Notes under the pieces: generated by a model
Databases searched by the model: none
Told to the model about the DNA's origin: nothing
The model's input: the letters and a program-made list of their open reading frames with translations, nothing else
Shown here: piece after piece, positions 1-64,000 of the stretch
Layout: each line of letters begins with the position of its first letter
Position numbering within the stretch: position 1 is the stretch's first letter
Translations under genes and position numbers: made by a program
Source of the DNA: Thiomicrorhabdus arctica DSM 13458
GTDB taxonomy: Bacteria; Pseudomonadota; Gammaproteobacteria; Thiomicrospirales; Thiomicrospiraceae
Direction: 5' to 3'
DNA: 64,000 bases
NCBI RefSeq assembly: GCF_000381085.1
Contig: NZ_KB905899.1
Location: 310,001 to 374,000 of the forward strand

Positions 1-395
1 TCGTGTTGTCCATGAATATCAATCAGCATGCTGCCTAGAGATTTTAATAGGCTAGAGGGGATGGGGCGGCCATTGATATACGCTTTAGAGCGGCCTTCTG
101 AAGTGACGGTTCTACGTAGGTAGCAATCACCGTCATCGTCGAGCTCCTGATCAACTAACCAGGCCTGTACATGCGGTAACTGTTTGATATCAAATTGGGC
201 ACTTACTTCGGCTCTTGGCGTATTATGGCGTACTAGACTGCTGTCTGATCGATCTCCTAAAGTGAGACCTAATGCATCCAGTAGTATGGATTTACCGGCA
301 CCGGTTTCACCGGTTAAGCTGCTAAACCCCTTATTAAAATTGAGTTGCAGTTTTTCGATTAGAGCCAGGTTTTGAATGGAGAGTTCTTGTAGCAT
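1..395 (-). CDS. recN: DNA repair protein RecN, N-terminal part (cut by window edge)
   Basis: RecN is an SMC-like ATPase that acts at double-strand breaks in recombinational repair. Only the first ~131 codons are in the window; the rest lies to the left. The protein begins MLQELSIQNLALIEKLQLNF and carries a P-loop, GETGAGKS, at about residues 29-36. It continues into the SRAYINGRPI-like segment (here SKAYINGRP) and DIHGQH, all typical of RecN. The start is the ATG whose complement lies at 393-395. A CAGGCCTG palindrome lies in the coding sequence at 160-167 and encodes part of VQAWL. nadK lies upstream on the same strand, 75 bp away, a common gammaproteobacterial arrangement. Confidence 0.95.
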   Translation of the reverse strand, partial: MLQELSIQNLALIEKLQLNFNKGFSSLTGETGAGKSILLDALGLTLGDRSDSSLVRHNTPRAEVSAQFDIKQLPHVQAWLVDQELDDDGDCYLRRTVTSEGRSKAYINGRPIPSSLLKSLGSMLIDIHGQH

Positions 396-470
396 GTTTA
401 CTCTTTTTCGTTAATTTATCGCGTATAAATAGTTTGAGGCTAAATTGTGAAAGGTTCGACATTGAACATT

Positions 471-1346
471 TTACAGTTTATCACCCCAATGCAATTTGGC
501 TCTGAGTAACTCAAAATGATCATGTCCTTTAGGATGAATCATTTTAATAAAATTAGGATGACGTGTCACAATCGTTCGGTAACCGGCCGAAATTAGGTAG
601 GTGATTTGGCCATCACAGATGATTTGCGCCGTGCTATGACAATCTTCATGCGGACGTAATTCAACGACGCTTTTCCCAGAAATAACATAAGGACGATTGC
701 TCATTGTATGGGGATTAATGGAGACTAAACTTAACACATCTAATGCAGGGTCGAGAATGGGGCCACCTGCAGAAAGGCCATAGGCGGTAGAGCCCGTCGG
801 TGTTGAGATGATCATGCCATCAGAACGTTGGCTATTAAAGAAACGATTGTCAACGAAGGTTTCAAATTCAATCATTCGCGGCGAATCGGTTTTATGGATC
901 ACCACATCATTAAAGGCGAGTTGATCGAATAGAATTTCATCATCTTTTTTAATAATGACTCTAATTAAATTGCGTTCTTCGCTCTCATAAATCCCTTCCA
1001 TGACGTCGTCTAAAATAGAGATCATCTCTTTAGGTGAGATGTCGGTCAAAAAACCTAATCGCCCGAGATTGATGCCGAGAATGGGGATGTTTTGGTCAAC
1101 AATAGTGCGTGCAACATCTAAGAACGTTCCATCACCACCGACTACGATGGCGACATCAATATGCTGTGCCAGTTCTTGACGGTCAATGATTTCGATACCA
1201 TAACATTCATACGGACAATCGTGACAGGATGCAGCATCCAAAAAAACCGTTTTGGATTTGCTTTGCAGGTGTTGAATTAGGGTATCAATACTTTCCCAAG
1301 ACTGAATACCATTGTATTTACCAAAAATGCCTATTTTCTTAAACAT
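471..1346 (-). CDS. nadK: NAD(+) kinase
   Basis: NadK phosphorylates NAD to NADP in the cytoplasm. The 291-residue product has the usual bacterial length. The GGDGT signature is in VVGGDGTFLDVAR (about residues 69-81). The GINLGRLGFLTDI segment and the STPTGSTAYGLSAGGPI substrate loop (about residues 181-198) are intact. The gene sits between recN, downstream on the same strand, and divergent hrcA. The 308-bp interval to hrcA holds the hrcA promoter and CIRCE element. I found no clear separate promoter for nadK. Confidence 0.96.
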   Translation of the reverse strand: MFKKIGIFGKYNGIQSWESIDTLIQHLQSKSKTVFLDAASCHDCPYECYGIEIIDRQELAQHIDVAIVVGGDGTFLDVARTIVDQNIPILGINLGRLGFLTDISPKEMISILDDVMEGIYESEERNLIRVIIKKDDEILFDQLAFNDVVIHKTDSPRMIEFETFVDNRFFNSQRSDGMIISTPTGSTAYGLSAGGPILDPALDVLSLVSINPHTMSNRPYVISGKSVVELRPHEDCHSTAQIICDGQITYLISAGYRTIVTRHPNFIKMIHPKGHDHFELLRAKLHWGDKL

Positions 1347-1509
1347 TTATTTCTCTCACTCTTTCCAATATGGGAGAGATCTTTGTACGAGTCGATTGTT
1401 GGCTAAAAATGGTTAAAACTCCGCTGCTTTTGGTTAAAAAAGTTGCAAGTTTTATCTGATTTTTATTTTGATTCGGACTCATAGAATGATCTCTAGACGC
1501 TAAAAATTC

Positions 1510-1537
1510 TTGTATAACTGGGCCGGAAACATATAAT
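1510..1537 (+). promoter_or_regulatory. Sigma-70-type promoter of hrcA operon
   Basis: A -35 box TTGTAT (1510-1515) and a perfect -10 box TATAAT (1532-1537) are separated by 16 bp. The -10 box directly abuts the CIRCE operator, so the transcription start falls inside the operator. This is the standard geometry for HrcA repression. Confidence 0.8.
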
Positions 1538-1564
1538 TTAGCACTCAAGGGTTGAGAGTGCTTA
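1538..1564. promoter_or_regulatory. CIRCE operator (HrcA binding site)
   Basis: The left arm TTAGCACTC (1538-1546), a 9-bp spacer and the right arm GAGTGCTTA (1556-1564) match the CIRCE consensus TTAGCACTC-N9-GAGTGCTAA with one mismatch in the right arm. It lies about 90 bp upstream of hrcA. Autoregulation of the hrcA-grpE-dnaK-dnaJ genes by the encoded HrcA repressor is the expected role. Confidence 0.93.
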
Positions 1565-1654
1565 TTTTAATACTATATAACACTTGAGGCAGGCCGGAAG
1601 ATCCGCCACCAAATGCCATTTTGACACTTACGATACATACTCTTAGGCTAGCAG

Positions 1655-2680
1655 ATGTTAAGCGACCGTTCACAGATTTTATTTAAAAACTTAATGGGAT
1701 TATACCTGAATGAAGGTAAGCCGGTAGGATCTACCACCTTGGCTAAATGCCCAGAAATCGACCTAAGCTCTGCGACAGTACGTAATGTGATGGCGGATTT
1801 AGAAAAGCTGGGATTGATTCATGCACCCCATACTTCTGCAGGCCGTGTGCCAACCGATAAAGGTTATCGCCTTTTTGTCGATTCAATGTTGACCTATCAG
1901 CCACTGTCTATTCAACGTGAAGCTCAGATTCGCCAGAAATTATCACCTAACTTAAACCCCGATGCTTTGATGCTCAACGCTTCGACTATGCTCTCTGGTA
2001 TGACCGGTATGGCCAGTTTAATACTGATGCCCAAAAAAGAGCGAGAAATTCTTAAACATATCGATTTTATTGCCCTAGGCGAAAATCGCGTTTTAGTGGT
2101 ATTGGTATTTAATGATCAAGATGTGCAAAATAGGGTTGTTGAATTAGAAAGTGCTATTACGAGCAGTGAGTTGATTAAAATCGCCAATTTTTTGAATGAA
2201 CAGTGCGCTGGTAAAAGTCTTGCCCAGGCGCGAACGACTTTAGTCGAACGTCTAAATCTGATTAGAAGCACTACGAATGAATTCATGTCGTCAGTGATCG
2301 AGGCAACAGACAGTGTGCTTTCCGAACAACTACAGCAAAAAATACCTTTTTTAGTGTCGGGTCAAACCAACTTGTTGAACTACCAAGAGTTAGCGCATGC
2401 GGATAAGTTAAAGTCACTGTTTCATGCTTTTGAACATCATTCAGAAATGCTGAGTGTGTTGGATAAAAGCATGGATGCACAAGGAGTACAGGTATTTATT
2501 GGTGCAGAGTGCGGTAATCCAATCTATCAAGATTGTAGTATCGTGACCACTCCTTACGAAGTGGAAGGTGAAGTCTTGGGTGTTTTGGGTGTTGTTGGCC
2601 CCAGCCGGATGAATTATGGAAAAGTCGTGCCTAAAGTGGATATTACTGCAAAAATTTTAAGTTCGCTCTTGAAAAAATAA
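1655..2680 (+). CDS. hrcA: Heat-inducible transcription repressor HrcA
   Basis: HrcA binds CIRCE operators and represses chaperone genes; GroEL usually keeps it active. The 341-residue product starts MLSDRSQILFKNLMGLY, matching the family N-terminus. A winged-helix DNA-binding part follows, with SSATVRNVMADLEKLG and APHTSAGRVPTDKGYR (about residues 38-72), then the GAF-like dimerisation region ending in VLGVLGVVGPSRMNYGKVVP. The Shine-Dalgarno is weak, but no other start fits the family. It is the first gene of the chaperone cluster and has a CIRCE element in front of it. Confidence 0.96.
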   Translation: MLSDRSQILFKNLMGLYLNEGKPVGSTTLAKCPEIDLSSATVRNVMADLEKLGLIHAPHTSAGRVPTDKGYRLFVDSMLTYQPLSIQREAQIRQKLSPNLNPDALMLNASTMLSGMTGMASLILMPKKEREILKHIDFIALGENRVLVVLVFNDQDVQNRVVELESAITSSELIKIANFLNEQCAGKSLAQARTTLVERLNLIRSTTNEFMSSVIEATDSVLSEQLQQKIPFLVSGQTNLLNYQELAHADKLKSLFHAFEHHSEMLSVLDKSMDAQGVQVFIGAECGNPIYQDCSIVTTPYEVEGEVLGVLGVVGPSRMNYGKVVPKVDITAKILSSLLKK

Positions 2681-2770
2681 GCCTTAGTCCCAATGATTTG
2701 GGTATCAGCATTTTTAAAGTTAAGTCGTTTGCCTTGTTTAAGGTAAACCAACTCAAATAGGAAGAAAAAC

Positions 2771-3343
2771 GTGTCAGATTTTAAAGCAGATAATCAAACA
2801 GCTGAAGAACAAATCCCAACGGTAGAAGAAGAGATGAAAAATGCCGAAAAAGCCCTAGAGCAAGCGGAAGAGACTGTGACAGAAGATATCACAGCATTGT
2901 TGGCCGAGTCTCGTATTGAAGCAGATAAACATAAAGATATGGCATTACGTATTCAAGCCGACATGGAAAATTTGCGTCGTCGTACGCGTATTGACATTGA
3001 AAGCGCGCATAAATATGCCTTAGACAAATTTGTAAATGCATTGATTCCTGCGATGGATTCAATGGAAATGGGCATGGATGCCTCTTCTAAAGAAGAAGCT
3101 TCTATTGAAAGTATCCGTGAGGGTATTGATATGACCTTTAAGCAAATGTTAGATGTTTTGGGCCAGTTCAATGTAGAACGTGTTGACCCAAAGGGAGAGA
3201 AGTTTAACCCTGAACTGCATGAAGCTTTAACGATGATTCCATCACCAGATCACGAGCCGAATACCGTGATCGATGTCATCCAAAAAGGGTATACGCTTAA
3301 CGAGCGTTTAGTCCGAGCAGCGCGCGTTATTGTTGCTCAGTAA
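2771..3343 (+). CDS. grpE: Nucleotide exchange factor GrpE
   Basis: GrpE releases ADP from DnaK. The 190-residue product has an acidic, disordered N-terminus, a long helix (about residues 55-105, with MENLRRRTRIDIE), and the C-terminal beta domain with PELHEALTMIPS and VIQKGYTLNERLVRAARVIVA. Translation starts at GTG 2771, and AGGAAG (2759-2764) is well placed ahead of it. It lies 90 bp after hrcA and 117 bp before dnaK. Confidence 0.96.
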   Translation: MSDFKADNQTAEEQIPTVEEEMKNAEKALEQAEETVTEDITALLAESRIEADKHKDMALRIQADMENLRRRTRIDIESAHKYALDKFVNALIPAMDSMEMGMDASSKEEASIESIREGIDMTFKQMLDVLGQFNVERVDPKGEKFNPELHEALTMIPSPDHEPNTVIDVIQKGYTLNERLVRAARVIVAQ

Positions 3344-3391
3344 GTAAGTGTGTGACGAATTAGATAAAAAACAGAAAAAAATTTTATATGG

Positions 3392-3420
3392 CTTGAAAAA
3401 CAAATTTACAGCCCTATAAA
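3392..3420 (+). promoter_or_regulatory. Sigma-32 (RpoH)-like heat-shock promoter of dnaK
   Basis: CTTGAAA (3392-3398), a 13-bp spacer and CCCTATAAA (3412-3420) closely match the RpoH consensus CTTGAAA-N13-17-CCCCATNT, with one mismatch in the CCCCAT core. It lies in the grpE-dnaK gap about 40 bp before the dnaK start. With the CIRCE site upstream of hrcA, this suggests both positive and negative heat control. Confidence 0.68.
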
Positions 3421-3460
3421 GTTTGCAACATTAAATTAAAAACTCTTGGAGAATATTAAG

Positions 3461-5380
3461 ATGGCTAAAATTATTGGTATCGATTTAGGAACAACAAACT
3501 CTTGTGTTGCTGTTATGGAAGGCAAAGAAGTTAAGGTTATTCCAAACGCTGAAGGCGCGCGTACAACCCCCTCTATCGTAGCTTACACAGCAGACGGTGA
3601 AGTGTTAGTTGGGGATTCAGCAAAGCGTCAAGCGGTCACTAACCCTGAAAACACAATCTTCGCGATCAAGCGTTTAATTGGTCGTCGTGCAGATGATAAA
3701 ATTGTTGCCAAAGATAAAGACATGGTACCTTATGCCATTGTGGCCGCAGATAATGGTGACGCTTGGGTTGAGGTAAATGGAAAGAAATTATCGCCACAAG
3801 AAGTCTCTGCAAAAACATTGATTAAAATGAAGAAGACAGCGGAAGACTACCTTGGTTATGAAGTGACGGAAGCGGTTATCACCGTACCTGCCTACTTCAA
3901 TGATGCACAGCGTCAAGCGACCAAAGACGCGGGTAAAATTGCAGGTCTAGATGTTAAACGTATTATCAACGAGCCAACAGCTGCCGCACTTGCTTACGGT
4001 ATGGATAAAGTCGTAAAAGACAGCGTTATTGCTGTTTACGATTTAGGTGGCGGAACATTCGATGTTTCAATCATCGAAGTCGCTAACCTAGATGGTGAGA
4101 AGCAAGTTGAAGTATTGTCTACCAACGGTGATACCTTCTTAGGGGGTGAAGATTTCGATAACGTGATCGTTGAGTACATCGCTGAAGAGTTCATGAAAGA
4201 TCAGAACGTTAACTTGAAGTTAGATAAGTTGGCTTTACAACGTGTTCGTGAAGCGGCTGAAAAAGCGAAAATCGAACTATCTTCACGTGAACAAACAGAT
4301 ATCAACTTACCTTACGTCACCGCAGATGCAACTGGCCCTAAGCATTTGAACATGAAAATCACACGTGCTAAGTTTGAGTCTTTGATTGAAGACTTAGTTA
4401 AGCGTTCGATTGAGCCTTGTAAGATTGCTTTAAAAGATGCAGGCCTTACGGCTTCGCAAATCGACGATGTTATATTGGTCGGTGGTTCAACACGTGTACC
4501 AATGGTTCAAGCCGCTGTTAAAGAGTTCTTCGGTAAAGAGCCACGTAAAGATGTAAACCCTGATGAAGCAGTTGCCATGGGTGCCGCGATTCAAGGGGGG
4601 GTACTTTCTGGTGATGTAAACGACGTTCTTCTATTAGATGTAACGCCTCTATCTCTAGGTATCGAGACAATGGGTGGCGTTATGTCTAAGTTGATTGAGA
4701 AAAATACTACGATTCCTACTCGTAAATCACAAGTATTCTCAACGGCTGAAGACAATCAGTCTGCCGTAACCATTCACGTGGTTCAGGGTGAGCGCGAAAT
4801 CGCATCTGGTAACAAGTCATTAGGTCAATTCAACCTAGATGAAATTGCACCAGCACAGCGTGGTCAGCCACAAATCGAAGTAACGTTTGATATTGATGCC
4901 AACGGTATCCTAAACGTTTCTGCTAAAGATAAGTCGACTGGTAAAGAACAGCACATCACTATTCAAGCCTCTTCAGGTTTATCAGAAGAAGAAGTTGAAG
5001 CCATGGTTAAAGATGCTGAAGCACATGCAGAAGAAGATGCCAAAATGAAAGTATTGGTTGAAGCTCGTAACCAAGCAGATGCAATGGTTCACTCTACGCA
5101 GAAAATGGTTAAAGATGCTGGTGACTCTGTTGATGCGGCTGAAAAAGAAGCAATTGATACGGCCATTACGGCTGTCAATGACGCAATCAAAGGCGACGAC
5201 AAAGATGCAATTGAAGCAGCGGTTGCAAAGCTTGCTGAAGCAAGCCAATCGGTTGCTCAAAAAGCACAGGCTAAGCAGGCGGAAGGCGGTGAAGATGCGC
5301 AACAGCAAGGTGAAACAAACGAAGCGGATGACGATATTGTCGATGCAGAGTTTGAAGAAGTGAATGACGATAAAAAGTAA
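3461..5380 (+). CDS. dnaK: Chaperone protein DnaK (Hsp70)
   Basis: DnaK is the ATP-driven Hsp70 chaperone and works with DnaJ and GrpE. The ATG at 3461 is preferred: TTGGAGAA (3446-3453) is its ribosome binding site, and the product then begins [18 protein letters not shown], as in the family. The in-frame TTG at 3446 lies inside that site. The 639-residue product has the nucleotide-binding domain ([28 protein letters not shown]), the linker [13 protein letters not shown], the substrate-binding domain and a helical lid. It ends in the acidic tail [15 protein letters not shown]. Codon use resembles that of highly expressed genes. Confidence 0.98.
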
Positions 5381-5523
5381 TTTTTAGGAGGCATCTTGCC
5401 TCTTAAAGCGCCACTTCTAGGTTAAGAAATATTAATGACATATCAACTCGTATTTCTTGCCTTGGTCTGACACTTTATAGGCACAAGCTGTTTCCTTACT
5501 ATTTTTATTGCTAGCCAAACAGA

Positions 5524-5564
5524 TGCACGAATATCTTAGGTTTCTAAGGCATTTGTGCATTTTT
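5524..5564 (+). terminator. Rho-independent terminator after dnaK
   Basis: A 16-bp stem (5524-5539 with 5544-5559, two mismatches) with a GTTT loop is followed by five T. It lies 144 bp after the dnaK stop. It probably makes dnaJ expression partly independent of, or weaker than, that of dnaK. Confidence 0.72.
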
Positions 5565-5583
5565 ATATGCTTAACTTAAGTCT

Positions 5584-5626
5584 CTATTTAAAAATCACCA
5601 GGCCTGGTCCGGTTGTTTTTAAATAG
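5584..5626. repeat. Inverted repeat enclosing an ACCAGGCCTGGT palindrome, upstream of dnaJ
   Basis: Perfect 11-bp arms CTATTTAAAAA (5584-5594) and TTTTTAAATAG (5616-5626) flank a 21-nt loop. The loop contains the palindrome ACCAGGCCTGGT (5597-5608), one of at least 16 CAGGCCTG copies in the window. The transcript could form a cruciform-like nested hairpin 38 bp before the dnaJ start. The function is unknown; termination, mRNA processing or a recurring genomic mark are possible. Confidence 0.7.
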
Positions 5627-5663
5627 ACATTAATCACGCGCTTAGCGCAAATACGAGAGATCG

Positions 5664-6824
5664 ATGACCCAAACCTGTTATTACGAAATTTTAGCGGTTA
5701 CTAAAACTGCATCAGAAGGCGAAATTAAAAAGGCCTACCGAAAAATGGCGATGAAATACCATCCAGACCGTAATCCAGATGACAAGACTTCTGAAAATAA
5801 ATTTAAAGAAGCTGCTGAAGCTTATGAAATTTTGTCAGATTCGCAAAAACGCGCGACCTATGATCAGTTTGGACACGCCGGTTTAAATGGGCAAACGGGT
5901 GGTCACGGCGGTTTTGGTGGCGGTTTTGAAGGTGGTTTTGGTGATATCTTTGGTGACATGTTCGGTGGCGGTTTCAGTGGACAACGCGGTCCTCAACCCG
6001 GAGCGGATCTTCAATATGAACTAAAAATTAATTTAGAAGATGCCGTTGCAGGGACTTCTGTTGATATTCGTATCCCAACTAAAGATATTTGTGAAAGTTG
6101 CGATGGAACGGGCGCAGAACCGGGGAGTAAGATAGAAACTTGTCCGACCTGCCAGGGAGCGGGCCAAGTTCGAATGCAACAAGGTTTCTTCGCTGTCAAT
6201 CGTGCTTGTCCTAGCTGCCATGGAACAGGTCAACTCATTACAACGCCTTGCAAAACTTGCCGCGGTGAAGGGTATACTCATAGCCACAAAACACTGACGG
6301 TTAAAATTCCAGCAGGGGTTGATACGGGTGATCGTATTCGTCTTCAAGGCGAAGGTGAAGCGGGCGAATCTGGAGCACCACGCGGTGATTTGTATGTACG
6401 TATGCAGGTTCAAAAGCACGCTATCTTTGAACGTGATGGCAATACTCTGTATTGTGAGTTGCCAATGAGTTTCGCAACAGCTGCTTTGGGTGGCAGTGTC
6501 GATGTGCCCACCTTAGGTGGTAAAGCCAGTTTAAAAGTTCCTGCGGGAACGCAGTCTGGTCAACGTTTTAAGTTGACGGGCAAAGGTGTTAAATCAGTAC
6601 GTTCCTCTCGTGTTGGCGATATGATTGTAGAAGTTCATATTGAAACGCCTGTGAAGTTAACAAGTCGCCAAAAAGAGTTGTTGCAAGAATTTGATGAGAG
6701 TCTAAAAGGCAAACATCATAAACAACACAGCCCAAAAGAGCACAGTTTCTTTGATTCGGTAAAATCCTTCTTTACCAGTGACGATGATAAAAAATCTGAC
6801 CAAGAGAATGACCCTTGGAAATAG
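5664..6824 (+). CDS. dnaJ: Chaperone protein DnaJ
   Basis: DnaJ (Hsp40) delivers substrates to DnaK and stimulates its ATPase. The 386-residue product has a J domain with the essential HPD in [10 protein letters not shown] (about residues 32-41) and a glycine/phenylalanine-rich linker (about residues 75-115). Four zinc-binding CxxCxGxG repeats follow ([32 protein letters not shown]), then the C-terminal substrate-binding domains. The lysine/aspartate-rich tail after about residue 350 is slightly longer than usual. It lies 283 bp after dnaK, behind a terminator and the 5584-5626 inverted repeat, and 60 bp before dapB. Confidence 0.97.
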
Positions 6825-6860
6825 AGCCAAGAGACGGTTAAGATCGGGTAGTAAACCTAA

Positions 6861-7685
<825 letters not shown>

Positions 7686-7707
7686 AATGTAGTTATAAAT
7701 AAATCTA

Positions 7708-7740
7708 AAAGGCGTACTCATAAATGAGTGCGCCTTTTTT
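7708..7740 (+). terminator. Rho-independent terminator after dapB
   Basis: A near-perfect stem (AAAGGCG and ACTCAT paired with ATGAGT and CGCCTTT) ends in a run of six T, 23 bp after the dapB stop. Confidence 0.9.
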
Positions 7741-7863
7741 GTTTTACGGCCTAAATAAATGAATGAGCTTTGTTACTATTTCATTTATTTTTCGTCATAT
7801 TAGTCTCTAAAATAAATGCGTTTAGTAGGGTTAAAAGGTGTTTTTAGGTTCTTTTTTTATGAT

Positions 7864-7877
7864 TTGACGTGAGTCAA
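7864..7877. promoter_or_regulatory. FNR/CRP-family-like inverted site
   Basis: TTGAC-GTGA-GTCAA is a perfect 5-bp inverted repeat with the 4-bp spacing used by FNR-family regulators (consensus TTGAT-N4-ATCAA). It lies about 170 bp upstream of the lysine-rich gene, in the otherwise featureless 7741-8044 interval. A single match in AT-rich DNA could be chance. Confidence 0.35.
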
Positions 7878-8044
7878 AATGAAAGCGTTTTTAAACATAA
7901 AATAAGTTGTAAATTGAATCTATACCCTATTGTTATTGTCATTGTACAATAGACGTACTCGATGTTGTTTCTTCGGGAATACGGTATGATTAGGGTTAAT
8001 TTTTCATACGATTAACGTTATAAAATTAGGTAACAGGATTGAAC

Positions 8045-8263
8045 ATGGCAAAATCTTCAAAGAAAAAGCGAGATACAAAGTTAGAAACGACAAAACAGGA
8101 AGAGAAGCTAGAAAAGCAGTTGGCTAAAGATGCTAAGAAGGCTGAGAAACTCGCTAAAAAAACAGAAAAGAAATTAGCCAAAAAGAAAGCTGAAAAGAAA
8201 GAAGATAAAAAACCAGATAAAAAAGTTGAAAAGACCTCCTCCAAAAAATCGAAGAAAAAATAG
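8045..8263 (+). CDS. Lysine-rich small protein (hypothetical)
   Basis: The product is 72 residues and consists almost wholly of Lys, Glu, Asp and Ala. It starts MAKSSKKKRDTKLETTKQ and ends in KTSSKKSKKK. It is strongly basic with a predicted helical centre and no signal peptide. The ATG at 8045 is preferred over the in-frame TTG six bases earlier. The composition resembles histone H1-like or nucleoid-associated tails, but no family is recognised. The gene stands alone behind the dapB terminator. Low-complexity sequence can look like a gene by chance, so moderate confidence is given. Confidence 0.62.
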   Translation: MAKSSKKKRDTKLETTKQEEKLEKQLAKDAKKAEKLAKKTEKKLAKKKAEKKEDKKPDKKVEKTSSKKSKKK

Positions 8264-8393
8264 CAAAATTTCTGCTAAATCAGATAAGTTATGGGGAAGG
8301 TTTTGTTTGCCAAGGCGAATTTTCTCAAAGAGTGAGTGCACCTTTGCCACTTCAATGAGTTAGGGTAAGTGTCTGAGCTGTAGAGAATATTTT

Positions 8394-9053
8394 TTAACTT
8401 GCTGGGCACTTTAAAACCTCTAAAATAGAGTTAAGCATTGAGTCTATATGGCGATAGTCAATTGGGATGTCATGAAAAACACCCTTATATTCTAAAACTA
8501 GGCTAGGAAAGCTAGTCGCCTGAATGCTTTGATTGAAGGCTAATTCCTGCTTGAGTTGTTGCTCTGTTTCAGGTTGTTTAAGCTGTCTCTCGAACTCTGA
8601 AGCATTTAATCCTATCTCGTTTGCTAATGAAACAAGCGTATTATTGTCCGACGGATTTTGTGCCTTAAGATAATAAGCTTGCTGAATCGCTAAAATCATT
8701 GTTTCTTCATATTCAAGTCCTTGATTTCGGGCGGCAATGACCGCTCGGCACGACGGATAGGTTGAACGTCTTGGTTGGTTTAAATGCCAAAAATCGAAAT
8801 TAAATTCAGTTTGTGGCACTTTTTGTTGAATGTGGCGCCAGATAGACTGTAATTTTTGTTGAAGCTCTAGCGACATCGGTTCGGTCGTATCGGCTGCCAA
8901 ACCTCCAAGCGAGTTATGAATTTCAATAGAGCGAGGTAAGGCTTGTTTTAAGGTCTTCCAGACGGGTTGAAACGCCCAACACCAACTGCACATTGGGTCG
9001 TGAATGTAATGAAGAATTGCCTTATGGCTCTTATGAGAATCTGTTACCGACAT
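8394..9053 (-). CDS. DsbA-family thioredoxin-fold oxidoreductase
   Basis: The 219-residue protein has the DsbA/FrnE-like fold. An N-terminal strand leads into HDPMCSWCWAF, with a CSWC redox pair at Cys22 and Cys25. A helical insertion follows, then the cis-proline loop (ATSFPSLVL, about residues 176-184). There is no signal peptide, so a cytoplasmic location is likely; the CSWC motif also occurs in 2-hydroxychromene isomerase/FrnE-type relatives. The specific substrate is unknown. It converges with the lysine-rich gene and is encoded on the same strand as the Msr fusion 620 bp upstream of it, so a redox-repair theme is plausible for the block. Confidence 0.82.
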   Translation of the reverse strand: MSVTDSHKSHKAILHYIHDPMCSWCWAFQPVWKTLKQALPRSIEIHNSLGGLAADTTEPMSLELQQKLQSIWRHIQQKVPQTEFNFDFWHLNQPRRSTYPSCRAVIAARNQGLEYEETMILAIQQAYYLKAQNPSDNNTLVSLANEIGLNASEFERQLKQPETEQQLKQELAFNQSIQATSFPSLVLEYKGVFHDIPIDYRHIDSMLNSILEVLKCPAS

Positions 9054-9603
9054 GCTATGACATCTCCCGTGTAATTTATGACTAGAGTGGAGCGAGTTGT
9101 TAAATGTATTTAACCAGGCCTGTTTGTGCTAACTTTAAATATGATTAGTGTAACCAAGCTTTAGGCTGGAGCAAAGACCTCTAACAAAAAGAATGGGTAT
9201 GAAAAAAGTTAATGATTCACCCGCTGTCGTTATGTTAACTATTTTATGGATTGGGTTGTTTTACGCTCAATAACGATGGTGCAAACCAATAAGAGGGTAC
9301 CTCTGATCGGGGGGTGACCACTGTCGTGAGTAAGGGGGCATGGGTGGTATAGATCAGTCAGGGGAAAACAGTTGTTATCTCTGGCAGCTGATTTTGGATT
9401 GGAAGTGTCTATTGGGAACCCTAAAGAGAAACCACCTTCTTTTACCGCTCCATAAACTATAAAATCAAATAGCTAAGTGGTTGTGTTTGCACTTACATTC
9501 TCTAATAAGATATTGGATTGGTGCCGCATGTCACGACATTGATGACCTTTGAGGTTAAGTCTTAAAGTGGTTAAAGTGGTTACAGTGGTTACAAAAGTTT
9601 ATA
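9054..9603. other. Long intergenic stretch without a convincing gene
   Basis: About 550 bp hold no supported gene. A CAGGCCTG palindrome lies at 9115-9122. A 24-codon ORF at 9199-9273 on the plus strand encodes MKKVNDSPAVVMLTILWIGL followed by FYAQ. It could be a tiny single-span membrane peptide, but no ribosome binding site is visible. A short tandem repeat lies at 9566-9592. Base composition around 9300-9330 is unusually G-rich. Confidence 0.5.
9566..9592. repeat. Three tandem 9-bp repeats
   Basis: AGTGGTTAA, AGTGGTTAC and AGTGGTTAC run head to tail just before the bidirectional terminator. Such short direct repeats can bind regulators or arise by slippage; nothing here decides between these. 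Confidence 0.6.
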
Positions 9604-9642
9604 AAAAAGGCGCCTTCAGAAGGTATCTGAAGGCGCCTTTTT
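9604..9642 (-). terminator. Strong terminator of the Msr fusion gene (bidirectional)
   Basis: A perfect 17-bp inverted repeat with a 5-nt loop has A-runs on one side and T-runs on the other. On the minus strand it lies 33 bp after the Msr fusion stop. The symmetric A/T tails could also stop plus-strand transcripts. Confidence 0.9.
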
Positions 9643-9675
9643 AATTGGGCTGAGTGGTTCTGTTTTGTAAACCTT

Positions 9676-11004
9676 TTATTTAGAAGGTTCATCCGGAATA
9701 AATTTTAGAACATTGCCGTTAATGCAATACCGCTTATAGGTCGGTGCCGGACCGTCGTTAAAAACATGGCCCAAATGAATGCCAGAACTGGCGCTTCGTA
9801 CCTCAGTGCGTTGCATGCCATGATCATTATCGACATGTTCGGTAATCGCACCCTCAATAGGGTTGAAGAAGCTTGGCCAGCCGCTATTACTTTTGAATTT
9901 AGTATCACTTCTAAATAAGTGGGCGCCAGTCACTGGGTCTACAAAGTAACCAGGACGGGTCTCATCAAGGTGAGAACCTGTAAATGCACGTTCAGTACCT
10001 TGTTCAAAAGCAATAGCACGTTGCTCTGGTGTCAATAATCTAAAACCTAGCCATTTCCAAAAACGGGGCGTTTCGCCGTTATAACCGGTATAGCGAGAAA
10101 CTTCTTTGCCATTTTCAAACAGGACAATGGTTGGCGTTGCAAACAACGCTTTTTCTAACTCCCAACCTTTGGGTGGGTTAGGGTTTAAGGTCGCAATAAT
10201 CGGAGTCTCCGCTTTCCAGGAGTTCAGGATGTCGTGTTTGAATTTCTCACAAAATGGGCACTCTTCAGCTTCAAAGACAATCAGTTGACGGTCCTGATTC
10301 AGATTTTTTGCTTCTAATCGAGTATGTTGTTTGGTGGTAGACCCTGGATAGGCCACCCCCGTTCCTCCTAAACCACAGTAACCATTTGGATTCTTTTTGA
10401 GATAATCCTGATGATACTCCTCTGCCGCAATGTAATTTTTAAGAGGGGCAATTTCGGTGGTAATCGTAGGCAGACCCGCTTTGGTTAACGCAGGTTGGTA
10501 AATATCTCTGGTTTTTTCAGCAAGGATACGCTCTTCTTCGGTTTGGTAGTAGATAGCACTGCGGTAATTGGTACCGATATCATTTCCTTGACGATCACCT
10601 TGGGTAGGATTATGGCTTTCCCAAAAGGTGATTAAGATACTTTCCAAATTCACCAGGTCTGGGTTATAGGTTACTTTTATAACTTCTGAGTGGTTGCGTT
10701 GAGTAGAGCGCCCCAATTGGATTTTCCTCTCCAATCCGAGTACGTCTTGATACCCCGCATTTTGTGCGTCACCACCGGCATAGCCACTTTCTACGTCGAC
10801 TACGCCATTGACTTCGGACAGACGTTTTTCAGCGCCCCAGAAACAACCCATACCTAGCACAATGGACTCAGTATGCATTTTGGTAAGGTTGGTATCGTTT
10901 TGGTCTGGCATATCAGGCTCCTTGGCACAGCTTTGTAGGCTTAGGGTTAAAGGCAGTAAAAATGCCAAAATCCATTTAGATAGTTTTGAAGTAGGCTGTC
11001 GCAT
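9676..11004 (-). CDS. Lipoprotein MsrA-thioredoxin-MsrB fusion (methionine sulfoxide reductase)
   Basis: The 442-residue fusion reduces both stereoisomers of methionine sulfoxide. The signal peptide ends in the lipobox LSLQSC (Cys26), so it is probably membrane-anchored and faces the periplasm. MsrA (about residues 45-210) has GMGCFWGAE with catalytic Cys54. A thioredoxin-like centre (about residues 235-335) has EECPFCEKFK. The C-terminal MsrB (about residues 345-440) ends in HGMQRTEVRS, HLGHVFNDG and RYCINGNVLKF with its catalytic Cys. The MsrB lacks the zinc-binding CxxC pairs (SASS where CGNC is usual). The order MsrA-Trx-MsrB differs from PilB-type Trx-MsrA-MsrB. Confidence 0.93.
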   Translation of the reverse strand: MRQPTSKLSKWILAFLLPLTLSLQSCAKEPDMPDQNDTNLTKMHTESIVLGMGCFWGAEKRLSEVNGVVDVESGYAGGDAQNAGYQDVLGLERKIQLGRSTQRNHSEVIKVTYNPDLVNLESILITFWESHNPTQGDRQGNDIGTNYRSAIYYQTEEERILAEKTRDIYQPALTKAGLPTITTEIAPLKNYIAAEEYHQDYLKKNPNGYCGLGGTGVAYPGSTTKQHTRLEAKNLNQDRQLIVFEAEECPFCEKFKHDILNSWKAETPIIATLNPNPPKGWELEKALFATPTIVLFENGKEVSRYTGYNGETPRFWKWLGFRLLTPEQRAIAFEQGTERAFTGSHLDETRPGYFVDPVTGAHLFRSDTKFKSNSGWPSFFNPIEGAITEHVDNDHGMQRTEVRSASSGIHLGHVFNDGPAPTYKRYCINGNVLKFIPDEPSK

Positions 11005-11365
11005 AAGATTGTCCTGCTTTAATTTGCATATAAATTCTATAATTGATTATTTAAATCACTCTCTTTAGTAAGAGACACGAAAAGCTGGAAAATCTTTCTT
11101 AAAATGAATTTATGACTTGATTATAGTAAAGCCTTACTAAGGCTACATGTGGATTTATTATAAAAGATTCTAGCTTAAGTGTTATTCATAGGCGGTTTGT
11201 CATTTTTGTGACAAAATAAGCGGGCATAGGACATGTTAAAATAGCTCGGTCATCGTTTTTAACAGGCCTGGTAGCTTGATACTGAATGTATGCAATAAAT
11301 GGAAGCTTTAATGAATAGATCAAAACTAAGTGTTTCTAAAGTGCTTATCTTCAATGCGTTTTATG

Positions 11366-11394
11366 AGCCGCCTTTAAGTCACTTAAAGGCGGCT
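11366..11394 (+). promoter_or_regulatory. Perfect hairpin in the 5' region of the NlpC/P60 gene
   Basis: AGCCGCCTTTAAG (11366-11378) and CTTAAAGGCGGCT (11382-11394) form a perfect 13-bp stem with a 3-nt loop. It ends 18 bp before the preferred start at 11413. No T-run follows, so it is not a typical terminator. It may control translation or mRNA stability, and it argues that this stretch is untranslated leader rather than coding. Confidence 0.65.
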
Positions 11395-11412
11395 AAGATT
11401 TTATTGAAGTAT

Positions 11413-11898
11413 ATGTTGGCGTTGACGTTAGGCACCCTAGTTTTGACAGGTTGCTCTAACACGCCCCAATATGTGAATCAGCCGTTACAGTCCGTGCCGC
11501 TAGTCAGTCCTGTAGATCTGGCAAATTCATCTAAAGTTAAGAGCCGTTTACTGCGCCAATATCAAGATTGGAAGGGGACACCGTATCATTATGGTGGTAC
11601 TTCACGTAATGGTGTGGATTGTTCAGCCTTTGTTCAGAATACCTTTTATTCTCAATTAGGTTATAAGTTACCGCGTACCACGCGTACTCAAATCAAAATC
11701 GGAAAAAAAGTCACTAAGTCGAATTTAAAAGTGGGTGATATTGTTTTTTTCAAAACCAGTTCTAGGTCATTGCACAATGGAATTTACATTGGCGGATCCA
11801 AGTTTATCCATGCATCGAGTAGTCAGGGAGTAACGATTTCGAGTTTAAATAACCTATACTGGCGAAAGATTTATTTGACCTCGGTTCGAGTTCGTTAA
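11413..11898 (+). CDS. NlpC/P60-family lipoprotein (putative cell-wall endopeptidase)
   Basis: NlpC/P60 enzymes cleave peptide cross-links in murein. The catalytic cysteine is in GVDCSAFVQ, and the catalytic histidine is in SLHNGIYIGG, followed by the third polar residue in FIHASSS. The ATG at 11413 is preferred because the product then begins with a compact lipoprotein signal, MLALTLGTLVLTGCSN (lipobox LTGC). The in-frame ATGs at 11299 and 11311 would add 34-38 residues before the signal, across the 11366-11394 hairpin. The 161-residue product is short, close to the Spr/MepS size. It is a single-gene unit. Confidence 0.85.
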   Translation: MLALTLGTLVLTGCSNTPQYVNQPLQSVPLVSPVDLANSSKVKSRLLRQYQDWKGTPYHYGGTSRNGVDCSAFVQNTFYSQLGYKLPRTTRTQIKIGKKVTKSNLKVGDIVFFKTSSRSLHNGIYIGGSKFIHASSSQGVTISSLNNLYWRKIYLTSVRVR

Positions 11899-12443
11899 CA
11901 TCTCATAACCCCATATTCAAAACGGTTACCTTAGCAGATTCTTTGGTGCTGATGAGGTCCCGTGACGTTGGATATTAATCCCAAAAAATAGAAAGGTATT
12001 TGGCAATACGTGTGATAAGTAACCCATACTCAGTTATAGCCGTTTGATGACTAAATGGAGGAGAAGTAACCCTCGAAACTCAATAAAATATCAACTCTCT
12101 CTGTCATAAGGCAGCGGTTGAGATAGGGTGGGCAATGCGTCAAAAGAGCCTTTCATGACATCGTTGTCACATAAAAATTGTTTATTGAATTGTATAAACT
12201 AAATACCGATATCACATCTTGAGCGTGAACCCGTCTAGAGTGAAGAGGTCTCATCAAAGCAGCTGAACTTGATGTTACGTTAAGTGAGTTATAAAAACAT
12301 TGAGAGTGTGTAAGAAAACATAATTAAATGCATGTTGTTTTCAGGTTAAATAAGGCCTGAAAATAAAAATACTTACCAGAGCAAGTCCGTATGTTTATGT
12401 CAAAAAAAGCTGACTAAATAGCCATTTTAAACGGTTTTAGTTA
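11899..12443. other. Long intergenic stretch without a convincing gene
   Basis: About 545 bp between the NlpC/P60 stop and the carA promoter show no long open frame on either strand and no tRNA-like fold. A small imperfect inverted repeat at about 12342-12365 (TTTTCAGG against CCTGAAAA) contains AGGCCTGA, a partial version of the recurrent palindrome. An unannotated small RNA cannot be excluded. Confidence 0.5.
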
Positions 12444-12472
12444 TAGACAAATCTTGCCTAAACAAGTACAAT
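12444..12472 (+). promoter_or_regulatory. Promoter of carAB
   Basis: The -35 box TAGACA (12444-12449) and -10 box TACAAT (12467-12472) are separated by 17 bp; each matches consensus at five of six positions. The predicted start near 12479 gives a leader of about 190 nt that contains the 12560-12605 terminator. Confidence 0.65.
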
Positions 12473-12559
12473 TCGGGCAATGAATTATTGCGATTAAAAT
12501 TAAGCACAAGTGGCTTTTACGGAGTATTTGGCAGAGATGACTAAAGTCATTTAGCAAAC

Positions 12560-12605
12560 TAAAAAACGGAGTGAGCCCTCAACGGGGGGCTGGCTCCGTT
12601 TTTTT
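12560..12605 (+). terminator. Leader terminator/attenuator before carA
   Basis: The stem pairs AAAAACGGAG with CTCCGTTTTT and an inner GCCC with GGGC, followed by a run of T. It lies between the carA promoter and gene, so it would stop carAB transcription unless bypassed. A second ACGGAG copy at about 12520 and a perfect ATGACT/AGTCAT hairpin just upstream could form alternative structures. It could instead end a small RNA made from the same promoter. Confidence 0.7.
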
Positions 12606-12671
12606 GTATGCGCTGTTAGGAAAATCGTAAAGAAACTTTTTTAGTTTTATCTAACCTGGATGGATGAATCA

Positions 12672-13805
12672 ATGACACAAGCTTTGCTGGCTTTAGAAGA
12701 TGGAACCCTTTTTTGGGGTGTTTCGTTAGGCGCGGAAGGTGAGACGACTGGAGAAGTCGTCTTTAACACTTCGTTAACGGGATACCAAGAAATCTTAACG
12801 GATCCTTCGTATTTCAAACAGATTGTTACTTTAACGTATCCACATGTTGGCAACACCGGCGTGAATACTGAGGATGAAGAGTCCCCTCGTATTATGGCCC
12901 AGGGTCTCGTCATCAAAGACTGCCCTGTTCGTATGAGTAACTTTCGTGCTGAGAAAACGTTGCCGGATTATCTAAAAGAGCAAGGCATTGTTGCTATTGC
13001 TGATATTGATACCCGTAAGTTAACGCGTTTATTACGTAACAAAGGGGCTCAATCAGGTGTGATTGTTGCAGGCGATAATATTGATGCCGAAGCTGCTGTG
13101 GCGAAAGCAAAATCTTTCAGTGGTCTGAAGGGTTTGGATTTAGCGAAAGAAGTGACAACGCCTGAGACATATAGCTGGACAGAAGGTTCTTGGAAGCTGG
13201 GTCAGGGGCACGCAGATTGTTCAGCGAATAATGGCTTCCACGTAGTTGCTTACGATTATGGCGTAAAGCGTAACATCCTGCGCATGATTGCAGATCGTGG
13301 TTGTAAGTTAACGGTTGTACCAGCAAAAACAACTGCGGCAGAAGTCTTAGCCATGAATCCAGATGGGATCTTCTTATCAAACGGTCCAGGCGATCCAGAG
13401 CCATGTGATTATGCAATCACAGCGATTCAAGACATATTGAAAACAGAAGTGCCAGTCTTTGGTATCTGTTTAGGGCATCAGTTGTTGGCTTTGGCCAGCG
13501 GTGCGAAAACCCTTAAAATGAAGTTTGGTCATCATGGTGCTAACCATCCGGTGCAAGATTTAGAAACCAAAAAGGTTATGATTACTTCGCAAAACCATGG
13601 TTTTGCCGTGGACGGTGACTCACTGCCGTCAAATTTAATTGCAACACACAAGTCATTATTTGATGACTCATTACAAGGTATCTCGCGTACAGATAAGTCA
13701 GCATTCAGTTTTCAGGGGCATCCAGAAGCAAGCCCAGGTCCACACGATGTTGCCCCTTTGTTTGACCAATTCATCGAAAACATTAAAACCGCTAAAAACG
13801 CGTAA
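12672..13805 (+). CDS. carA: Carbamoyl-phosphate synthase small (glutaminase) subunit
   Basis: CarA hydrolyses glutamine and channels ammonia to CarB for arginine and pyrimidine synthesis. The product has the N-terminal CPSase domain ([19 protein letters not shown]) and a class I amidotransferase domain. The nucleophilic cysteine is in [13 protein letters not shown], and the His-Glu pair is in [11 protein letters not shown]. The ATG at 12672 gives [12 protein letters not shown], the usual family start, with GGATGA ahead of it; an in-frame ATG at 12660 adds four residues. carB follows after 18 bp. A leader terminator upstream suggests attenuation. Confidence 0.97.
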
Positions 13806-13823
13806 CGGATAATAGGAAATAGA

Positions 13824-16800
13824 ATGCCAAAAAGAAGTGATATAAAAAGTATTATGATTATTGGTGCTGGCCCTATTATTATCGGCCAAGCATGCGAATT
13901 CGATTACTCTGGAGTACAAGCGTGTAAAGCGCTTAAAGAAGAGGGTTACCGTGTCATCCTAGTCAACTCTAACCCAGCTACGATCATGACGGATCCTGAT
14001 ATGGCTGATGCAACCTATATTGAGCCAATTGAGTGGCAAACGGTTGAAACCATCATTGCGAAAGAGCGCCCTGATGCGATTCTACCGACAATGGGTGGGC
14101 AGACTGCATTGAACTGTGCGTTAGATTTAGATGCGAAAGGTATTCTAGAGAAATATAACGTTGAGTTAATCGGTGCCAATGCTGACGCGATTGATAAAGC
14201 TGAAAACCGTGACCGTTTCCGTAAGGCGATGACTAAAATCGGTTTAGATATGCCGACTTCCGATGTTGCACATAACATGGAAGAAGCTTGGAAAATTCAA
14301 GCGCAAGTTGGTTTTCCAACGGTTATTCGTCCATCGTTTACTTTAGGTGGTTCTGGTGGCGGTATTGCATACAATAAAGACGAATTTGAACAAATCTGTA
14401 AATTTGGTTTAAACATGTCTCCGACCAGTGAACTATTGATTGAAGAGTCAATTGAAGGTTGGAAAGAGTACGAGATGGAAGTGGTTCGCGATAAAAATGA
14501 TAATTGTATTATCGTTTGTTCAATTGAGAACTTGGATCCAATGGGCGTTCACACGGGTGACTCAATAACGGTTGCACCCGCGCAAACATTGACGGATAAA
14601 GAGTATCAAATCATGCGTAATGCTTCTATTGAAGTTTTGCGTGAAATCGGTGTAGAAACGGGCGGTTCTAACGTCCAGTTCGCCATAGAGCCTAATACAG
14701 GTCGTATGATTATCATTGAGATGAACCCACGAGTCTCTCGTTCATCGGCTTTAGCGTCTAAAGCGACCGGTTTCCCGATTGCCAAAATTGCAGCGAAGTT
14801 AGCGGTTGGTTATACGCTCGATGAACTTTCAAATGATATTACGAATGGTGCAACTCCGGCCTCGTTTGAACCGACAATTGATTACGTTGTCACTAAGATT
14901 CCACGTTTTACATTCGAAAAGTTTCCACAAGCGCAAAATCGCTTATCTACTCAGATGAAGTCTGTTGGTGAAGTGATGGCGATGGGGCGTAACTTCCAAG
15001 AATCTATCCAAAAAGCGCTTCGTGGTTTAGAAACTGATAAGAATGGTTTTGATGAAATCATGCCATTGGCAACCATGGAAGAAAAAGAGATCAAAGACAA
15101 GTTACGTCAAGAATTACGTAATCCTGGTGCTGAACGTTTATGGTATGTCGCTGATGCGTTTCGTGCGGGTTGGGATTTGGATGCGGTTTTTGAAAGTTCT
15201 AAAATTGATCCATGGTTCCTTGCACAAATTAAAGATTTAATCGACATTGAAGACAACGTTAAACAACGTGGGCTAGATGCGCTAGACGAAGTTTATTTAC
15301 GTAACCTTAAGCGTAAAGGGTTTTCGGACAACCGGCTTGCTAAATTATTGAATACCGATGCCGCGTTTATTCGTAAATTCCGTCACACGTTAAATATTCG
15401 TCCTGTCTTCAAGCGGGTCGATACTTGTGCCGCAGAGTTTGAAACCAGTACGGCTTATTTGTATTCAACATACGATGAAGAGTGTGAAGCCATGCCTACT
15501 AATCGTGACAAAATCATGATTTTGGGTGGCGGACCTAACCGTATTGGTCAAGGGATCGAATTTGATTACTGTTGTGTTCACGCGGCAATGGCCATGCGTG
15601 AAGATGGTTATGAAACCATTATGGTCAACTGTAACCCTGAAACGGTTTCGACCGATTACGACACCTCTGATAGACTGTATTTTGAGCCGTTGACGTTAGA
15701 AGACGTATTGGAAATCGTTGAAGTTGAAAAACCAAAGGGTGTAATTGTTCAATACGGCGGTCAAACACCATTAAAGCTTGCAGTCGCGTTAGAAGATGCG
15801 GGGGTACCAATTATAGGAACCTCTCCTGAATCAATTGATTTGGCGGAAGATCGAGAGTGTTTCCAAAAAATTCTAAATGATTTGGGGCTGCTTCAGCCAC
15901 CTAACCGTATCGCAACCAATGCCAGCGAAGCGGCTGCATTAGCGAAAGAAATTGGTTATCCATTAGTCGTCCGTCCATCTTATGTTTTGGGTGGACGTGG
16001 TATGGAAATCGTTTATGACGAAATTCATTTGAATCGTTATATGCAAGCTGCCATTGATGTTTCTAACGAATCACCTGTCTTACTAGATCGCTTTTTAGAT
16101 GATGCGATTGAGTTAGATGTTGATGCCATTTGTGATGGTGAACAGGTTGTTATTGGTGGAATCATGGAACACATTGAACAAGCTGGTATTCACTCAGGAG
16201 ATTCAGCCTGTTCTTTACCTCCATATAGTATTTCAGAAGAGATTCAAGACCGTATTCGTGAGCAAGTAACTAAAATGGCGTTTGCTTTAGGGGTTGTTGG
16301 TCTGATGAATACACAGTTTGCCGTTAAAGGTGATGATATCTATGTATTGGAAGTGAATCCTCGTGCATCACGTACCGTGCCATTCGTTTCTAAAGCGATT
16401 GGACATCCTTTGGCGATGATTGCGGCTCGTTGTATGGTCGGACAAAAGCTTGAAGCTCAAGGTTTTACTAAAGAAATTTCTCCCGTTCATTACTTTGTCA
16501 AAGAAGCGGTCTTCCCATTCATTAAGTTTTTGGGTGTGGACCCAATTCTTGGGCCAGAGATGAAGTCAACAGGGGAAGTCATGGGGATTGGCGTTAACTT
16601 TGCGCAAGCTTATGCAAAAGCTCAGTTAGCGGCGGGTACGATATTACCTCGTTCTGGAACAGCCTTTTTGAGTGTGCGTAAAGCAGACCGAGTACAAGTT
16701 ATTGACCTAGCGAATCAGTTGATTGCTAAAGGCTTTAGTGTGGTTGCTACGCGTGGTACAGCCTCTTCATTAACGGAAGCGGGTGTGGTATGTAAAATAG

Positions 16801-17039
16801 TCAATAAGGTGACTGAAGGTCGTCCTAACATTGTCGATTCAATTGTTAACGAAGAAATAGCATTAATTGTGAATACCTCTGATGGTTCAGGCAGTATTCA
16901 AGACTCTTCGAGTATTCGTCGTGAAGCATTGATGCATAAAACATGCTATACCACGACGATTGCTGGCGCTTTCGCAATGGTTTCCGCAATGGACTATTTA
17001 GATGATCAGCCTGTAACGCGTTTACAAGATATTCACTAA
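13824..17039 (+). CDS. carB: Carbamoyl-phosphate synthase large subunit
   Basis: CarB makes carbamoyl phosphate from bicarbonate, two ATP and ammonia from CarA. The 1071-residue length is standard. It has two homologous ATP-grasp halves: the first from [21 protein letters not shown], the second from [20 protein letters not shown] at about residue 560. The C-terminal MGS-like allosteric domain (from about residue 945) has RSGTAFLSV and [10 protein letters not shown]. The final residues [15 protein letters not shown] are complete. It is co-transcribed with carA and closed by a terminator 15 bp after its stop. Confidence 0.98.
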
Positions 17040-17053
17040 ATTCATTTAGTACC

Positions 17054-17094
17054 AAAGCGCCGAAGCCTTTTTAAATAAGCTTTGGCGTTTTTTT
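17054..17094 (+). terminator. Rho-independent terminator after carB
   Basis: The stem CGCCGAAGC against GCTTTGGCG (one mismatch) has a 12-nt loop and seven T. It separates carAB from greA. Confidence 0.8.
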
Positions 17095-17097
17095 AAT

Positions 17098-17125
17098 TTG
17101 GCTTTCTTGTCGTGTTTGGTATAGA
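17098..17125 (+). promoter_or_regulatory. Probable promoter of greA
   Basis: TTGGCT (17098-17103), a 16-bp spacer and TATAGA (17120-17125) lie directly after the carB terminator and 22 bp before the greA start. Confidence 0.5.
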
Positions 17126-17147
17126 AAATAGATAAAGGAATGGGGTT

Positions 17148-17630
17148 ATGCAAAAGCATCCTATGACAAAAGAAGGCGCTGATGCGCTGCAAACAGAATT
17201 AACAAAACTTAAAAAAGAAGATCGTCCGAGAATTACCGAAGCGATTGCGACGGCGCGTGAACATGGCGATTTAAAAGAGAATGCGGAGTATCATGCGGCC
17301 CGTGAAGATCAAGGTTTGATTGAAGGCCGTATTCAACAGATTGAGGCCGTTTTAAGCCTTGCTCAAGTGATTGATGTGACTAAATTAGCTGCAAATGCGA
17401 ATGGTAAAGTCATTTTCGGCGCAACCGTGACGGTTTTAAATGTTGATACTGATGAAGAGTTAACTTACAAAATTGTCGGTCATGACGAAGCGGACATTAA
17501 GCACAATAAAATATCCGTTAATTCGCCTATTGCGCGAGCCTTAATTGGTAAGCAAGAAGAAGATGAAGTCATTGTTGCTGCGCCAAAAGGGAATATTGAT
17601 TATGACATTCTAAAGGTTCAATACATCTAA
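17148..17630 (+). CDS. greA: Transcription elongation factor GreA
   Basis: GreA enters the RNA polymerase secondary channel and stimulates cleavage of backtracked RNA. The 160-residue product has the N-terminal coiled coil, whose tip carries the conserved acidic pair in [19 protein letters not shown] (about residues 37-55). The C-terminal domain has [19 protein letters not shown]. It is a single-gene unit between two terminators. A GreB paralogue is encoded at 23962-24453. Confidence 0.97.
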
Positions 17631-17652
17631 ACTTTAGACGTACTCAACCTCA

Positions 17653-17688
17653 CAATAATGCCTGCTGCAATGCAGGCATTATTGTTTT
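17653..17688 (+). terminator. Rho-independent terminator after greA
   Basis: A perfect 13-bp stem (CAATAATGCCTGC and its complement) with a 6-nt loop is followed by TTTT. Confidence 0.85.
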
Positions 17689-17746
17689 AAGGGGTAAATC
17701 GATGCCTTATGTGGTCGAGAAGATTGGTTAAGTAAGGAGTCAAATT

Positions 17747-18226
17747 TTGAAAACTAATGATACTCAATTACCCTATTTTAAGTTAGCGTCAGTATGGGTA
17801 ATGGCTTTAGTCAGTCTCTTGGTGACGATTGGTTATTTAGTGACGCCGATTTTATTTTCAGCATTGCCTCAACATCAAGCAGGAGAACTCGCTGGACTTC
17901 TATTTAATGTGGCTAGCTTGATTGTTTCTGGGAGTCTTTTTTTATTGATTGCATTTTATGCATTTTACAAAAAAAAACCAAAAAACGTTAAAAGTTTAGG
18001 CTTGAGTTTAGGTTTGTTAATGACATTGCGTTTTTGGATCTCGCCTTGGATGGCTGAAATTAAAGCGCATAATCCTTTAGGTATTGATCATAATTCTGCC
18101 GATTGGTCTTTATTTGCAAGTTTACATGGTGCCTATCAAATGGGCTATTTGTCCATTATTTTATTGCTGTTATATTGGAGTTTAAAGACCCTTTTTGGGA
18201 GAGTAATAAAACCCTTTAACAAATAA
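17747..18226 (+). CDS. DUF4149-like four-helix membrane protein
   Basis: The 159-residue protein has four predicted membrane spans (about residues 13-37, 48-70, 80-98 and 127-148). Length and spacing fit the DUF4149 family of unknown function, which often sits next to greA and carAB. Translation starts at TTG 17747, and AAGGAG (17734-17739) is perfectly spaced ahead of it; no ATG fits. Loop residues PILFSALPQHQAGELAGLLF and the DWSLFASLHGAYQ segment are the distinctive parts. Inner membrane location is inferred; the function is unknown. Confidence 0.75.
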   Translation: MKTNDTQLPYFKLASVWVMALVSLLVTIGYLVTPILFSALPQHQAGELAGLLFNVASLIVSGSLFLLIAFYAFYKKKPKNVKSLGLSLGLLMTLRFWISPWMAEIKAHNPLGIDHNSADWSLFASLHGAYQMGYLSIILLLLYWSLKTLFGRVIKPFNK

Positions 18227-18357
18227 TGATTTAGCTATAAAAAAAGCTTATAAGCATTTCATTATTTTCTAACTCGATTACGCTTGCAATTTGGCATAAA
18301 ACCAGTCAAAATTATCTGGTTAAAGAAACAAATTAAAACTTCGGAGTTTATTTTAAA

Positions 18358-18714
18358 ATGAAAAACTTAACACTTAAAGCGCTATTCATTTCTGCAATTG
18401 CAGCTCTATCAATGAATGTTCAAGCTGAAGCTACAACTTACGACCAATGTATTACTGATAGTGAAAATCTGATTGCTCTTGCAGTTAAAGAAGGTTCAAC
18501 TGCAGCACGTGCATTTGAGCAAAAAACTGAAGTTTCAGCTTGTATGGCTGAACTTTCTAAAATTGAAGCTAAATATGGCGACAAAACTAAAGGTGTTAAC
18601 CCTTCTTCAGTGATGACTCCAGCAGATCGTAAAAAGTGGTCAACACTTTTTGATGCGATTGATACTAAAAAATACAAAGGTGTTCGTTTTTTACAAGCGA
18701 CATACTACCGTTAA
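18358..18714 (+). CDS. Small secreted protein of unknown function
   Basis: The 118-residue product has a clear signal peptide (MKNLTLKALFISAIAALSMN, cleavage near VQA-EA). The mature protein has two cysteines (YDQCITDS and VSACMAEL) that may form a disulfide, as expected in the periplasm. A ribosome binding site CGGAG lies ahead of the ATG, and a strong terminator follows. No family is recognised. The compact gene with its own terminator suggests separate expression. Confidence 0.72.
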   Translation: MKNLTLKALFISAIAALSMNVQAEATTYDQCITDSENLIALAVKEGSTAARAFEQKTEVSACMAELSKIEAKYGDKTKGVNPSSVMTPADRKKWSTLFDAIDTKKYKGVRFLQATYYR

Positions 18715-18737
18715 TATAACGCTGTAGTTTTTGGTTC

Positions 18738-18766
18738 AAAAAAACCGGTCTTAGACCGGTTTTTTT
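18738..18766 (+). terminator. Rho-independent terminator
   Basis: AAAACCGGTC, loop TTA, GACCGGTTTT and seven T form a perfect hairpin 24 bp after the small secreted-protein gene. Confidence 0.92.
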
Positions 18767-18836
18767 GTTTTTGAGAAGCATAAAATACAATGGAGCCGTT
18801 AAAAAAACGGTTAGGTTGATCAGAGTTGAATCCAAA

Positions 18837-19649
18837 GTGAAGCAAAATAAGAATATTTTTACATCGGTCTATGAATGTTTAATGGAAACCGACTTAGACC
18901 TTAAAATATCAAAAGTCGCGCAGTTGCAAATCGATTGGGCTGATGAACAGTTTGAATTTTCTTCGAGTGAAACGGTTCTTCGAGTTTCTGATCCTGGGCG
19001 CCCTAAAAAACCTTTACTGGTTTCTCCCAAAGAGTTACCAAAAAGACGCCTGGGGTCACCTGAAGGTCATGCGGCGTTAATGCACTCAATCGCGCATATT
19101 GAATTTAATGCAGTCAATTTGGCTTTGGATGCAATTTATCGTTTCCAGGACATGCCTAAAAGATTTTACTTGGACTGGTTGGGAGTCGCGGGTGAAGAGT
19201 CCTATCATTTTCAAATGATTCGTGAGCACCTCTATCATTTAGGTTATGAATATGGCGATATGGTGGCGCATGATGGTTTGTGGATGACGACCTATGAAAC
19301 TGATCATGATCCATTGGTGCGAATGGCTTTAGTGCCGAGAACATTAGAAGCGCGTGGTTTGGATGTCACGCCGCCCATGATTCAAAAGTTACGCTCTATC
19401 GGCGACAAACGTGGCGTCGAAATTTTGAAAATTTTATTGCAAGATGAAATTGGTCATGTTGAAGTCGGCAGTCGCTGGTTCCGTTATATTTGTGAAGAGC
19501 GCCATTTAAATCCTTTCAATACCTTTCAAGCGATTATTGAAAACTACTATCATGGCGACTTGCGCGGACCTTTTAATTACGAAGCGCGTGCACAGGCCGG
19601 ATTTTGTGAGCAAGAGATTGCTTGGCTTAAAACCCTTAATCAGCCTTAA
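18837..19649 (+). CDS. DUF455 ferritin-like protein
   Basis: The protein matches the DUF455 family, a ferritin-like helical fold with Glu/His residues suited to a di-iron site. Visible segments are SPEGHAALMHSIAHIEFNA, WLGVAGEESYHFQMIREHL, VPRTLEARGLDVTPPM and LLQDEIGHVEVGSRWFRYIC. The open frame extends up to a TTG at 18765, but that codon lies in the preceding terminator. GTG 18837 is chosen because it gives a typical length of 270 residues; TTG 18816 is an alternative. No strong ribosome binding site helps the choice. A methyltransferase follows by 47 bp. The function is unknown; a role in tRNA or RNA modification or metal redox is conjecture. Confidence 0.8.
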   Translation: MKQNKNIFTSVYECLMETDLDLKISKVAQLQIDWADEQFEFSSSETVLRVSDPGRPKKPLLVSPKELPKRRLGSPEGHAALMHSIAHIEFNAVNLALDAIYRFQDMPKRFYLDWLGVAGEESYHFQMIREHLYHLGYEYGDMVAHDGLWMTTYETDHDPLVRMALVPRTLEARGLDVTPPMIQKLRSIGDKRGVEILKILLQDEIGHVEVGSRWFRYICEERHLNPFNTFQAIIENYYHGDLRGPFNYEARAQAGFCEQEIAWLKTLNQP

Positions 19650-19696
19650 TCAACTCAATAACAACGCCATGATGGCCTACAGACCTTTAACCGACT

Positions 19697-20395
19697 ATGA
19701 CCCCTAAACTGACAGCAATTCAACGCCTGCGTATCCAAACTCGGCATCGAGTCTCTATTGAAAATTATGGTTATCAACCGCAAGCTTTATTTTGGAGTAG
19801 CCAAGAAATCCAAGAAATTCGCTTTCAGAAATTGATTGAAATACTGCCACAAAATTATTTTAAATTGGGTTCATTTGAAGATAACCAAGCCTGGTCATTA
19901 TTGGATGTTGGTTGTGGTTTTGCAGATTTACAGCGTTATATGCTAAAGCGGGGCCTATTTTCTGATTATTCAGGGATTGATGTCTCTGCGGATATGGTGC
20001 GTGGTGCGAAAGGTATGGCACCAGAGCTAAATGTATTGGAAGGTGAACTGTCTGATTTTGACTATGTTACTGAGCAGTTTGATTATGTCATGCTCTCGGG
20101 GGCGTTAAATGAAGTGGTTGAGACGGAAGTCGAGGGTTTAGCCAATCAACAGGGCCGTTATGCTCGAAGCGTGATCGCGAGAATGTACCAACTTTGCCGT
20201 TACGGTGTCGCGTTTAATTTACTGGATCGACGCTTTGCATGGCATGAGACTCGTACGGATTTACAAAGTTTTTATCCGCAAGAAATTATGGAGTATTGCC
20301 ATAGTTTTGCCAATCAGGTGACTTTGGTTGAGGGGTATCTTGAAAATGACTTTACCGTTTATTTACATAAGCCACCTAGTGGTCAAAGAGGTTGA
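19697..20395 (+). CDS. Class I SAM-dependent methyltransferase
   Basis: The 232-residue protein has a Rossmann methyltransferase core. Motif I is LLDVGCGFADLQRYM (about residues 72-86), the acidic residue binding the SAM ribose is in YSGIDVSADMV, and motif IV is in FDYVMLSGALNEV. The methyl acceptor is unknown. It lies 8 bp before the ROK kinase and after the DUF455 gene, so the three probably form one transcription unit. Confidence 0.83.
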   Translation: MTPKLTAIQRLRIQTRHRVSIENYGYQPQALFWSSQEIQEIRFQKLIEILPQNYFKLGSFEDNQAWSLLDVGCGFADLQRYMLKRGLFSDYSGIDVSADMVRGAKGMAPELNVLEGELSDFDYVTEQFDYVMLSGALNEVVETEVEGLANQQGRYARSVIARMYQLCRYGVAFNLLDRRFAWHETRTDLQSFYPQEIMEYCHSFANQVTLVEGYLENDFTVYLHKPPSGQRG

Positions 20396-20402
20396 GTAGG
20401 GT

Positions 20403-21338
20403 ATGAGTCTGATTCGTTTTGGTATTGATTTGGGTGGGACAAAAATCGAAATTATCGCTATTGACGCGTCTCAAGAAGCAGGTCTTTCTGGCAATGATAA
20501 TGTTCTATATCAAAAACGGATAGAGACACCGAAAGGCGATTACGTCGCCACATTGAATGCCCTCAGCCAACTAGTTTTAGAGGCTGAAGAGATTCTTTCC
20601 CAAGTCGGCTCAGTGGGGATAGGCATTCCGGGCTCCATCTCCCATAAAACGGGCAGAATCAAAAATGCCAATTCGACTTGCCTAATCGGCCAAGATTTAC
20701 AGGGCGATCTTCAGCAACGCTTAAATCGTCCCATCGCTTTAGCCAACGATGCCAACTGCTTTGCCTTATCAGAAGCTGTAGAAGGTGCAGGTCAAGGGGC
20801 TGAAATGGTGTTTGGTGTGATTCTCGGGACGGGGTGTGGCGGCGGTATTGTCGTGAATGGTCAAATACTCAATGGCATAAATGCCATCGGTGGTGAGTGG
20901 GGGCATAATCCACTGCCATGGTTAGGAGCAAATGAATGCCAGTTGCCTTGTTACTGTGGTCTAAATGGCTGTAATGAAACCTTTCTCTCCGGTTCTGCTT
21001 TAGAAGCTCATTATTCAATGCGAATGCACTTAATAAACTCAGTGGGTCGGATCAAAACGGCAAAACAGATTGTAGCGTTGAGTTTACAGGGTGATGAAAT
21101 TGCTCGAAAACTTATGCATGATTACACGATTTGGTTAGCGAAAGGCTTGGCCAGTGTGATTAACGTGATTGATCCTGATGTGATTGTTCTGGGTGGCGGA
21201 ATGTCGAATATTCATAGCTTATATACAGATATTCCTAACATATGGGCTGAATGGGTTTTTAGTGATCAAGTTAATACGCGTTTAGTGGCTCCTAAGTTTG
21301 GCGACGCCAGTGGTATACGTGGCGCCGCCTGGTTGTAA
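20403..21338 (+). CDS. ROK-family sugar kinase (fructokinase/glucokinase-like)
   Basis: ROK kinases phosphorylate hexoses with ATP. The 311-residue protein has the phosphate loop GIDLGGTKIEI (residues 7-17), IGIPGSISHKTG, ANDANCFALSEAVEGAG with the catalytic Asp, and ILGTGCGGGIVVNG. The ROK zinc motif follows (EWGHNPLPW then CYCGLNGCNE). The closest recognisable subgroup is the Mak fructokinase type, but the sugar cannot be set from sequence. It starts 8 bp after the methyltransferase stop. Confidence 0.87.
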   Translation: MSLIRFGIDLGGTKIEIIAIDASQEAGLSGNDNVLYQKRIETPKGDYVATLNALSQLVLEAEEILSQVGSVGIGIPGSISHKTGRIKNANSTCLIGQDLQGDLQQRLNRPIALANDANCFALSEAVEGAGQGAEMVFGVILGTGCGGGIVVNGQILNGINAIGGEWGHNPLPWLGANECQLPCYCGLNGCNETFLSGSALEAHYSMRMHLINSVGRIKTAKQIVALSLQGDEIARKLMHDYTIWLAKGLASVINVIDPDVIVLGGGMSNIHSLYTDIPNIWAEWVFSDQVNTRLVAPKFGDASGIRGAAWL

Positions 21339-21372
21339 GCTTTGATTAATGTTTAGAATAATTGAATATCGA

Positions 21373-21837
21373 TTACCAACCAAGCATATCTTTCATTCTT
21401 TGCTGGAATCCTCGAGTATCTTCATTAGGTTGAGGCCTTTTGTCTGACCCTTCGCGGGTGTAACCTCCGTCACGGTCTTCATAGCGATCATTATCACGTT
21501 GTTTATCGTGTTCATCGTCACGGTCTTCGTAGCGATCATCATGCCGTTGTTTATCATGGTCTTCGTCACGGTCTTCATAGCGATCATTATCACGTTGTTT
21601 ATCGTGTTCATCGTCACGGTCTTCGTAGCGACCTTGCTTATTATCATATTCACGATTGTGTTTATCATAGGCTGACCCACGTTTGTCCTGCATTGTGGAT
21701 TTATGCATTTCTTTTTGCTCATAAGTCGGCGCTTGGCCTTGACCTGCCCATTGAGGCTTGTCAGCATATACTGGCGCTGAGGCAAATGTGACAAACAATG
21801 TAGAAGTCAAAAGTATTGATAAAAGCGGTTTTTTCAT
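21373..21837 (-). CDS. Secreted charged tandem-repeat protein
   Basis: The 154-residue product has a signal peptide (MKKPLLSILLTSTLFVTFAS, cleavage near VYA-DK). An extremely hydrophilic mature part follows, with about 3.5 copies of a 16-residue repeat, RYEDRDDEHDKQRDND. It ends in FQQRMKDMLGW. The repeat alternates acidic and basic residues with many His and Asp, so metal binding or a disordered periplasmic linker is possible; neither is shown. It converges with the ROK gene. The alternative frame over the repeats is also open, which is a by-product of the repeat. Confidence 0.75.
   Translation of the reverse strand: MKKPLLSILLTSTLFVTFASAPVYADKPQWAGQGQAPTYEQKEMHKSTMQDKRGSAYDKHNREYDNKQGRYEDRDDEHDKQRDNDRYEDRDEDHDKQRHDDRYEDRDDEHDKQRDNDRYEDRDGGYTREGSDKRPQPNEDTRGFQQRMKDMLGW
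21468..21635. repeat. Tandem 48-bp coding repeats (about 3.5 copies)
   Basis: Units start at 21468, 21516, 21564 and 21612 (the last is partial). Units 1 and 3 are almost identical and unit 2 differs at several bases, suggesting duplication of pairs. Copy number could vary by slippage or recombination. Confidence 0.9.
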
Positions 21838-22096
21838 TGGGATATTTCCTGAATTTAAGAATAAAGTACTCTAAAAAGTATTCAACTTATCATGCTTATG
21901 CGAATTAGCACTGATTTTAATTTTACACTTTGGTTATAAAAAAACAATAGAATGAGTAAGCGAGATGATATCAAAAGTGATGTTGTCATTTTTTGCAAAG
22001 GTTTCAGCTTTTGAAACGATCTCACTGACTTGTTGTCGAAGAGTTTGCACAGTAGGCTAAGCGACAAACTTATGTGGAGTTTAAATAGGAGTGAAC

Positions 22097-22429
22097 ATGG
22101 AGAATATTGAAACCTTAGAAGCCCTTGATGCCTTAAAGCAATCAGAAGAAGGCTTGTTGATTCTTTTTGGGGGTAAGGAGTGTAACGTTTGCCATTCCAT
22201 TAAGCCTAAGTTGATTGCACTCATGCAAGAAAACTATCCAAAAATCAAAATGGTCTACGTAGATTGTCATGTGGTGATAGAAGTTTGTTCACAAAATGGT
22301 GTTTTATCGTTGCCGACCTTACAGGTGTTTTTTACAGGACAGCGATTTATTGAAGAGGTGCGTACCTTTAGCTTACAGAAAGTCATTCAAGAAATTGCAC
22401 GACCTTATTCAATGGTTTTTGCAAATTAA
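22097..22429 (+). CDS. Thioredoxin-like protein
   Basis: The 110-residue protein has a thioredoxin fold with an unusual active site, ECNVC (GGKECNVCHSIKP, about residues 27-39), and the cis-proline LSLPTLQVFF. There is no signal peptide, so it is cytoplasmic. The ATG at 22097 has AGGAG (22087-22091) five bases ahead; the GTG at 22091 overlaps it. It resembles small YbbN- or Trx-type family members. It overlaps the convergent SDR gene by four bases at the 3' ends. Confidence 0.83.
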   Translation: MENIETLEALDALKQSEEGLLILFGGKECNVCHSIKPKLIALMQENYPKIKMVYVDCHVVIEVCSQNGVLSLPTLQVFFTGQRFIEEVRTFSLQKVIQEIARPYSMVFAN

Positions 22430-23286
22430 CGTTTACCATCACCACCCGCTTTAATGAGTAGAAGGTCTAAAACACGGTTCGGTAATAGTCGTTTTAAAAT
22501 GGCAAAGGCAATGGTCGGTACCGTCACACGATAGCGAATTTTAGGTTTTTGCTTTTGCAAAACGTGCAACACACACTTGGTCACGGCTTCTGGCCCTAAC
22601 GTAAAGGGGGCACTCGGTCCAACGGTTTCTAAGCGAGCCAGCATAGCTATATAACTGGCTTGATGGGCACTACCTTGCTGAGGAATCCAACGCTTAAACT
22701 GTTCGAAGGCATTTTTTCTGAAGTCAGAAATAATCGGCCCTGGTTCAATCAAACTTACCTGAATATTATCTTTTTTAACTTCGAGCCTTAAGGTGTCTGC
22801 AAAGCCTTCAATCGCAAATTTGCTGGCATTGTATGCACCACGATACTGCATGGCTGCAAAGCCTAAAATAGAGCTGTTATAGATGATTTTCCCGCCTCCT
22901 TGCTTGCGCATAATCGGGACGACTAAATTGGTTAGCTCCTGGGTACCAAATACATTAGTTTGAAACTGATATTCCATTGCCTCACGGCTTAAATCTTCCA
23001 CTGCGCCCGGTAGTCCAAATGCTCCATTGTTAAATAATAGATCGATTTTGCCTTGGCTTATTAAGAGTGCTTGATGTAAACCGGAATGGATTGATTGGCT
23101 ATCTGCCAAATCGAGTTGTAAGCAGGTGAGGCCATCTTCGTTCAATCGTTTGACATCTTCCTCCTTTCGACAGGTGGCAATCACCTGATACCCCATAGAG
23201 TGTAGGCGTTTGGCACAATGATAACCCATGCCCGTTGAACACCCTGTGATTAGGATTTTGGTGGAAGATGGTGAGTGTGTCGTCAT
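22426..23286 (-). CDS. Short-chain dehydrogenase/reductase
   Basis: The 286-residue classical SDR has the cofactor motif TGCSTGMG (about residues 14-21), FNNGAFG in place of the NNAG strand, a catalytic serine in YNSSILG and the YNASK tyrosine-lysine pair. An Arg rather than an Asp in ATCRKEED suggests NADP preference. The C-terminus (VPTIAFAILKRLLPNRVLDL) resembles SDRs of the retinol dehydrogenase-like type. The substrate is unknown. Confidence 0.87.
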   Translation of the reverse strand: MTTHSPSSTKILITGCSTGMGYHCAKRLHSMGYQVIATCRKEEDVKRLNEDGLTCLQLDLADSQSIHSGLHQALLISQGKIDLLFNNGAFGLPGAVEDLSREAMEYQFQTNVFGTQELTNLVVPIMRKQGGGKIIYNSSILGFAAMQYRGAYNASKFAIEGFADTLRLEVKKDNIQVSLIEPGPIISDFRKNAFEQFKRWIPQQGSAHQASYIAMLARLETVGPSAPFTLGPEAVTKCVLHVLQKQKPKIRYRVTVPTIAFAILKRLLPNRVLDLLLIKAGGDGKR

Positions 23287-23477
23287 ATGTAAGGCTCTTC
23301 ATTCAATTGGATATATTGATTATAGGAGGTTTAACCTATAACGGTTTAATTTACTCAATACTCAGTTCTTGACCATTACAGGACGACGTCAGAACTCTAT
23401 ATGAGTTTAGCTGAGCGTTAAAAAAATCTTAGAAGCTGATATTATCATTAGCTTAATCGAGCAATCCTCGATGCAGT

Positions 23478-23510
23478 TTGATACCGTATGTTTACGTACG
23501 ATGGTATCAA
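23478..23510. repeat. Intergenic inverted repeat
   Basis: Perfect 8-bp arms TTGATACC and GGTATCAA flank 17 bp that contain GTA/TAC complementarity. It lies between the 23552-23794 gene stop and the SDR gene on the minus strand, so it may be a weak terminator of the small membrane protein gene or an operator. No T-run is present. Confidence 0.45.
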
Positions 23511-23551
23511 GCCATGACTAAAGCTCTTAATGAGGTATTTTGCAACGCGGG

Positions 23552-23794
23552 TTATTTTTGAATAAAAGTACGATATAGAAATCGACCAAAGATAAACAGT
23601 GATAAGGCCATCCAGGGATAAATGAAAAACAGCATCATTTCATAAAATGACGTTAAAGGTGCTTCTAGGTGTTGCAGACCTTCAATCGTGAGCATGCCAT
23701 CTTGAGCATTCGACAATACAATGAGAGCGACCAGTAAAACGACGGCACCGATCGCGGCGCTTGAGTAAAGAAACAGTTTTGACCAAATGTCCAT
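23552..23794 (-). CDS. Small two-span membrane protein
   Basis: The 80-residue product has two hydrophobic segments (about residues 8-28 and 53-73) separated by a short loop with EGLQHLEAPLTSFYEMM. AAAAGG precedes the ATG at a good distance. No family is recognised. It is a monocistronic minus-strand gene upstream of the SDR. Confidence 0.62.
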   Translation of the reverse strand: MDIWSKLFLYSSAAIGAVVLLVALIVLSNAQDGMLTIEGLQHLEAPLTSFYEMMLFFIYPWMALSLFIFGRFLYRTFIQK

Positions 23795-23961
23795 GAGCTA
23801 CCTTTTAAAGAGAAGAGAGGAATAAGTTGTTAGTGATTTTACCGCTAAAGTGATTAAATAAGAAGCGAGTGTTGGGTTTGAATGATAGCGATATAAACCG
23901 TGACGTAGCAAAAATTTTGTGTGTTTAGCCTGGTCTAGTCAACGTATGAATTAGAGGGGTC

Positions 23962-24453
23962 TCAAACCTTTTCAAATGGTTTATATTGGATCGCATTAAT
24001 GAACCAGTTTTGTTTACCAACGGGTGTTTCAACCGTTACTTCATCATCGACTGCTTTACCTATCAGAGCTCGTGCCATGGGCGAATTGACACTGATGGCA
24101 TTTTTCTGTGGATCAAATTCATCGGCCCCGACAATTCGGTATTGAACGACTTTTCCAGCCTCATTTTCCAACTCAACCCACGCTCCAAAAAAGACCTTGC
24201 CATCTTGTTGCGGAGAATATTCCACAATATGCAAAACATCCAAGCGTTTTCTTAAAAAACGTATACGTCGATCAATCTCTCGTAAACGGCGTTTGCCTTC
24301 CTTATATTCGGCATTTTCAGAACGGTCACCATGGGCTGCGGCTTCCGTGACGGAAACAGTGGTTTCGCGGCGTTCGACCCGCCAAAGGTAATCAAGTTCT
24401 TTTTCAAGCTTGGTGCGACCTTCTCGGGTAATTAAATTGGCTCGGCTAGTCAT
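23962..24453 (-). CDS. greB: Transcription elongation factor GreB
   Basis: GreB rescues long backtracked RNA polymerase complexes. The 163-residue product starts MTSRANLITREGRTKLEKEL, as in GreB. The coiled-coil tip has AAAHGDRSENAEYKEGKRRL with the acidic residues, followed by the GreB-type basic stretch REIDRRIRFLRKRLD. The C-terminal domain has SVNSPMARALIGKAVDDEV. It is about 6 kb from greA and on the opposite strand. Confidence 0.96.
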   Translation of the reverse strand: MTSRANLITREGRTKLEKELDYLWRVERRETTVSVTEAAAHGDRSENAEYKEGKRRLREIDRRIRFLRKRLDVLHIVEYSPQQDGKVFFGAWVELENEAGKVVQYRIVGADEFDPQKNAISVNSPMARALIGKAVDDEVTVETPVGKQNWFINAIQYKPFEKV

Positions 24454-24509
24454 GGGTAATAGATTCTATTGGTGGACGGTGGATAAATAGGACTGTGAAT
24501 AAAGATGAG

Positions 24510-24968
24510 TTATTCAGGATACCAAGGTAACTTGTCAGACTCAGCTTGTTCATATAGGCGTTTAAAATCTGGTTTTAGCTGTTTTACCCACTCCTGTGAC
24601 TCGGCTTTTTCGCAACCACCTATTTTTGCTAACAGTTTATTTATGGTATGTTCGCGCTCTGTTTTAAAGGCTCTAACATCTTCATTAATATAGTCTTTTA
24701 TAAAGTTATTGGCGGTAATACTGTATTTAGTGACATATAAACGATTTACTTCATGAAGATTTGTAGCCGTACTAATGCCACGGCAGCGTTTATTATAAGA
24801 ATCTGTTTTAAGCGCGACTTCAATTAAATCTATATGCAGTTGCAACGCAGCATCTGTTTTCATAAGTGTTTCAGACGCCTGCGCTGAACTGAATAGATTG
24901 AACATTACGCTAAAAAATAGTAGCGTAATGGCTGGAATAACGCGAGAGCGGTCGAACTGATTCGGCAT
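24510..24968 (-). CDS. Secreted protein of unknown function
   Basis: The preferred start at 24968 has AAAGGA six bases ahead and gives MPNQFDRSRVIPAITLLFFS, a signal peptide with cleavage near AQA-SE. The in-frame ATG at 25004 would add 12 residues. The mature part of about 120 residues has two cysteines (NKRCRGIS and IGGCEKAE), probably a disulfide, and is largely helical and charged. No family is recognised. It lies 56 bp upstream of greB on the same strand. Confidence 0.65.
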   Translation of the reverse strand: MPNQFDRSRVIPAITLLFFSVMFNLFSSAQASETLMKTDAALQLHIDLIEVALKTDSYNKRCRGISTATNLHEVNRLYVTKYSITANNFIKDYINEDVRAFKTEREHTINKLLAKIGGCEKAESQEWVKQLKPDFKRLYEQAESDKLPWYPE

Positions 24969-25320
24969 GAAATTTCCTTTATAGGCTGTGGATATGAACA
25001 GCAAACCTGAACAAAAAGCCCGAATATAAACTTAATGAGTATATTGGTAGTGTAAATCAATGGCTAGAAAAACGCAGAAGGATTTAAGTCTTCGAAGTCA
25101 GATAGCTTTAACCCAAGTCATAAAAAGTCCTTGAGGGTTGATGGTTTAAATAGGGTCGGTGACGTCGTAAAGTGAACAATGAACTGATCAGCTAAGTCGA
25201 TAATGACTTGAACGATCGAAAACAGTGATTCATGTCGAGTGAGTTCAAGCGAAAATAGGACACTTTTCTTTAAACAGATCTCTATGGCATCGCAAGTCTC
25301 TAAAAGAGTATGAGTAAGGG

Positions 25321-26445
25321 TTATCGATACTGACGTAAATACAGCCATTCGAAAGCACGTTTGGCATAATGCAATACACGACAAGGCGGCAGTAAAGTGG
25401 CACCTTTTTCAGTACGTCGAATCAAAATTCCATGTTTTAGGGTATCAACGATGCAGAAAAGTTCGTGTTTAAACGGTTCAAAATCAGATTGACCGTTTAA
25501 AGATTTTACTAAGTTTTTAGAGGCCGCCACCGCTTGTAAATCTGCGGCATGGGCTTGTTTCGCTTGCCAGTCTGGGCCAGGGAATGATCCCGCATCTCCA
25601 GCGACATATACATTGTCATAGCCTTCGACTTTTGCATTCATGTCGGCGGAAATCATACCTCCAGCCGACTTGGGTAACTCGGAATCAGCTAGCCACAAAG
25701 GACCTGTCATGCCAGGCATAAACAGAATTAAATCTGCGGAAAACTCACCCCCTTCTGTTTTGACGAGCTTCTCTTCAAAACCAATCATTTTGTGACCTAA
25801 GTGCAGCTCAATGCCTTGTTTCGTCATTATTTTGGTTAGGTTAGCAGGTACTTTTGAGCCTAAACGTTTTCCAGGTTCTGGAGCCGGATTGAAAAACACA
25901 ATTTTGAATTTATCACGACGACCTTGCTTACGGAGCAAGTTATCAATTCCAAAGAGGAATTCAAACATGGGTCCGCCCCGCATCGCGGATGGTTCGTTTG
26001 GATTTCCACCAAAACCAATGGCAATGGTGCCACCACTCATACCGTCTATGCGATCACGAATTTTCTCCGCCGCCGGAATGCCTTCACAAGGGGTAATGGC
26101 ATATTCTATGCCTGGTAGTTTTTTAATGAAACGACCACCCGTGGCAATAATAAGTCCGTCATTATGATATTCACCATCCTCCGTTACGACGGTACGACCA
26201 CTATGAATAACATTCTGCACGCTACCTTCCACAAATTGAACATTCTGACGATTAAAGAAATTATGTAAATTAACCCGTAAATCATCGCCTTTTCTTAACC
26301 CCGAAGGAATCCAGATAAGGCTTGGATAATAGAGCATCTCTTCTTTTGGTGAAATGACTGTAATGGTGGCTTTTGGCGCATGTTTACGGGTTTGTTTAAT
26401 CGCGGTTAAAGCTGCAAAGCCTGTGCCTAGGATGGTAATATTCAT
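25321..26445 (-). CDS. Sulfide:quinone oxidoreductase-like FAD flavoprotein
   Basis: The 374-residue protein belongs to the SQR/flavocytochrome c sulfide dehydrogenase flavoprotein group, which oxidises sulfide and passes electrons to quinone at the inner membrane. It has the FAD motif GTGFAALTA (residues 7-15), IIATGGRF, and the second FAD contact VYVAGDAGSF (about residues 280-289). Cysteines are at 120 (ITPCEG), 331 (LFCIVD) and 355 (LPPCRV). Canonical type I SQR has a third redox cysteine between the first two, which is absent here. The aromatic/basic C-terminus (HYAKRAFEWLYLRQYR) suits membrane attachment. A sulfide substrate is inferred. Confidence 0.82.
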   Translation of the reverse strand: MNITILGTGFAALTAIKQTRKHAPKATITVISPKEEMLYYPSLIWIPSGLRKGDDLRVNLHNFFNRQNVQFVEGSVQNVIHSGRTVVTEDGEYHNDGLIIATGGRFIKKLPGIEYAITPCEGIPAAEKIRDRIDGMSGGTIAIGFGGNPNEPSAMRGGPMFEFLFGIDNLLRKQGRRDKFKIVFFNPAPEPGKRLGSKVPANLTKIMTKQGIELHLGHKMIGFEEKLVKTEGGEFSADLILFMPGMTGPLWLADSELPKSAGGMISADMNAKVEGYDNVYVAGDAGSFPGPDWQAKQAHAADLQAVAASKNLVKSLNGQSDFEPFKHELFCIVDTLKHGILIRRTEKGATLLPPCRVLHYAKRAFEWLYLRQYR

Positions 26446-26809
26446 AGTGTATACTCAACAAAATAATCATTAATTTGATTTAGGTGGCTGTCAGAAATGT
26501 CTATATAGGTGAGTTGTATAGGAGTCAGAGACGAGAAATCAAGGGTAAAAAACTTAACTGACTAAGATGACAACTTGTACATAGCAGGCTTAACGAGTGA
26601 TCATTTATCGCAATCACCCAGGGTACCTTGGGAATGCAACAAATAACAGCGATATTTTGGCCATTTATATCCGTTTATGGTCTCGTGCAAAAGACTGACT
26701 ATAAAGGCATTTCAATTTTATCTTTGAATCATAACAAAAATAACTTATCTCTACGCTAAAATAGCCGCTTAAAATAATTAATTAATAAGTCTCTTTTGAG
26801 GAGAAAAGT
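26446..26809. other. Divergent promoter region between SQR-like gene and cobU
   Basis: These 364 bp separate two divergent units. A near-palindrome CCCAGGGTACCTTGGG lies at 26617-26632 and could be an operator. No cobalamin riboswitch core (the CCGCAAC-type segments) is visible, although cob genes follow. I could not place a confident -35/-10 pair. Confidence 0.45.
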
Positions 26810-27337
26810 TTGGTGCGTTTTATATTAGGGGGTGCTCGGTCTGGCAAAAGTCGTTATGCCGAAAGCTTGGCAAAAACGGCTGAAGAATCAGGTCAACAGG
26901 TGTTTTATCTCGCAACGGCGACGAGTTCTGATCGGCAAAATCACGCGGATACGGAAATGTTGGAGCGCATTAAACGCCATCAAAGTGATCGCCCTAGTCA
27001 TTGGCAAACCATTGAGGTGCCGATCAAATTGGCTGAAGGTTTAGTGGCTTTGGATGATAAAAAAAATTGTATTTTGATCGACTGCTTAACCTTGTGGACC
27101 CTTAACTTACTCGAAGAAGAGTGTTTCCAGGTTGAAAAGAAAGCGCTTCTGAATATTTTGCCAAATTTAACCGCAGACATTATTTTGGTGAGTAATGAAG
27201 TTGGCCTTGGCGTTGTGCCAATGGGCAAGTTGACGAGATGTTTTGTCGATGAATTAGGTTGGCTACATCAGGCCGTTGCAGAACAGGCAGAGACCGTGAC
27301 TTTTGTCACAGCAGGACTGCCAATGCATCTCAAATAG
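26810..27337 (+). CDS. cobU: Adenosylcobinamide kinase / adenosylcobinamide-phosphate guanylyltransferase
   Basis: CobU phosphorylates adenosylcobinamide and then adds GMP, giving AdoCbi-GDP for the nucleotide-loop step. The 175-residue product has the P-loop LGGARSGKSRYAE at the N-terminus, CLTLWTLNLL, SNEVGLGVVPMG and the conserved end DELGWLHQAVAEQAE. Translation begins at TTG 26810 or GTG 26813; GAGGAG (26798-26803) serves either. It is the first gene of cobU-cobT-cobC-cobS. Confidence 0.96.
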   Translation: MVRFILGGARSGKSRYAESLAKTAEESGQQVFYLATATSSDRQNHADTEMLERIKRHQSDRPSHWQTIEVPIKLAEGLVALDDKKNCILIDCLTLWTLNLLEEECFQVEKKALLNILPNLTADIILVSNEVGLGVVPMGKLTRCFVDELGWLHQAVAEQAETVTFVTAGLPMHLK

Positions 27338-27427
27338 TCGATTGACTGAAGTTAATATGCCGCGCAAAACAAATCTCAACTCCCTTTAAAACACTGTTAA
27401 CGTAAATTAAAAAATGAGTCTCCATTA

Positions 27428-28516
27428 ATGAATGACCACAATTCTTGCCTTGAAATCAAAGCCATTGACACTCTCGCGCAACAAAATGCAATACAACGAC
27501 AGAGCCAGCTTACCAAACCTCCGGGTTCTCTAGGTGTATTGGAAAGTATTGCGATTCAATTGGCGGGACACCAAGGGTTAGTTTGTCCGCAAATAAATCG
27601 TCCTTGGGTTACGGTATTTGCCGCGGATCATGGTATTGCCAATGAAGGCGTCTCGGCTTTTCCTGCGGTGGTGACGCAAGAGATGGTGAAGAATTTTTCA
27701 GCAGGTGGTGCAGCCATTACTGTTTTGGCCAAAGCCAATGACGCGGCTTTTGAAGTCGTGGATGTAGGCGTATTGGCCGATGTGACAGAAGAGGGTAAAA
27801 AGCCATTTCCCAACCTTATCTCTTGCAGAGTGGCGGCTGGGAGTTTTAATTTTTTGCATCAAGCAGCAATGAGTAATGAAATGCTTTATAAAGCACAGAA
27901 TGCAGGATGTTTAGCGGTTGAAAGGGCTTTAGAACAGGGTGCTGATCTGTTTATTGGTGGCGAAATGGGGATTGGTAATACAACCTCTGCAACGGCCATC
28001 ATCGCTCAGATATGTAATGTTGCCGTGACGGATATTGTCGGTATTGGCACAGGCATCCATTCCGAGCAAAAGTTGCACAAAATTAAAGTGATTGAGCGTG
28101 CTCTGCAAATACACCAAGCCGATATGACTTCACCGATGCAAGTACTAACCTGTGTGGGTGGGTTAGAAATTGCAGCTTTAGTCGGGGCTTATTTGACTTG
28201 CGCTGAGCAAGGTTTAACTATCGTGGTTGATGGCGTGATTGCTTGTGCTGCCGCATTAATCGTATGTGAAGTTGCACCTCAAGCAAAAGGTTGGATGATG
28301 TTTGGTCATCAGTCGATAGAGCCGGCCCAGCAAGCTGTGTTTCACCATTTGGATGTTAGGCCGATATTAGATTTATCAATGCGTCTAGGAGAAGGGTCTG
28401 GAGCCGCCATGGCGATTCCCGTGATTAAGATGGCGTGCCTATTGCACGCGCAAATGGCCACCTTTGATGAAGCGGGCGTCTCTGAATCAGACGAGGTTAT
28501 GGATAAGAATGGATAA
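27428..28516 (+). CDS. cobT: Nicotinate-nucleotide--dimethylbenzimidazole phosphoribosyltransferase
   Basis: CobT converts DMB and nicotinate mononucleotide to alpha-ribazole phosphate, the lower-ligand nucleotide. The 362-residue product has QSQLTKPPGSLGVLE near the N-terminus, VFAADHGIANEGVSAFP, EMGIGNTTSATAI and the C-terminal LRLGEGSGAA-like segment (here MRLGEGSGAAMA), with the catalytic Glu region intact. The DMB is probably supplied by BluB encoded at 45774-48017. It ends 5 bp before cobC. Confidence 0.96.
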   Translation: MNDHNSCLEIKAIDTLAQQNAIQRQSQLTKPPGSLGVLESIAIQLAGHQGLVCPQINRPWVTVFAADHGIANEGVSAFPAVVTQEMVKNFSAGGAAITVLAKANDAAFEVVDVGVLADVTEEGKKPFPNLISCRVAAGSFNFLHQAAMSNEMLYKAQNAGCLAVERALEQGADLFIGGEMGIGNTTSATAIIAQICNVAVTDIVGIGTGIHSEQKLHKIKVIERALQIHQADMTSPMQVLTCVGGLEIAALVGAYLTCAEQGLTIVVDGVIACAAALIVCEVAPQAKGWMMFGHQSIEPAQQAVFHHLDVRPILDLSMRLGEGSGAAMAIPVIKMACLLHAQMATFDEAGVSESDEVMDKNG

Positions 28517-28521
28517 AATAG

Positions 28522-29214
28522 ATGCGCATTGATCTGATTCGCCATGGAGAGTGTAACGATCAAGCTTTTTTAAGAGGTCAGACGCATTCAATCTTAAGTG
28601 ACGAGGGTCAGCAGCAGATATTGGCTGTCTTGGATGCTTTAACATTCGTTAAAGCCGTCAATAAAACGGGCAAAATAAAACGACCAGGCCTGTTCATATC
28701 TTCACCCGCTAAACGCTGTGCTGATTTTATGAAGTCTTATGTTCAAGCAGATTTAGAGATGTTACAAATTTGGCCAGAATTTCAAGAACGAAATTTTGGT
28801 GTTTGGGATGGACTGACTTATGAAGCCATCCAGGCTCAAGACCCGCAAGGACTTGAATCATATCTTCAGAGACCATTCAGCTTTAACATTCCTCAAGCGG
28901 AGTCTTATCTTGACTTTGAACAACGTGTTCAGAGTGGTTGGGACAAGTTACTGCTCGAAATGAATTCACCAGATATTAATGTCGAGCAGGTGGTGATGAT
29001 GACGCACGGCGGGGTGATCAGAACATTGTTAAAACAGTTCTTAGGTTTAAGTAATGAGGCTTTGTTTCAACTAGAAATAGGCTATGGTGCTCGTATTCGT
29101 TTAGAGGTTTTTGCGACCACATCCACACCTTTTATTCGCTTGGTAGAGATGGTACAAAACCCACTTAATTGTACGTCCCTTAGTCAAACTCAATCATCAA
29201 ACTCTCGGGTTTAA
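28522..29214 (+). CDS. cobC: Alpha-ribazole phosphatase-like histidine phosphatase
   Basis: CobC removes the 5' phosphate of alpha-ribazole phosphate (or of the CobS product). The 230-residue histidine phosphatase has the catalytic LIRHGECN (residues 4-11), the partner arginine in SSPAKRCAD, WPEFQERNFGVWDG and the second histidine in MMTHGGVIR. It sits between cobT and cobS, supporting the assignment over other phosphoglycerate-mutase-like enzymes. A CAGGCCTG palindrome lies at 28685-28692. Confidence 0.9.
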   Translation: MRIDLIRHGECNDQAFLRGQTHSILSDEGQQQILAVLDALTFVKAVNKTGKIKRPGLFISSPAKRCADFMKSYVQADLEMLQIWPEFQERNFGVWDGLTYEAIQAQDPQGLESYLQRPFSFNIPQAESYLDFEQRVQSGWDKLLLEMNSPDINVEQVVMMTHGGVIRTLLKQFLGLSNEALFQLEIGYGARIRLEVFATTSTPFIRLVEMVQNPLNCTSLSQTQSSNSRV

Positions 29215-29255
29215 ACCGATCAAGACTTGTCTAATTTACAGAGGTGTTCAACATT

Positions 29256-29984
29256 ATGTTTAAAAACTTTTTCCTGTCAGTTCAGTTTTTGAGTCGTTTT
29301 CCGACACCACAATATACCTCTATTACAGCAATGGAGATGGGGCGATCCGTTAGTTGGTTTCCAGTCGTCGGAGCCTTGATTGGAGCAGTGTTAGTGGCTG
29401 TGGCACAACTCCAAGTTTGGCTACCACCAGAGGTCGTTGCTGGGGTGGTGTTGGCGGTTTGGATTTTGAGTACCGGAGCATTACATCTAGATGGGCTGGC
29501 AGATACTGCCGATGGGTGGTTAGCGGGAGGAGATCACCAACATGTTTTGGAAGTCATGAAAGACAGTCGAATTGGAACGGGCGGTGGCGTTGCGTTGGTG
29601 GGACTGTTGTTATTAAAGTGGAGTCTAGTCGTCGTCTTAATTGAGTATCAGGCCTGGTGGTTTTTATTGGTTGTACCAATCGTTGGTAGAATTTCATCTA
29701 TTGGACTGATGACTGTGACTCGATATGTCAGTGTAAATGGTGTTGCTGAACAGATGTTTTTGCATCTGAGTAAACCTTTTATTTGGCTTTGGGTGTCTGC
29801 GTTAATCGTCGGTCTATTATGGGTTTCTCCTGGGCTATTCATTGGGCTTTTACTGGCTTGGTTTTGGATGCGTTGGGTGATGATTCGGATGACAGGTGGG
29901 ATGACTGGGGATACCGCAGGTGCTATGACAGAGGTGATGGAGTTGGCATTTATGCTCGGTTCAGCCGTCATCTTGATAAACTAG
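29256..29984 (+). CDS. cobS: Adenosylcobinamide-GDP ribazoletransferase
   Basis: CobS joins AdoCbi-GDP and alpha-ribazole (phosphate) to make cobalamin (phosphate) in the inner membrane. The product has several membrane spans and the family motif GALHLDGLADTADGWLAGG, then VMKDSRIGTGGGVALV and GGMTGDTAGAMTE. ATG 29256, with GAGG upstream, is preferred to GTG 29244. CAGGCCTG at 29649-29656 encodes QAW within YQAWW. This completes the cobUTCS set. Confidence 0.95.
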   Translation: MFKNFFLSVQFLSRFPTPQYTSITAMEMGRSVSWFPVVGALIGAVLVAVAQLQVWLPPEVVAGVVLAVWILSTGALHLDGLADTADGWLAGGDHQHVLEVMKDSRIGTGGGVALVGLLLLKWSLVVVLIEYQAWWFLLVVPIVGRISSIGLMTVTRYVSVNGVAEQMFLHLSKPFIWLWVSALIVGLLWVSPGLFIGLLLAWFWMRWVMIRMTGGMTGDTAGAMTEVMELAFMLGSAVILIN

Positions 29985-30142
29985 ATTAAGTTGTAAATAT
30001 AGTTAACATTGCTTTTATATTCAACTAGATGTGTTGCTTCTTTAAGGTGAGTTATCATTTATTTACCTCGTCTTCAATAACGGATAGAATTGACTTTAAA
30101 TGTGTAGACTCTTTTGAACCAGTGTGTATTCTCTGATTTTTT

Positions 30143-31060
30143 TCAATTACCCTGTAAGCCGCCTGTGTGCAACAGAACGATTTTTGAACCGGGTTTGAGT
30201 AATTTTTTTTGTAATTGATCATAGAAAGCCATCACCATTTTCACGGTGTAAATGGAGTCTAAATCAATTCCAAATGTGTTTTTAAAATCAGTGAGCTGTT
30301 TGAATAATTCAGGTGTTTTTTTGGCATAACCTCCCATATGATATTGCGTGAGAAGATGCCAATGATTGACGGGCTTCTGTTCTGTCGTTTGAAGAATCCA
30401 TTGAGCAATGATGGGCATTAAATAGTCCGCATTTTTTAAAGTAGCAACCCCCAAAATACTGCGATGTGACTTGAATTTTGCAAAAGTTACCAGGCCTGCT
30501 AAAGTGCCTCCCGTACCAACGGCAGTATAAAGGTGTGACCAATCTGGACATTGGCTTTCAATGTCACTCATAAGCGATTCAAACCCTTGTACGGCTAATA
30601 TGTTTGACCCTCCCTCAGGAAGGATGTAAGCCTGAGGGAATGCCTGTTGTAACTTTTGCAGAGTATCTGGTCGGTTTTTCTCTCGGTAATCACTGCGGCT
30701 TATAAAATGTAACGTCATACCATTTTGGTGGGCTCGCTTAAGAGTTGGACTCCACTTGTCCGGGGTGAGGGCGAGTTCGTCACCGCGAATAAAACCGACG
30801 CTCTTCAATCCAACCTGTTTAGCAGCGGCTGCAGTTGCCGCAATGTGATTTGAATAGGCGCCACCGAAGGTCAGTAGAGTGTCTTTCTGCTGTCGTTTCG
30901 CTTCCTGAATATTGACCTTAAGTTTGTGCAGTTTATTGCCTTGTACCGTAGGATGATTCAGCTCTTCTCGTTTCATCCATACCTCTACCTGACATTCATC
31001 GAACAAAGGGCATAAAAGTTGGGTCATTGGTGTGGTTTTTACAGAAAACATCGCTTTCAT
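30143..31060 (-). CDS. ACC deaminase / D-cysteine desulfhydrase-family PLP enzyme
   Basis: The 305-residue fold-type II PLP enzyme is related to 1-aminocyclopropane-1-carboxylate deaminase and D-cysteine desulfhydrase. The PLP lysine lies in VQGNKLHKLKVNI (about residues 39-51), with FGGAYSNHIAATAAAAKQVG binding the substrate and AVGTGGTLAGLV the phosphate. The actual substrate cannot be set from sequence; both D-cysteine and ACC are possible. CAGGCCTG at 30491-30498 lies in LAGLVTF. It is convergent with cobS and divergent from amt. Confidence 0.86.
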   Translation of the reverse strand: MKAMFSVKTTPMTQLLCPLFDECQVEVWMKREELNHPTVQGNKLHKLKVNIQEAKRQQKDTLLTFGGAYSNHIAATAAAAKQVGLKSVGFIRGDELALTPDKWSPTLKRAHQNGMTLHFISRSDYREKNRPDTLQKLQQAFPQAYILPEGGSNILAVQGFESLMSDIESQCPDWSHLYTAVGTGGTLAGLVTFAKFKSHRSILGVATLKNADYLMPIIAQWILQTTEQKPVNHWHLLTQYHMGGYAKKTPELFKQLTDFKNTFGIDLDSIYTVKMVMAFYDQLQKKLLKPGSKIVLLHTGGLQGN

Positions 31061-31136
31061 TCTGGTACAATTTTCCGAAATATATTTATTTACAATTAAC
31101 CACTAGTGAAAGTTACTAGACTCATCGAGGCGCACA

Positions 31137-32354
31137 ATGGAGCAGCTAACAACCAGTTTAGATGTCTTATTTATTTTACTCGGGGCTATTTTAGTCCTCT
31201 TTATGCATGCGGGGTTTGCTTTTTTAGAAGTGGGTACCGTTCAACATAAAAACCAAGTTAATGCCTTGGTCAAAATCATGAGTGATTTAGGCGTGTCCAC
31301 AGTGGCTTATTTCTTTATCGGTTACGGTGTGGCTTATGGCGTTTTCCTAGGGTTTAACATTGATGGGCAATTGACTCAAGCAATGACCGAAAAGTCGGGA
31401 TATGATTTGGTTAAGTTTTTCTTCTTGATGACCTTTGCGGCGGCTATCCCGGCCATTGTTTCGGGTGGAATTGCCGAACGAGCACGTTTTTACCCGGTAT
31501 TATTGTCAACCTTCTTGATTGTTGCATTTGTATACCCTCTTTTTGAAGGGTTGGCATGGAATGGTAACTTTGGTGTGCAGGCTTGGTTGGAAGCTGAATA
31601 TGGTGCAGGTTTTCATGATTTTGCAGGTTCTATTGTGGTGCATGCTGTCGGTGGTTGGATTGCTTTAGCAGCCATCTTGGTTTTAGGTGCACGTACTGGT
31701 CGTTATGATAAAAATGGCAAAATCAAACATGCTCACCCACCGTCCAGCATTCCTTTTCTTGCATTAGGTGCTTGGATTCTGACGGTAGGTTGGTTTGGTT
31801 TTAACGTCATGTCGGCGCAGCAAGTTGGTGGTATTCAAGGTCTAGTGGCGATGAATTCACTGATGGCCATGGTTGGAGGTATCTTAGCGGCCACTTTTGT
31901 AGGTAATAAAGATCCAGGTTTTGTTCATAATGGACCTTTGGCCGGCTTGGTCGCGATTTGTGCTGGTTCAGATGTGGTGAGCCCGTTAGGTGCGTTAGTC
32001 ATCGGTCTCGTAGCGGGCGCGTTGTTTGTTAAGGCCTTCACCTGGACCCAGAAGAACCTAAAAATGGATGACGTGTTAGGTGTTTGGCCACTGCATGGTC
32101 TTTGTGGGATGTGGGGAGCGATTGCCGCCGGTATTTTTGGCTCCACGGCATTAGGTGGTTTAGGCGGGGTTTCATTAATGTCTCAAATCATCGGTACCGG
32201 GATTGGTATTAGCATTGCATTTGTGGGCGGTTACCTGGTTTATGTCATTGTAAATAAAGTCTCCGGGCTTCGTATGAGTGATGAGGAGCAGTACCAAGGT
32301 GCTGATTTAACTTTCCATAAAATACATGCAAACCCACCACGCGAAGACTATTAA
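31137..32354 (+). CDS. amt: Ammonium transporter
   Basis: The Amt/Rh-family channel imports ammonium. The 405-residue protein has about 11 membrane spans and starts MEQLTTSLDVLFILLGAILV without an obvious cleaved signal. Family motifs include FLEVGTVQHKNQVNALVKI, GGIAERARFYPVL, DFAGSIVVHAVGGWIAL with the first pore histidine, WFGFNVMSAQ and WPLHGLCGMWGAIAAGIFG with the second. No glnK lies beside it. A terminator follows. Confidence 0.96.
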   Translation: MEQLTTSLDVLFILLGAILVLFMHAGFAFLEVGTVQHKNQVNALVKIMSDLGVSTVAYFFIGYGVAYGVFLGFNIDGQLTQAMTEKSGYDLVKFFFLMTFAAAIPAIVSGGIAERARFYPVLLSTFLIVAFVYPLFEGLAWNGNFGVQAWLEAEYGAGFHDFAGSIVVHAVGGWIALAAILVLGARTGRYDKNGKIKHAHPPSSIPFLALGAWILTVGWFGFNVMSAQQVGGIQGLVAMNSLMAMVGGILAATFVGNKDPGFVHNGPLAGLVAICAGSDVVSPLGALVIGLVAGALFVKAFTWTQKNLKMDDVLGVWPLHGLCGMWGAIAAGIFGSTALGGLGGVSLMSQIIGTGIGISIAFVGGYLVYVIVNKVSGLRMSDEEQYQGADLTFHKIHANPPREDY

Positions 32355-32386
32355 TTTTAAAATGCCTTAAAAATGCTGTTCTCAGT

Positions 32387-32416
32387 AAAAGCCCACTCTT
32401 AATAGTGGGCTTTTTT
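32387..32416 (+). terminator. Rho-independent terminator after amt
   Basis: AAAAGCCCACT pairs with AGTGGGCTTTT, and six T follow, 33 bp after the amt stop. Confidence 0.9.
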
Positions 32417-32479
32417 GTTATAGTGAATGCTTAATGGATGGAATGTCCAAGTCAAACTTAAAGAGTAGAAAATCTCCCT

Positions 32480-34837
32480 ATGGAAAAACTATCCGCTTCT
32501 CAGTTATACCGTTTCACGCAATTAGACTCATCGGCTTTTTATCCAGAAAAAGCAAAGTGTAAAGACTCAGAAATTCTAGATTTTATGGAACATTTTCATC
32601 CTCGTGCTTACCAGTCTCTTAATTTTGGACTGCATTTAAAGCGTAACCATAATCATATTTTTATTATGGGTGAACCCGGTGTTGGTCGGATTGGTATGAC
32701 TAAGGCTATGTTGAAAAGGACGGCGAGTCAAATGCCTTTACCGTCAGATGTTGTCTTGGTTTCCGACTTTACAGAGTCAAATAAAACCCAGTATCTGTAT
32801 TTTCAGGCAGGTCTTGGCTATCAATTCAAAAGTGCCTTAGAGACGTTTGTAACCCAGATTAAAACTCAGCTACCAGTCTTGTTTGATGGTCACGCTTATC
32901 AGCTTAGAAGTCAGCAGTTAGAAAATGATCTTATTATTAAGCAAGAGAATATTTTAGAGCCAGCCTATAGTTTGGCAGAAGCTCTTAATATTGAAATAAC
33001 TCAAAGTGATAATAGCTTTATTTTGACCGCATTGATTGGTGGAAAACAGTATCGTGCGATAGATTTGAAAGCGTTTGATGAGATCACACAAAAGCAGTAT
33101 ACGGATGCATTTGATCAAGTAGAGACCGCTTTAAACAAAGGCCTCACTCACTTCCCATTTTTACAGCATGAATATTTGGATACAGGTAAACGGTTAAACA
33201 CCGAAGTTGCGAATGAGCATCTAACCCCTTTGGTAGAGGCTTTAAAATCAGAGTTTGGAAAAACGCCTGAAATTATCCATTATTTAGACGCATTGCAAAA
33301 TGCAGTGGTTTCAAAATTACACCTTTTTTGGGATCAAACAGGTGACCAGGTGACGGCTGGTACACAGTCGAGTGTCGAGGATCTGTTTTCAGAGCAACAA
33401 GGGATGGCGATTTTTGAAGTAAATTTATTGGTTGATCATCGCGGTTTAGAGCATGCGCCAATTATCTACGAGCAACATACCACCAACCCCAAGTTGTTTG
33501 GTTATACCATTAATTCGGCGACCGCTAACTCGGTCGATACGGTTTCTTTGGCGATGAACCATCAGGCCGGTTTATTACAACAGGCGAATGGCGGATATCT
33601 GATTATTAATATTCAGGCCTTGTTAAAAGATCCTGAAATTTGGTCAAATTTAAAAGCGGCTTTAATGAGCAAAAAGCTTAGTTTTGAGATCCCTTCCTCT
33701 AGTAGTGTCGTGCCTTATCATCTGCCGGACTTTCCTTTGAGTCTAACGCTTATTCTGGTCGGACAATCCTCTCATTTTTATGCATTACAGGAAATTGATG
33801 CTCAATTTGATCGCTTATTTAAAGTGCAGGTTGAGTTTGAAGTTGAACTGTCACGTACACTTGAGCACGAAATGACCCTGGCCAAACAGTTGGCTGCGGA
33901 AATTGTTGAATGGGATGATTTGCCTGTGGAGATTTCAGCTTACGAGCGACTGATTGAATACGCCTCTCGCATGGTAGAGGATGAAAGTCGTCTCTACACG
34001 AATAAAGCGATATTAAGAGATGTTTTGGCAGAATCCAATGCCTTTGCTCGCGCTAATGGACAGGAAAGTGTCAATCGTGAAACCATTGAATCGACTATTT
34101 TGCAGCGTGACTTTCATACAGGTCTGATGGAAGAGTATTATCATCGCGCTATTACAGAGCAACAGGTACTGATTTCGACGGATGGTGTGCATGTCGGCAT
34201 GGTGAATGGAATGACGGTTTTGACGGTGGGTCGACAATCATTCGGTCAGCCTGTACGCATTACGGCTCAAGCTTCTGCAGGAGATGAAGGGGTGTTGGAT
34301 ATTGAGCGCGAAGTTGATATGGCAGGACCGATTCACTCTAAGGGGATGTTGATACTTTCCGGTTATATTCGTGGTCGTTATATGAAGCGGAAAGCACTCG
34401 GCTTCAGTGGTTCGATTGTTATGGAGCAATCTTATAGTGGTGTAGAGGGGGATTCAGCATCATCCGCAGAATTATTGGCGTTATTGTCTTCTCTTGCACA
34501 AGTTCCAATGCGTCAAGATTTAGCGATTACGGGTTCGATAAATCAGTTTGGTGAAATTCAGCCCATCGGTGGGGTGAACGAGAAGATTGAAGGGTATTAT
34601 AAAATTTGTGATGCACGCGGTTTGACAGGCAAGCAAGGGGTCGTTGTGCCACAATCGAATGCCAGTCACTTAATGCTGAATGCCGAAGTCAGAGCGGCCG
34701 TGGAAAAGGATCAATTTCATATTTATACTATAAGCCATATTGATGAAGCTTTAGCGTTGTTAACCGGATTGTCTGCAGAAGAGGTTAATCAGAAGGTAAT
34801 AGAAGCGTTAGAGCTTATGAATGAGAAGTCTGATTAG
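32480..34837 (+). CDS. Lon-family protease (AAA_32 / S16 type)
   Basis: The 785-residue protein belongs to the Lon-like group with an AAA_32 ATPase part and a C-terminal S16 protease. The Walker A region is FIMGEPGVGRIGMTK, with Arg for Lys and Ile for Ser/Thr, so nucleotide binding may be weak or altered. The Walker B-like stretch is ANGGYLIINIQALL. The protease dyad is intact: Ser659 in EGDSASSAE and Lys702 in GGVNEKIEG, 43 residues apart as in Lon. Hydrolysis of damaged proteins in the cytoplasm is inferred. It is monocistronic between terminators. Confidence 0.9.
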   Translation: MEKLSASQLYRFTQLDSSAFYPEKAKCKDSEILDFMEHFHPRAYQSLNFGLHLKRNHNHIFIMGEPGVGRIGMTKAMLKRTASQMPLPSDVVLVSDFTESNKTQYLYFQAGLGYQFKSALETFVTQIKTQLPVLFDGHAYQLRSQQLENDLIIKQENILEPAYSLAEALNIEITQSDNSFILTALIGGKQYRAIDLKAFDEITQKQYTDAFDQVETALNKGLTHFPFLQHEYLDTGKRLNTEVANEHLTPLVEALKSEFGKTPEIIHYLDALQNAVVSKLHLFWDQTGDQVTAGTQSSVEDLFSEQQGMAIFEVNLLVDHRGLEHAPIIYEQHTTNPKLFGYTINSATANSVDTVSLAMNHQAGLLQQANGGYLIINIQALLKDPEIWSNLKAALMSKKLSFEIPSSSSVVPYHLPDFPLSLTLILVGQSSHFYALQEIDAQFDRLFKVQVEFEVELSRTLEHEMTLAKQLAAEIVEWDDLPVEISAYERLIEYASRMVEDESRLYTNKAILRDVLAESNAFARANGQESVNRETIESTILQRDFHTGLMEEYYHRAITEQQVLISTDGVHVGMVNGMTVLTVGRQSFGQPVRITAQASAGDEGVLDIEREVDMAGPIHSKGMLILSGYIRGRYMKRKALGFSGSIVMEQSYSGVEGDSASSAELLALLSSLAQVPMRQDLAITGSINQFGEIQPIGGVNEKIEGYYKICDARGLTGKQGVVVPQSNASHLMLNAEVRAAVEKDQFHIYTISHIDEALALLTGLSAEEVNQKVIEALELMNEKSD

Positions 34838-34955
34838 TTAAAGCAGCAAGTGTGAAAAGGGTTTGCTTTGAGTAAATCCTTTCCACGCTACATCGTGTAA
34901 ACATTTAATGAAGGCTGAAGCTTTAGCATTTAATTTATGCTTTTAGGGAGACAAT

Positions 34956-34990
34956 AAAAAAGGGCAAGTCCATTTGGACTTACCCTTTTT
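34956..34990. terminator. Bidirectional terminator between lon-like gene and csp
   Basis: A 16-bp stem with one mismatch (AAAAAGGGCAAGTCCA against TGGACTTACCCTTTTT) has A- and T-runs outside. It serves the convergent genes at 32480-34837 and 35053-35259. Confidence 0.88.
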
Positions 34991-35052
34991 ACTTTCAACT
35001 CTCAAAGAGAGAAGAGGCAATGGTTTGAATTAACAAGCCATATCGTGTCTAA

Positions 35053-35259
35053 TTAAAGAGCAACGATGTTTTCTGCCTGAGGTCCTTTTTGACCTTGAGT
35101 TACTGTGAACTCAACTTTTTGACCTTCAACTAGAGTCTTGAAGCCACCGCCTTGAATAGCGCTGAAATGTGCGAACACATCAGGACCAGACTCTTGCTCG
35201 ATGAAACCAAAACCTTTAGACTCGTTAAACCATTTTACTGTACCAGTAGTAGTAGACAT
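35053..35259 (-). CDS. Cold-shock-domain protein (CspA family)
   Basis: The 68-residue single cold-shock domain has RNP1 KGFGFIEQ (family KGFGFI) and RNP2 VFAHFSAI (family VFVHFS). It is expected to bind single-stranded RNA and DNA as an RNA chaperone. The start [17 protein letters not shown] is canonical. A near-consensus promoter at 35424-35451 predicts a 5' UTR of about 160 nt, as is common for cold-inducible csp mRNAs. Confidence 0.96.
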
Positions 35260-35423
35260 ATTTTTGTATCCTATTTATCATTTGTAATTAATTGTATTCT
35301 TATTATTAAGAGTACAAGTTGGGCTGAAATGTGTTGCGATTACTTAATGAAGAACAGGACGAAAACTATTACTAGGCTTCGACATTGTGCATAAAGATAA
35401 AACGAACTTTCAAGCTAGGAGTG

Positions 35424-35451
35424 ATTATAGCCCTTTAAATATGTTTGTCAA
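35424..35451 (-). promoter_or_regulatory. Consensus sigma-70 promoter of csp gene
   Basis: On the minus strand a perfect TTGACA (35451-35446) and perfect TATAAT (35429-35424) are 16 bp apart. The start near 35417 gives a leader of about 160 nt before csp. The rest of 35260-35669 shows no gene. Confidence 0.85.
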
Positions 35452-35669
35452 ACTATCTTTGTAAATAAGTTTAATTAATTACTGCTTAAGTGATTTTAGA
35501 CTCTTGAGTCAGGTAATTCGCTAAGGATTAGAGTGCCTAGTATCGGTGCTAAAGTAGTGTCTTTTGAAATTTAACATGTTAAAACGATTAAATTTTTAAT
35601 GATTCTCTGAATTGTGACACAGCCATTAAATTCTATCGCAGGTGAGATAAACAAGCCTTTTGTAAATAA

Positions 35670-36197
35670 TTACTTACGATTTTTTCTGATTACACTGCGT
35701 TCTTTCCAGTGTTTAATCACATGTCGGCGCCACAGTACATGGATCACAAAATAGGCGAAAGCGCCTAGGGAAAGGCCGACAACAACACTGCCTAAATAAA
35801 GAGGTTGCCATAGGTCCCCTAGTACATTGATAATCCAATGCCAACTGAGTTCGAAAGTTAAATCTTCACTCGCATCTTGTCCTAATATGTAAGTACCCAC
35901 GACATAATTGAAATAAAAAATAGGTCCCATGGTGAGTGGATTGCTAATCCAACACAAAGCAACACTGAGCGGTAGATTGGCTCTCAAGAAGATGGCAAAA
36001 AGTGCAGCGACAAGCATTTGACCAGGAATGGGGATCGCCATCCAAAAAAGTCCAATAACAAAGGCTTTAGAGACAGAGTGACGGTGCAGGTGCCAAATGC
36101 CTGGGTCGTGTAATAAAGTCCCCAAAAAGCCTAAGCCCTTCATGTTTTTGATTTTATCGGGTGTGGGAATGTAACGTTTAATGAGTTTTTTTGGCAT
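35670..36197 (-). CDS. DUF2062 membrane protein
   Basis: The 175-residue protein matches DUF2062. A basic N-terminus is followed by HRHSVSKAFVIGLFWMAIPIPGQM, then CWISNPLTMGPIFYFNYVVG, and a C-terminal span (about residues 130-155). Three or four membrane helices are predicted. The function is unknown. Its 5' end overlaps the divergent comEC start by up to 17 bp, so the two mRNAs must overlap in antisense. Confidence 0.88.
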   Translation of the reverse strand: MPKKLIKRYIPTPDKIKNMKGLGFLGTLLHDPGIWHLHRHSVSKAFVIGLFWMAIPIPGQMLVAALFAIFLRANLPLSVALCWISNPLTMGPIFYFNYVVGTYILGQDASEDLTFELSWHWIINVLGDLWQPLYLGSVVVGLSLGAFAYFVIHVLWRRHVIKHWKERSVIRKNRK

Positions 36198-38811
36198 GTT
36201 TCTTCATTTTGTTTTGGCATTTCTGTTTGCCGTGTTGATATTCTATCAACTCGTTACGTTTCCACCTTTATGGTGTGGAGTTGCCGCCGTGTGTCTGGCA
36301 ATAACGATGGCTTTGATAGTGCGCTTTAGCCCATTGCTGGCAAAATTGAGCCAGAAAAAAAGAGGCTTTCAACAGCGTGTTCATGCCGTATTAAATATTC
36401 TATTTGGACTTATTATAGGCTTGAGCTGGGCGTTTTGGCACTCTTTTTTTATGCCTGTCATTCCTGAGAACCTTTTAAATCAGCCCGTATGGATCTCTGG
36501 ACAAATCATTGAATCTTCATCGCAACCTTCCTTCGCTAAAAAATCTAGATTTACTTATAAAATTCAAGTCAATAGAATTCAAACTGACCCTGATGGAGAA
36601 ACCGCACCCATCAGAGATGAACTTTTACATGATGATAATGTCACAAATGAGATAAATTACCAGGCCTGGTCAAAACCTATTGTTGCTATTAATTGGTATC
36701 TTTCTAAATCAGAGCGTTTAGCTTTTGAATCTCTGCCAGCATTAGGGGAGGTGTGGAAAATGCGCGTTAAACTTAAAGCGAATCACTACTCTCAAAACCC
36801 TGGAGGTTTGGATTACGAAGCTTGGTTATTTCAGCAGCATATCGTCGCTAAAGGTTATGTCAAAAATAACAGACAAAAAAGTCGATATTCTGCAAATAAT
36901 TCTCAAAATACTGTTTTACAAAGGCTCAACGAGCCTTCAGTATTTGGCATTTATGCGTGGCAAATATGGGTTTCAGCACGTTTAAAAGCGGTGTTTTCAC
37001 ACAGTGCGTTTAGCCCTTTCTATAAGGCTTTAACACTGGGCGACAAGTCGGCCGTGTCAACTGAAGAGTGGTCGTTGTTACAGAATACGGGCACGATTCA
37101 TCTATTGGCTATATCGGGCTTACATATGGGCATTGTAGCCACTTTAGGTTATCTGATTTTCAAAGTGTTGTGGTGGCTGGGTGTTTACCGTATTGAGAAG
37201 ATAAATCTACCAAGTTTAGCAGCGTGGGGTGCATTATTGTTTGCCTCTTTGTATTTAATGCTGTCAGGTTTTTCAATTCCCACGCAAAGAGCGTGGCTCA
37301 TGGTTGTAGCCGTATTGGGTTTTGTCTTCATTAGACGAACCTTTCAACCTTGGTCAGCATTAGGGTTTGCAGCACTGTTAGTTGTGGTGTGGGATAGTCG
37401 CTCGGTATTGAGTCTGGGCTTTTGGTTATCGTTCATAGCGGTGGCTTTGATTTTCGCCACAATGCCGTATCTACGTAACCGTCCAAAATGGCAACAGTTA
37501 TTGTGGCTTCAAGGTGTGCTAACGTTGGGATTGGCGCCATTTTTGATTTGGGCGTTCCATAGTTTGCCGCTCTATAGTTTTATCGCCAATTTAGTGGCCG
37601 TACCTTTTGTCAGCTTCATTGGCTTGCCGTTGCTATTTTTGAGTTCGCTTATAGGCATGATGTCCATTGAATTGGGGCAGCTTATGATTGCGTGGCTCGA
37701 TGAACTATGGGGCCTATTTTGGCAGTATCTACAGTGGTTAGGAAGCTTGCCACAAAGTACCGTTGGATTTACAGGCACTTCTTTGGTTTGGTTACTCTCA
37801 ATGTATACCTTTATCTTTGCCTTACTCATTTTTAAGTCCAGAAGACACAAGACAATCGCTTTTTTTGGGCTTTTACTGACAATAATGAGTTTAGGTTTGG
37901 CTGTCAATCATCGCCCGCAATCTGACCAGGCCTGGTTGACCGTATTAGATGTCGGTCAGGGACAGGCCGTTGTGGTCGAAACGAAAAACCATGTTTTAGT
38001 TTATGATACGGGTCCAAAAATAGGATCAAGGATGGATGGCGCAAAGTTGGCAGTTCTCCCTTATTTGAAATCTCAGGGTTGGGATAGAATTGATACTTTG
38101 GTGGTTAGCCACAGTGATTCCGATCATGCAGGGGGCACTTTAAGTCTTATACAAAACATGCCTGTAAAGGAAGCTCTCAGTGGTCAGCCCGAGATTATGA
38201 ATCAACGCTTACAAGGCCAACTTTACAAGCGGTATGACAAGGAGGCGAAAAACAGCCCACTTTTTTCACTGTGTCAATCAGGGCAGTCTTGGCAGGTCGA
38301 TGGGGTTTTGTTTGAGATCCTCTCACCAGACGTGGCTGAAATAGGGAATATACTAACCTCTGATAATGATTTGTCCTGTGTCTTAAAAATCACTGCCGGT
38401 CAGCAATCGGTTTTAATGACGGGTGATTTAAGTCAAAAAGGCGAAGCTCTGTTAATCAAGCAGTTTGCCAAAAATCCACAAAAAATAAGGAGTGATTTGT
38501 TGATTGCAGGCCATCATGGTAGCAAATCATCCACTAGCCAGGCCTGGCTAAATCAGGTTGCACCAAATAAAGTTGTATTTTCTGCAGGCTATTTAAATCG
38601 TTATCACTTTCCCAATAAAGCGGTGTTAAAACGTATTGAAGATAAGAGCGAGTCTAGGCCGATTCATTGGTGGAACACGGCTTGTTCTGGTGCACTGCAA
38701 TTTGAGGTAACGAAATCCGCTATTAATTTGCGGGAAGAAGCACGCAAAAGTCAGCGTAAATGGTATCATCATGCCTGTTTACACTCTCAGCAAGGACATC
38801 TATTTCAATGA
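36181..38811 (+). CDS. comEC: ComEC/Rec2-family DNA uptake channel protein
   Basis: ComEC carries single-stranded DNA across the inner membrane during natural transformation. The 876-residue protein has N-terminal membrane spans, an OB-like soluble part (about residues 95-250) and the competence membrane domain (about residues 270-560; GTIHLLAISGLHMGIVATLG). The C-terminal metallo-beta-lactamase-like domain (from about residue 585) has DVGQGQAVVVET and SHSDSDHAGG. ATG 36181 lacks a good ribosome site; ATG 36196 is an alternative. lpxK overlaps its stop. Three CCAGGCCTGG palindromes lie inside the gene and encode QAW. Confidence 0.94.
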   Translation: MSFFGMFLHFVLAFLFAVLIFYQLVTFPPLWCGVAAVCLAITMALIVRFSPLLAKLSQKKRGFQQRVHAVLNILFGLIIGLSWAFWHSFFMPVIPENLLNQPVWISGQIIESSSQPSFAKKSRFTYKIQVNRIQTDPDGETAPIRDELLHDDNVTNEINYQAWSKPIVAINWYLSKSERLAFESLPALGEVWKMRVKLKANHYSQNPGGLDYEAWLFQQHIVAKGYVKNNRQKSRYSANNSQNTVLQRLNEPSVFGIYAWQIWVSARLKAVFSHSAFSPFYKALTLGDKSAVSTEEWSLLQNTGTIHLLAISGLHMGIVATLGYLIFKVLWWLGVYRIEKINLPSLAAWGALLFASLYLMLSGFSIPTQRAWLMVVAVLGFVFIRRTFQPWSALGFAALLVVVWDSRSVLSLGFWLSFIAVALIFATMPYLRNRPKWQQLLWLQGVLTLGLAPFLIWAFHSLPLYSFIANLVAVPFVSFIGLPLLFLSSLIGMMSIELGQLMIAWLDELWGLFWQYLQWLGSLPQSTVGFTGTSLVWLLSMYTFIFALLIFKSRRHKTIAFFGLLLTIMSLGLAVNHRPQSDQAWLTVLDVGQGQAVVVETKNHVLVYDTGPKIGSRMDGAKLAVLPYLKSQGWDRIDTLVVSHSDSDHAGGTLSLIQNMPVKEALSGQPEIMNQRLQGQLYKRYDKEAKNSPLFSLCQSGQSWQVDGVLFEILSPDVAEIGNILTSDNDLSCVLKITAGQQSVLMTGDLSQKGEALLIKQFAKNPQKIRSDLLIAGHHGSKSSTSQAWLNQVAPNKVVFSAGYLNRYHFPNKAVLKRIEDKSESRPIHWWNTACSGALQFEVTKSAINLREEARKSQRKWYHHACLHSQQGHLFQ
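36659..36670. repeat. ACCAGGCCTGGT palindrome, comEC copy 1
   Basis: This is a perfect 12-bp palindrome in comEC, read as TyrGlnAlaTrp. The same 12-mer also occurs at 5597, 37925, 42155 and 50288. Confidence 0.9.
37925..37936. repeat. ACCAGGCCTGGT palindrome, comEC copy 2
   Basis: This perfect 12-bp palindrome is read as AspGlnAlaTrp, immediately before the metallo-beta-lactamase-like domain of comEC. Confidence 0.9.
38536..38549. repeat. CCAGGCCTGG palindrome extended to TAGCCAGGCCTGGCTA, comEC copy 3
   Basis: The 10-bp core extends to a longer perfect palindrome here. It is read as SerGlnAlaTrp near the end of the metallo-beta-lactamase-like domain. Confidence 0.88.
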
Positions 38812-39908
38812 GTTGGCCCACCTTTTGGACACAGAATACCTGGCAGACTAAATTACTTTCACCTCTGGCTAAATTAGTCTGTTGGGAAGCGTCTCGGCGC
38901 CTGCAAAGATTTCAGCAACAACCACCGCTGCGCCAAACTCAAGCGAGGGTGATTGTGGTCGGCAATATCGTCGTCGGCGGCAGTGGTAAAACGCCGTTTA
39001 TTATCTGGCTAACGTTGCAACTGCAAGCCCAGGGGTTAAAGGTCGGCATTATCAGTCGGGGGTATGGCGGTTGTTCTAAAAGCTGGCCACTGTTGGTGAC
39101 CCCAGAGAGTGATCCTCGATTAGTGGGGGATGAGCCTGTTTTATTGGCTAAGCAACTGGGTTGCCTTATCGCGGTTTCCCCTAAACGGCCGCAAGCCATT
39201 GAACTGCTCAATCAGCAAGTGATATTAGATAGCCAAGCTAAGTTAGATGTCATTATCAGTGATGATGGTTTACAGCATTTTGCAATGGCGCGTGATATTG
39301 AAGTGGTTCTGATTGATGCACAGCGCCAGTTTGGTAATCAACGTTGTCTGCCAGCTGGCCCCTTAAGAGAGCCGATGAACCGTCTTAATCAAGTTGACTT
39401 CTGTATTTGGAATGGCTTAAAGGCCGATGAAGAGTATCCATTGATCTCGGTTAAGCCTGTTATGCAAGCCTCTCAGTTTAAAATGTACTTATCTCCGCTC
39501 TGCTTTAGACAAGTTATGAATGCCAGTGAAATCCGTTCGCTAGAAAGTTTTGCGAAGCAACCGGCTTATGCCATTGCGGGGATTGGTAACCCTCAACGGT
39601 TTTTTGAAACCTTGCAAACATTGGATATTTCAATCACGTCACAGCCCTTTGCTGACCATTACGCTTATCGTTTGACCGATTTTGAAAGTTTTGATGATGA
39701 AAAACCCTTACTTATGACAGCAAAAGATGCGGTAAAATGTAGTGAAATTGCTCAAACCCATCAAAAAACGAACTGGTGGTATTTAGACGTTACCCCCATC
39801 TGTGATGCGGGAGATAACCAGCTGTTAACACAGCTATTGCAGCAATTAAAGCCAGAATTTGATGGCACCCAACTCATAAACTCGACCAGCCTAAATAAAG
39901 AGAATTAA
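38808..39908 (+). CDS. lpxK: Tetraacyldisaccharide 4'-kinase
   Basis: LpxK phosphorylates the lipid A disaccharide at the inner membrane. The product has VIVVGNIVVGGSGKTPFIIWL with the P-loop, then GIISRGYGG, DEPVLLAK and ISDDGLQHFAMARDIEVVLID. The ATG at 38808 overlaps the comEC stop (ATGA), has AGGA about 13 bases ahead and gives 366 residues. The frame is open upstream to 38760, inside comEC, and that start is rejected. It is directly followed by the Trm112-like gene and kdsB, a common LPS cluster. Confidence 0.95.
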   Translation: MSWPTFWTQNTWQTKLLSPLAKLVCWEASRRLQRFQQQPPLRQTQARVIVVGNIVVGGSGKTPFIIWLTLQLQAQGLKVGIISRGYGGCSKSWPLLVTPESDPRLVGDEPVLLAKQLGCLIAVSPKRPQAIELLNQQVILDSQAKLDVIISDDGLQHFAMARDIEVVLIDAQRQFGNQRCLPAGPLREPMNRLNQVDFCIWNGLKADEEYPLISVKPVMQASQFKMYLSPLCFRQVMNASEIRSLESFAKQPAYAIAGIGNPQRFFETLQTLDISITSQPFADHYAYRLTDFESFDDEKPLLMTAKDAVKCSEIAQTHQKTNWWYLDVTPICDAGDNQLLTQLLQQLKPEFDGTQLINSTSLNKEN

Positions 39909-40106
39909 ATGGATCCTAAATTATTAGAAATTCTAGTTTGCCCAGTGAGTAAAACGAAATTAATTTACGACAAAAATAGCCAAGAACTCATCTCTACGGC
40001 CGCTAATTTAGCGTATCCGGTAAGAGATGGGATTCCTATTTTGTTAGAAGATGAAGCACGCGTTTTATCCGCAGAAGACACTGAAGCTTACCGTAAGCAG
40101 AAGTAA
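39909..40106 (+). CDS. Trm112/YcaR-family small protein
   Basis: The 65-residue protein begins [20 protein letters not shown] and has the [15 protein letters not shown] signature of the Trm112/UPF0434 family. Only one of the usual N-terminal cysteines remains (VCPVSK), so zinc binding may be lost, as in many proteobacterial members. Its ATG follows the lpxK stop with no gap. Its cellular role is not established; it typically lies between lpxK and kdsB. Confidence 0.92.
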
Positions 40107-40152
40107 ATTAACGTCAAACAATGTAAACGTTCGCAAGAGAATACAGCCCATT

Positions 40153-40926
40153 ATGTCATTTACCGTCATTATCCCAGCCCGTTTTGAATCCAGTCGTTTG
40201 CTAGGCAAACCATTGAAGGATATTCATGGCAAACCTATGATTCAGTGGACTTGGTTACAAGCCAAAAAATCCGGCGCAGAGCGTATTATCATTGCCACCG
40301 AATCTGCGGAGGTTAAAGCCATCTGTGAAGCCTTTGGTGCTGAGGTTTGCTTAACCGCAGAACATCACCAATCTGGTACGGAACGGATTGCAGAAGTCAT
40401 TGAGCTGTCAGGATTGCCGGACGATGAGATTATTGTCAATGTGCAAGGTGATGAACCCATGTTGCCACCGGACTTGATTCACCAAGTTGCGCAAGGCTTA
40501 GAAGCACATCCACATATTCAAATGGCGACCCTGTGTGAACCGATTGATGACGTTGAAACGGTATTTGATCCGCATGCCGTTAAAGTCAGTAGAGATGCCA
40601 AGAATTGTGCGATTAATTTCAGTCGTGCGCCGCTCCCTTGGTCGAGGGATACCTTCTTGAAAAACAGTCAAACCCTCCCTGAAAACTGGGCGTATAAACG
40701 CCATATTGGTTTATACGCTTATCGTGCCGGTTTTGTAAAACAGTATGTGGCCTGGCCAGCGTGCGATTTAGAGTATGTCGAAAAACTCGAGCAATTACGG
40801 GTGTTGTGGCATGGCGAAAAAATCCTGGTATTGGACGCCTTGTGCCATGCGGGCGTAGGGGTCGATACTCCAGAAGATTTGACTCGAGTTCGTCAGCTCT
40901 TGTTGGCCAGTTTAGGTCAGATATAG
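40153..40926 (+). CDS. kdsB: 3-deoxy-manno-octulosonate cytidylyltransferase
   Basis: KdsB activates Kdo to CMP-Kdo for LPS core synthesis. The 257-residue product starts MSFTVIIPARFESSRLLGKP and has the RLLGKPL nucleotide site, NVQGDEPMLPP and the RAPLPWSRD segment. The ATG at 40153 is chosen; the open frame runs upstream through the Trm112-like gene, but those residues do not fit the family. A small membrane protein gene begins at the next base after its stop. Confidence 0.96.
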   Translation: MSFTVIIPARFESSRLLGKPLKDIHGKPMIQWTWLQAKKSGAERIIIATESAEVKAICEAFGAEVCLTAEHHQSGTERIAEVIELSGLPDDEIIVNVQGDEPMLPPDLIHQVAQGLEAHPHIQMATLCEPIDDVETVFDPHAVKVSRDAKNCAINFSRAPLPWSRDTFLKNSQTLPENWAYKRHIGLYAYRAGFVKQYVAWPACDLEYVEKLEQLRVLWHGEKILVLDALCHAGVGVDTPEDLTRVRQLLLASLGQI

Positions 40927-41133
40927 ATGTTAAAGTTCTTAACGTTATTGGCTGTCATCTATTTGCTTTACTACATTGTTAAGCAGAAAATCCGTAATCG
41001 TAAGTTGGCGCAACAGGGCATTGTTGTTGAGCAGAAAGGTCTGCGGCCGATTACGCTGATGTCGATAGTGATGGTCGTTATGTACGGTGGTTACATGATT
41101 TATTTTTTCTTAAGCGGTTCATCCATTCCGTAA
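40927..41133 (+). CDS. Small membrane protein of unknown function
   Basis: The 68-residue product has two hydrophobic helices (about residues 2-18 and 44-63) separated by a basic stretch, KQKIRNRKLAQQG. Its ATG abuts the kdsB stop, so it is probably co-translated at the end of comEC-lpxK-trm112-kdsB. No family is recognised. Confidence 0.65.
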   Translation: MLKFLTLLAVIYLLYYIVKQKIRNRKLAQQGIVVEQKGLRPITLMSIVMVVMYGGYMIYFFLSGSSIP

Positions 41134-41291
41134 GCAGGTTCATATCTGCGATAAGAACGCTCGAGTACTCTTCGTACACTCCCTTGTTTTGTCTTGAATA
41201 GGCAAACTTAAGAACTTCAAAACTCACTTAATCTACAATTCCAAACCCCGTTAATTCTGCTTCATAAATAATTTTTAAGTGTTCTTAAAGT

Positions 41292-42245
41292 CTATTTAAG
41301 TACTTGCGTTTGATAGTGCTTTCTAGCCATTTCTATCTTTTGACATAAGTCTGGTAAGGCATTGATTAACCTGGCGGTTGGGCGTTGGTAAAGGTTGTTG
41401 TCGAGTAAGTAGATCTGTTGGTGTTTCACCGCTTGCAAACTGGAGTACTTTTGCCATTGTTTTAACCAAGCCTTCTGAAAGGCTTGTTGACCACCCAGCA
41501 AAAAAACTTGAGCGTTACGTTGTAAAACACTTTCTAAACTGACTTCGGCTGTTAGAGGTTTTAGGTCGGCATATACATTCGTTGCACCACAGATGTTTAC
41601 AGCCTGACTGATAAACTGGGAGCCATTCATGGAGATAATCGGTTGATTCCAAATTTGATAAAAGCTGGTGATGGGACGTGCATGTTGATAGTGTTGACGG
41701 ATCTCACTCAACTTTTTTCGTAACGTATCTGCAATGGCCATTGCATGACGTTGTGTACCTGCTAATTGACCTAAGCGTTCAATCTCATTGGGAATGTCAT
41801 CAAGTGTTGTGACATCACTTTGCAAAACCTTAAAGCCGAGTTCTTTTAGGCGTTGAATGTCTTGTAAGCGGTTGCCTGATTGCCAGCCGAGTATTAAATC
41901 GGGATTGAGTTGAATGATTTCTTCTAAATTAATGGCATTGTAACTACCGATAATGGGCAGGTTTAAGGCGGCTTTGGGGAAATCTGAATAAGACACTACG
42001 CCGACAATTTTATGCCCTGCACCTGCTGAATAAAGCATCTCCGTAATATGAGGTGCTAACGAGATAATACGTTGCGCAGAAGCCGCCGAAGCGGTATTTA
42101 CCGCGTTAGTTTCACTGGATATAATAGCGTTATAAGCAAGCGGTTGTGGATTTGACCAGGCCTGGTGAAAGGCCAAAAAGCAAAAGAGCAAACTCGACTG
42201 AATGCTGAACAGATAAACCTGCTTTGTTTGAAAGCATTTAAACAT
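41292..42245 (-). CDS. btuF: Cobalamin-binding periplasmic protein, BtuF-like
   Basis: BtuF-like proteins deliver corrinoids to an ABC importer. The product has a signal-like N-terminus (MFKCFQTKQVYLFSIQSSLL) and a class III solute-binding fold with RIISLAPHITEMLYSAGAG, PIIGSYNAINLEEIIQLNPDLIL and INICGATNV-like text (here VNICGATNVYAD). The ATG at 42245 is preferred and overlaps the cbiB stop by 8 bp; 42266 is the alternative. No btuC or btuD lies in the window. CAGGCCTG at 42157-42164 encodes HQAW in the leader region. Confidence 0.88.
   Translation of the reverse strand: MFKCFQTKQVYLFSIQSSLLFCFLAFHQAWSNPQPLAYNAIISSETNAVNTASAASAQRIISLAPHITEMLYSAGAGHKIVGVVSYSDFPKAALNLPIIGSYNAINLEEIIQLNPDLILGWQSGNRLQDIQRLKELGFKVLQSDVTTLDDIPNEIERLGQLAGTQRHAMAIADTLRKKLSEIRQHYQHARPITSFYQIWNQPIISMNGSQFISQAVNICGATNVYADLKPLTAEVSLESVLQRNAQVFLLGGQQAFQKAWLKQWQKYSSLQAVKHQQIYLLDNNLYQRPTARLINALPDLCQKIEMARKHYQTQVLK
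42155..42166. repeat. ACCAGGCCTGGT palindrome in btuF
   Basis: This perfect 12-bp palindrome sits near the 5' end of btuF, at the predicted signal peptide end. Confidence 0.9.
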
Positions 42246-43200
42246 GATGGGATCCAATAAAAGCAAAGATGTTGCCTATGATTATGCTAAAAATAAGCAG
42301 ACCATAAAGCAGATTGTCGATTCGTGTACGATTTGATAAACAGTCTATAACATGGGCTTTCTGAATGACTTTTGAGGAGGTCTCATCACCAAAGAAAGCT
42401 TTTCGTTTGAGTTTGCCAAAGTAGATGGTATCGCCTCCCAATTGACAGTTTATATTGAGTGCCATCGCGGTAATCGGGTGGCCTGCATTCGGGCTGTCGT
42501 GGCGTTTACCTTGTTTATAAAAGCCCCATAACGGCCACTTAACATTCACCAACATAATCAATAGGGCGGTCATACGGGCGGGTACCCAGTTAACCAGATC
42601 GTCCAATTTTGCAGATACTTTTCCATAATGTTCATAACGTTCGGTTCGATAACCGACCATTGAATCTAAGGTGTTAATCGCTTTGTAAACTAGAATTCCT
42701 GGCAGACCGAACAATAGTAGATAAAACAATGGGGCTATGACACCATCACTGAGATTTTCGGCATAGGTTTCTATGCCCGCTTTATAACAGTCGCTTTGAC
42801 TAAGGTTTTCGGTGTCACGACTGACCAACATTTGCAGTGCTTGTTGAGGCCGATCTGTATGCAATAAATTCAACACACTGTCGTGTAACATTCGATGCGC
42901 TAATAAGGTGGACGCCAACACGGCTGTAATAATCAGTGTGACCAGACCGGGTAGGTTGCCTAATGACCACTGTAAAAACCACTGGATCGCTAACCCAATG
43001 AGTCCGGCGCTCCCAACAATAAAGAGCGTGAGTAAAGCTCCTCGCAGAATAGAGGGCTGGTAGAGGTGCTTTTCAAAAGCGTTAATGGCATCACCAATCA
43101 GGATGACTGGGTGACGTATGTAAGCAAACTCACCGACTAAGCGGTCAATCAATAGTGCCATAAGCGCAATCAATACAATATCCGTCCCTGAAAATAGCAT
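42238..43200 (-). CDS. cbiB: Adenosylcobinamide-phosphate synthase CbiB
   Basis: CbiB attaches aminopropanol phosphate to adenosylcobyric acid in the membrane. The 320-residue protein has several spans and the family segments LIDRLVGEFAYIRHPVILIG, YAENLSDGVIAPLFYLLLFGLPG, AINTLDSMVGYRTERYEHYG and DLVNWVPARMTALL. Its ATG overlaps the cobD stop by one base (TAATG), so translation is coupled. It is called cobD in the Pseudomonas nomenclature. Confidence 0.95.
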   Translation of the reverse strand: MLFSGTDIVLIALMALLIDRLVGEFAYIRHPVILIGDAINAFEKHLYQPSILRGALLTLFIVGSAGLIGLAIQWFLQWSLGNLPGLVTLIITAVLASTLLAHRMLHDSVLNLLHTDRPQQALQMLVSRDTENLSQSDCYKAGIETYAENLSDGVIAPLFYLLLFGLPGILVYKAINTLDSMVGYRTERYEHYGKVSAKLDDLVNWVPARMTALLIMLVNVKWPLWGFYKQGKRHDSPNAGHPITAMALNINCQLGGDTIYFGKLKRKAFFGDETSSKVIQKAHVIDCLSNRTRIDNLLYGLLIFSIIIGNIFAFIGSHHV

Positions 43201-44315
43201 TATTTAGACTCACTTAATAATGGTTCAGTCGTCATTAACCATCGATTTTGATGCAGGGCTTGAACAAGTTGATGGTTGTTTTCTGTAGACTGAATGGCGA
43301 TGCGGCAGGTGTACTGACCCAGGCCAAAATTTTCACAATCACGAATTAAAATATTGGTGCTCGCTAAGCATTCGACTAATCTATAGGCTTTAATGCGGGT
43401 TCTTACCAAGACAAAATTAGTCATTGAATCTTCGACAGATTCAATCAGGTCACAAGTGCTCAGAGCGGTGATAAATCGCGGTCGTTCAGTTTGCAGAAAG
43501 TCACGCGTGTTCCCCTCGTGTCGTGGGTCGGTCAGTGCCTGCAAAACAAATTGTTCATCCAATACGGAAAGTGGCCAACTTGGCCAAGTCATTTTATCTA
43601 AGGCATGAGCAGCGGTAAACAGAGCACCAATACGAATGCCCGGACAGGCATAATATTTTGTTAATGATTGCAAAATAACCATCTTAGGATGGTGCTTTAA
43701 TTGGCGACGAACACTGTAATGTTCAGAAAAACCAATAAACGGCAGAAAGGATTCATCCACTAAAACCCAACAATTTTTATGGCGTAATAGCTCCAGTAGC
43801 GGCTCTAAGGCTTCTGGTGACTGATAGTGCCCCTGCGGCGTATTTGGGTTGACTAACACCGCAACGCTGTTCTCAGTCAGGCCATGAATCTGCTGCAACA
43901 GGCTTTCAGAAAGTCCCTCTTCGAAACCATGTATGACCTCAATGGTGTTGTCAGAATAGCGTTTAGCGGCACGTCGATATTCGCTGTAAATCGGCGTAAA
44001 GAGCAGGGTGGTATCCGGTTTGAGTTCATTGAATAAGCTGATGATGGCACTTGAAATACCGTTCGTTAACGTAATCTGCTCAAGCGGCAGTTGAAAACGA
44101 TGACCAATAGCCTCTTTAAGCACCTGTTGTTGTGAATCGGGGTAGTGTTGCACTGCAATTTGAGCGTGTCGGATAATGGCTTGCCAATCCACATCTGGCT
44201 GAATCGGATTAATGCTGGCGGAAAAGTCCAAAATATGGGCCAATGCATCTGCAATCGGTGTATTTTGCTCTCTAGCAAATTGATAGATCTGGCCACCGTG
44301 CGAAAAATCAGACAT
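43200..44315 (-). CDS. cobD: L-threonine-O-3-phosphate decarboxylase-like aminotransferase-fold enzyme
   Basis: CobD makes (R)-1-amino-2-propanol phosphate, the CbiB substrate. The fold-type I PLP protein resembles histidinol-phosphate aminotransferase. It has HGGQIYQFAR and DFSASINP at the N-terminus, the Asn/Tyr region VLVNPNTPQG, VDESFLPF and the PLP lysine in SLTKYYACPGIRIG. The ATG at 44315 gives MSDFSHGGQIY, typical of CobD, and 371 residues. The frame is open up to 44459 inside the DUF71 gene, but that part is not family-like. It overlaps the DUF71 gene by 8 bp. Confidence 0.92.
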   Translation of the reverse strand: MSDFSHGGQIYQFAREQNTPIADALAHILDFSASINPIQPDVDWQAIIRHAQIAVQHYPDSQQQVLKEAIGHRFQLPLEQITLTNGISSAIISLFNELKPDTTLLFTPIYSEYRRAAKRYSDNTIEVIHGFEEGLSESLLQQIHGLTENSVAVLVNPNTPQGHYQSPEALEPLLELLRHKNCWVLVDESFLPFIGFSEHYSVRRQLKHHPKMVILQSLTKYYACPGIRIGALFTAAHALDKMTWPSWPLSVLDEQFVLQALTDPRHEGNTRDFLQTERPRFITALSTCDLIESVEDSMTNFVLVRTRIKAYRLVECLASTNILIRDCENFGLGQYTCRIAIQSTENNHQLVQALHQNRWLMTTEPLLSESK

Positions 44316-44991
44316 CTTTTGAAAAATCCAAATAATGATAGCCGTAGTCACCCGTGGTACATAATTTAGCATTGCATAAATCAAGTTCAATCGGCTGAGA
44401 AAACAGTGGGCCATCTGTGACCACTGTATGAAATTCACCGCCTTCGGCACACACATCAATTCCTAATGACTCCAATTGCGTCATCGTTTCTAAGTTTAAA
44501 GATTTGCCTAAAAAATCACTCGGCACTTTATCTGGCAAAATGGCGATAATCGTCGCTTTAAAGCCAGCCTCAATGAACTGTTCAACCAGCCCTTTATGGT
44601 TTTGGAGCCACAAAGGAAACAGTACCGTGATCGCTGTCTCTTGGCCTTGTTGCATTTGCCAATCTCGATGCGCTTGTAAATCAATATCGCCTAACACCAG
44701 ATAATCAATGCCTTGCTGTTTACAGTCCTGCAAGGCCGACTGGTAGTGAGTTTGATAGGCTGATTTTGTGGTTGCCTGAGTCACGCAGTGTAGGCCTAAT
44801 GCGTGCGCTTGTTGTTCAATAAAGGATTTAGGCAAATGATGCGCACGCGACAGGGTTCCAGTTTCATTCATCATCGTCAGCAAACCTTGTGGCGTATGGC
44901 CTTGCTGAACCATTATATAGAGTGCCAGGCAAGCGTCTTTACCGCCACTCCATGAGCAGTAGAAATCGACTGGTTGTGTCAGTGTGTGCAT
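44308..44991 (-). CDS. DUF71/COG2102 (ATP_bind_4) PP-loop ATPase in the B12 operon
   Basis: The 227-residue adenine-nucleotide alpha hydrolase has the PP-loop SWSGGKDACLALY (about residues 13-25) and the DUF71 signature DVCAEGGEFHTVVTDGPLF near the C-terminus. Eukaryotic and archaeal relatives are Dph6 diphthamide ligases. Bacteria lack diphthamide, and comparative genomics has linked a bacterial subgroup to B12 salvage. Its overlap with cobD supports that link. The reaction is not established; an ATP-dependent amidation or condensation of a corrinoid side chain is inference. Confidence 0.87.
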   Translation of the reverse strand: MHTLTQPVDFYCSWSGGKDACLALYIMVQQGHTPQGLLTMMNETGTLSRAHHLPKSFIEQQAHALGLHCVTQATTKSAYQTHYQSALQDCKQQGIDYLVLGDIDLQAHRDWQMQQGQETAITVLFPLWLQNHKGLVEQFIEAGFKATIIAILPDKVPSDFLGKSLNLETMTQLESLGIDVCAEGGEFHTVVTDGPLFSQPIELDLCNAKLCTTGDYGYHYLDFSKDV

Positions 44992-45026
44992 AAAGATTCC
45001 CTAAAAACCATCTGGGGGTTAAATAA

Positions 45027-45671
45027 TTATAAATCGAAGCCTTTCTGAGCTTTGATGCCACTTTGATACGCGTGTTTTTCATCCTTTATTTCGGAGACGG
45101 TATCGGCTAAATCACGCAGTTCGGCAATGGCCGATCGGCCGGTGACGACGACGTGCTGCATCTCTGGGCGCTCACTAAGGGTGTTGAGAACCACATCTTT
45201 ATCTAGATAGTCGTAGCTAAGCAGATAAGTTAGTTCGTCCAAAATCACTAAATCAAAACTTGGGTCGGTAAGCATTTTAGTGGCTATATCCCAGCCTTTT
45301 TTAGACGTCGTGATATCCGCTTCTCGGTTTTGTGTGTCCCAGGTAAAGCCATCACCTAATACATGCCATTCGCAGTTGGGTTGTGCGTTAAAAAAGGCTT
45401 CTTCACCCGTATCGGTACGGCTTTTAATAAATTGGCAAACCCCCACTTTTTGGCCATGACCTAAGGCGCGCGCCACCATGCCAAATGCAGAGGTTGACTT
45501 GCCTTTACCATTACCGGTAATGACCAACAGCAAGCCTTTTTGGTTGTCGGCTCGTGTAATCGCCGCATCAATTTGGGCTTTTTTGCGTTCCATGCGCACT
45601 TTGTGATAATGGTTTTTTCGTTGCTCATCAGACATCTGTTGAATCATTTTCTTGGTTATCGTTTGCGTCAT
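45027..45671 (-). CDS. cobO: Cob(I)yrinic acid a,c-diamide adenosyltransferase
   Basis: CobO/BtuR adenosylates reduced corrinoids. The product has the P-loop VITGNGKGKSTSAFGMVARAL, then GVCQFIKS, WDTQNREAD and LVILDELTYLLSYDYL, and ends in ISEIKDEKHAY-like text (VSEIKDEKHAYQSGIKAQKG), all BtuR-type. The ATG at 45671 has AAGGA 11 bases ahead; the frame is open to 45740, but those residues are not family-like. It lies 102 bp after the cobQ-bluB gene. Confidence 0.95.
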   Translation of the reverse strand: MTQTITKKMIQQMSDEQRKNHYHKVRMERKKAQIDAAITRADNQKGLLLVITGNGKGKSTSAFGMVARALGHGQKVGVCQFIKSRTDTGEEAFFNAQPNCEWHVLGDGFTWDTQNREADITTSKKGWDIATKMLTDPSFDLVILDELTYLLSYDYLDKDVVLNTLSERPEMQHVVVTGRSAIAELRDLADTVSEIKDEKHAYQSGIKAQKGFDL

Positions 45672-45773
45672 GGTATGAGTCCTTTTAAGCGTCAGTATAG
45701 ATTTGTGTGCAATTTGTCCTGATCGAGTAGGACAATTCACGACAGTGAACGTGTATTATAAAGATTTGGTGTT

Positions 45774-48017
45774 TCATAAATTTTTGTTAATTTCAGGGGT
45801 ATGATTTTCGGATGTATCGCCCTGGCGCCATTGATTAAAAAATATGACCTGTTCTTTGGGCAAGGGATGACGCCAATTTTCTTGTTCCAACATCGGTTTT
45901 TTATAAAATTCCGCGACATGACCAATGCATAGAATGGCAATGGGTTTACCACCATCATACCCGCTTGGAATCTTTAGGCAATCTGCGACCTCTTGTGGAT
46001 CAAAAAGGGAGACCCAGCCGACCCCAATCCCTTCGGAACGCGCGGCCAGAGACAAGTTTTGAATGGCACAGCCAACAGAGGCGATGTCCATTTCAGGCAG
46101 TGTTCGGCGACCAAAGATATGCTGATCTCTTCGGTCAGTGAGTGAGACCACTAAGAGTTCTGCACACTCCAACATCCCTTCAACCTTAAGTGTCATAAAC
46201 TCGTCTTCACGCTCGTTTAAGGCTTTGGCGGTTAATAGGCGTTCCTTCTCGACGATTGTATGCAACGTTTGTTTAAGCGCAGGATCGGTAATGCGGATAA
46301 AACGCCACGGCTGCATCAGCCCAACACTCGGTGCATGGTGCGCTGCTGACAAGAGTCGATCAAACACCAACGGATCAATTGGCGCATCGATAAAGTGGCG
46401 CATATCTCGTCGTTGTTCAATCGTTTGATAAACCGCTTCGATTTGATGTGGTAAGAATGCATGATGAGAAGGTTTAATTGTGGCGCATTCTAATGGTAAG
46501 GCGGAGACTTCAGAGGCCTGCAGTATCTCAAAGAGTGAGTCCATATCAAGATGTGATTCAAACGTATCGGCTAAACGCTCAAGCTGAATTTCTCTTATCT
46601 GATCGATATCAATGAGGGTTTTAGAACACAGTCCCGACCAGTTTAACAGAGCTTGTAATGCAGGTGCCTGGTCAAACAGACCGTGTAAATAACTGACAAG
46701 CAGCTGATTGTCACCGGATATGGCTCCATCGGTTTGCCCGTTATCCAGGTGAATAGCCGCCTGAGTAGGAAAACCTGTCGTTTCACCGGCGTGGATTTCA
46801 TAACCGCCAACCGTTATGACCATTTGTTTATCTATGGCATTAATGGCTAACTGCCCGCTCACGTTAGTGAGTGTTTTATGCGGTTTTAGAGTGGTTTCAT
46901 AATCAAACAGACCCAGGCCTGCTTGTTTGGTGACTTGACCTTCGATACCGTCAGGATCATGAATCCATTGCCCCAACATTTGCAGTCCACCACAAATGCC
47001 AATGACTTTACCCCCATAACGCAGATGTTTTTGTATGGCTTGTGGCCAACCTTGGCTTTTTAACCACTGCAAATCGCTAATGACATTTTTACTGCCGGGT
47101 AAAATAATCAGGTCGGCATCGGGAATAAAAGAAGGGGTATCTTGCTGATACTGGATGTATTGAACATCAACCTCAGGATGCAATCTCAATGGTTCAAAAT
47201 CAGTGTGGTTACTCATATGTGGCAGCAGTGGAATAATGACCTTGAACTTCGGTCGAAGGTCGGTTTGTGATTCCGCCTTCTCAGATTGAGACAGCGCATC
47301 TTCAGCATCCAGATGCAGTCCATGGAGATAGGGTAAAACGCCTAATACCGGTTTGCCAGTTTTCGATTCTAACCAAGATAGTCCATCTTTCAACAGTTTA
47401 ATGTCACCACGAAAACGATTGATGACAAAGCCTTTAATGCGGGCTTGTTCAGATTCTGTTAGGCAGGCCAGTGTGCCGATAATGTGAGCAAATACGCCGC
47501 CTTTGTCAATATCGGCAATGAGAATGACCGGGCAATCCACTTGCTCGGCAAAGCCCATATTGGCGATATCATTTTCTCTTAAATTGACTTCGGCTGGGCT
47601 ACCAGCACCTTCCACCAAAATGGTGTGAAACTGCTGAGAGAGAATATCGAAAGATTCCAGTACCGCCTGATTGGCGAGCGGTTTGTAATGATGATAGTCC
47701 ATCGCGTTTAAATTGCCCACGCTATGGCCTTGTAGAATAACTTGTGCGCCGGTATCACTATTGGGTTTAAGTAAGACTGGATTCATATGCACAGAAAGGG
47801 GCACTTTGGCGGCCATGGCTTGCAGGGCTTGTGCTCGTCCAATTTCGCCGCCATCGGCCGTTACGGCACTGTTGAGTGCCATGTTTTGTGGTTTGAACGG
47901 CGCTACCGAAAGGCCGCGCCGATAAAATAGGCGACACAATCCTGCTACTAAAGTACTCTTGCCTGCATCTGAGGTGCAGCCTTGAATCATTAGGCACTGA
48001 GCAAGTGATTTATTCAT
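45774..48017 (-). CDS. CobQ-BluB fusion: cobyric acid synthase / 5,6-dimethylbenzimidazole synthase
   Basis: The 747-residue fusion joins two B12 enzymes. Residues 1 to about 500 are CobQ, which amidates four side chains of adenosylcobyrinic diamide. It has the P-loop [23 protein letters not shown], the amidotransferase Cys342 in [11 protein letters not shown] and His445 in YLHGLFD. Residues from about 525 to the end are BluB, the oxygen-dependent flavin-destroying DMB synthase of nitroreductase fold ([50 protein letters not shown]). The frame runs through with no stop or overlap. It starts 3 bp after btuB. CAGGCCTG is at 46914-46921. Confidence 0.95.
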
Positions 48018-48020
48018 CGG

Positions 48021-49862
48021 TTAGAGTTGGCCACGAAGACCGATAAAAAACTGTCGTCCACCATTAGAATAGACATAGTTTGCAGTGGAGCCCGTTGCAT
48101 TCGCAACATTATCGGTATATTGATCATCCATTAAATTAGTCACTTTCGCATAGAATGTAAGGGTTTTACTCATCTCGTAATCGGCTTTTAGATCCGTTAC
48201 AAAATACTCACCAAGTTGCACGCCTGCATTATGATCAGCAGAATATTGTCTGCCAATATAACGCGTTTCTAAACCAAGGTGAGTTTTAGATAAACCATAG
48301 TAATCAACGTTAAGATTCGCAGTATGTTCTGGTCTATATTTTAAGGACTCACCATTTTCATTTCTGGCTGATAGCCATGTAAAATTTAAACCTAGATCTG
48401 TCTGAATCGTCTTAATAGATCGTTTATAACTGGCTTCTATACCATCCGTAAGAACTTCTTGTGCTGCATTCTCATAGTAATAAGGTGTAGGATAAGGCTG
48501 AGGAACGTATTCAATTAAGTCTTTCGTTTTATTATAAAAATAGGTTAATTCAAGTCCATATGCACCCAGGGTCATATCGTAGCTTTGCGTTTTTTCAGGA
48601 ACGAGTGCGACAGGATTTGGACGCGCCAGTTGCGATAGTAAAGGTGCATTGTATGCAGTGCCGTAATTGGCACTGGCAAATACATCTGAATTGAGATAGT
48701 GTTTAACGCCTATTTTTCCGGTAACGACATTATCAAACTTATCAAAGTCGTCATAACGTAACGATTCAGTGACGATTAAATTATGGGTAATATTATTTGT
48801 ATTGCTAATGGCAAACCCGTGGTTCGTGTAATTGTTGGATGAGCTGTCAAACACTTTGCGATTGGTTAACACACTAATATTATCGGTACCTCGATAGTCA
48901 TAACCTAACTGAGCACCTATCTCTCTTACGTTTCCATTATATAGGCTGGAGTAGCTTGGATATTCACGTTCTACCAGGTTATCTCTGATAAAGACTCTTG
49001 TCTTTATGGGACCCTTAGAATAACGGTATTGAAGGCTTTTAATTATATTAGTATATTGATTGGTTGCTTTGTTATCATCAGGTGCAGGCAAATAAAGTGG
49101 GGAACCTGTTGTGCCATCGAATTCGTTGTCTGCGGATGAGGTTTTAATGAACGTTTCAATTCTGTGGTGTTTGGCAAGATTTATTCCAAACTTTAAAGAG
49201 ATATCTGTTTGTTTAAAACCGTCATCTTCAAAGTTTGTATGCGAGATATTGGCGGCTCTAACCGCTGAAAAACCATCGGTATTTAATGTTGAAAAGTGAA
49301 CAACAAAGTCACCTTGTTTATTGCTATCTCCTAATGTTGTCGAAATTTTACGCGTATTATTAGAGCCTATTTGGAGGTTAACAGAGGCTTGGTGTCCGCC
49401 TTTTTTGGTAATGATGTTAATCACACCTGCGGTTGCATTCGCACCCCAAACACCGGACTGAGAACCCTTGATGATTTCAATACGTTCGACATCAGATAAT
49501 TGAATGTTCTCAATGCGAGCTCCACCAAGGCCTGCGGCATCTGTTAAATCGACACCATCTTGCAATATTAAAATATGAGCTTGCGTATCGCCGCGCATAT
49601 ACATTGAGGTCGTTTTTCCTAAACCGCCTGAACCTTTAAGCATAATGCCAGGAACGGTTCTAAGTGCATCCGCTAAGGTTTGGTACTGTTTTTCTTCGAT
49701 TTGTTCAGCGGTAATAACCGTCATGTTAGAGGTCACTGAACGAGCGGATTGTTCTGTATTGTTTGCGGTCACAATAACTTGGTCTAACGAGGTGTTCTCT
49801 GCAAATACGCCAGAAGAGGTGGTTGCAGCTAAAAGTGCTGCGGATAGTGTTGAAAGTTTCAT
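48021..49862 (-). CDS. btuB: TonB-dependent outer-membrane vitamin B12 receptor
   Basis: BtuB imports corrinoids through the outer membrane using TonB energy. The 613-residue product has a signal peptide (MKLSTLSAALLAATTSSG, cleavage near VFA-EN) and a TonB box-like DQVIVTA. The plug domain has TLADALRTVPGIMLKG and VERIEIIKGSQSGVWGANA, and a 22-strand barrel ends in GRQFFIGLRGQL. A cobalamin riboswitch lies directly upstream, and cob genes follow on the same strand, so B12 is the probable ligand. Confidence 0.94.
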   Translation of the reverse strand: MKLSTLSAALLAATTSSGVFAENTSLDQVIVTANNTEQSARSVTSNMTVITAEQIEEKQYQTLADALRTVPGIMLKGSGGLGKTTSMYMRGDTQAHILILQDGVDLTDAAGLGGARIENIQLSDVERIEIIKGSQSGVWGANATAGVINIITKKGGHQASVNLQIGSNNTRKISTTLGDSNKQGDFVVHFSTLNTDGFSAVRAANISHTNFEDDGFKQTDISLKFGINLAKHHRIETFIKTSSADNEFDGTTGSPLYLPAPDDNKATNQYTNIIKSLQYRYSKGPIKTRVFIRDNLVEREYPSYSSLYNGNVREIGAQLGYDYRGTDNISVLTNRKVFDSSSNNYTNHGFAISNTNNITHNLIVTESLRYDDFDKFDNVVTGKIGVKHYLNSDVFASANYGTAYNAPLLSQLARPNPVALVPEKTQSYDMTLGAYGLELTYFYNKTKDLIEYVPQPYPTPYYYENAAQEVLTDGIEASYKRSIKTIQTDLGLNFTWLSARNENGESLKYRPEHTANLNVDYYGLSKTHLGLETRYIGRQYSADHNAGVQLGEYFVTDLKADYEMSKTLTFYAKVTNLMDDQYTDNVANATGSTANYVYSNGGRQFFIGLRGQL

Positions 49863-50024
49863 GATTTTCCTTCGTAATTAAGTACATTACAAAGGCAAGA
49901 CGGACTTGAGGGATGCTGTGGTTGACACAGGCATGTGCAAGCAAAGATAAAATTTGAGATTTACCTTCCGTATTACCCACCGTAATCGGTTGCGAGGGAG
50001 TGTTCCAGGTAAACACTCACTCAA

Positions 50025-50185
50025 CTTTTCAGGCCGGTATCCGGGCTTAAGAGCAATTCACAAACGCCTTCTCAGAACACAGTTCCAATGGCTTTCTTGC
50101 TTGATTTTCTCTATCACCGTTGCGGGGGCAGCGTTGGATTTAAAACATGAATCGTTTTTTTACCAAACTTCCCGTTTAACTTCGA
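50025..50185 (-). promoter_or_regulatory. Cobalamin (adenosylcobalamin) riboswitch upstream of btuB
   Basis: Read on the minus strand, the aptamer has GGGAAGTTTGGT near 50173-50162, the conserved core GCTGCCCCCGCAACGG at 50132-50117 and the 3' element AGCCCGGATACCGGCCTG at about 50047-50030. These match the B12 riboswitch layout. Between it and btuB a hairpin GAGTGTT/AACACTC (about 50021-49999) may be part of the expression platform. When B12 is abundant, btuB and the downstream cob genes should be repressed. Confidence 0.93.
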
Positions 50186-50281
50186 TCGCTTTTAAAATTC
50201 ATTAAAAGGAGTCAAAGCACCTGAAAGGATGGAATTCTACTGTGTTGAACTGAAATGGCAAGTATTAAATGTTCTAGGATT

Positions 50282-50305
50282 AAAATAACCAGGCCTGGTT
50301 ATTTT
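50282..50305. repeat. Perfect 24-bp palindrome centred on ACCAGGCCTGGT
   Basis: Arms AAAATAACCAGG and their exact complement are joined without a loop. It lies between the pentapeptide gene stop and the riboswitch. Read on the minus strand it ends in TTTT, so it may double as the terminator of the 50350-50949 gene. It is the longest form of the recurrent palindrome in the window. Confidence 0.9.
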
Positions 50306-50349
50306 GATTCAATTGAGTTTTTTGAGAGCACTGCTCAGTGGCATGGTGA

Positions 50350-50949
50350 TCAATCAACCAGTTCAATATCCAAACTATTGAGCAGCCTGCTTGCTTCATA
50401 CCGGCTGAATTTTGCCTTGCTGATTTTGTTATTAAAAATATCAATATCGTAATGAACAGCTTCTGAAAAATCAGCACTGCTCAGGTCCGTTTTACCAAAG
50501 AGACTGCGCGTAAAGTCGGTTGCTGTGAAAATGGCTCGACAGACGTTTGCCTCTCTGAAATCAACATCATGCGCTTTACATTCTTCAAGTACCATTTCAT
50601 TCAAAGTGAGCCCCAAAAATGAGGAGCCATTTAGAATGCATTGATGAAAGTGTAAGGCGGTGGAAAATGTTAATGGGGGCCAGGCTGCGTGGCTCCAATC
50701 AATACCAATCATTTTACATTCAAAAAAAGCAGTATGAGTGAACTGACTTTGCGGTACTTTAATGATGCTTAAATTGCATTGGTTGAAGGTACAGTTTATG
50801 AAGGTGCACTTTTTAAAAATAGCCCCCGTAAAATCGCAGTTTTGAAACTCACAGTTTTCAAACTCGATATTACATAGTTCACGATTCGGTTCCACTAAGT
50901 GGCTAAATGTTTTGTCGCAATGCTCTTTTTGATGGTTAAGTGAAGTCAA
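50350..50949 (-). CDS. Pentapeptide-repeat protein, Qnr/McbG-like
   Basis: The 199-residue protein is built of A(D/N)LXX-type pentapeptides, e.g. CEFQNCDFTGAIFKKCTFIN and TDFTRSLFGKTDLSSADFSE, which fold as a right-handed beta-helix. The two-block layout with a central break (about residues 85-120) and the C-terminus SRYEASRLLNSLDIELVD resemble Qnr proteins, whose C-termini read YQASLLMERLGI. Qnr proteins mimic DNA and shield type II topoisomerases from inhibitors. That role here is inference from shape, not proven. Confidence 0.78.
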   Translation of the reverse strand: MTSLNHQKEHCDKTFSHLVEPNRELCNIEFENCEFQNCDFTGAIFKKCTFINCTFNQCNLSIIKVPQSQFTHTAFFECKMIGIDWSHAAWPPLTFSTALHFHQCILNGSSFLGLTLNEMVLEECKAHDVDFREANVCRAIFTATDFTRSLFGKTDLSSADFSEAVHYDIDIFNNKISKAKFSRYEASRLLNSLDIELVD

Positions 50950-51080
50950 AAGATCACCTCATTCTCCTCATTCTGTTATATAGAAGGGTTTAATTGATTT
51001 TGCTTTAGGTGAGCAGAACAGAACGTCGTTAATGAGTACATCTTAAAACTGATTGTATGTGATCTACTTCATCAATAACC

Positions 51081-52466
51081 TTACCAGAGATTACAGTAAC
51101 TCCAAGCTTTCCAACCAGCCAATAGTTGGGACTTTAATTCAGAAAGAGTCAGTTTTGGTTCACGTTGACTATTTGAATTAACCAATTGAAGATGAATTTT
51201 GCGAAGCGCCTTAACGACTCTGGGAGCGTTATAGGTATCGTTACAGACCGTTAATAAGTCTTCCAGAAGGTGTCCCAACGCGCGTTGTTCGATTACTTGT
51301 AGGGCAGTCTGTTGGTGTTGTGCCAGGTGTCCAAAATGTGACGCTGCGCCAAAATCACTCAGCAATACGGAGGCGTCATGATCGATCAATATATTGTGAG
51401 CATACAAATCACCATGACAGAGTTGTTTTTCATGGAGGTGTTGCAGAGCATCCGTTACTTTCAGTAGAATTTGAACCAGGTGTGTTAACGACAAACTCAA
51501 TTGGCTATCAAAATGATCTCGAGTGCAGCTTTCCAAAGTGGGCGGTTGACCTAGATTGAAAAAGTGATTCGGAATTAAGTTCATCACCAAGCCTTTTTGC
51601 GAGACATTCTGCTCATTCAAGCCATCCACTTCTGCCATGATGCTGACTAGGTTTGGATGAAACCCCGCCGTAATACAGGCGTTTAATTCGTCTTGTGGAT
51701 AGCCATCACTGGTGACTTCGCCTTTAAACAACTTGACGGCCACTTCAGAATTGAATGTATTGTCTGGCAGGGCACTGTCTAGCATCGTTGCTTTATAGAT
51801 AAGCCCAGATGCACCTTGCCCTAATAATTCACCTAATACATAATCCTTCAAGGAGACTTTAGGTAGGGAAGACTGAGCCGTATTCAATGTGGCTGTCTTT
51901 CCTAAATTACACAGGGGATTACCAGAAAACGCCAACCACGAAAGCTTAGGCAGATACAGCAACCAGTCGGGCAAGCAGGTTAATTGATTGGCAGAAAGAC
52001 GAACCAATTGCAGGTTCTCGCATTGCGTCATGCTCTTAGGCAGTGTTTGGAGTTGATTACCCGCTAACATCAATTTTTGCAGACGGCTCAATTCCCCCAT
52101 ACTCTCAGGCAAACGGGTGAGCTTGTTATCAGTCAGAATCAACCACCGGGTCTTCTTAGGTAAGGCATTTTCGGCGATGGTGGCAATTTGATTGGCTTTA
52201 AAACCAATCATCTCTAAGTTGGGGCATAGACTTAATACTTCAGGCAGATACTCAAATAGGTTATTGGAGGCAAAAAATATCTTGAGCTTATGTAATCGAC
52301 TAAAGTCATCAGGTAAGGTCACAAGTTGATTGTTGGATAAATCCAATACCTCTAAACTGTCGGCAAGCGTGTAAAGTTCCGTGGGAAAGACCGTTAGGTC
52401 TTCGGCAATCTTCACATGATTCGCATGTTTGAGTTCACCTGATTGTAGTTGCGCCAAAGTATGCAA
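51081..52466 (-). CDS. Leucine-rich-repeat serine/threonine protein kinase-like protein
   Basis: The 461-residue protein joins about seven leucine-rich repeats (residues about 35-205, e.g. LEVLDLSNNQLVTLPDDF and LQKLMLAGNQLQTLPKSM) to a eukaryote-like kinase domain (about 215-440). Kinase parts visible are the glycine loop LGQGASGLIYKA, the lysine in VAVKLFKGE, the catalytic loop HGDLYAHNILID (HGD instead of HRD) and DFGAAS. There is no signal peptide or membrane span, so it is cytosolic. The activation segment is short and the C-lobe abbreviated. The substrate is unknown. Its neighbour is the pentapeptide protein. Confidence 0.9.
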   Translation of the reverse strand: MHTLAQLQSGELKHANHVKIAEDLTVFPTELYTLADSLEVLDLSNNQLVTLPDDFSRLHKLKIFFASNNLFEYLPEVLSLCPNLEMIGFKANQIATIAENALPKKTRWLILTDNKLTRLPESMGELSRLQKLMLAGNQLQTLPKSMTQCENLQLVRLSANQLTCLPDWLLYLPKLSWLAFSGNPLCNLGKTATLNTAQSSLPKVSLKDYVLGELLGQGASGLIYKATMLDSALPDNTFNSEVAVKLFKGEVTSDGYPQDELNACITAGFHPNLVSIMAEVDGLNEQNVSQKGLVMNLIPNHFFNLGQPPTLESCTRDHFDSQLSLSLTHLVQILLKVTDALQHLHEKQLCHGDLYAHNILIDHDASVLLSDFGAASHFGHLAQHQQTALQVIEQRALGHLLEDLLTVCNDTYNAPRVVKALRKIHLQLVNSNSQREPKLTLSELKSQLLAGWKAWSYCNLW

Positions 52467-52749
52467 AAGAGAGTCCTAAGTAGATCCAGTTAAAGATTCA
52501 TATCATATTACAAATTGACAATGCATTGATACCCCATTGACCTTATCAGGAAAGAGAGTTGGCATAAAACTGTGGGTAACACTCATTATGAGTATTCTTT
52601 ATCTTAATAATGCCGTAATATCATAGTAAAGTGCAATCGTGGAATAACAGCTCAATGGTCATAACGTCATTATTCAGTGGTTGTTAACAAATGCTCACGT
52701 ACAGGTGATTGTCTATAAAAATTTAAGGTAAATAGAAGAGAAGGTAACA

Positions 52750-53991
52750 ATGATTAAGGCCGCTATTCCTGAAAACGAAGTAGAACGTTTAAGTAAACTT
52801 GTCGAATTGAATATTCTGGATACCCTGGAAGAACAAGCTTATGATGATTTGACAGCACTGGCCGCAGAGATTTGTCACACACCTATTTCATTAGTCAGTC
52901 TGATTGATGATAATCGGCAATGGTTTAAGTCTCATCATGGTCTGGATGCTAGAGAAACTCCTCGTGATTTAGCTTTTTGCGCCCATGCAATTTTAAGTGA
53001 TGATGTCTTCATTGTTGAAGACTCTGCGCTAGATGAGCGCTTTCATGACAACCCTTTGGCAACGGACGCGCCGCATGTAAAATTTTATGCAGGTGCACCT
53101 TTGATTCTGGAAAATAATATTAGGGTAGGGACCTTGTGTGTGATCAGTAATGAAGCACAAACAATCTCAACCATTCAAAAAGAAGCGCTTCAGGCATTGG
53201 CTCGTCAAGTCGTAAGTCAATTTGAGTTGCGATTAAAAGTGAAATCATTGCAGTCTTTGGATTACGCCAAAGATGAATTTATCTCAATGGTAAGTCATGA
53301 GTTAAGAACACCCTTGACCGCCATCTACGGAGCACTCGCTTTATTGAAAAACAAGGTGGATGAGAACTTAAGTACACAACAGAAAAAATTGGTTGATATT
53401 TCTTATCGTAACTCAGACCGCTTACTGTGTTTGGTAAATGATATCTTAGATTTGGCCAAATTAGAATCAGGTAAGTTGGATATGGCCAACGAGCCAGTCA
53501 ATATGCAATTGCTATTAACAAAATCACTTGAACTGAATGAGTTGTATTGCCACAAATGCAAAGTCAATCTTCAATTCGATGCTCTTGATCATCAACGTCC
53601 AGTCATCGTAATGGGGGATGAGCAAAGATTATTACAAGTGATGAGTAATCTCATTTCTAATGCGGCCAAGTTTACATTTGAAGGGGACATGATTGAGATT
53701 CACCTGTCAACGGCCAATGGATTTGTGCAAGTGGATGTCACCGACCATGGCGCAGGTATTCCTTTAGATCAACAGAGTTTGATGTTTACCAAATTCAAGC
53801 AACTTGATAATCAAATGAATAAAAAAATGCCTGGTACCGGTTTAGGACTTAATATCAGCAAGATGATTATTGAATTACAGGGCGGTAAAATTGGCTTTAC
53901 GTCGACTCCTCATCTTAAAACAACGTTTTATTTTAAGTTACCGATGATTGAAGTCGTTTCCGTCTCATCTGAAATGAATGCTTTGACCTAG
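52750..53991 (+). CDS. GAF-domain sensor histidine kinase
   Basis: The 413-residue cytosolic kinase has an N-terminal GAF domain (about residues 25-160; WFKSHHGLDARETPRDLAFC), a HisKA dimerisation helix with His183 in SMVSHELRTPLTAIYG, and a HATPase domain with SNLISNAAKFT, DHGAGIPLD and GTGLGLNIS. There is no membrane span. AAGG precedes the ATG. No response regulator gene lies nearby. GAF domains with the RETPRDLAFC motif are common in redox- or light-linked kinases, but no ligand can be assigned. Confidence 0.91.
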   Translation: MIKAAIPENEVERLSKLVELNILDTLEEQAYDDLTALAAEICHTPISLVSLIDDNRQWFKSHHGLDARETPRDLAFCAHAILSDDVFIVEDSALDERFHDNPLATDAPHVKFYAGAPLILENNIRVGTLCVISNEAQTISTIQKEALQALARQVVSQFELRLKVKSLQSLDYAKDEFISMVSHELRTPLTAIYGALALLKNKVDENLSTQQKKLVDISYRNSDRLLCLVNDILDLAKLESGKLDMANEPVNMQLLLTKSLELNELYCHKCKVNLQFDALDHQRPVIVMGDEQRLLQVMSNLISNAAKFTFEGDMIEIHLSTANGFVQVDVTDHGAGIPLDQQSLMFTKFKQLDNQMNKKMPGTGLGLNISKMIIELQGGKIGFTSTPHLKTTFYFKLPMIEVVSVSSEMNALT

Positions 53992-54052
53992 ATCAAAATA
54001 GGGGGGCTTGGTTTTCATTATTTATGAGATCAAGTCCCAAGTACAATGACGC

Positions 54053-54754
54053 TTATTTTTCTACCACTAAACGAATGAATTTACCCTTCAGGAGCGTGCT
54101 GTTATCAGCTACCTTAAAGCCTGCGGACTCTAATAGATAAATCAAATCTTCAGCATGGTAACGGTTGTGTTCCAAAAAGTATTCAAAAGCGTTCTCTAAG
54201 GCTTCTACAGACGTTTCATCTCCCCACAGTTGCTTCTGAGAATAAGCTTTATCAAATTGTTGCTGTAAGGGTTGGCGAATCGGATCGATAATACAAAAGC
54301 GACCTCCAGGCTTTAACCATTGATAAGTCGCTTTAAACATTTTGATGGGCTGGGTCAGTTCATGCACCATATTATTGGCCATGACCATCCCCAGACTGTT
54401 TGCCGGAATAGCCGCTTGCGGTGAATTCAAATCATCGAGCAAGATTGTTGCATTATCAGGCAAGATCACAGCATCATTCACCATATAAGTGGCCGCATCT
54501 ATCCCGTAGACAGAGGATTCTGGATAACGGTTGGCACAATCGCGCACAAACTGGCCAATACCGGCCCCTAAATCTAACACACCATCCCCAGACTGATAAT
54601 GACAAGCCACCGTTTCATCCCAAAACTGCCAAAAGGCATGGTCGTGGCGAACGTCATAACTGTTGGCAATCATCAAGCTGGCTTGGTAACCATTCCCACC
54701 ATGATGTTTTAAAAGTTGTGCTTGCGTTTTCTCAATTTGGGATGACATATTCAT
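54053..54754 (-). CDS. Class I SAM-dependent methyltransferase
   Basis: The 233-residue protein has motif I VLDLGAGIGQFVRDC (about residues 60-74), the acidic residue in VYGIDAATYMV, VMANNMVHEL and LKPGGRFCIIDPIRQ, as in small-molecule methyltransferases of the Methyltransf_11/25 type. The substrate is unknown. Two starts are possible (ATG 54754 or the next in-frame ATG six bases later). It is convergent with the histidine kinase. Confidence 0.83.
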   Translation of the reverse strand: MNMSSQIEKTQAQLLKHHGGNGYQASLMIANSYDVRHDHAFWQFWDETVACHYQSGDGVLDLGAGIGQFVRDCANRYPESSVYGIDAATYMVNDAVILPDNATILLDDLNSPQAAIPANSLGMVMANNMVHELTQPIKMFKATYQWLKPGGRFCIIDPIRQPLQQQFDKAYSQKQLWGDETSVEALENAFEYFLEHNRYHAEDLIYLLESAGFKVADNSTLLKGKFIRLVVEK

Positions 54755-54861
54755 GGCTTTTAAAAAGGGAAAATAAATAGACGTTATGCGCCATGCTTAT
54801 CCGTCATCAAGACAAGGTAATAAACGATGACCTTGGTCAGAAGGTTTCTTGTTAAAGCTTA

Positions 54862-55203
54862 CTATTCTTCGTATGCAAAGTCATCTTCATCGATCACCTC
54901 AGCAGACTTAGCACTGGCTGGTTTGTGGGTTCTAACCGCCGGTTTTGCAATGATTTCCAAATAAAAAGAGTCCAATTGGTCGGCTTCGGCTTTATCAATG
55001 CATTTACTCACTTCTGCCAGGTGAATCGTTGTGCTCGACTCTGCATCAGGGCCAAATTTGCAAGCGAAATCCCAAAAGTCAGCATCCTTAGGTAAAGCGT
55101 GCTTTCGCTCTCTTTTGATGTATTTTTTAACTTCACTTTTAATGGCATCCGCTAAACGAGCGGGTTTGATTTTTTCATGAGTCAGTTTAAAGATTTTTTT
55201 CAT
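54862..55203 (-). CDS. DUF6172-like small protein
   Basis: The preferred start at 55203 gives a 113-residue protein MKKIFKLTHEKIKPARLADA with KKYIKRERKHALPKDADFWDF and CKFG, matching my recollection of the DUF6172 family of unknown function. The open frame extends to 55284, but those residues are not conserved. The tail is acidic (VIDEDDFAYEE). No catalytic motif is visible; it is probably cytosolic. Confidence 0.75.
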   Translation of the reverse strand: MKKIFKLTHEKIKPARLADAIKSEVKKYIKRERKHALPKDADFWDFACKFGPDAESSTTIHLAEVSKCIDKAEADQLDSFYLEIIAKPAVRTHKPASAKSAEVIDEDDFAYEE

Positions 55204-55382
55204 AGTGTTCTCAAGTAAGGAAAGGGGGCTGATGATAAAAGAATTATAAAGTATTTTCGTTTCGGGAATCATCCGATTGCACATTAGCCGTTAAGAATTC
55301 ATCTGTTTGCTCATCACGAAATCACACAAGTCCAAAGTGACCCTACGTCAACATGGTTTGGTAAAGCCGAAGGACATACTAA

Positions 55383-55392
55383 CAGGCCTGGT
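55383..55392. repeat. CAGGCCTGGT palindrome copy upstream of ppiC stop
   Basis: This intergenic copy of the recurrent palindrome (CAGGCCTG 55383-55390, followed by GT) lies 25 bp after the parvulin gene stop. Confidence 0.8.
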
Positions 55393-55416
55393 CACTCTGA
55401 ATATCAGTCGAATGGA

Positions 55417-55695
55417 TTAGTTTCGATAAATCGTCTCGATCAAATGAAAGCCAAATTTGGTTTTAATGGGACCATGGACGGTTAATACCGGTTTTTTAAA
55501 AACCACATTATCAAATGCCTTGAGCATCTTACCAGGACCGAATTCACCTAGGTTACCGCCTTTTTTAGCGGAGTTACAAAGAGAGTGTTTCTTAGCTAAA
55601 TTTGCGAAGTCAGCGCCTCCTGCCAATTTTTTCTTTAACATTTCGGCTTCTTCTTTTGTTTTTACCAAAATATGTCGTGCACATGCCGTCGCCAT
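55417..55695 (-). CDS. ppiC: Parvulin-type peptidyl-prolyl cis-trans isomerase
   Basis: The 92-residue single parvulin domain has ARHILVKTKEEAE, the substrate pocket CNSAKKGGNLGEFGPGKM and GPIKTKFGFHLIE. It lacks signal and chaperone domains, so it acts as a cytosolic prolyl isomerase like E. coli PpiC (Par10), whose length is nearly the same. Confidence 0.94.
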   Translation of the reverse strand: MATACARHILVKTKEEAEMLKKKLAGGADFANLAKKHSLCNSAKKGGNLGEFGPGKMLKAFDNVVFKKPVLTVHGPIKTKFGFHLIETIYRN

Positions 55696-55789
55696 TTATG
55701 ATTCACCTCGAATGCGTGTTTTTTTAAGTGGTTTATTATAGTGTTTGTACTTTTAGTTATATACTATTGCCCACAATTTAGGGATACAG

Positions 55790-56470
55790 ATGAACTTTAA
55801 GAAAATTAAACTCGCAATCTATTCACTGCTTTTAACCAATTGGTATGGATTAAAGCTCAAAGGGATTAAAGCGCCACGTGAAAAAAAACAGGTGCGGATA
55901 CGCTATGCGCAGAAGCTGGTGACTAAATTAGATCTCGTTATTGAGGTAAAAAATCCAGAGAATATACCCACAGAAGGGCAATACCTTGTGCTGGCTAATC
56001 ATAGAGGTATTATAGACCCAATCATTATTGAACTTGCCTTAGAAAACACCGAACTTTTTGGATTATGGGTTGCCAAAAAAGAGCTTTATAACTCTCCATT
56101 TTTCGGACTCTTTGTGCGTAATGCGGGGTCGATCTTGCTGGATCGAGAGCAGAGTCAGATGCGTGGTTTCTTTAGTGAGATTAAAAGTGCAGTTAAAGAA
56201 GGTAATTCTATTTTCATCTTTCCTGAAGGCACGCGCAATAAAAGCGAAAATTCGTTGCTTGATTTTAAAGAGGGTTTTCGAATTATTGCACTCAAAAACA
56301 GATTGCCTATTTTACCGATCTATATTGAAACGCACAGTGATAAAGCGTTACACAATGCCTTAAATGATAAACACCACCAAACCATCAGTATTGTGGTCGG
56401 AGATTTAATCGATTACAAAGAGAAAGCCAATATTGAAGGGCTTTATAAAAGCATGTTTGATATAGAGTGA
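55790..56470 (+). CDS. PlsC-family 1-acyl-sn-glycerol-3-phosphate acyltransferase
   Basis: The 226-residue acyltransferase has the catalytic NHRGIID (family NHxxxxD, about residues 69-75), WVAKKELYNSPFFG with the substrate lysine, SILLDREQ and IFPEGTRNKSEN. It is expected at the inner membrane, making phosphatidate or related lipids. Whether it is the housekeeping PlsC or a paralogue cannot be decided. It is divergent from ppiC and convergent with the EAL protein. Confidence 0.88.
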   Translation: MNFKKIKLAIYSLLLTNWYGLKLKGIKAPREKKQVRIRYAQKLVTKLDLVIEVKNPENIPTEGQYLVLANHRGIIDPIIIELALENTELFGLWVAKKELYNSPFFGLFVRNAGSILLDREQSQMRGFFSEIKSAVKEGNSIFIFPEGTRNKSENSLLDFKEGFRIIALKNRLPILPIYIETHSDKALHNALNDKHHQTISIVVGDLIDYKEKANIEGLYKSMFDIE

Positions 56471-56535
56471 ATGTACAGCATACTAGACCTGTTGCGCTTC
56501 GAGCTGATCAGGCCTACTGCTGAGTATTGAATCGT

Positions 56536-59478
56536 TTAGCTGTGATGACCCTGTGTGGCAAAGCTCGCAAATTCGTCTGCAGGAAGCGCTTTACTAAAAT
56601 AAAAACCTTGTATTTCATTGCAATCGTGCAAACGGAGAAATTCCAACTGTTCGACAGTCTCTACACCCTCTGCTATGGTTTGCATTCCTAGGTTTTTAGC
56701 CATATCAATGATCGCGTGTACAATCGCTCTATCATCAGAATCATACGCAAGGTTTCGAATAAACGATTGGTCAATTTTAAGTTTGTACACCTTAAACTGC
56801 TTGAGATAGCTTAGGGAGGAGTAACCTGTACCAAAGTCATCAATCGACATTCGAATGCCTTTTACGTGAAACTGATTCATGATACTAATGGCCATTTGTG
56901 GATCATCCATGGTGATGGCTTCGGTGAGTTCCAACTCTAGGTGCTCATGTGCGAGCTGAGCTTCATTTAAAATGCCAGTAATCATCTCGATTAGGTTGGC
57001 TTGTTTAAATTGAATGGCAGACAAATTGACTGCAACGACCATGGGCGCAAGCCCGTCATTTTGCCATGCCTTCATTTGATGAATCGCAGTTCGTAGTACC
57101 CACTCTCCTATTGCAACAATCTGTCCGCTGCTTTCCGCAATGGGAATGAACTCAGCAGGAGAGATTGTTCCCAGCTCAGGATGGCTCCAACGCAGTAGCG
57201 CTTCAGCACCAATGGTATGACCATCTGCTGCTGAAACCTGTGGTTGATAGTGTACTTGCATTTCATTACGTTCCAAAGCATGTCTCATTGCATTAACTAT
57301 TTTTAAGTTGCGTTTTAAATGAATCTGCATCTCTGGAGTGAAAAAGTGGAAGGTATTTCGACTATATTTTTTGGCTGAAGACATCGCTGTATCGGCATTT
57401 TTGAGCAAGGTTTCAAAGTTTTTACCATCATTCGGATAGATGGCAATACCGATGGTGGGTGTCACCACCAGTTCATGCTGTGCCAAAAGACAAGGTAGAG
57501 AAACGGCTTCCATCAGTTTTTTAGCGATAGACATGGCACGGTCGGCATTGGTGTTATTGAAAAGTAAAATAAACTCATCGCTGTCAAGCCGCATAACAGC
57601 ATCTTCATCTCGGATGGATGATTTAAGACGTTTTGCTATTTTGATGAGGAGCTGATCGCCGATAGCGTGTCCTAAGGTATCATTGATATTTTTAAAATGG
57701 TCAAGATCTAGAAACACCACCGCTATTGGAGTCTTATTACGTTCTGCAAGGTTAAACAGACATTTGATTTTATCCTTAAGCATAAAACGGTTTGGTAGCC
57801 CTGTCAGTTGATCAAAATTGACCAAGGTTTCCAAATGCTCTTCGGCCTCTTTTCGCTCCGTAATATCCTGGATGGTGCCTTTCAAAAGGGTGGGGTTCCC
57901 TTGATCGTCAAACTCGAATTCACCCAAACCGTGTAACCATCGTTCAGCTTGATCATTTTGACGTTTAATTCGATAGGCTTGATTAAAGGATTTGTTTTGA
58001 GCAACGACATGTGTGTTCCAGTAATCGTTCATTCGAGAGCGATCTTCAGGGTGGAGCAACCGTTCCCATCCTTTGATGGTCCGTTGGTAATCAGCATCGA
58101 TGCCAAACAGTTCATCTAATATCTTAGAACTCAGCCACTCTCCACTGCGAAAATCAAAAACATAGCTTCCTAAACCTGCAATTCTCTGAGATTCTCTAAG
58201 AGAGTGCTCACTTTCTTCAAGCGCCTTTTTAGCGGCGTTGCTCTCAGTAATATCTTCTGAAATACCCAGTAGATATTTGGGCTCATTAAACTCATCAGTG
58301 ATGATTAATTTTGTGGTGGAGACCGTGCGTTTTCCAGAAGGGGTCTCGATGGTCTCTTCTGGAATTTTCAGCAGGGCACCTTGTTGAATTGTTTCGCGAT
58401 CTTTAGAGGTAAAAAAGTCTGCTTGTTCTTTTGGAAAAATATCATAATCATTTTTCCCCAAAAGAGTATCTCGATGCGCACCGACTAATTTTTCTGTAGA
58501 TTTATTGATAAGCACATACCGTAAATCTTTAACATCTTTCATAAAAATGACATTGGGTATGTTCTCAATAATGTTATCAAGTAGCTGGTTTTTTTCGCGA
58601 AGTTGAGTTTTTGCTAAGGCTAAATTGTGATAGGGCTTCTCAATGACCGTGACAAAAATTGCTCGATAAATAAAGAGGTAGGCAATGACCTTATAGACAT
58701 GACCCAATATGTTATATATATCTGTGACACTGCTGTACAGCGTGAAGAAAAATTCACTCATTGCCATAATACATAACGCGGCTAACAGAGCAGATGCGTG
58801 ATAGGGTTGCGGTCGGCGCATACTGTGCAATAGCAGCAGTGCCGTGAGTAAGTTTAATCCGATAATAACGTATTCAGTATTGATTTTAAGGGCTGTGAGT
58901 CCTTCACCTTCGATAAAGAAGTTATGGGGAAGCAGATCATAATTAATGAGCACTAACCAGTGCACAACACCCGTCACGATCAATACCAATGCCAGAATAA
59001 GGTAGCGGGGCAGGTTAAACGTTAACGGCCGAATCGACAGTATCACGAATATAAATATCCCTACAGAAGAGAGTATTCTTGCTGCAAGCCAAAAGTCTAT
59101 CGATTTATTAATGCTGCTCGGAGTGACATAATCTGGCATGCCTTCGAAGGAGAGTATATGGGAAAAATCGAGCAGGCTGACGCCCAAAAATACAGAGGCA
59201 AGCAGGAGAATATTGCCGGGTAAGTGACGATCCTTGGCTGTCCAGCCAACCGCAAATATTAACATCGCGATAATGATGGCAATCGTTTCAAGTGCCGTGT
59301 GCAATGGTAAGTAATTTTGCCAGCCGCTTACTTTCATAAAAGGTTGCAGGAAAATGGCCGTAAACAGTCCGATTGCCATTAAGGCCGTCAGGAAAATGGC
59401 CTTCCCTATTGAGGGTGAGTGACTTGGGTGAATATAGGTAAAATCTTTGTATATTGATAACAATCTGTTGCTAAGCAA
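56536..59478 (-). CDS. MASE3-PAS-PAS-GGDEF-EAL protein, degenerate GGDEF with intact EAL
   Basis: The 980-residue inner-membrane protein has an N-terminal MASE3-type sensor of about eight spans (residues about 25-290), PAS domains (about 300-420 and 435-550; NVIFMKDVKDLRYVLINKST), GGDEF (about 555-720) and EAL (about 730-975). The GGDEF active site reads LDSDEF, so cyclase activity is doubtful. The EAL site is complete: GAEALLRW, VAVNLSAIQF, LELELTEA, SIDDFGTGYSSL, KLKIDQSFI and AEGVE. It is probably a c-di-GMP phosphodiesterase. Confidence 0.91.
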   Translation of the reverse strand: MLSNRLLSIYKDFTYIHPSHSPSIGKAIFLTALMAIGLFTAIFLQPFMKVSGWQNYLPLHTALETIAIIIAMLIFAVGWTAKDRHLPGNILLLASVFLGVSLLDFSHILSFEGMPDYVTPSSINKSIDFWLAARILSSVGIFIFVILSIRPLTFNLPRYLILALVLIVTGVVHWLVLINYDLLPHNFFIEGEGLTALKINTEYVIIGLNLLTALLLLHSMRRPQPYHASALLAALCIMAMSEFFFTLYSSVTDIYNILGHVYKVIAYLFIYRAIFVTVIEKPYHNLALAKTQLREKNQLLDNIIENIPNVIFMKDVKDLRYVLINKSTEKLVGAHRDTLLGKNDYDIFPKEQADFFTSKDRETIQQGALLKIPEETIETPSGKRTVSTTKLIITDEFNEPKYLLGISEDITESNAAKKALEESEHSLRESQRIAGLGSYVFDFRSGEWLSSKILDELFGIDADYQRTIKGWERLLHPEDRSRMNDYWNTHVVAQNKSFNQAYRIKRQNDQAERWLHGLGEFEFDDQGNPTLLKGTIQDITERKEAEEHLETLVNFDQLTGLPNRFMLKDKIKCLFNLAERNKTPIAVVFLDLDHFKNINDTLGHAIGDQLLIKIAKRLKSSIRDEDAVMRLDSDEFILLFNNTNADRAMSIAKKLMEAVSLPCLLAQHELVVTPTIGIAIYPNDGKNFETLLKNADTAMSSAKKYSRNTFHFFTPEMQIHLKRNLKIVNAMRHALERNEMQVHYQPQVSAADGHTIGAEALLRWSHPELGTISPAEFIPIAESSGQIVAIGEWVLRTAIHQMKAWQNDGLAPMVVAVNLSAIQFKQANLIEMITGILNEAQLAHEHLELELTEAITMDDPQMAISIMNQFHVKGIRMSIDDFGTGYSSLSYLKQFKVYKLKIDQSFIRNLAYDSDDRAIVHAIIDMAKNLGMQTIAEGVETVEQLEFLRLHDCNEIQGFYFSKALPADEFASFATQGHHS

Positions 59479-59612
59479 TGCTAGGTCCTCGTAACTCGTA
59501 ATCTAAGCTTTTAAGCAATTTTCTAAAGTGCTATATTCAGTAGGGTTTTGTATTGTACAAAACATTCTAACCCATGAAAATGGGTAGAATTATCAGTTAT
59601 AAACAGGGCGCT

Positions 59613-59620
59613 CAGGCCTG
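59613..59620. repeat. CAGGCCTG palindrome, intergenic
   Basis: This 8-bp copy lies in the 239-bp gap between the EAL and GGDEF genes. Nothing else was recognised in that gap. Confidence 0.75.
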
Positions 59621-59717
59621 TAGGTTAAACGGTGTAAATGCCTAGCTATTAAACGCATTTCATCTAAATAAATAGATCTGCTTCGCTTAGAATGAAACGC
59701 CTCTCTTCGAAACTATA

Positions 59718-61268
59718 TCAGTCATTAATCCACTCTTCTGAAAACTCGCAAAATTGACCTTTTCCAGCACGTTTTGCTTGGTACATAGCAAGATCAGAGG
59801 CTTTAAGAAGGGATTGACGATCAAATGACTGTTGAGGGTAGTGTGCAATCCCAATGCTAGAACCAATTTTGACTTGGTGACCTTTAATGTCAAAAGGCTG
59901 CTTGAGTTTGTCGGTAATCTTTTGCGCAATTTCGGTGGAAGACAAAGGACTTAATGCTTTCTCATAATAGAATACAAACTCATCTCCCCCTACGCGCGCC
60001 AAGACTGAATTATTAGGAATAAGTTGACTAATTTCTTTACCAACGGCTTTCAATAGTAAATCGCCAATGTCATGACCGAGGGTATCATTGACGTTTTTGA
60101 AGTTATCTAAATCTAGAAACATCAGAGTCACTTCGTTTTTAGACTTTAAAGCCATTTCTAAGATGTTATAGAGTTTGTGACGATTTGCGAGACCGGTCAC
60201 ACTGTCAATATTTGCAAGCGTATCCAGTGCGGATTGAGTTTTCTTTAGGTCGGTAATGTCAGAGTGAATAAAACTGTAATGTGTACTTTGCGTGGTATCG
60301 TGAAAGATTTTTTGAATGCTGATACGGCTGGCCAGGCAAATTTCATTTTGTTCATCAAACAGGTTTAATTCGCCTTGCCAAGAACCTTCTGTTTCCACTT
60401 TATCTAAGATGGAGTCATCAATTTTGGTCTGTAAACCATTCAGGATTGTTTGTAAATCGGAGCTTTCAATCTCTAATCTATCTTTTTTTAATGATCTGCA
60501 AAGAGCCTGGTTGCAGCGTTTTATCTGCATATCGGCATCAATGACGGCAATGCCTTCTGCCGCGTGTTCTATTATGATTGAGTCGACCTCTAGTTCGTCT
60601 TCAATCCACTTCTGTTCGCTGACATCCAATCGAATGGCTAACACTTTTTCCATTCGGCCATCTTCACTCATAAATACTTGGCCTTTATCATGTACCCAGA
60701 TGTAATGGCCATCGACATGTTGAATCCGATGTGTACACTCAAATAATTTCTGTGCACCGCTTAAAATTTTTAAAAATTTTTGTTGGACGCTTTCTTGATC
60801 TCTAGGGTGAATACGTTTTTGAAGATCGTTTAAGCTGGTAAGCGATTCATCCTCGGCAAGACCAATCATTTTTTTCCACTGGGGAGAGTACTTCGCTTTT
60901 TTAGTTTGGATATTCCATTCCCAAAAAGCAAATTGTTCATTTTGCATTAAAGCTAGGATTTGACTGTTTTCAACTTGGTGCTGTTGCTTGAGTGCTTTAA
61001 GCTTTTCTTTATGCTCTAAATCTTGCTGGTCCAATGCTTCCTTAAGTTTACGATTCATGCGGGGACTGATGATGGATAAAAGCCAGAGTAAGATAAACAG
61101 CACGATCACCACTTGCCCAGAAGACCATGGGATTGATTGTGTTTGTTTTTCGATGAAAGGAATAGGTGTCACTGTATATAAAATTGCAATAATCAAACTT
61201 ATCCATACTAAAGAGATCACTAAAGGTCGCGTTATAAAGAGTAAGGCTTGTTTCATTGTTTTACACAT
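59718..61268 (-). CDS. PAS-domain diguanylate cyclase
   Basis: The product of about 516 residues has two N-terminal membrane spans (about residues 10-32 and 45-64), a coiled coil, two PAS domains (about 110-225, FAFWEWNIQTKKAKYSPQWK, and 235-345) and a C-terminal GGDEF domain (about 350-510). The active site VGGDEFVFYY is intact, with FLDLDNFKNVNDTLGH at the metal site. No RxxD inhibitory site is visible upstream. It should make c-di-GMP. The start is uncertain among TTG 61274, ATG 61268 and ATG 61256, none with a good ribosome site. Confidence 0.9.
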   Translation of the reverse strand: MCKTMKQALLFITRPLVISLVWISLIIAILYTVTPIPFIEKQTQSIPWSSGQVVIVLFILLWLLSIISPRMNRKLKEALDQQDLEHKEKLKALKQQHQVENSQILALMQNEQFAFWEWNIQTKKAKYSPQWKKMIGLAEDESLTSLNDLQKRIHPRDQESVQQKFLKILSGAQKLFECTHRIQHVDGHYIWVHDKGQVFMSEDGRMEKVLAIRLDVSEQKWIEDELEVDSIIIEHAAEGIAVIDADMQIKRCNQALCRSLKKDRLEIESSDLQTILNGLQTKIDDSILDKVETEGSWQGELNLFDEQNEICLASRISIQKIFHDTTQSTHYSFIHSDITDLKKTQSALDTLANIDSVTGLANRHKLYNILEMALKSKNEVTLMFLDLDNFKNVNDTLGHDIGDLLLKAVGKEISQLIPNNSVLARVGGDEFVFYYEKALSPLSSTEIAQKITDKLKQPFDIKGHQVKIGSSIGIAHYPQQSFDRQSLLKASDLAMYQAKRAGKGQFCEFSEEWIND

Positions 61269-61528
61269 ATTCAATTTGGGTATGAAGATTATAGCGTGCT
61301 GATGGTGAAAGGTGATGGATTAAAGATGGGTAAGCATAAAAGAAATTTGGGTTGGACGGTTCGACAGTCCCTTCATTGAATTTCATGAAAGGAGATCGAA
61401 GCGATTTTAATGATCCTTTTGTTCAATCGCTGTCTGCTGTATTCACTCCATAGATCGATTACAAAGTAAGCTTTATCGCATAAAAGGAGGACTGTTCGAT
61501 TCATTTAGACCGTTTCAGATGCCAGGAC

Positions 61529-64000
61529 TTAGTTCGAGTTTTTTACCATCGGTAGGTCAAAGTAAAAGGTTGCTCCTTGTCCTGGTATGCTTTCAAACCC
61601 TATATGACCGCCATGTTTTTCAATGAGTGTTTTAGTAATGGCCATACCCAGGCCTGTTCCCCCAACACGACGTGTGTCTGAAGAGTCCGCCTGTGTAAAT
61701 TTATCAAAGACTTTATTTTGAAAATCGAGTGGTATACCTGACCCTGTATCGGTGATTGATACCCGAACCTTATGGTTGTGATGGTGGGTTGATATTTCTA
61801 CTTGCGCGCCTTTAGTCGAATATTTCACGGCATTTGATAGCAAATTAGATAAGACTTGCATTAATTTATTTTCATCACCATGGATGTAACTTTTTTCTTC
61901 GGAAGGCTTCCATAGGTAGGAGACGCCATACTTATCTGCGTACCCTTGATTGTAAAGAACCGCTTTATCTAACAGAGTGTTGATCTCAATAAGCGATGTT
62001 TGAAGGGGTGTGTCCAAAGACTGATTTTTATTGAAGTCAAGTAAACCATTGATGAGCTGTTCAAGACGTCCACAGTTTTCATAAGAGATGGCCAACATCT
62101 CTTTCAACTTTTCAGGGCTTTTATCGAGTATACCTCCCAAGATAAGTCCCAATGACCCTTTAATAGACGTGAGTGGGGTGCGAAGTTCATGACTGACCGT
62201 AGAGATAAATTCATCCTTCATACGGTCTACTTTTGTACGCTCGGTCAAGTCATGAATGATGACGGTATAAAGGGTTTTATCGTTAACGTCTAAGGTACTG
62301 ATGGCGAGCTCAACAGGGAGTCTAGTGCTGTCTTTTCGGACGGCATATGAATCACGTCGACTGCCTGAAAGAGTGAATAACCTTGAAACATCGCTTTCGC
62401 TCTCCGATTGAGGCAGAAGTTCAGGCACAATCATACTGATTGACTGTCCAGAAATTTCAACAGATGAGTAGCCAAAAAGGGCTTCACCCGCAGGGTTAAT
62501 CGATTCAATATGACCGTTTTCATTGATGGTCATAATGGCCTCAATCGCACTGTTTAGAATGCCGCTGAGCTCAGCGGTTCGGCGAGTTACTAAGTTTTCA
62601 ATTTGAAAAGACCGCCCACTCATTGCAAGCAAAAATGCACCAAATATGCTTGTAAATACTAGACCGCTAGCCAGTGCCGCCCATGCTTGCCAACCACGAT
62701 GAGTCGTTAAAAAAGAGGGGGAGGCCCAATAATTAACTCTCCATTGTCGGCCGCCAACGTCAAGCGTATTGGTTATTTTAAATACCGCTTTTTCAAATTG
62801 CTGTGACGTATCAGGTCCATAAAGATGCGTGGACGTTTTAGTATTCACGTCATTGATGCTGACAATAAACTGATCATCTGAGTGATCCTGTAACACGGCA
62901 TTTACAATATCATCAACTCGAAAGACACCCACCACAAACCCGATCAGGTTTTTTTTACGCTCTTCGAGTGTGGCGTGCCTGCCTCCTTTATATACCGGTT
63001 GCGAAAGTAAAAATCCTGCTTGATTGCCATTTTCTTGAACTAATGTAATGCGTTCTGTAGCGATAATTTTTCCGCTCAGTTGTGCCTGTAATAACGCCGC
63101 ACGGCGTGCAGAATTAGACGCTACATCAAATCCAAATGCCTTTTCATTGCCAGACATCGGCTCGATATACTTAACGGGGATATATTCATCTCGGTTGTTC
63201 GCCGTGATTAATTGACCTTGATTGTTGCGCTGGGTAATTTTAAAGTCTGCAAAACCTTCTTCTCGAATATTTTTCTCAAACTGTTCACGTTGAGTCTCGG
63301 AAACAATGGGGTTCCAACTAAAGCCATTAATACCGGGTTTAGTATTTAAGGTATGGTCAACAAAGTTACGAAAATCGACTCTTGAAACATTTGAAGAGCT
63401 CGAAAAAAAGCGTTCTATATAAATAACGGAATCTTGGTAATTTTCAAAGCTAGAACGTAATTTTTCGTGGGTGTCATTTGATACTTCCTTAAAATCCGCT
63501 TTCGCTTTCCCCGACTCTAATTCACTCACCCAAAAAAAGAGGACAATAATAATCGTCAACATAAATAACAATGGCAGTGCGACTGAGTATATACGTCCTC
63601 GCCAAAGGGGTTTTGGTTGAGCAAAAGCGATGAGAATGAGTGGCACAGTGATCAGTACCCCAATGGTGTCACCGATCCACCAGGTAAGCCAGCTGTAGGT
63701 ATAATCGGACAGCGAAATAATACCCGTTGCATATAAGCCCGTGACGCCAAAAATCGCACTGATGATCGAGGCCACAGGGCCGGTCAATATCATAAACGAT
63801 ACAATATCTTTTCCTTTTGATAAGGTCGTTGGGAAGCCGACGAAGCGACGAACCAACCAGGCGCCAGCCAGCGCTTGCAGGGTGGCACCTATTGAGGCGC
63901 TCGTAATAAATTCTAAGTTGGTCAGTGTTAGAGGTGAGTGTTCTAGCGTAACCCAGAGGTTTAACAAGAGGGAGCCGAGAAAGACTCCTGGTAACAGACG
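61529..64000 (-). CDS. MASE1-CHASE-PAS sensor histidine kinase (N-terminus beyond window)
   Basis: The frame is open through 64000, so the true start lies outside. The visible ~823 residues begin with a multispan MASE1 sensor (GGDTIGVLI-type WWIGDTIGVLITVPL), then a periplasmic CHASE domain (about 190-410; GINGFSWNPIVS) and another span. A PAS domain (AIMTINENGHIESINPAGEA), HisKA with TVSHELRTPLTSIKGS and HATPase with SNLLSNAVKYS and GTGLGM follow. It is a membrane kinase without a receiver domain in the visible part. CAGGCCTG at 61649-61656 falls in the GTGLGM codons. Confidence 0.92.
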   Translation of the reverse strand, partial: RLLPGVFLGSLLLNLWVTLEHSPLTLTNLEFITSASIGATLQALAGAWLVRRFVGFPTTLSKGKDIVSFMILTGPVASIISAIFGVTGLYATGIISLSDYTYSWLTWWIGDTIGVLITVPLILIAFAQPKPLWRGRIYSVALPLLFMLTIIIVLFFWVSELESGKAKADFKEVSNDTHEKLRSSFENYQDSVIYIERFFSSSSNVSRVDFRNFVDHTLNTKPGINGFSWNPIVSETQREQFEKNIREEGFADFKITQRNNQGQLITANNRDEYIPVKYIEPMSGNEKAFGFDVASNSARRAALLQAQLSGKIIATERITLVQENGNQAGFLLSQPVYKGGRHATLEERKKNLIGFVVGVFRVDDIVNAVLQDHSDDQFIVSINDVNTKTSTHLYGPDTSQQFEKAVFKITNTLDVGGRQWRVNYWASPSFLTTHRGWQAWAALASGLVFTSIFGAFLLAMSGRSFQIENLVTRRTAELSGILNSAIEAIMTINENGHIESINPAGEALFGYSSVEISGQSISMIVPELLPQSESESDVSRLFTLSGSRRDSYAVRKDSTRLPVELAISTLDVNDKTLYTVIIHDLTERTKVDRMKDEFISTVSHELRTPLTSIKGSLGLILGGILDKSPEKLKEMLAISYENCGRLEQLINGLLDFNKNQSLDTPLQTSLIEINTLLDKAVLYNQGYADKYGVSYLWKPSEEKSYIHGDENKLMQVLSNLLSNAVKYSTKGAQVEISTHHHNHKVRVSITDTGSGIPLDFQNKVFDKFTQADSSDTRRVGGTGLGMAITKTLIEKHGGHIGFESIPGQGATFYFDLPMVKNSN

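What the first reader, a model, noticed from the sequence alone, without database searches (positions are those of the whole stretch)
44308..44991. Dph6-like DUF71 ATPase embedded in a riboswitch-controlled B12 operon
The gene overlaps cobD by 8 bp and sits beside cobO. Bacteria do not make diphthamide, and a B12 salvage role for a DUF71 subgroup has been predicted from genome context. Its biochemical step remains open. This tightly coupled copy is a good test case.
Basis: partly seen in the sequence, partly recalled or inferred. Interest (0 to 1): 0.65.

Follow-up and report, generated by a model that had tools for sequence, protein, structure and literature searches.

The report
Orphan ATPase gene in B12-salvage operon
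A sulfur-oxidising bacterium that cannot build vitamin B12 keeps a relative of an archaeal and eukaryotic amide-making enzyme inside its riboswitch-led B12-salvage operon; the gene is real and its step is still unknown, but the standing prediction for that step fits the wider genome evidence less well than before.

Summary
The 227-codon gene at 44308-44991(-) is a DUF71/PF01902 N-type ATP-pyrophosphatase (120 bits; Z 25-26 to archaeal Dph6 structures). It shares 8 bp with cobD and lies in btuB/cbiP-bluB/cobO/DUF71/cobD/cbiB/btuF behind a cobalamin riboswitch. It is not Dph6: E188 is H188. A B12-salvage role for such genes was predicted in 2012; I found no experiment since. Added here: (1) no genome of the order (0 of 63) has CbiC, so the hosts are salvagers, and DUF71 is an optional part of a conserved operon (7 of 27 cbiB genomes); (2) the published strict exclusion of DUF71 and CbiZ in bacteria fails: 6 of 49 DUF71 genomes carry both, three in one gene cluster, one of these in the window gene's sister lineage; (3) four Flavobacterium genomes carry cobU-DUF71-bluB/cobT-cobS without cbiB, so forming cobyric acid would be a dead end there; (4) H188 marks every bacterial DUF71 protein sampled, whether near B12 genes or not. 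My modest-confidence reading is an ATP-dependent corrinoid amide ligase; CbiZ-like remodelling remains a serious rival.

The parts
44308..44991 (-). DUF71/PF01902 N-type ATP-pyrophosphatase, 227 aa, SGGKD loop at 15-19, EGGEFH motif at 183-188
50015..50239 (-). cobalamin riboswitch aptamer RF00174
   Evidence: 102.9 bits; same element before btuB in relatives
48021..49862 (-). btuB, TonB-dependent B12 receptor
   Evidence: TIGR01779 244.5 bits (below its cut-off of 599.7)
45774..48017 (-). fusion of cobyric acid synthase (CbiP/CobQ) and DMB synthase (BluB), 747 aa
   Evidence: NF001989 653.5 bits at 8-499 and TIGR02476 229 bits at 525-724
45027..45671 (-). cobO/btuR corrinoid adenosyltransferase
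43200..44315 (-). cobD, threonine-phosphate decarboxylase; shares 8 bp with DUF71
   Evidence: TIGR01140 217.6 bits (below its cut-off of 290.6)
42238..43200 (-). cbiB, adenosylcobinamide-phosphate synthase
41292..42266 (-). btuF, corrinoid-binding periplasmic protein
26810..27337 (+). cobU, second B12 cluster
   Evidence: PF02283 186 bits
27428..28516 (+). cobT (read from its sequence and place; no profile run)
   Evidence: finds cobT neighbours elsewhere
28522..29214 (+). cobC-type phosphatase (read from its sequence and place; no profile run)
29244..29984 (+). cobS (read from its sequence and place; no profile run)

Best explanation
The gene encodes an accessory enzyme of corrinoid salvage in a Thiomicrorhabdus-type bacterium that cannot make the corrin ring. 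It is an N-type ATP-pyrophosphatase of the bacterial, H188-bearing DUF71 family. Shown: family, fold, operon, the salvage-only gene set, and that the gene is optional in an otherwise conserved operon. Inferred from the fold family: it binds ATP at the SGGKD loop and adenylates its substrate with release of PPi. Inferred with modest confidence: the substrate is a carboxylate of an imported corrinoid that is damaged or incompletely amidated, and the product is the amide, as in Dph6 chemistry, so that the corrinoid can enter the CbiP/CobD/CbiB/CobU/CobS tail. It would thereby widen the range of corrinoids the cell can use when B12 is short and the riboswitch lets the operon be made.
For: B12 context and riboswitch. 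No CbiC in any of 63 genomes of the order, so salvage only; cobU, cobT, cobC, cobS and bluB present. Fold: Z 26.2 to PH1257 and 25.0 to ATP-bound PF0828, next best family 12.9. All 53 aligned bacterial proteins keep SGGKD, Q61, Y79, G101-D102-I103, H108, W111, P126-L127-W128, E183, G185, H188, F197. For ligase chemistry rather than hydrolysis: N-type ATP-pyrophosphatases are ligases or transfer enzymes (established knowledge; a reviewer raised the same objection in PMC3541065); CbiZ co-occurs with DUF71 in 6 of 49 genomes and in one cluster in L101, L117 and L168, so DUF71 is not simply a stand-in for CbiZ; four Flavobacterium genomes with cobU-DUF71-bluB/cobT-cobS have no CbiB, so a cobyric-acid product would be useless there; an asparagine-synthetase-type protein sits directly before DUF71 in B12 clusters L168 and L172.
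Against: No substrate, product or ATP turnover was measured. CbiP in the same operon already makes amides, so a second amide-forming enzyme needs its own reason. In the 7-member CbiB clade that holds the window genome every resolved member has DUF71 (4) or CbiZ (2), which looks like replacement. The Flavobacterium proteins sit in another clade and differ at residues 132 and 184, so they may not share the function. I found no paper on enzymatic repair of corrinoid side-chain amides.
Confidence: 0.33

Rival explanations
1. Cobamide remodelling, the 2012 prediction: DUF71 does the job of bacterial CbiZ, releasing adenosylcobyric acid from pseudocobalamin or other cobamides, and CobD/CbiB then rebuild the loop with DMB from the CbiP-BluB fusion.
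For: All 7 DUF71 genomes of the order have CbiB, none of the 36 without CbiB has DUF71 (Fisher p 0.0016; not corrected for shared ancestry). CbiZ sits in the same operon beside cobO in G036 and G040, relatives inside the window's CbiB clade in which no DUF71 was found. The genome has the enzymes needed to rebuild the loop.
Against: The exclusion argument fails: CbiZ and DUF71 occur together in 6 of 49 genomes, three times in one cluster; G036 and G040 have contig breaks between cobO and cobD or cbiB, so absence of DUF71 there is not proven. Most CbiB genomes have neither (18 of 27 in the order; 74 of 85 in the gammaproteobacterial sample). Four Flavobacterium genomes have DUF71 in a B12 operon and no CbiB. 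Hydrolysis would be unusual for this ATPase fold. Co-occurrence alone is not fatal: nearly 20% of CbiR taxa also carry cbiZ (PMC7733943).
Confidence: 0.27
2. Another ATP-dependent corrinoid step, for example on the aminopropanol-phosphate part or the nucleotide loop, giving a product that CobU or CobS can use directly.
For: Fits the Flavobacterium operons, where DUF71 lies between cobU and bluB/cobT and no CbiB exists.
Against: I know of no N-type ATP-pyrophosphatase that acts this way (own knowledge); the window clade is tied to cobD/cbiB instead.
Confidence: 0.18
3. It supplies the linker: it makes or activates threonine phosphate or aminopropanol phosphate for CobD and CbiB.
For: Overlap with cobD in the window and close spacing in relatives; no L-threonine kinase is seen in the two B12 clusters.
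Against: Some twenty cbiB operons of the order, nearly all with a cobD gene beside cbiB, lack DUF71; four Flavobacterium genomes have DUF71 without CbiB; this is not a kinase fold.
Confidence: 0.07
4. The gene is not a corrinoid enzyme; it acts on an unrelated small molecule and travels with the operon.
For: Many bacterial DUF71 genes with the same invariant residues lie away from B12 genes (50 of 80 loci).
Against: Conserved place in B12 operons in Thiomicrorhabdus, Thiothrix, actinobacteria, planctomycetes and Omnitrophota, riboswitch-led in the first two; distant location does not exclude a B12 role in the other genomes.
Confidence: 0.1

Closest known systems
DUF71-B12 subgroup of COG2102 (de Crecy-Lagard et al. 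2012, PMC3541065)
   Same: Bacterial DUF71, H188 in place of E188, clustered with btuF, cbiB and other salvage genes.
   Different: Motif is EGGEFH, not the published ENGEF/YH. In this sample N at position 184 goes with genomes lacking CbiB (25 of 28) and other residues with genomes having it (18 of 21), p 1.4e-7 uncorrected for ancestry.
Dph6, diphthine-ammonia ligase (PF0828, PH1257)
   Same: Fold (Z 25-26), SGGKD loop, H51, E183-G184-G185-E186-F187-T189.
   Different: E188 is H188; Y79, D102, D104, H108 and W111 stand where Dph6 has other residues; misses the NCBIfam Dph6 cut-off.
CbiZ adenosylcobinamide / pseudo-B12 amidohydrolase (PF01955)
   Same: Placed in comparable salvage operons; found beside cobO in two relatives.
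   Different: Unrelated sequence; co-occurs with DUF71 in several genomes.
CbiR cobamide phosphodiesterase (PMC7733943)
   Same: Salvage-cluster enzyme that widens cobamide use.
   Different: AP-endonuclease-2 superfamily, hydrolyses the phosphoribosyl bond and gives cobinamide phosphate.

Membership tests
DUF71 / PF01902 N-type ATP-pyrophosphatase | Profile match above curated cut-off | tested here: met
   120.1 bits against 23.2
DUF71 / PF01902 N-type ATP-pyrophosphatase | SGGKD ATP loop and overall fold | tested here: met
   S15-D19 invariant; Z 26.2, rmsd 2.4 over 205 residues to 2d13_A
Dph6 diphthine-ammonia ligase | EGGE/D-x-E188 motif | tested here: not met
   EGGEFH, H188 in all 9 window-clade proteins
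Dph6 diphthine-ammonia ligase | NCBIfam TIGR03679 equivalog cut-off | tested here: not met
   99.2 against 197.3 bits
DUF71-B12 subgroup | H188 in place of E188 | tested here: met
   but H188 is in every bacterial DUF71 aligned, B12 context or not
DUF71-B12 subgroup | ENGEF/YH motif as published | tested here: inconclusive
   Residue 184 is G, not N; the N form here prevails in genomes without CbiB, so it may be a poor marker of the B12 role
DUF71-B12 subgroup | Clustering with B12 transport genes or cbiB | tested here: met
DUF71-B12 subgroup | Absence of CbiZ from the genome | tested here: met
   No PF01955 match in the window genome; not a property of the whole group
DUF71-B12 subgroup | Biochemical role in cobamide salvage | not testable with these tools
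   needs an enzyme assay or a deletion
CbiZ amidohydrolase | PF01955 domain | tested here: not met
   only PF01902 found

The most novel reading that the evidence does not exclude
B12-linked bacterial DUF71 proteins are ATP-dependent corrinoid amide ligases that restore or complete side-chain amides on scavenged corrinoids, a repair or completion step of B12 salvage for which I found no description.
Probability: 0.25. Interest if true: 0.8.

Novelty: new member of a known kind. Interest (0 to 1): 0.5.

Why it matters
B12 is traded between microbes, and the steps by which non-producers make use of foreign or broken corrinoids decide who can live on what. This ATPase subgroup has been a named orphan since 2012. 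The genus here gives a natural comparison: similar B12-salvage operons with and without the gene, some in cultured sulfur oxidisers. The counter-examples found (DUF71 and CbiZ in one cluster; DUF71 without CbiB) change which substrates should be tried first.

Tried and rejected
Dph6 function: rejected, E188 to H188 and equivalog cut-off missed. Simple CbiZ replacement: weakened by co-occurrence and by contig gaps in the two CbiZ-bearing relatives. Replacement of CbiA: CbiA above cut-off only in three genomes of another genus of the order, which lack DUF71, and no match to that CbiA in the DUF71 stretches; suggestive at most, not pursued. Weak PF03186 matches in gammaproteobacteria (E about 1e-3 to 1e-26): six tested, all nearer to AmpE/PRK07630 than to CbiB, so only matches below E 1e-40 were counted as CbiB. 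Gammaproteobacterial DUF71 genes beside PduO, BtuB or BtuF in CbiB-less genomes as direct evidence for the window gene: set aside, because that clade (36 rows, 100/100) differs at D104, H108, W111 and R132. Statistical test of DUF71-CbiZ exclusion within the order: p 1.0, too few cases. Papers: no experiment on DUF71-B12 found among open-access texts; subscription papers were not searchable.

Full report
OBSERVATION. The ORF, its 8-bp overlap with cobD (ATGTCTGA), the 35-bp distance to cobO and the cobalamin riboswitch upstream of the run are all present. The protein is PF01902 (120 bits). The run is btuB, cbiP-bluB (one fused gene), cobO, DUF71, cobD, cbiB, btuF; a second cluster in the window holds cobU, cobT, cobC, cobS. 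Riboswitch control of DUF71 itself is inferred from co-direction, short gaps and the lack of a strong terminator; an internal promoter before cobO is not excluded.

WHAT THE HOST CAN DO. The nearest named relatives are Thiomicrorhabdus/Thiomicrospira. None of 63 genomes of the order has CbiC/CobH (PF02570), while 7 of 14 control genomes ring, so this marker of corrin-ring synthesis is absent and these look like pure salvagers. The window genome has CbiP, BluB, CobO, CobD, CbiB, CobU, CobT, CobC and CobS, no CbiZ and no CbiA.

DISTRIBUTION. In the order DUF71 is in 7 of 63 genomes, all of the same genus, all with CbiB. CbiB is in 27; 2 have CbiZ and 18 have neither. Operons with and without DUF71 are otherwise much alike. 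In a CbiB tree the window genome lies in a 7-row clade (100/99) with four DUF71 genomes (itself included), two CbiZ genomes and one unresolved; other DUF71 genomes lie apart, so the gene was gained or lost several times. The two CbiZ genomes are broken just downstream of or inside cobO, so they do not prove exclusion. In a sample of 369 gammaproteobacterial genomes drawn evenly from the class, 44 have DUF71 above cut-off, 9 CbiZ, 85 true CbiB (E below 1e-40, counted by hand from the listing); all 9 CbiZ genomes have CbiB, only 2 of the 44 DUF71 genomes do, and 74 CbiB genomes have neither (weak CbiB matches checked). The published statement that nearly all CbiB genomes carry CbiZ or DUF71-B12 (PMC3541065) therefore does not hold in this sample.

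ACROSS PHYLA. A scan of 84,980 species genomes gave 384 relatives, of which the best 80 were kept; 30 lie near B12 genes by my criteria (a few of these rest on a single weak neighbour). In a tree the window protein is in a 9-row clade (100/98) with two Thiothrix-type proteins, all in B12 operons. Whole-genome checks of 49 DUF71 genomes: CbiB in 21 by the strict cut, CbiZ in 6: Thiotrichaceae MAG L101, Syntrophaceticus schinkii (a strain, L104), Thermoleophilia MAGs L116 and L124, Planctomycetota L117, Pseudomonadota L168. In L101 the order is btuB, membrane protein, cobO, cbiZ, cbiP, DUF71; CbiZ domains were confirmed by Pfam (110.6, 174.4 and 182.1 bits for L101, L117, L168). The strict anti-correlation in bacteria reported in 2012 is thus broken. 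Four of five Flavobacterium genomes with cobU-DUF71-bluB/cobT-cobS have no CbiB (L126, L161, L162, L170; L152 has one). Their DUF71 keeps every invariant residue of the 53-protein alignment but belongs to a Bacteroidota clade most of whose members lie away from B12 genes.

RESIDUES. H188 (Dph6: E188) is invariant in all bacterial proteins aligned, with or without B12 context; it is a mark of the bacterial family, not of B12. The residue at 184 (G in the window clade; E, A, D, Q or G in most other CbiB genomes; N in most genomes without CbiB) tracks CbiB: N in 3 of 21 against 25 of 28, p 1.4e-7, not corrected for ancestry. H132 is peculiar to the window clade; the others aligned have R. A separate gammaproteobacterial clade differs at D104, H108, W111 and R132; some of its genes sit by PduO adenosyltransferase, BtuB or BtuF in genomes without CbiB.

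STRUCTURE. The AlphaFold2 model has pLDDT 96.3. Best matches are PH1257 and PF0828 (Z 23-26), then nitrile synthetase ArtA and argininosuccinate synthases (Z about 11-13). Those next relatives are ATP-using ligases; a shared fold does not prove the same action.

READING. Shown: a DUF71 ATPase in a B12-salvage operon of a non-producer, optional within that operon. Inferred: adenylating chemistry. For the step itself, three facts speak against a plain CbiZ substitute: coexistence with CbiZ, DUF71 without CbiB, and the ligase character of the fold. An amide-forming action on corrinoid carboxylates fits these and the ancestral Dph6 chemistry, and an asparagine-synthetase-type neighbour in L168 and L172 is in line with it; but no direct evidence exists, and the CbiB-clade pattern still favours a remodelling link. 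I give the ligase reading about one third, remodelling about one quarter.

NOVELTY. The gene is a new member of a published orphan subgroup; the open-access papers found only cite the 2012 prediction. New here are the counter-examples to two pillars of that prediction, the residue-184 association, and a genus-level with/without series for experiments.

Noticed in passing
45774-48017: cbiP and bluB are one 747-aa gene; the same fusion is in relatives G026, G035, G036 and G040, while others have cbiP alone. No paper naming such a fusion was found.
   Followed up: partly
L045:12183-13295, L046:6410-7522, L047:12343-13509, L049:6794-7945, L050:6425-7528: In DUF71-less relatives a MscS-type mechanosensitive channel gene lies directly before cobO in the B12 operon (one member confirmed by Pfam).
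   Followed up: partly
L100:5851-6414, L101:4697-5263, L056-L059: A membrane protein of about 190 aa without Pfam match recurs in B12 operons of related genera; possibly an inner-membrane corrinoid transporter. The window operon has btuF but no btuCD beside it.
   Followed up: partly
L044:12484-13404, L041:13412-14263, L039:5579-6463: A second BtuF-like protein sits between cbiP(-bluB) and cobO in several relatives.
   Followed up: no
L168:3691-4653, L172:9046-9975: Asparagine-synthetase-type PP-loop proteins, 52% identical to each other, directly precede DUF71 in B12 clusters of two distant lineages.
   Followed up: partly
L240, L243, L248, L254, L259: A distinct gammaproteobacterial DUF71 clade lies beside PduO-type adenosyltransferase and B12 uptake genes in genomes lacking CbiB.
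   Followed up: partly
L242:6829-7194: A small cysteine-rich protein recurs next to DUF71 in three gammaproteobacterial loci; a similar-looking one lies near DUF71 in Flavobacterium locus L170:9110-9487.
   Followed up: no
43200-44315: CobD needs threonine phosphate, but no L-threonine kinase gene is seen in either B12 cluster of the window; the rest of the genome was not searched for one.
   Followed up: no
51081-52466: ORF that reads like leucine-rich repeats followed by a protein-kinase-like domain; not analysed.
   Followed up: no
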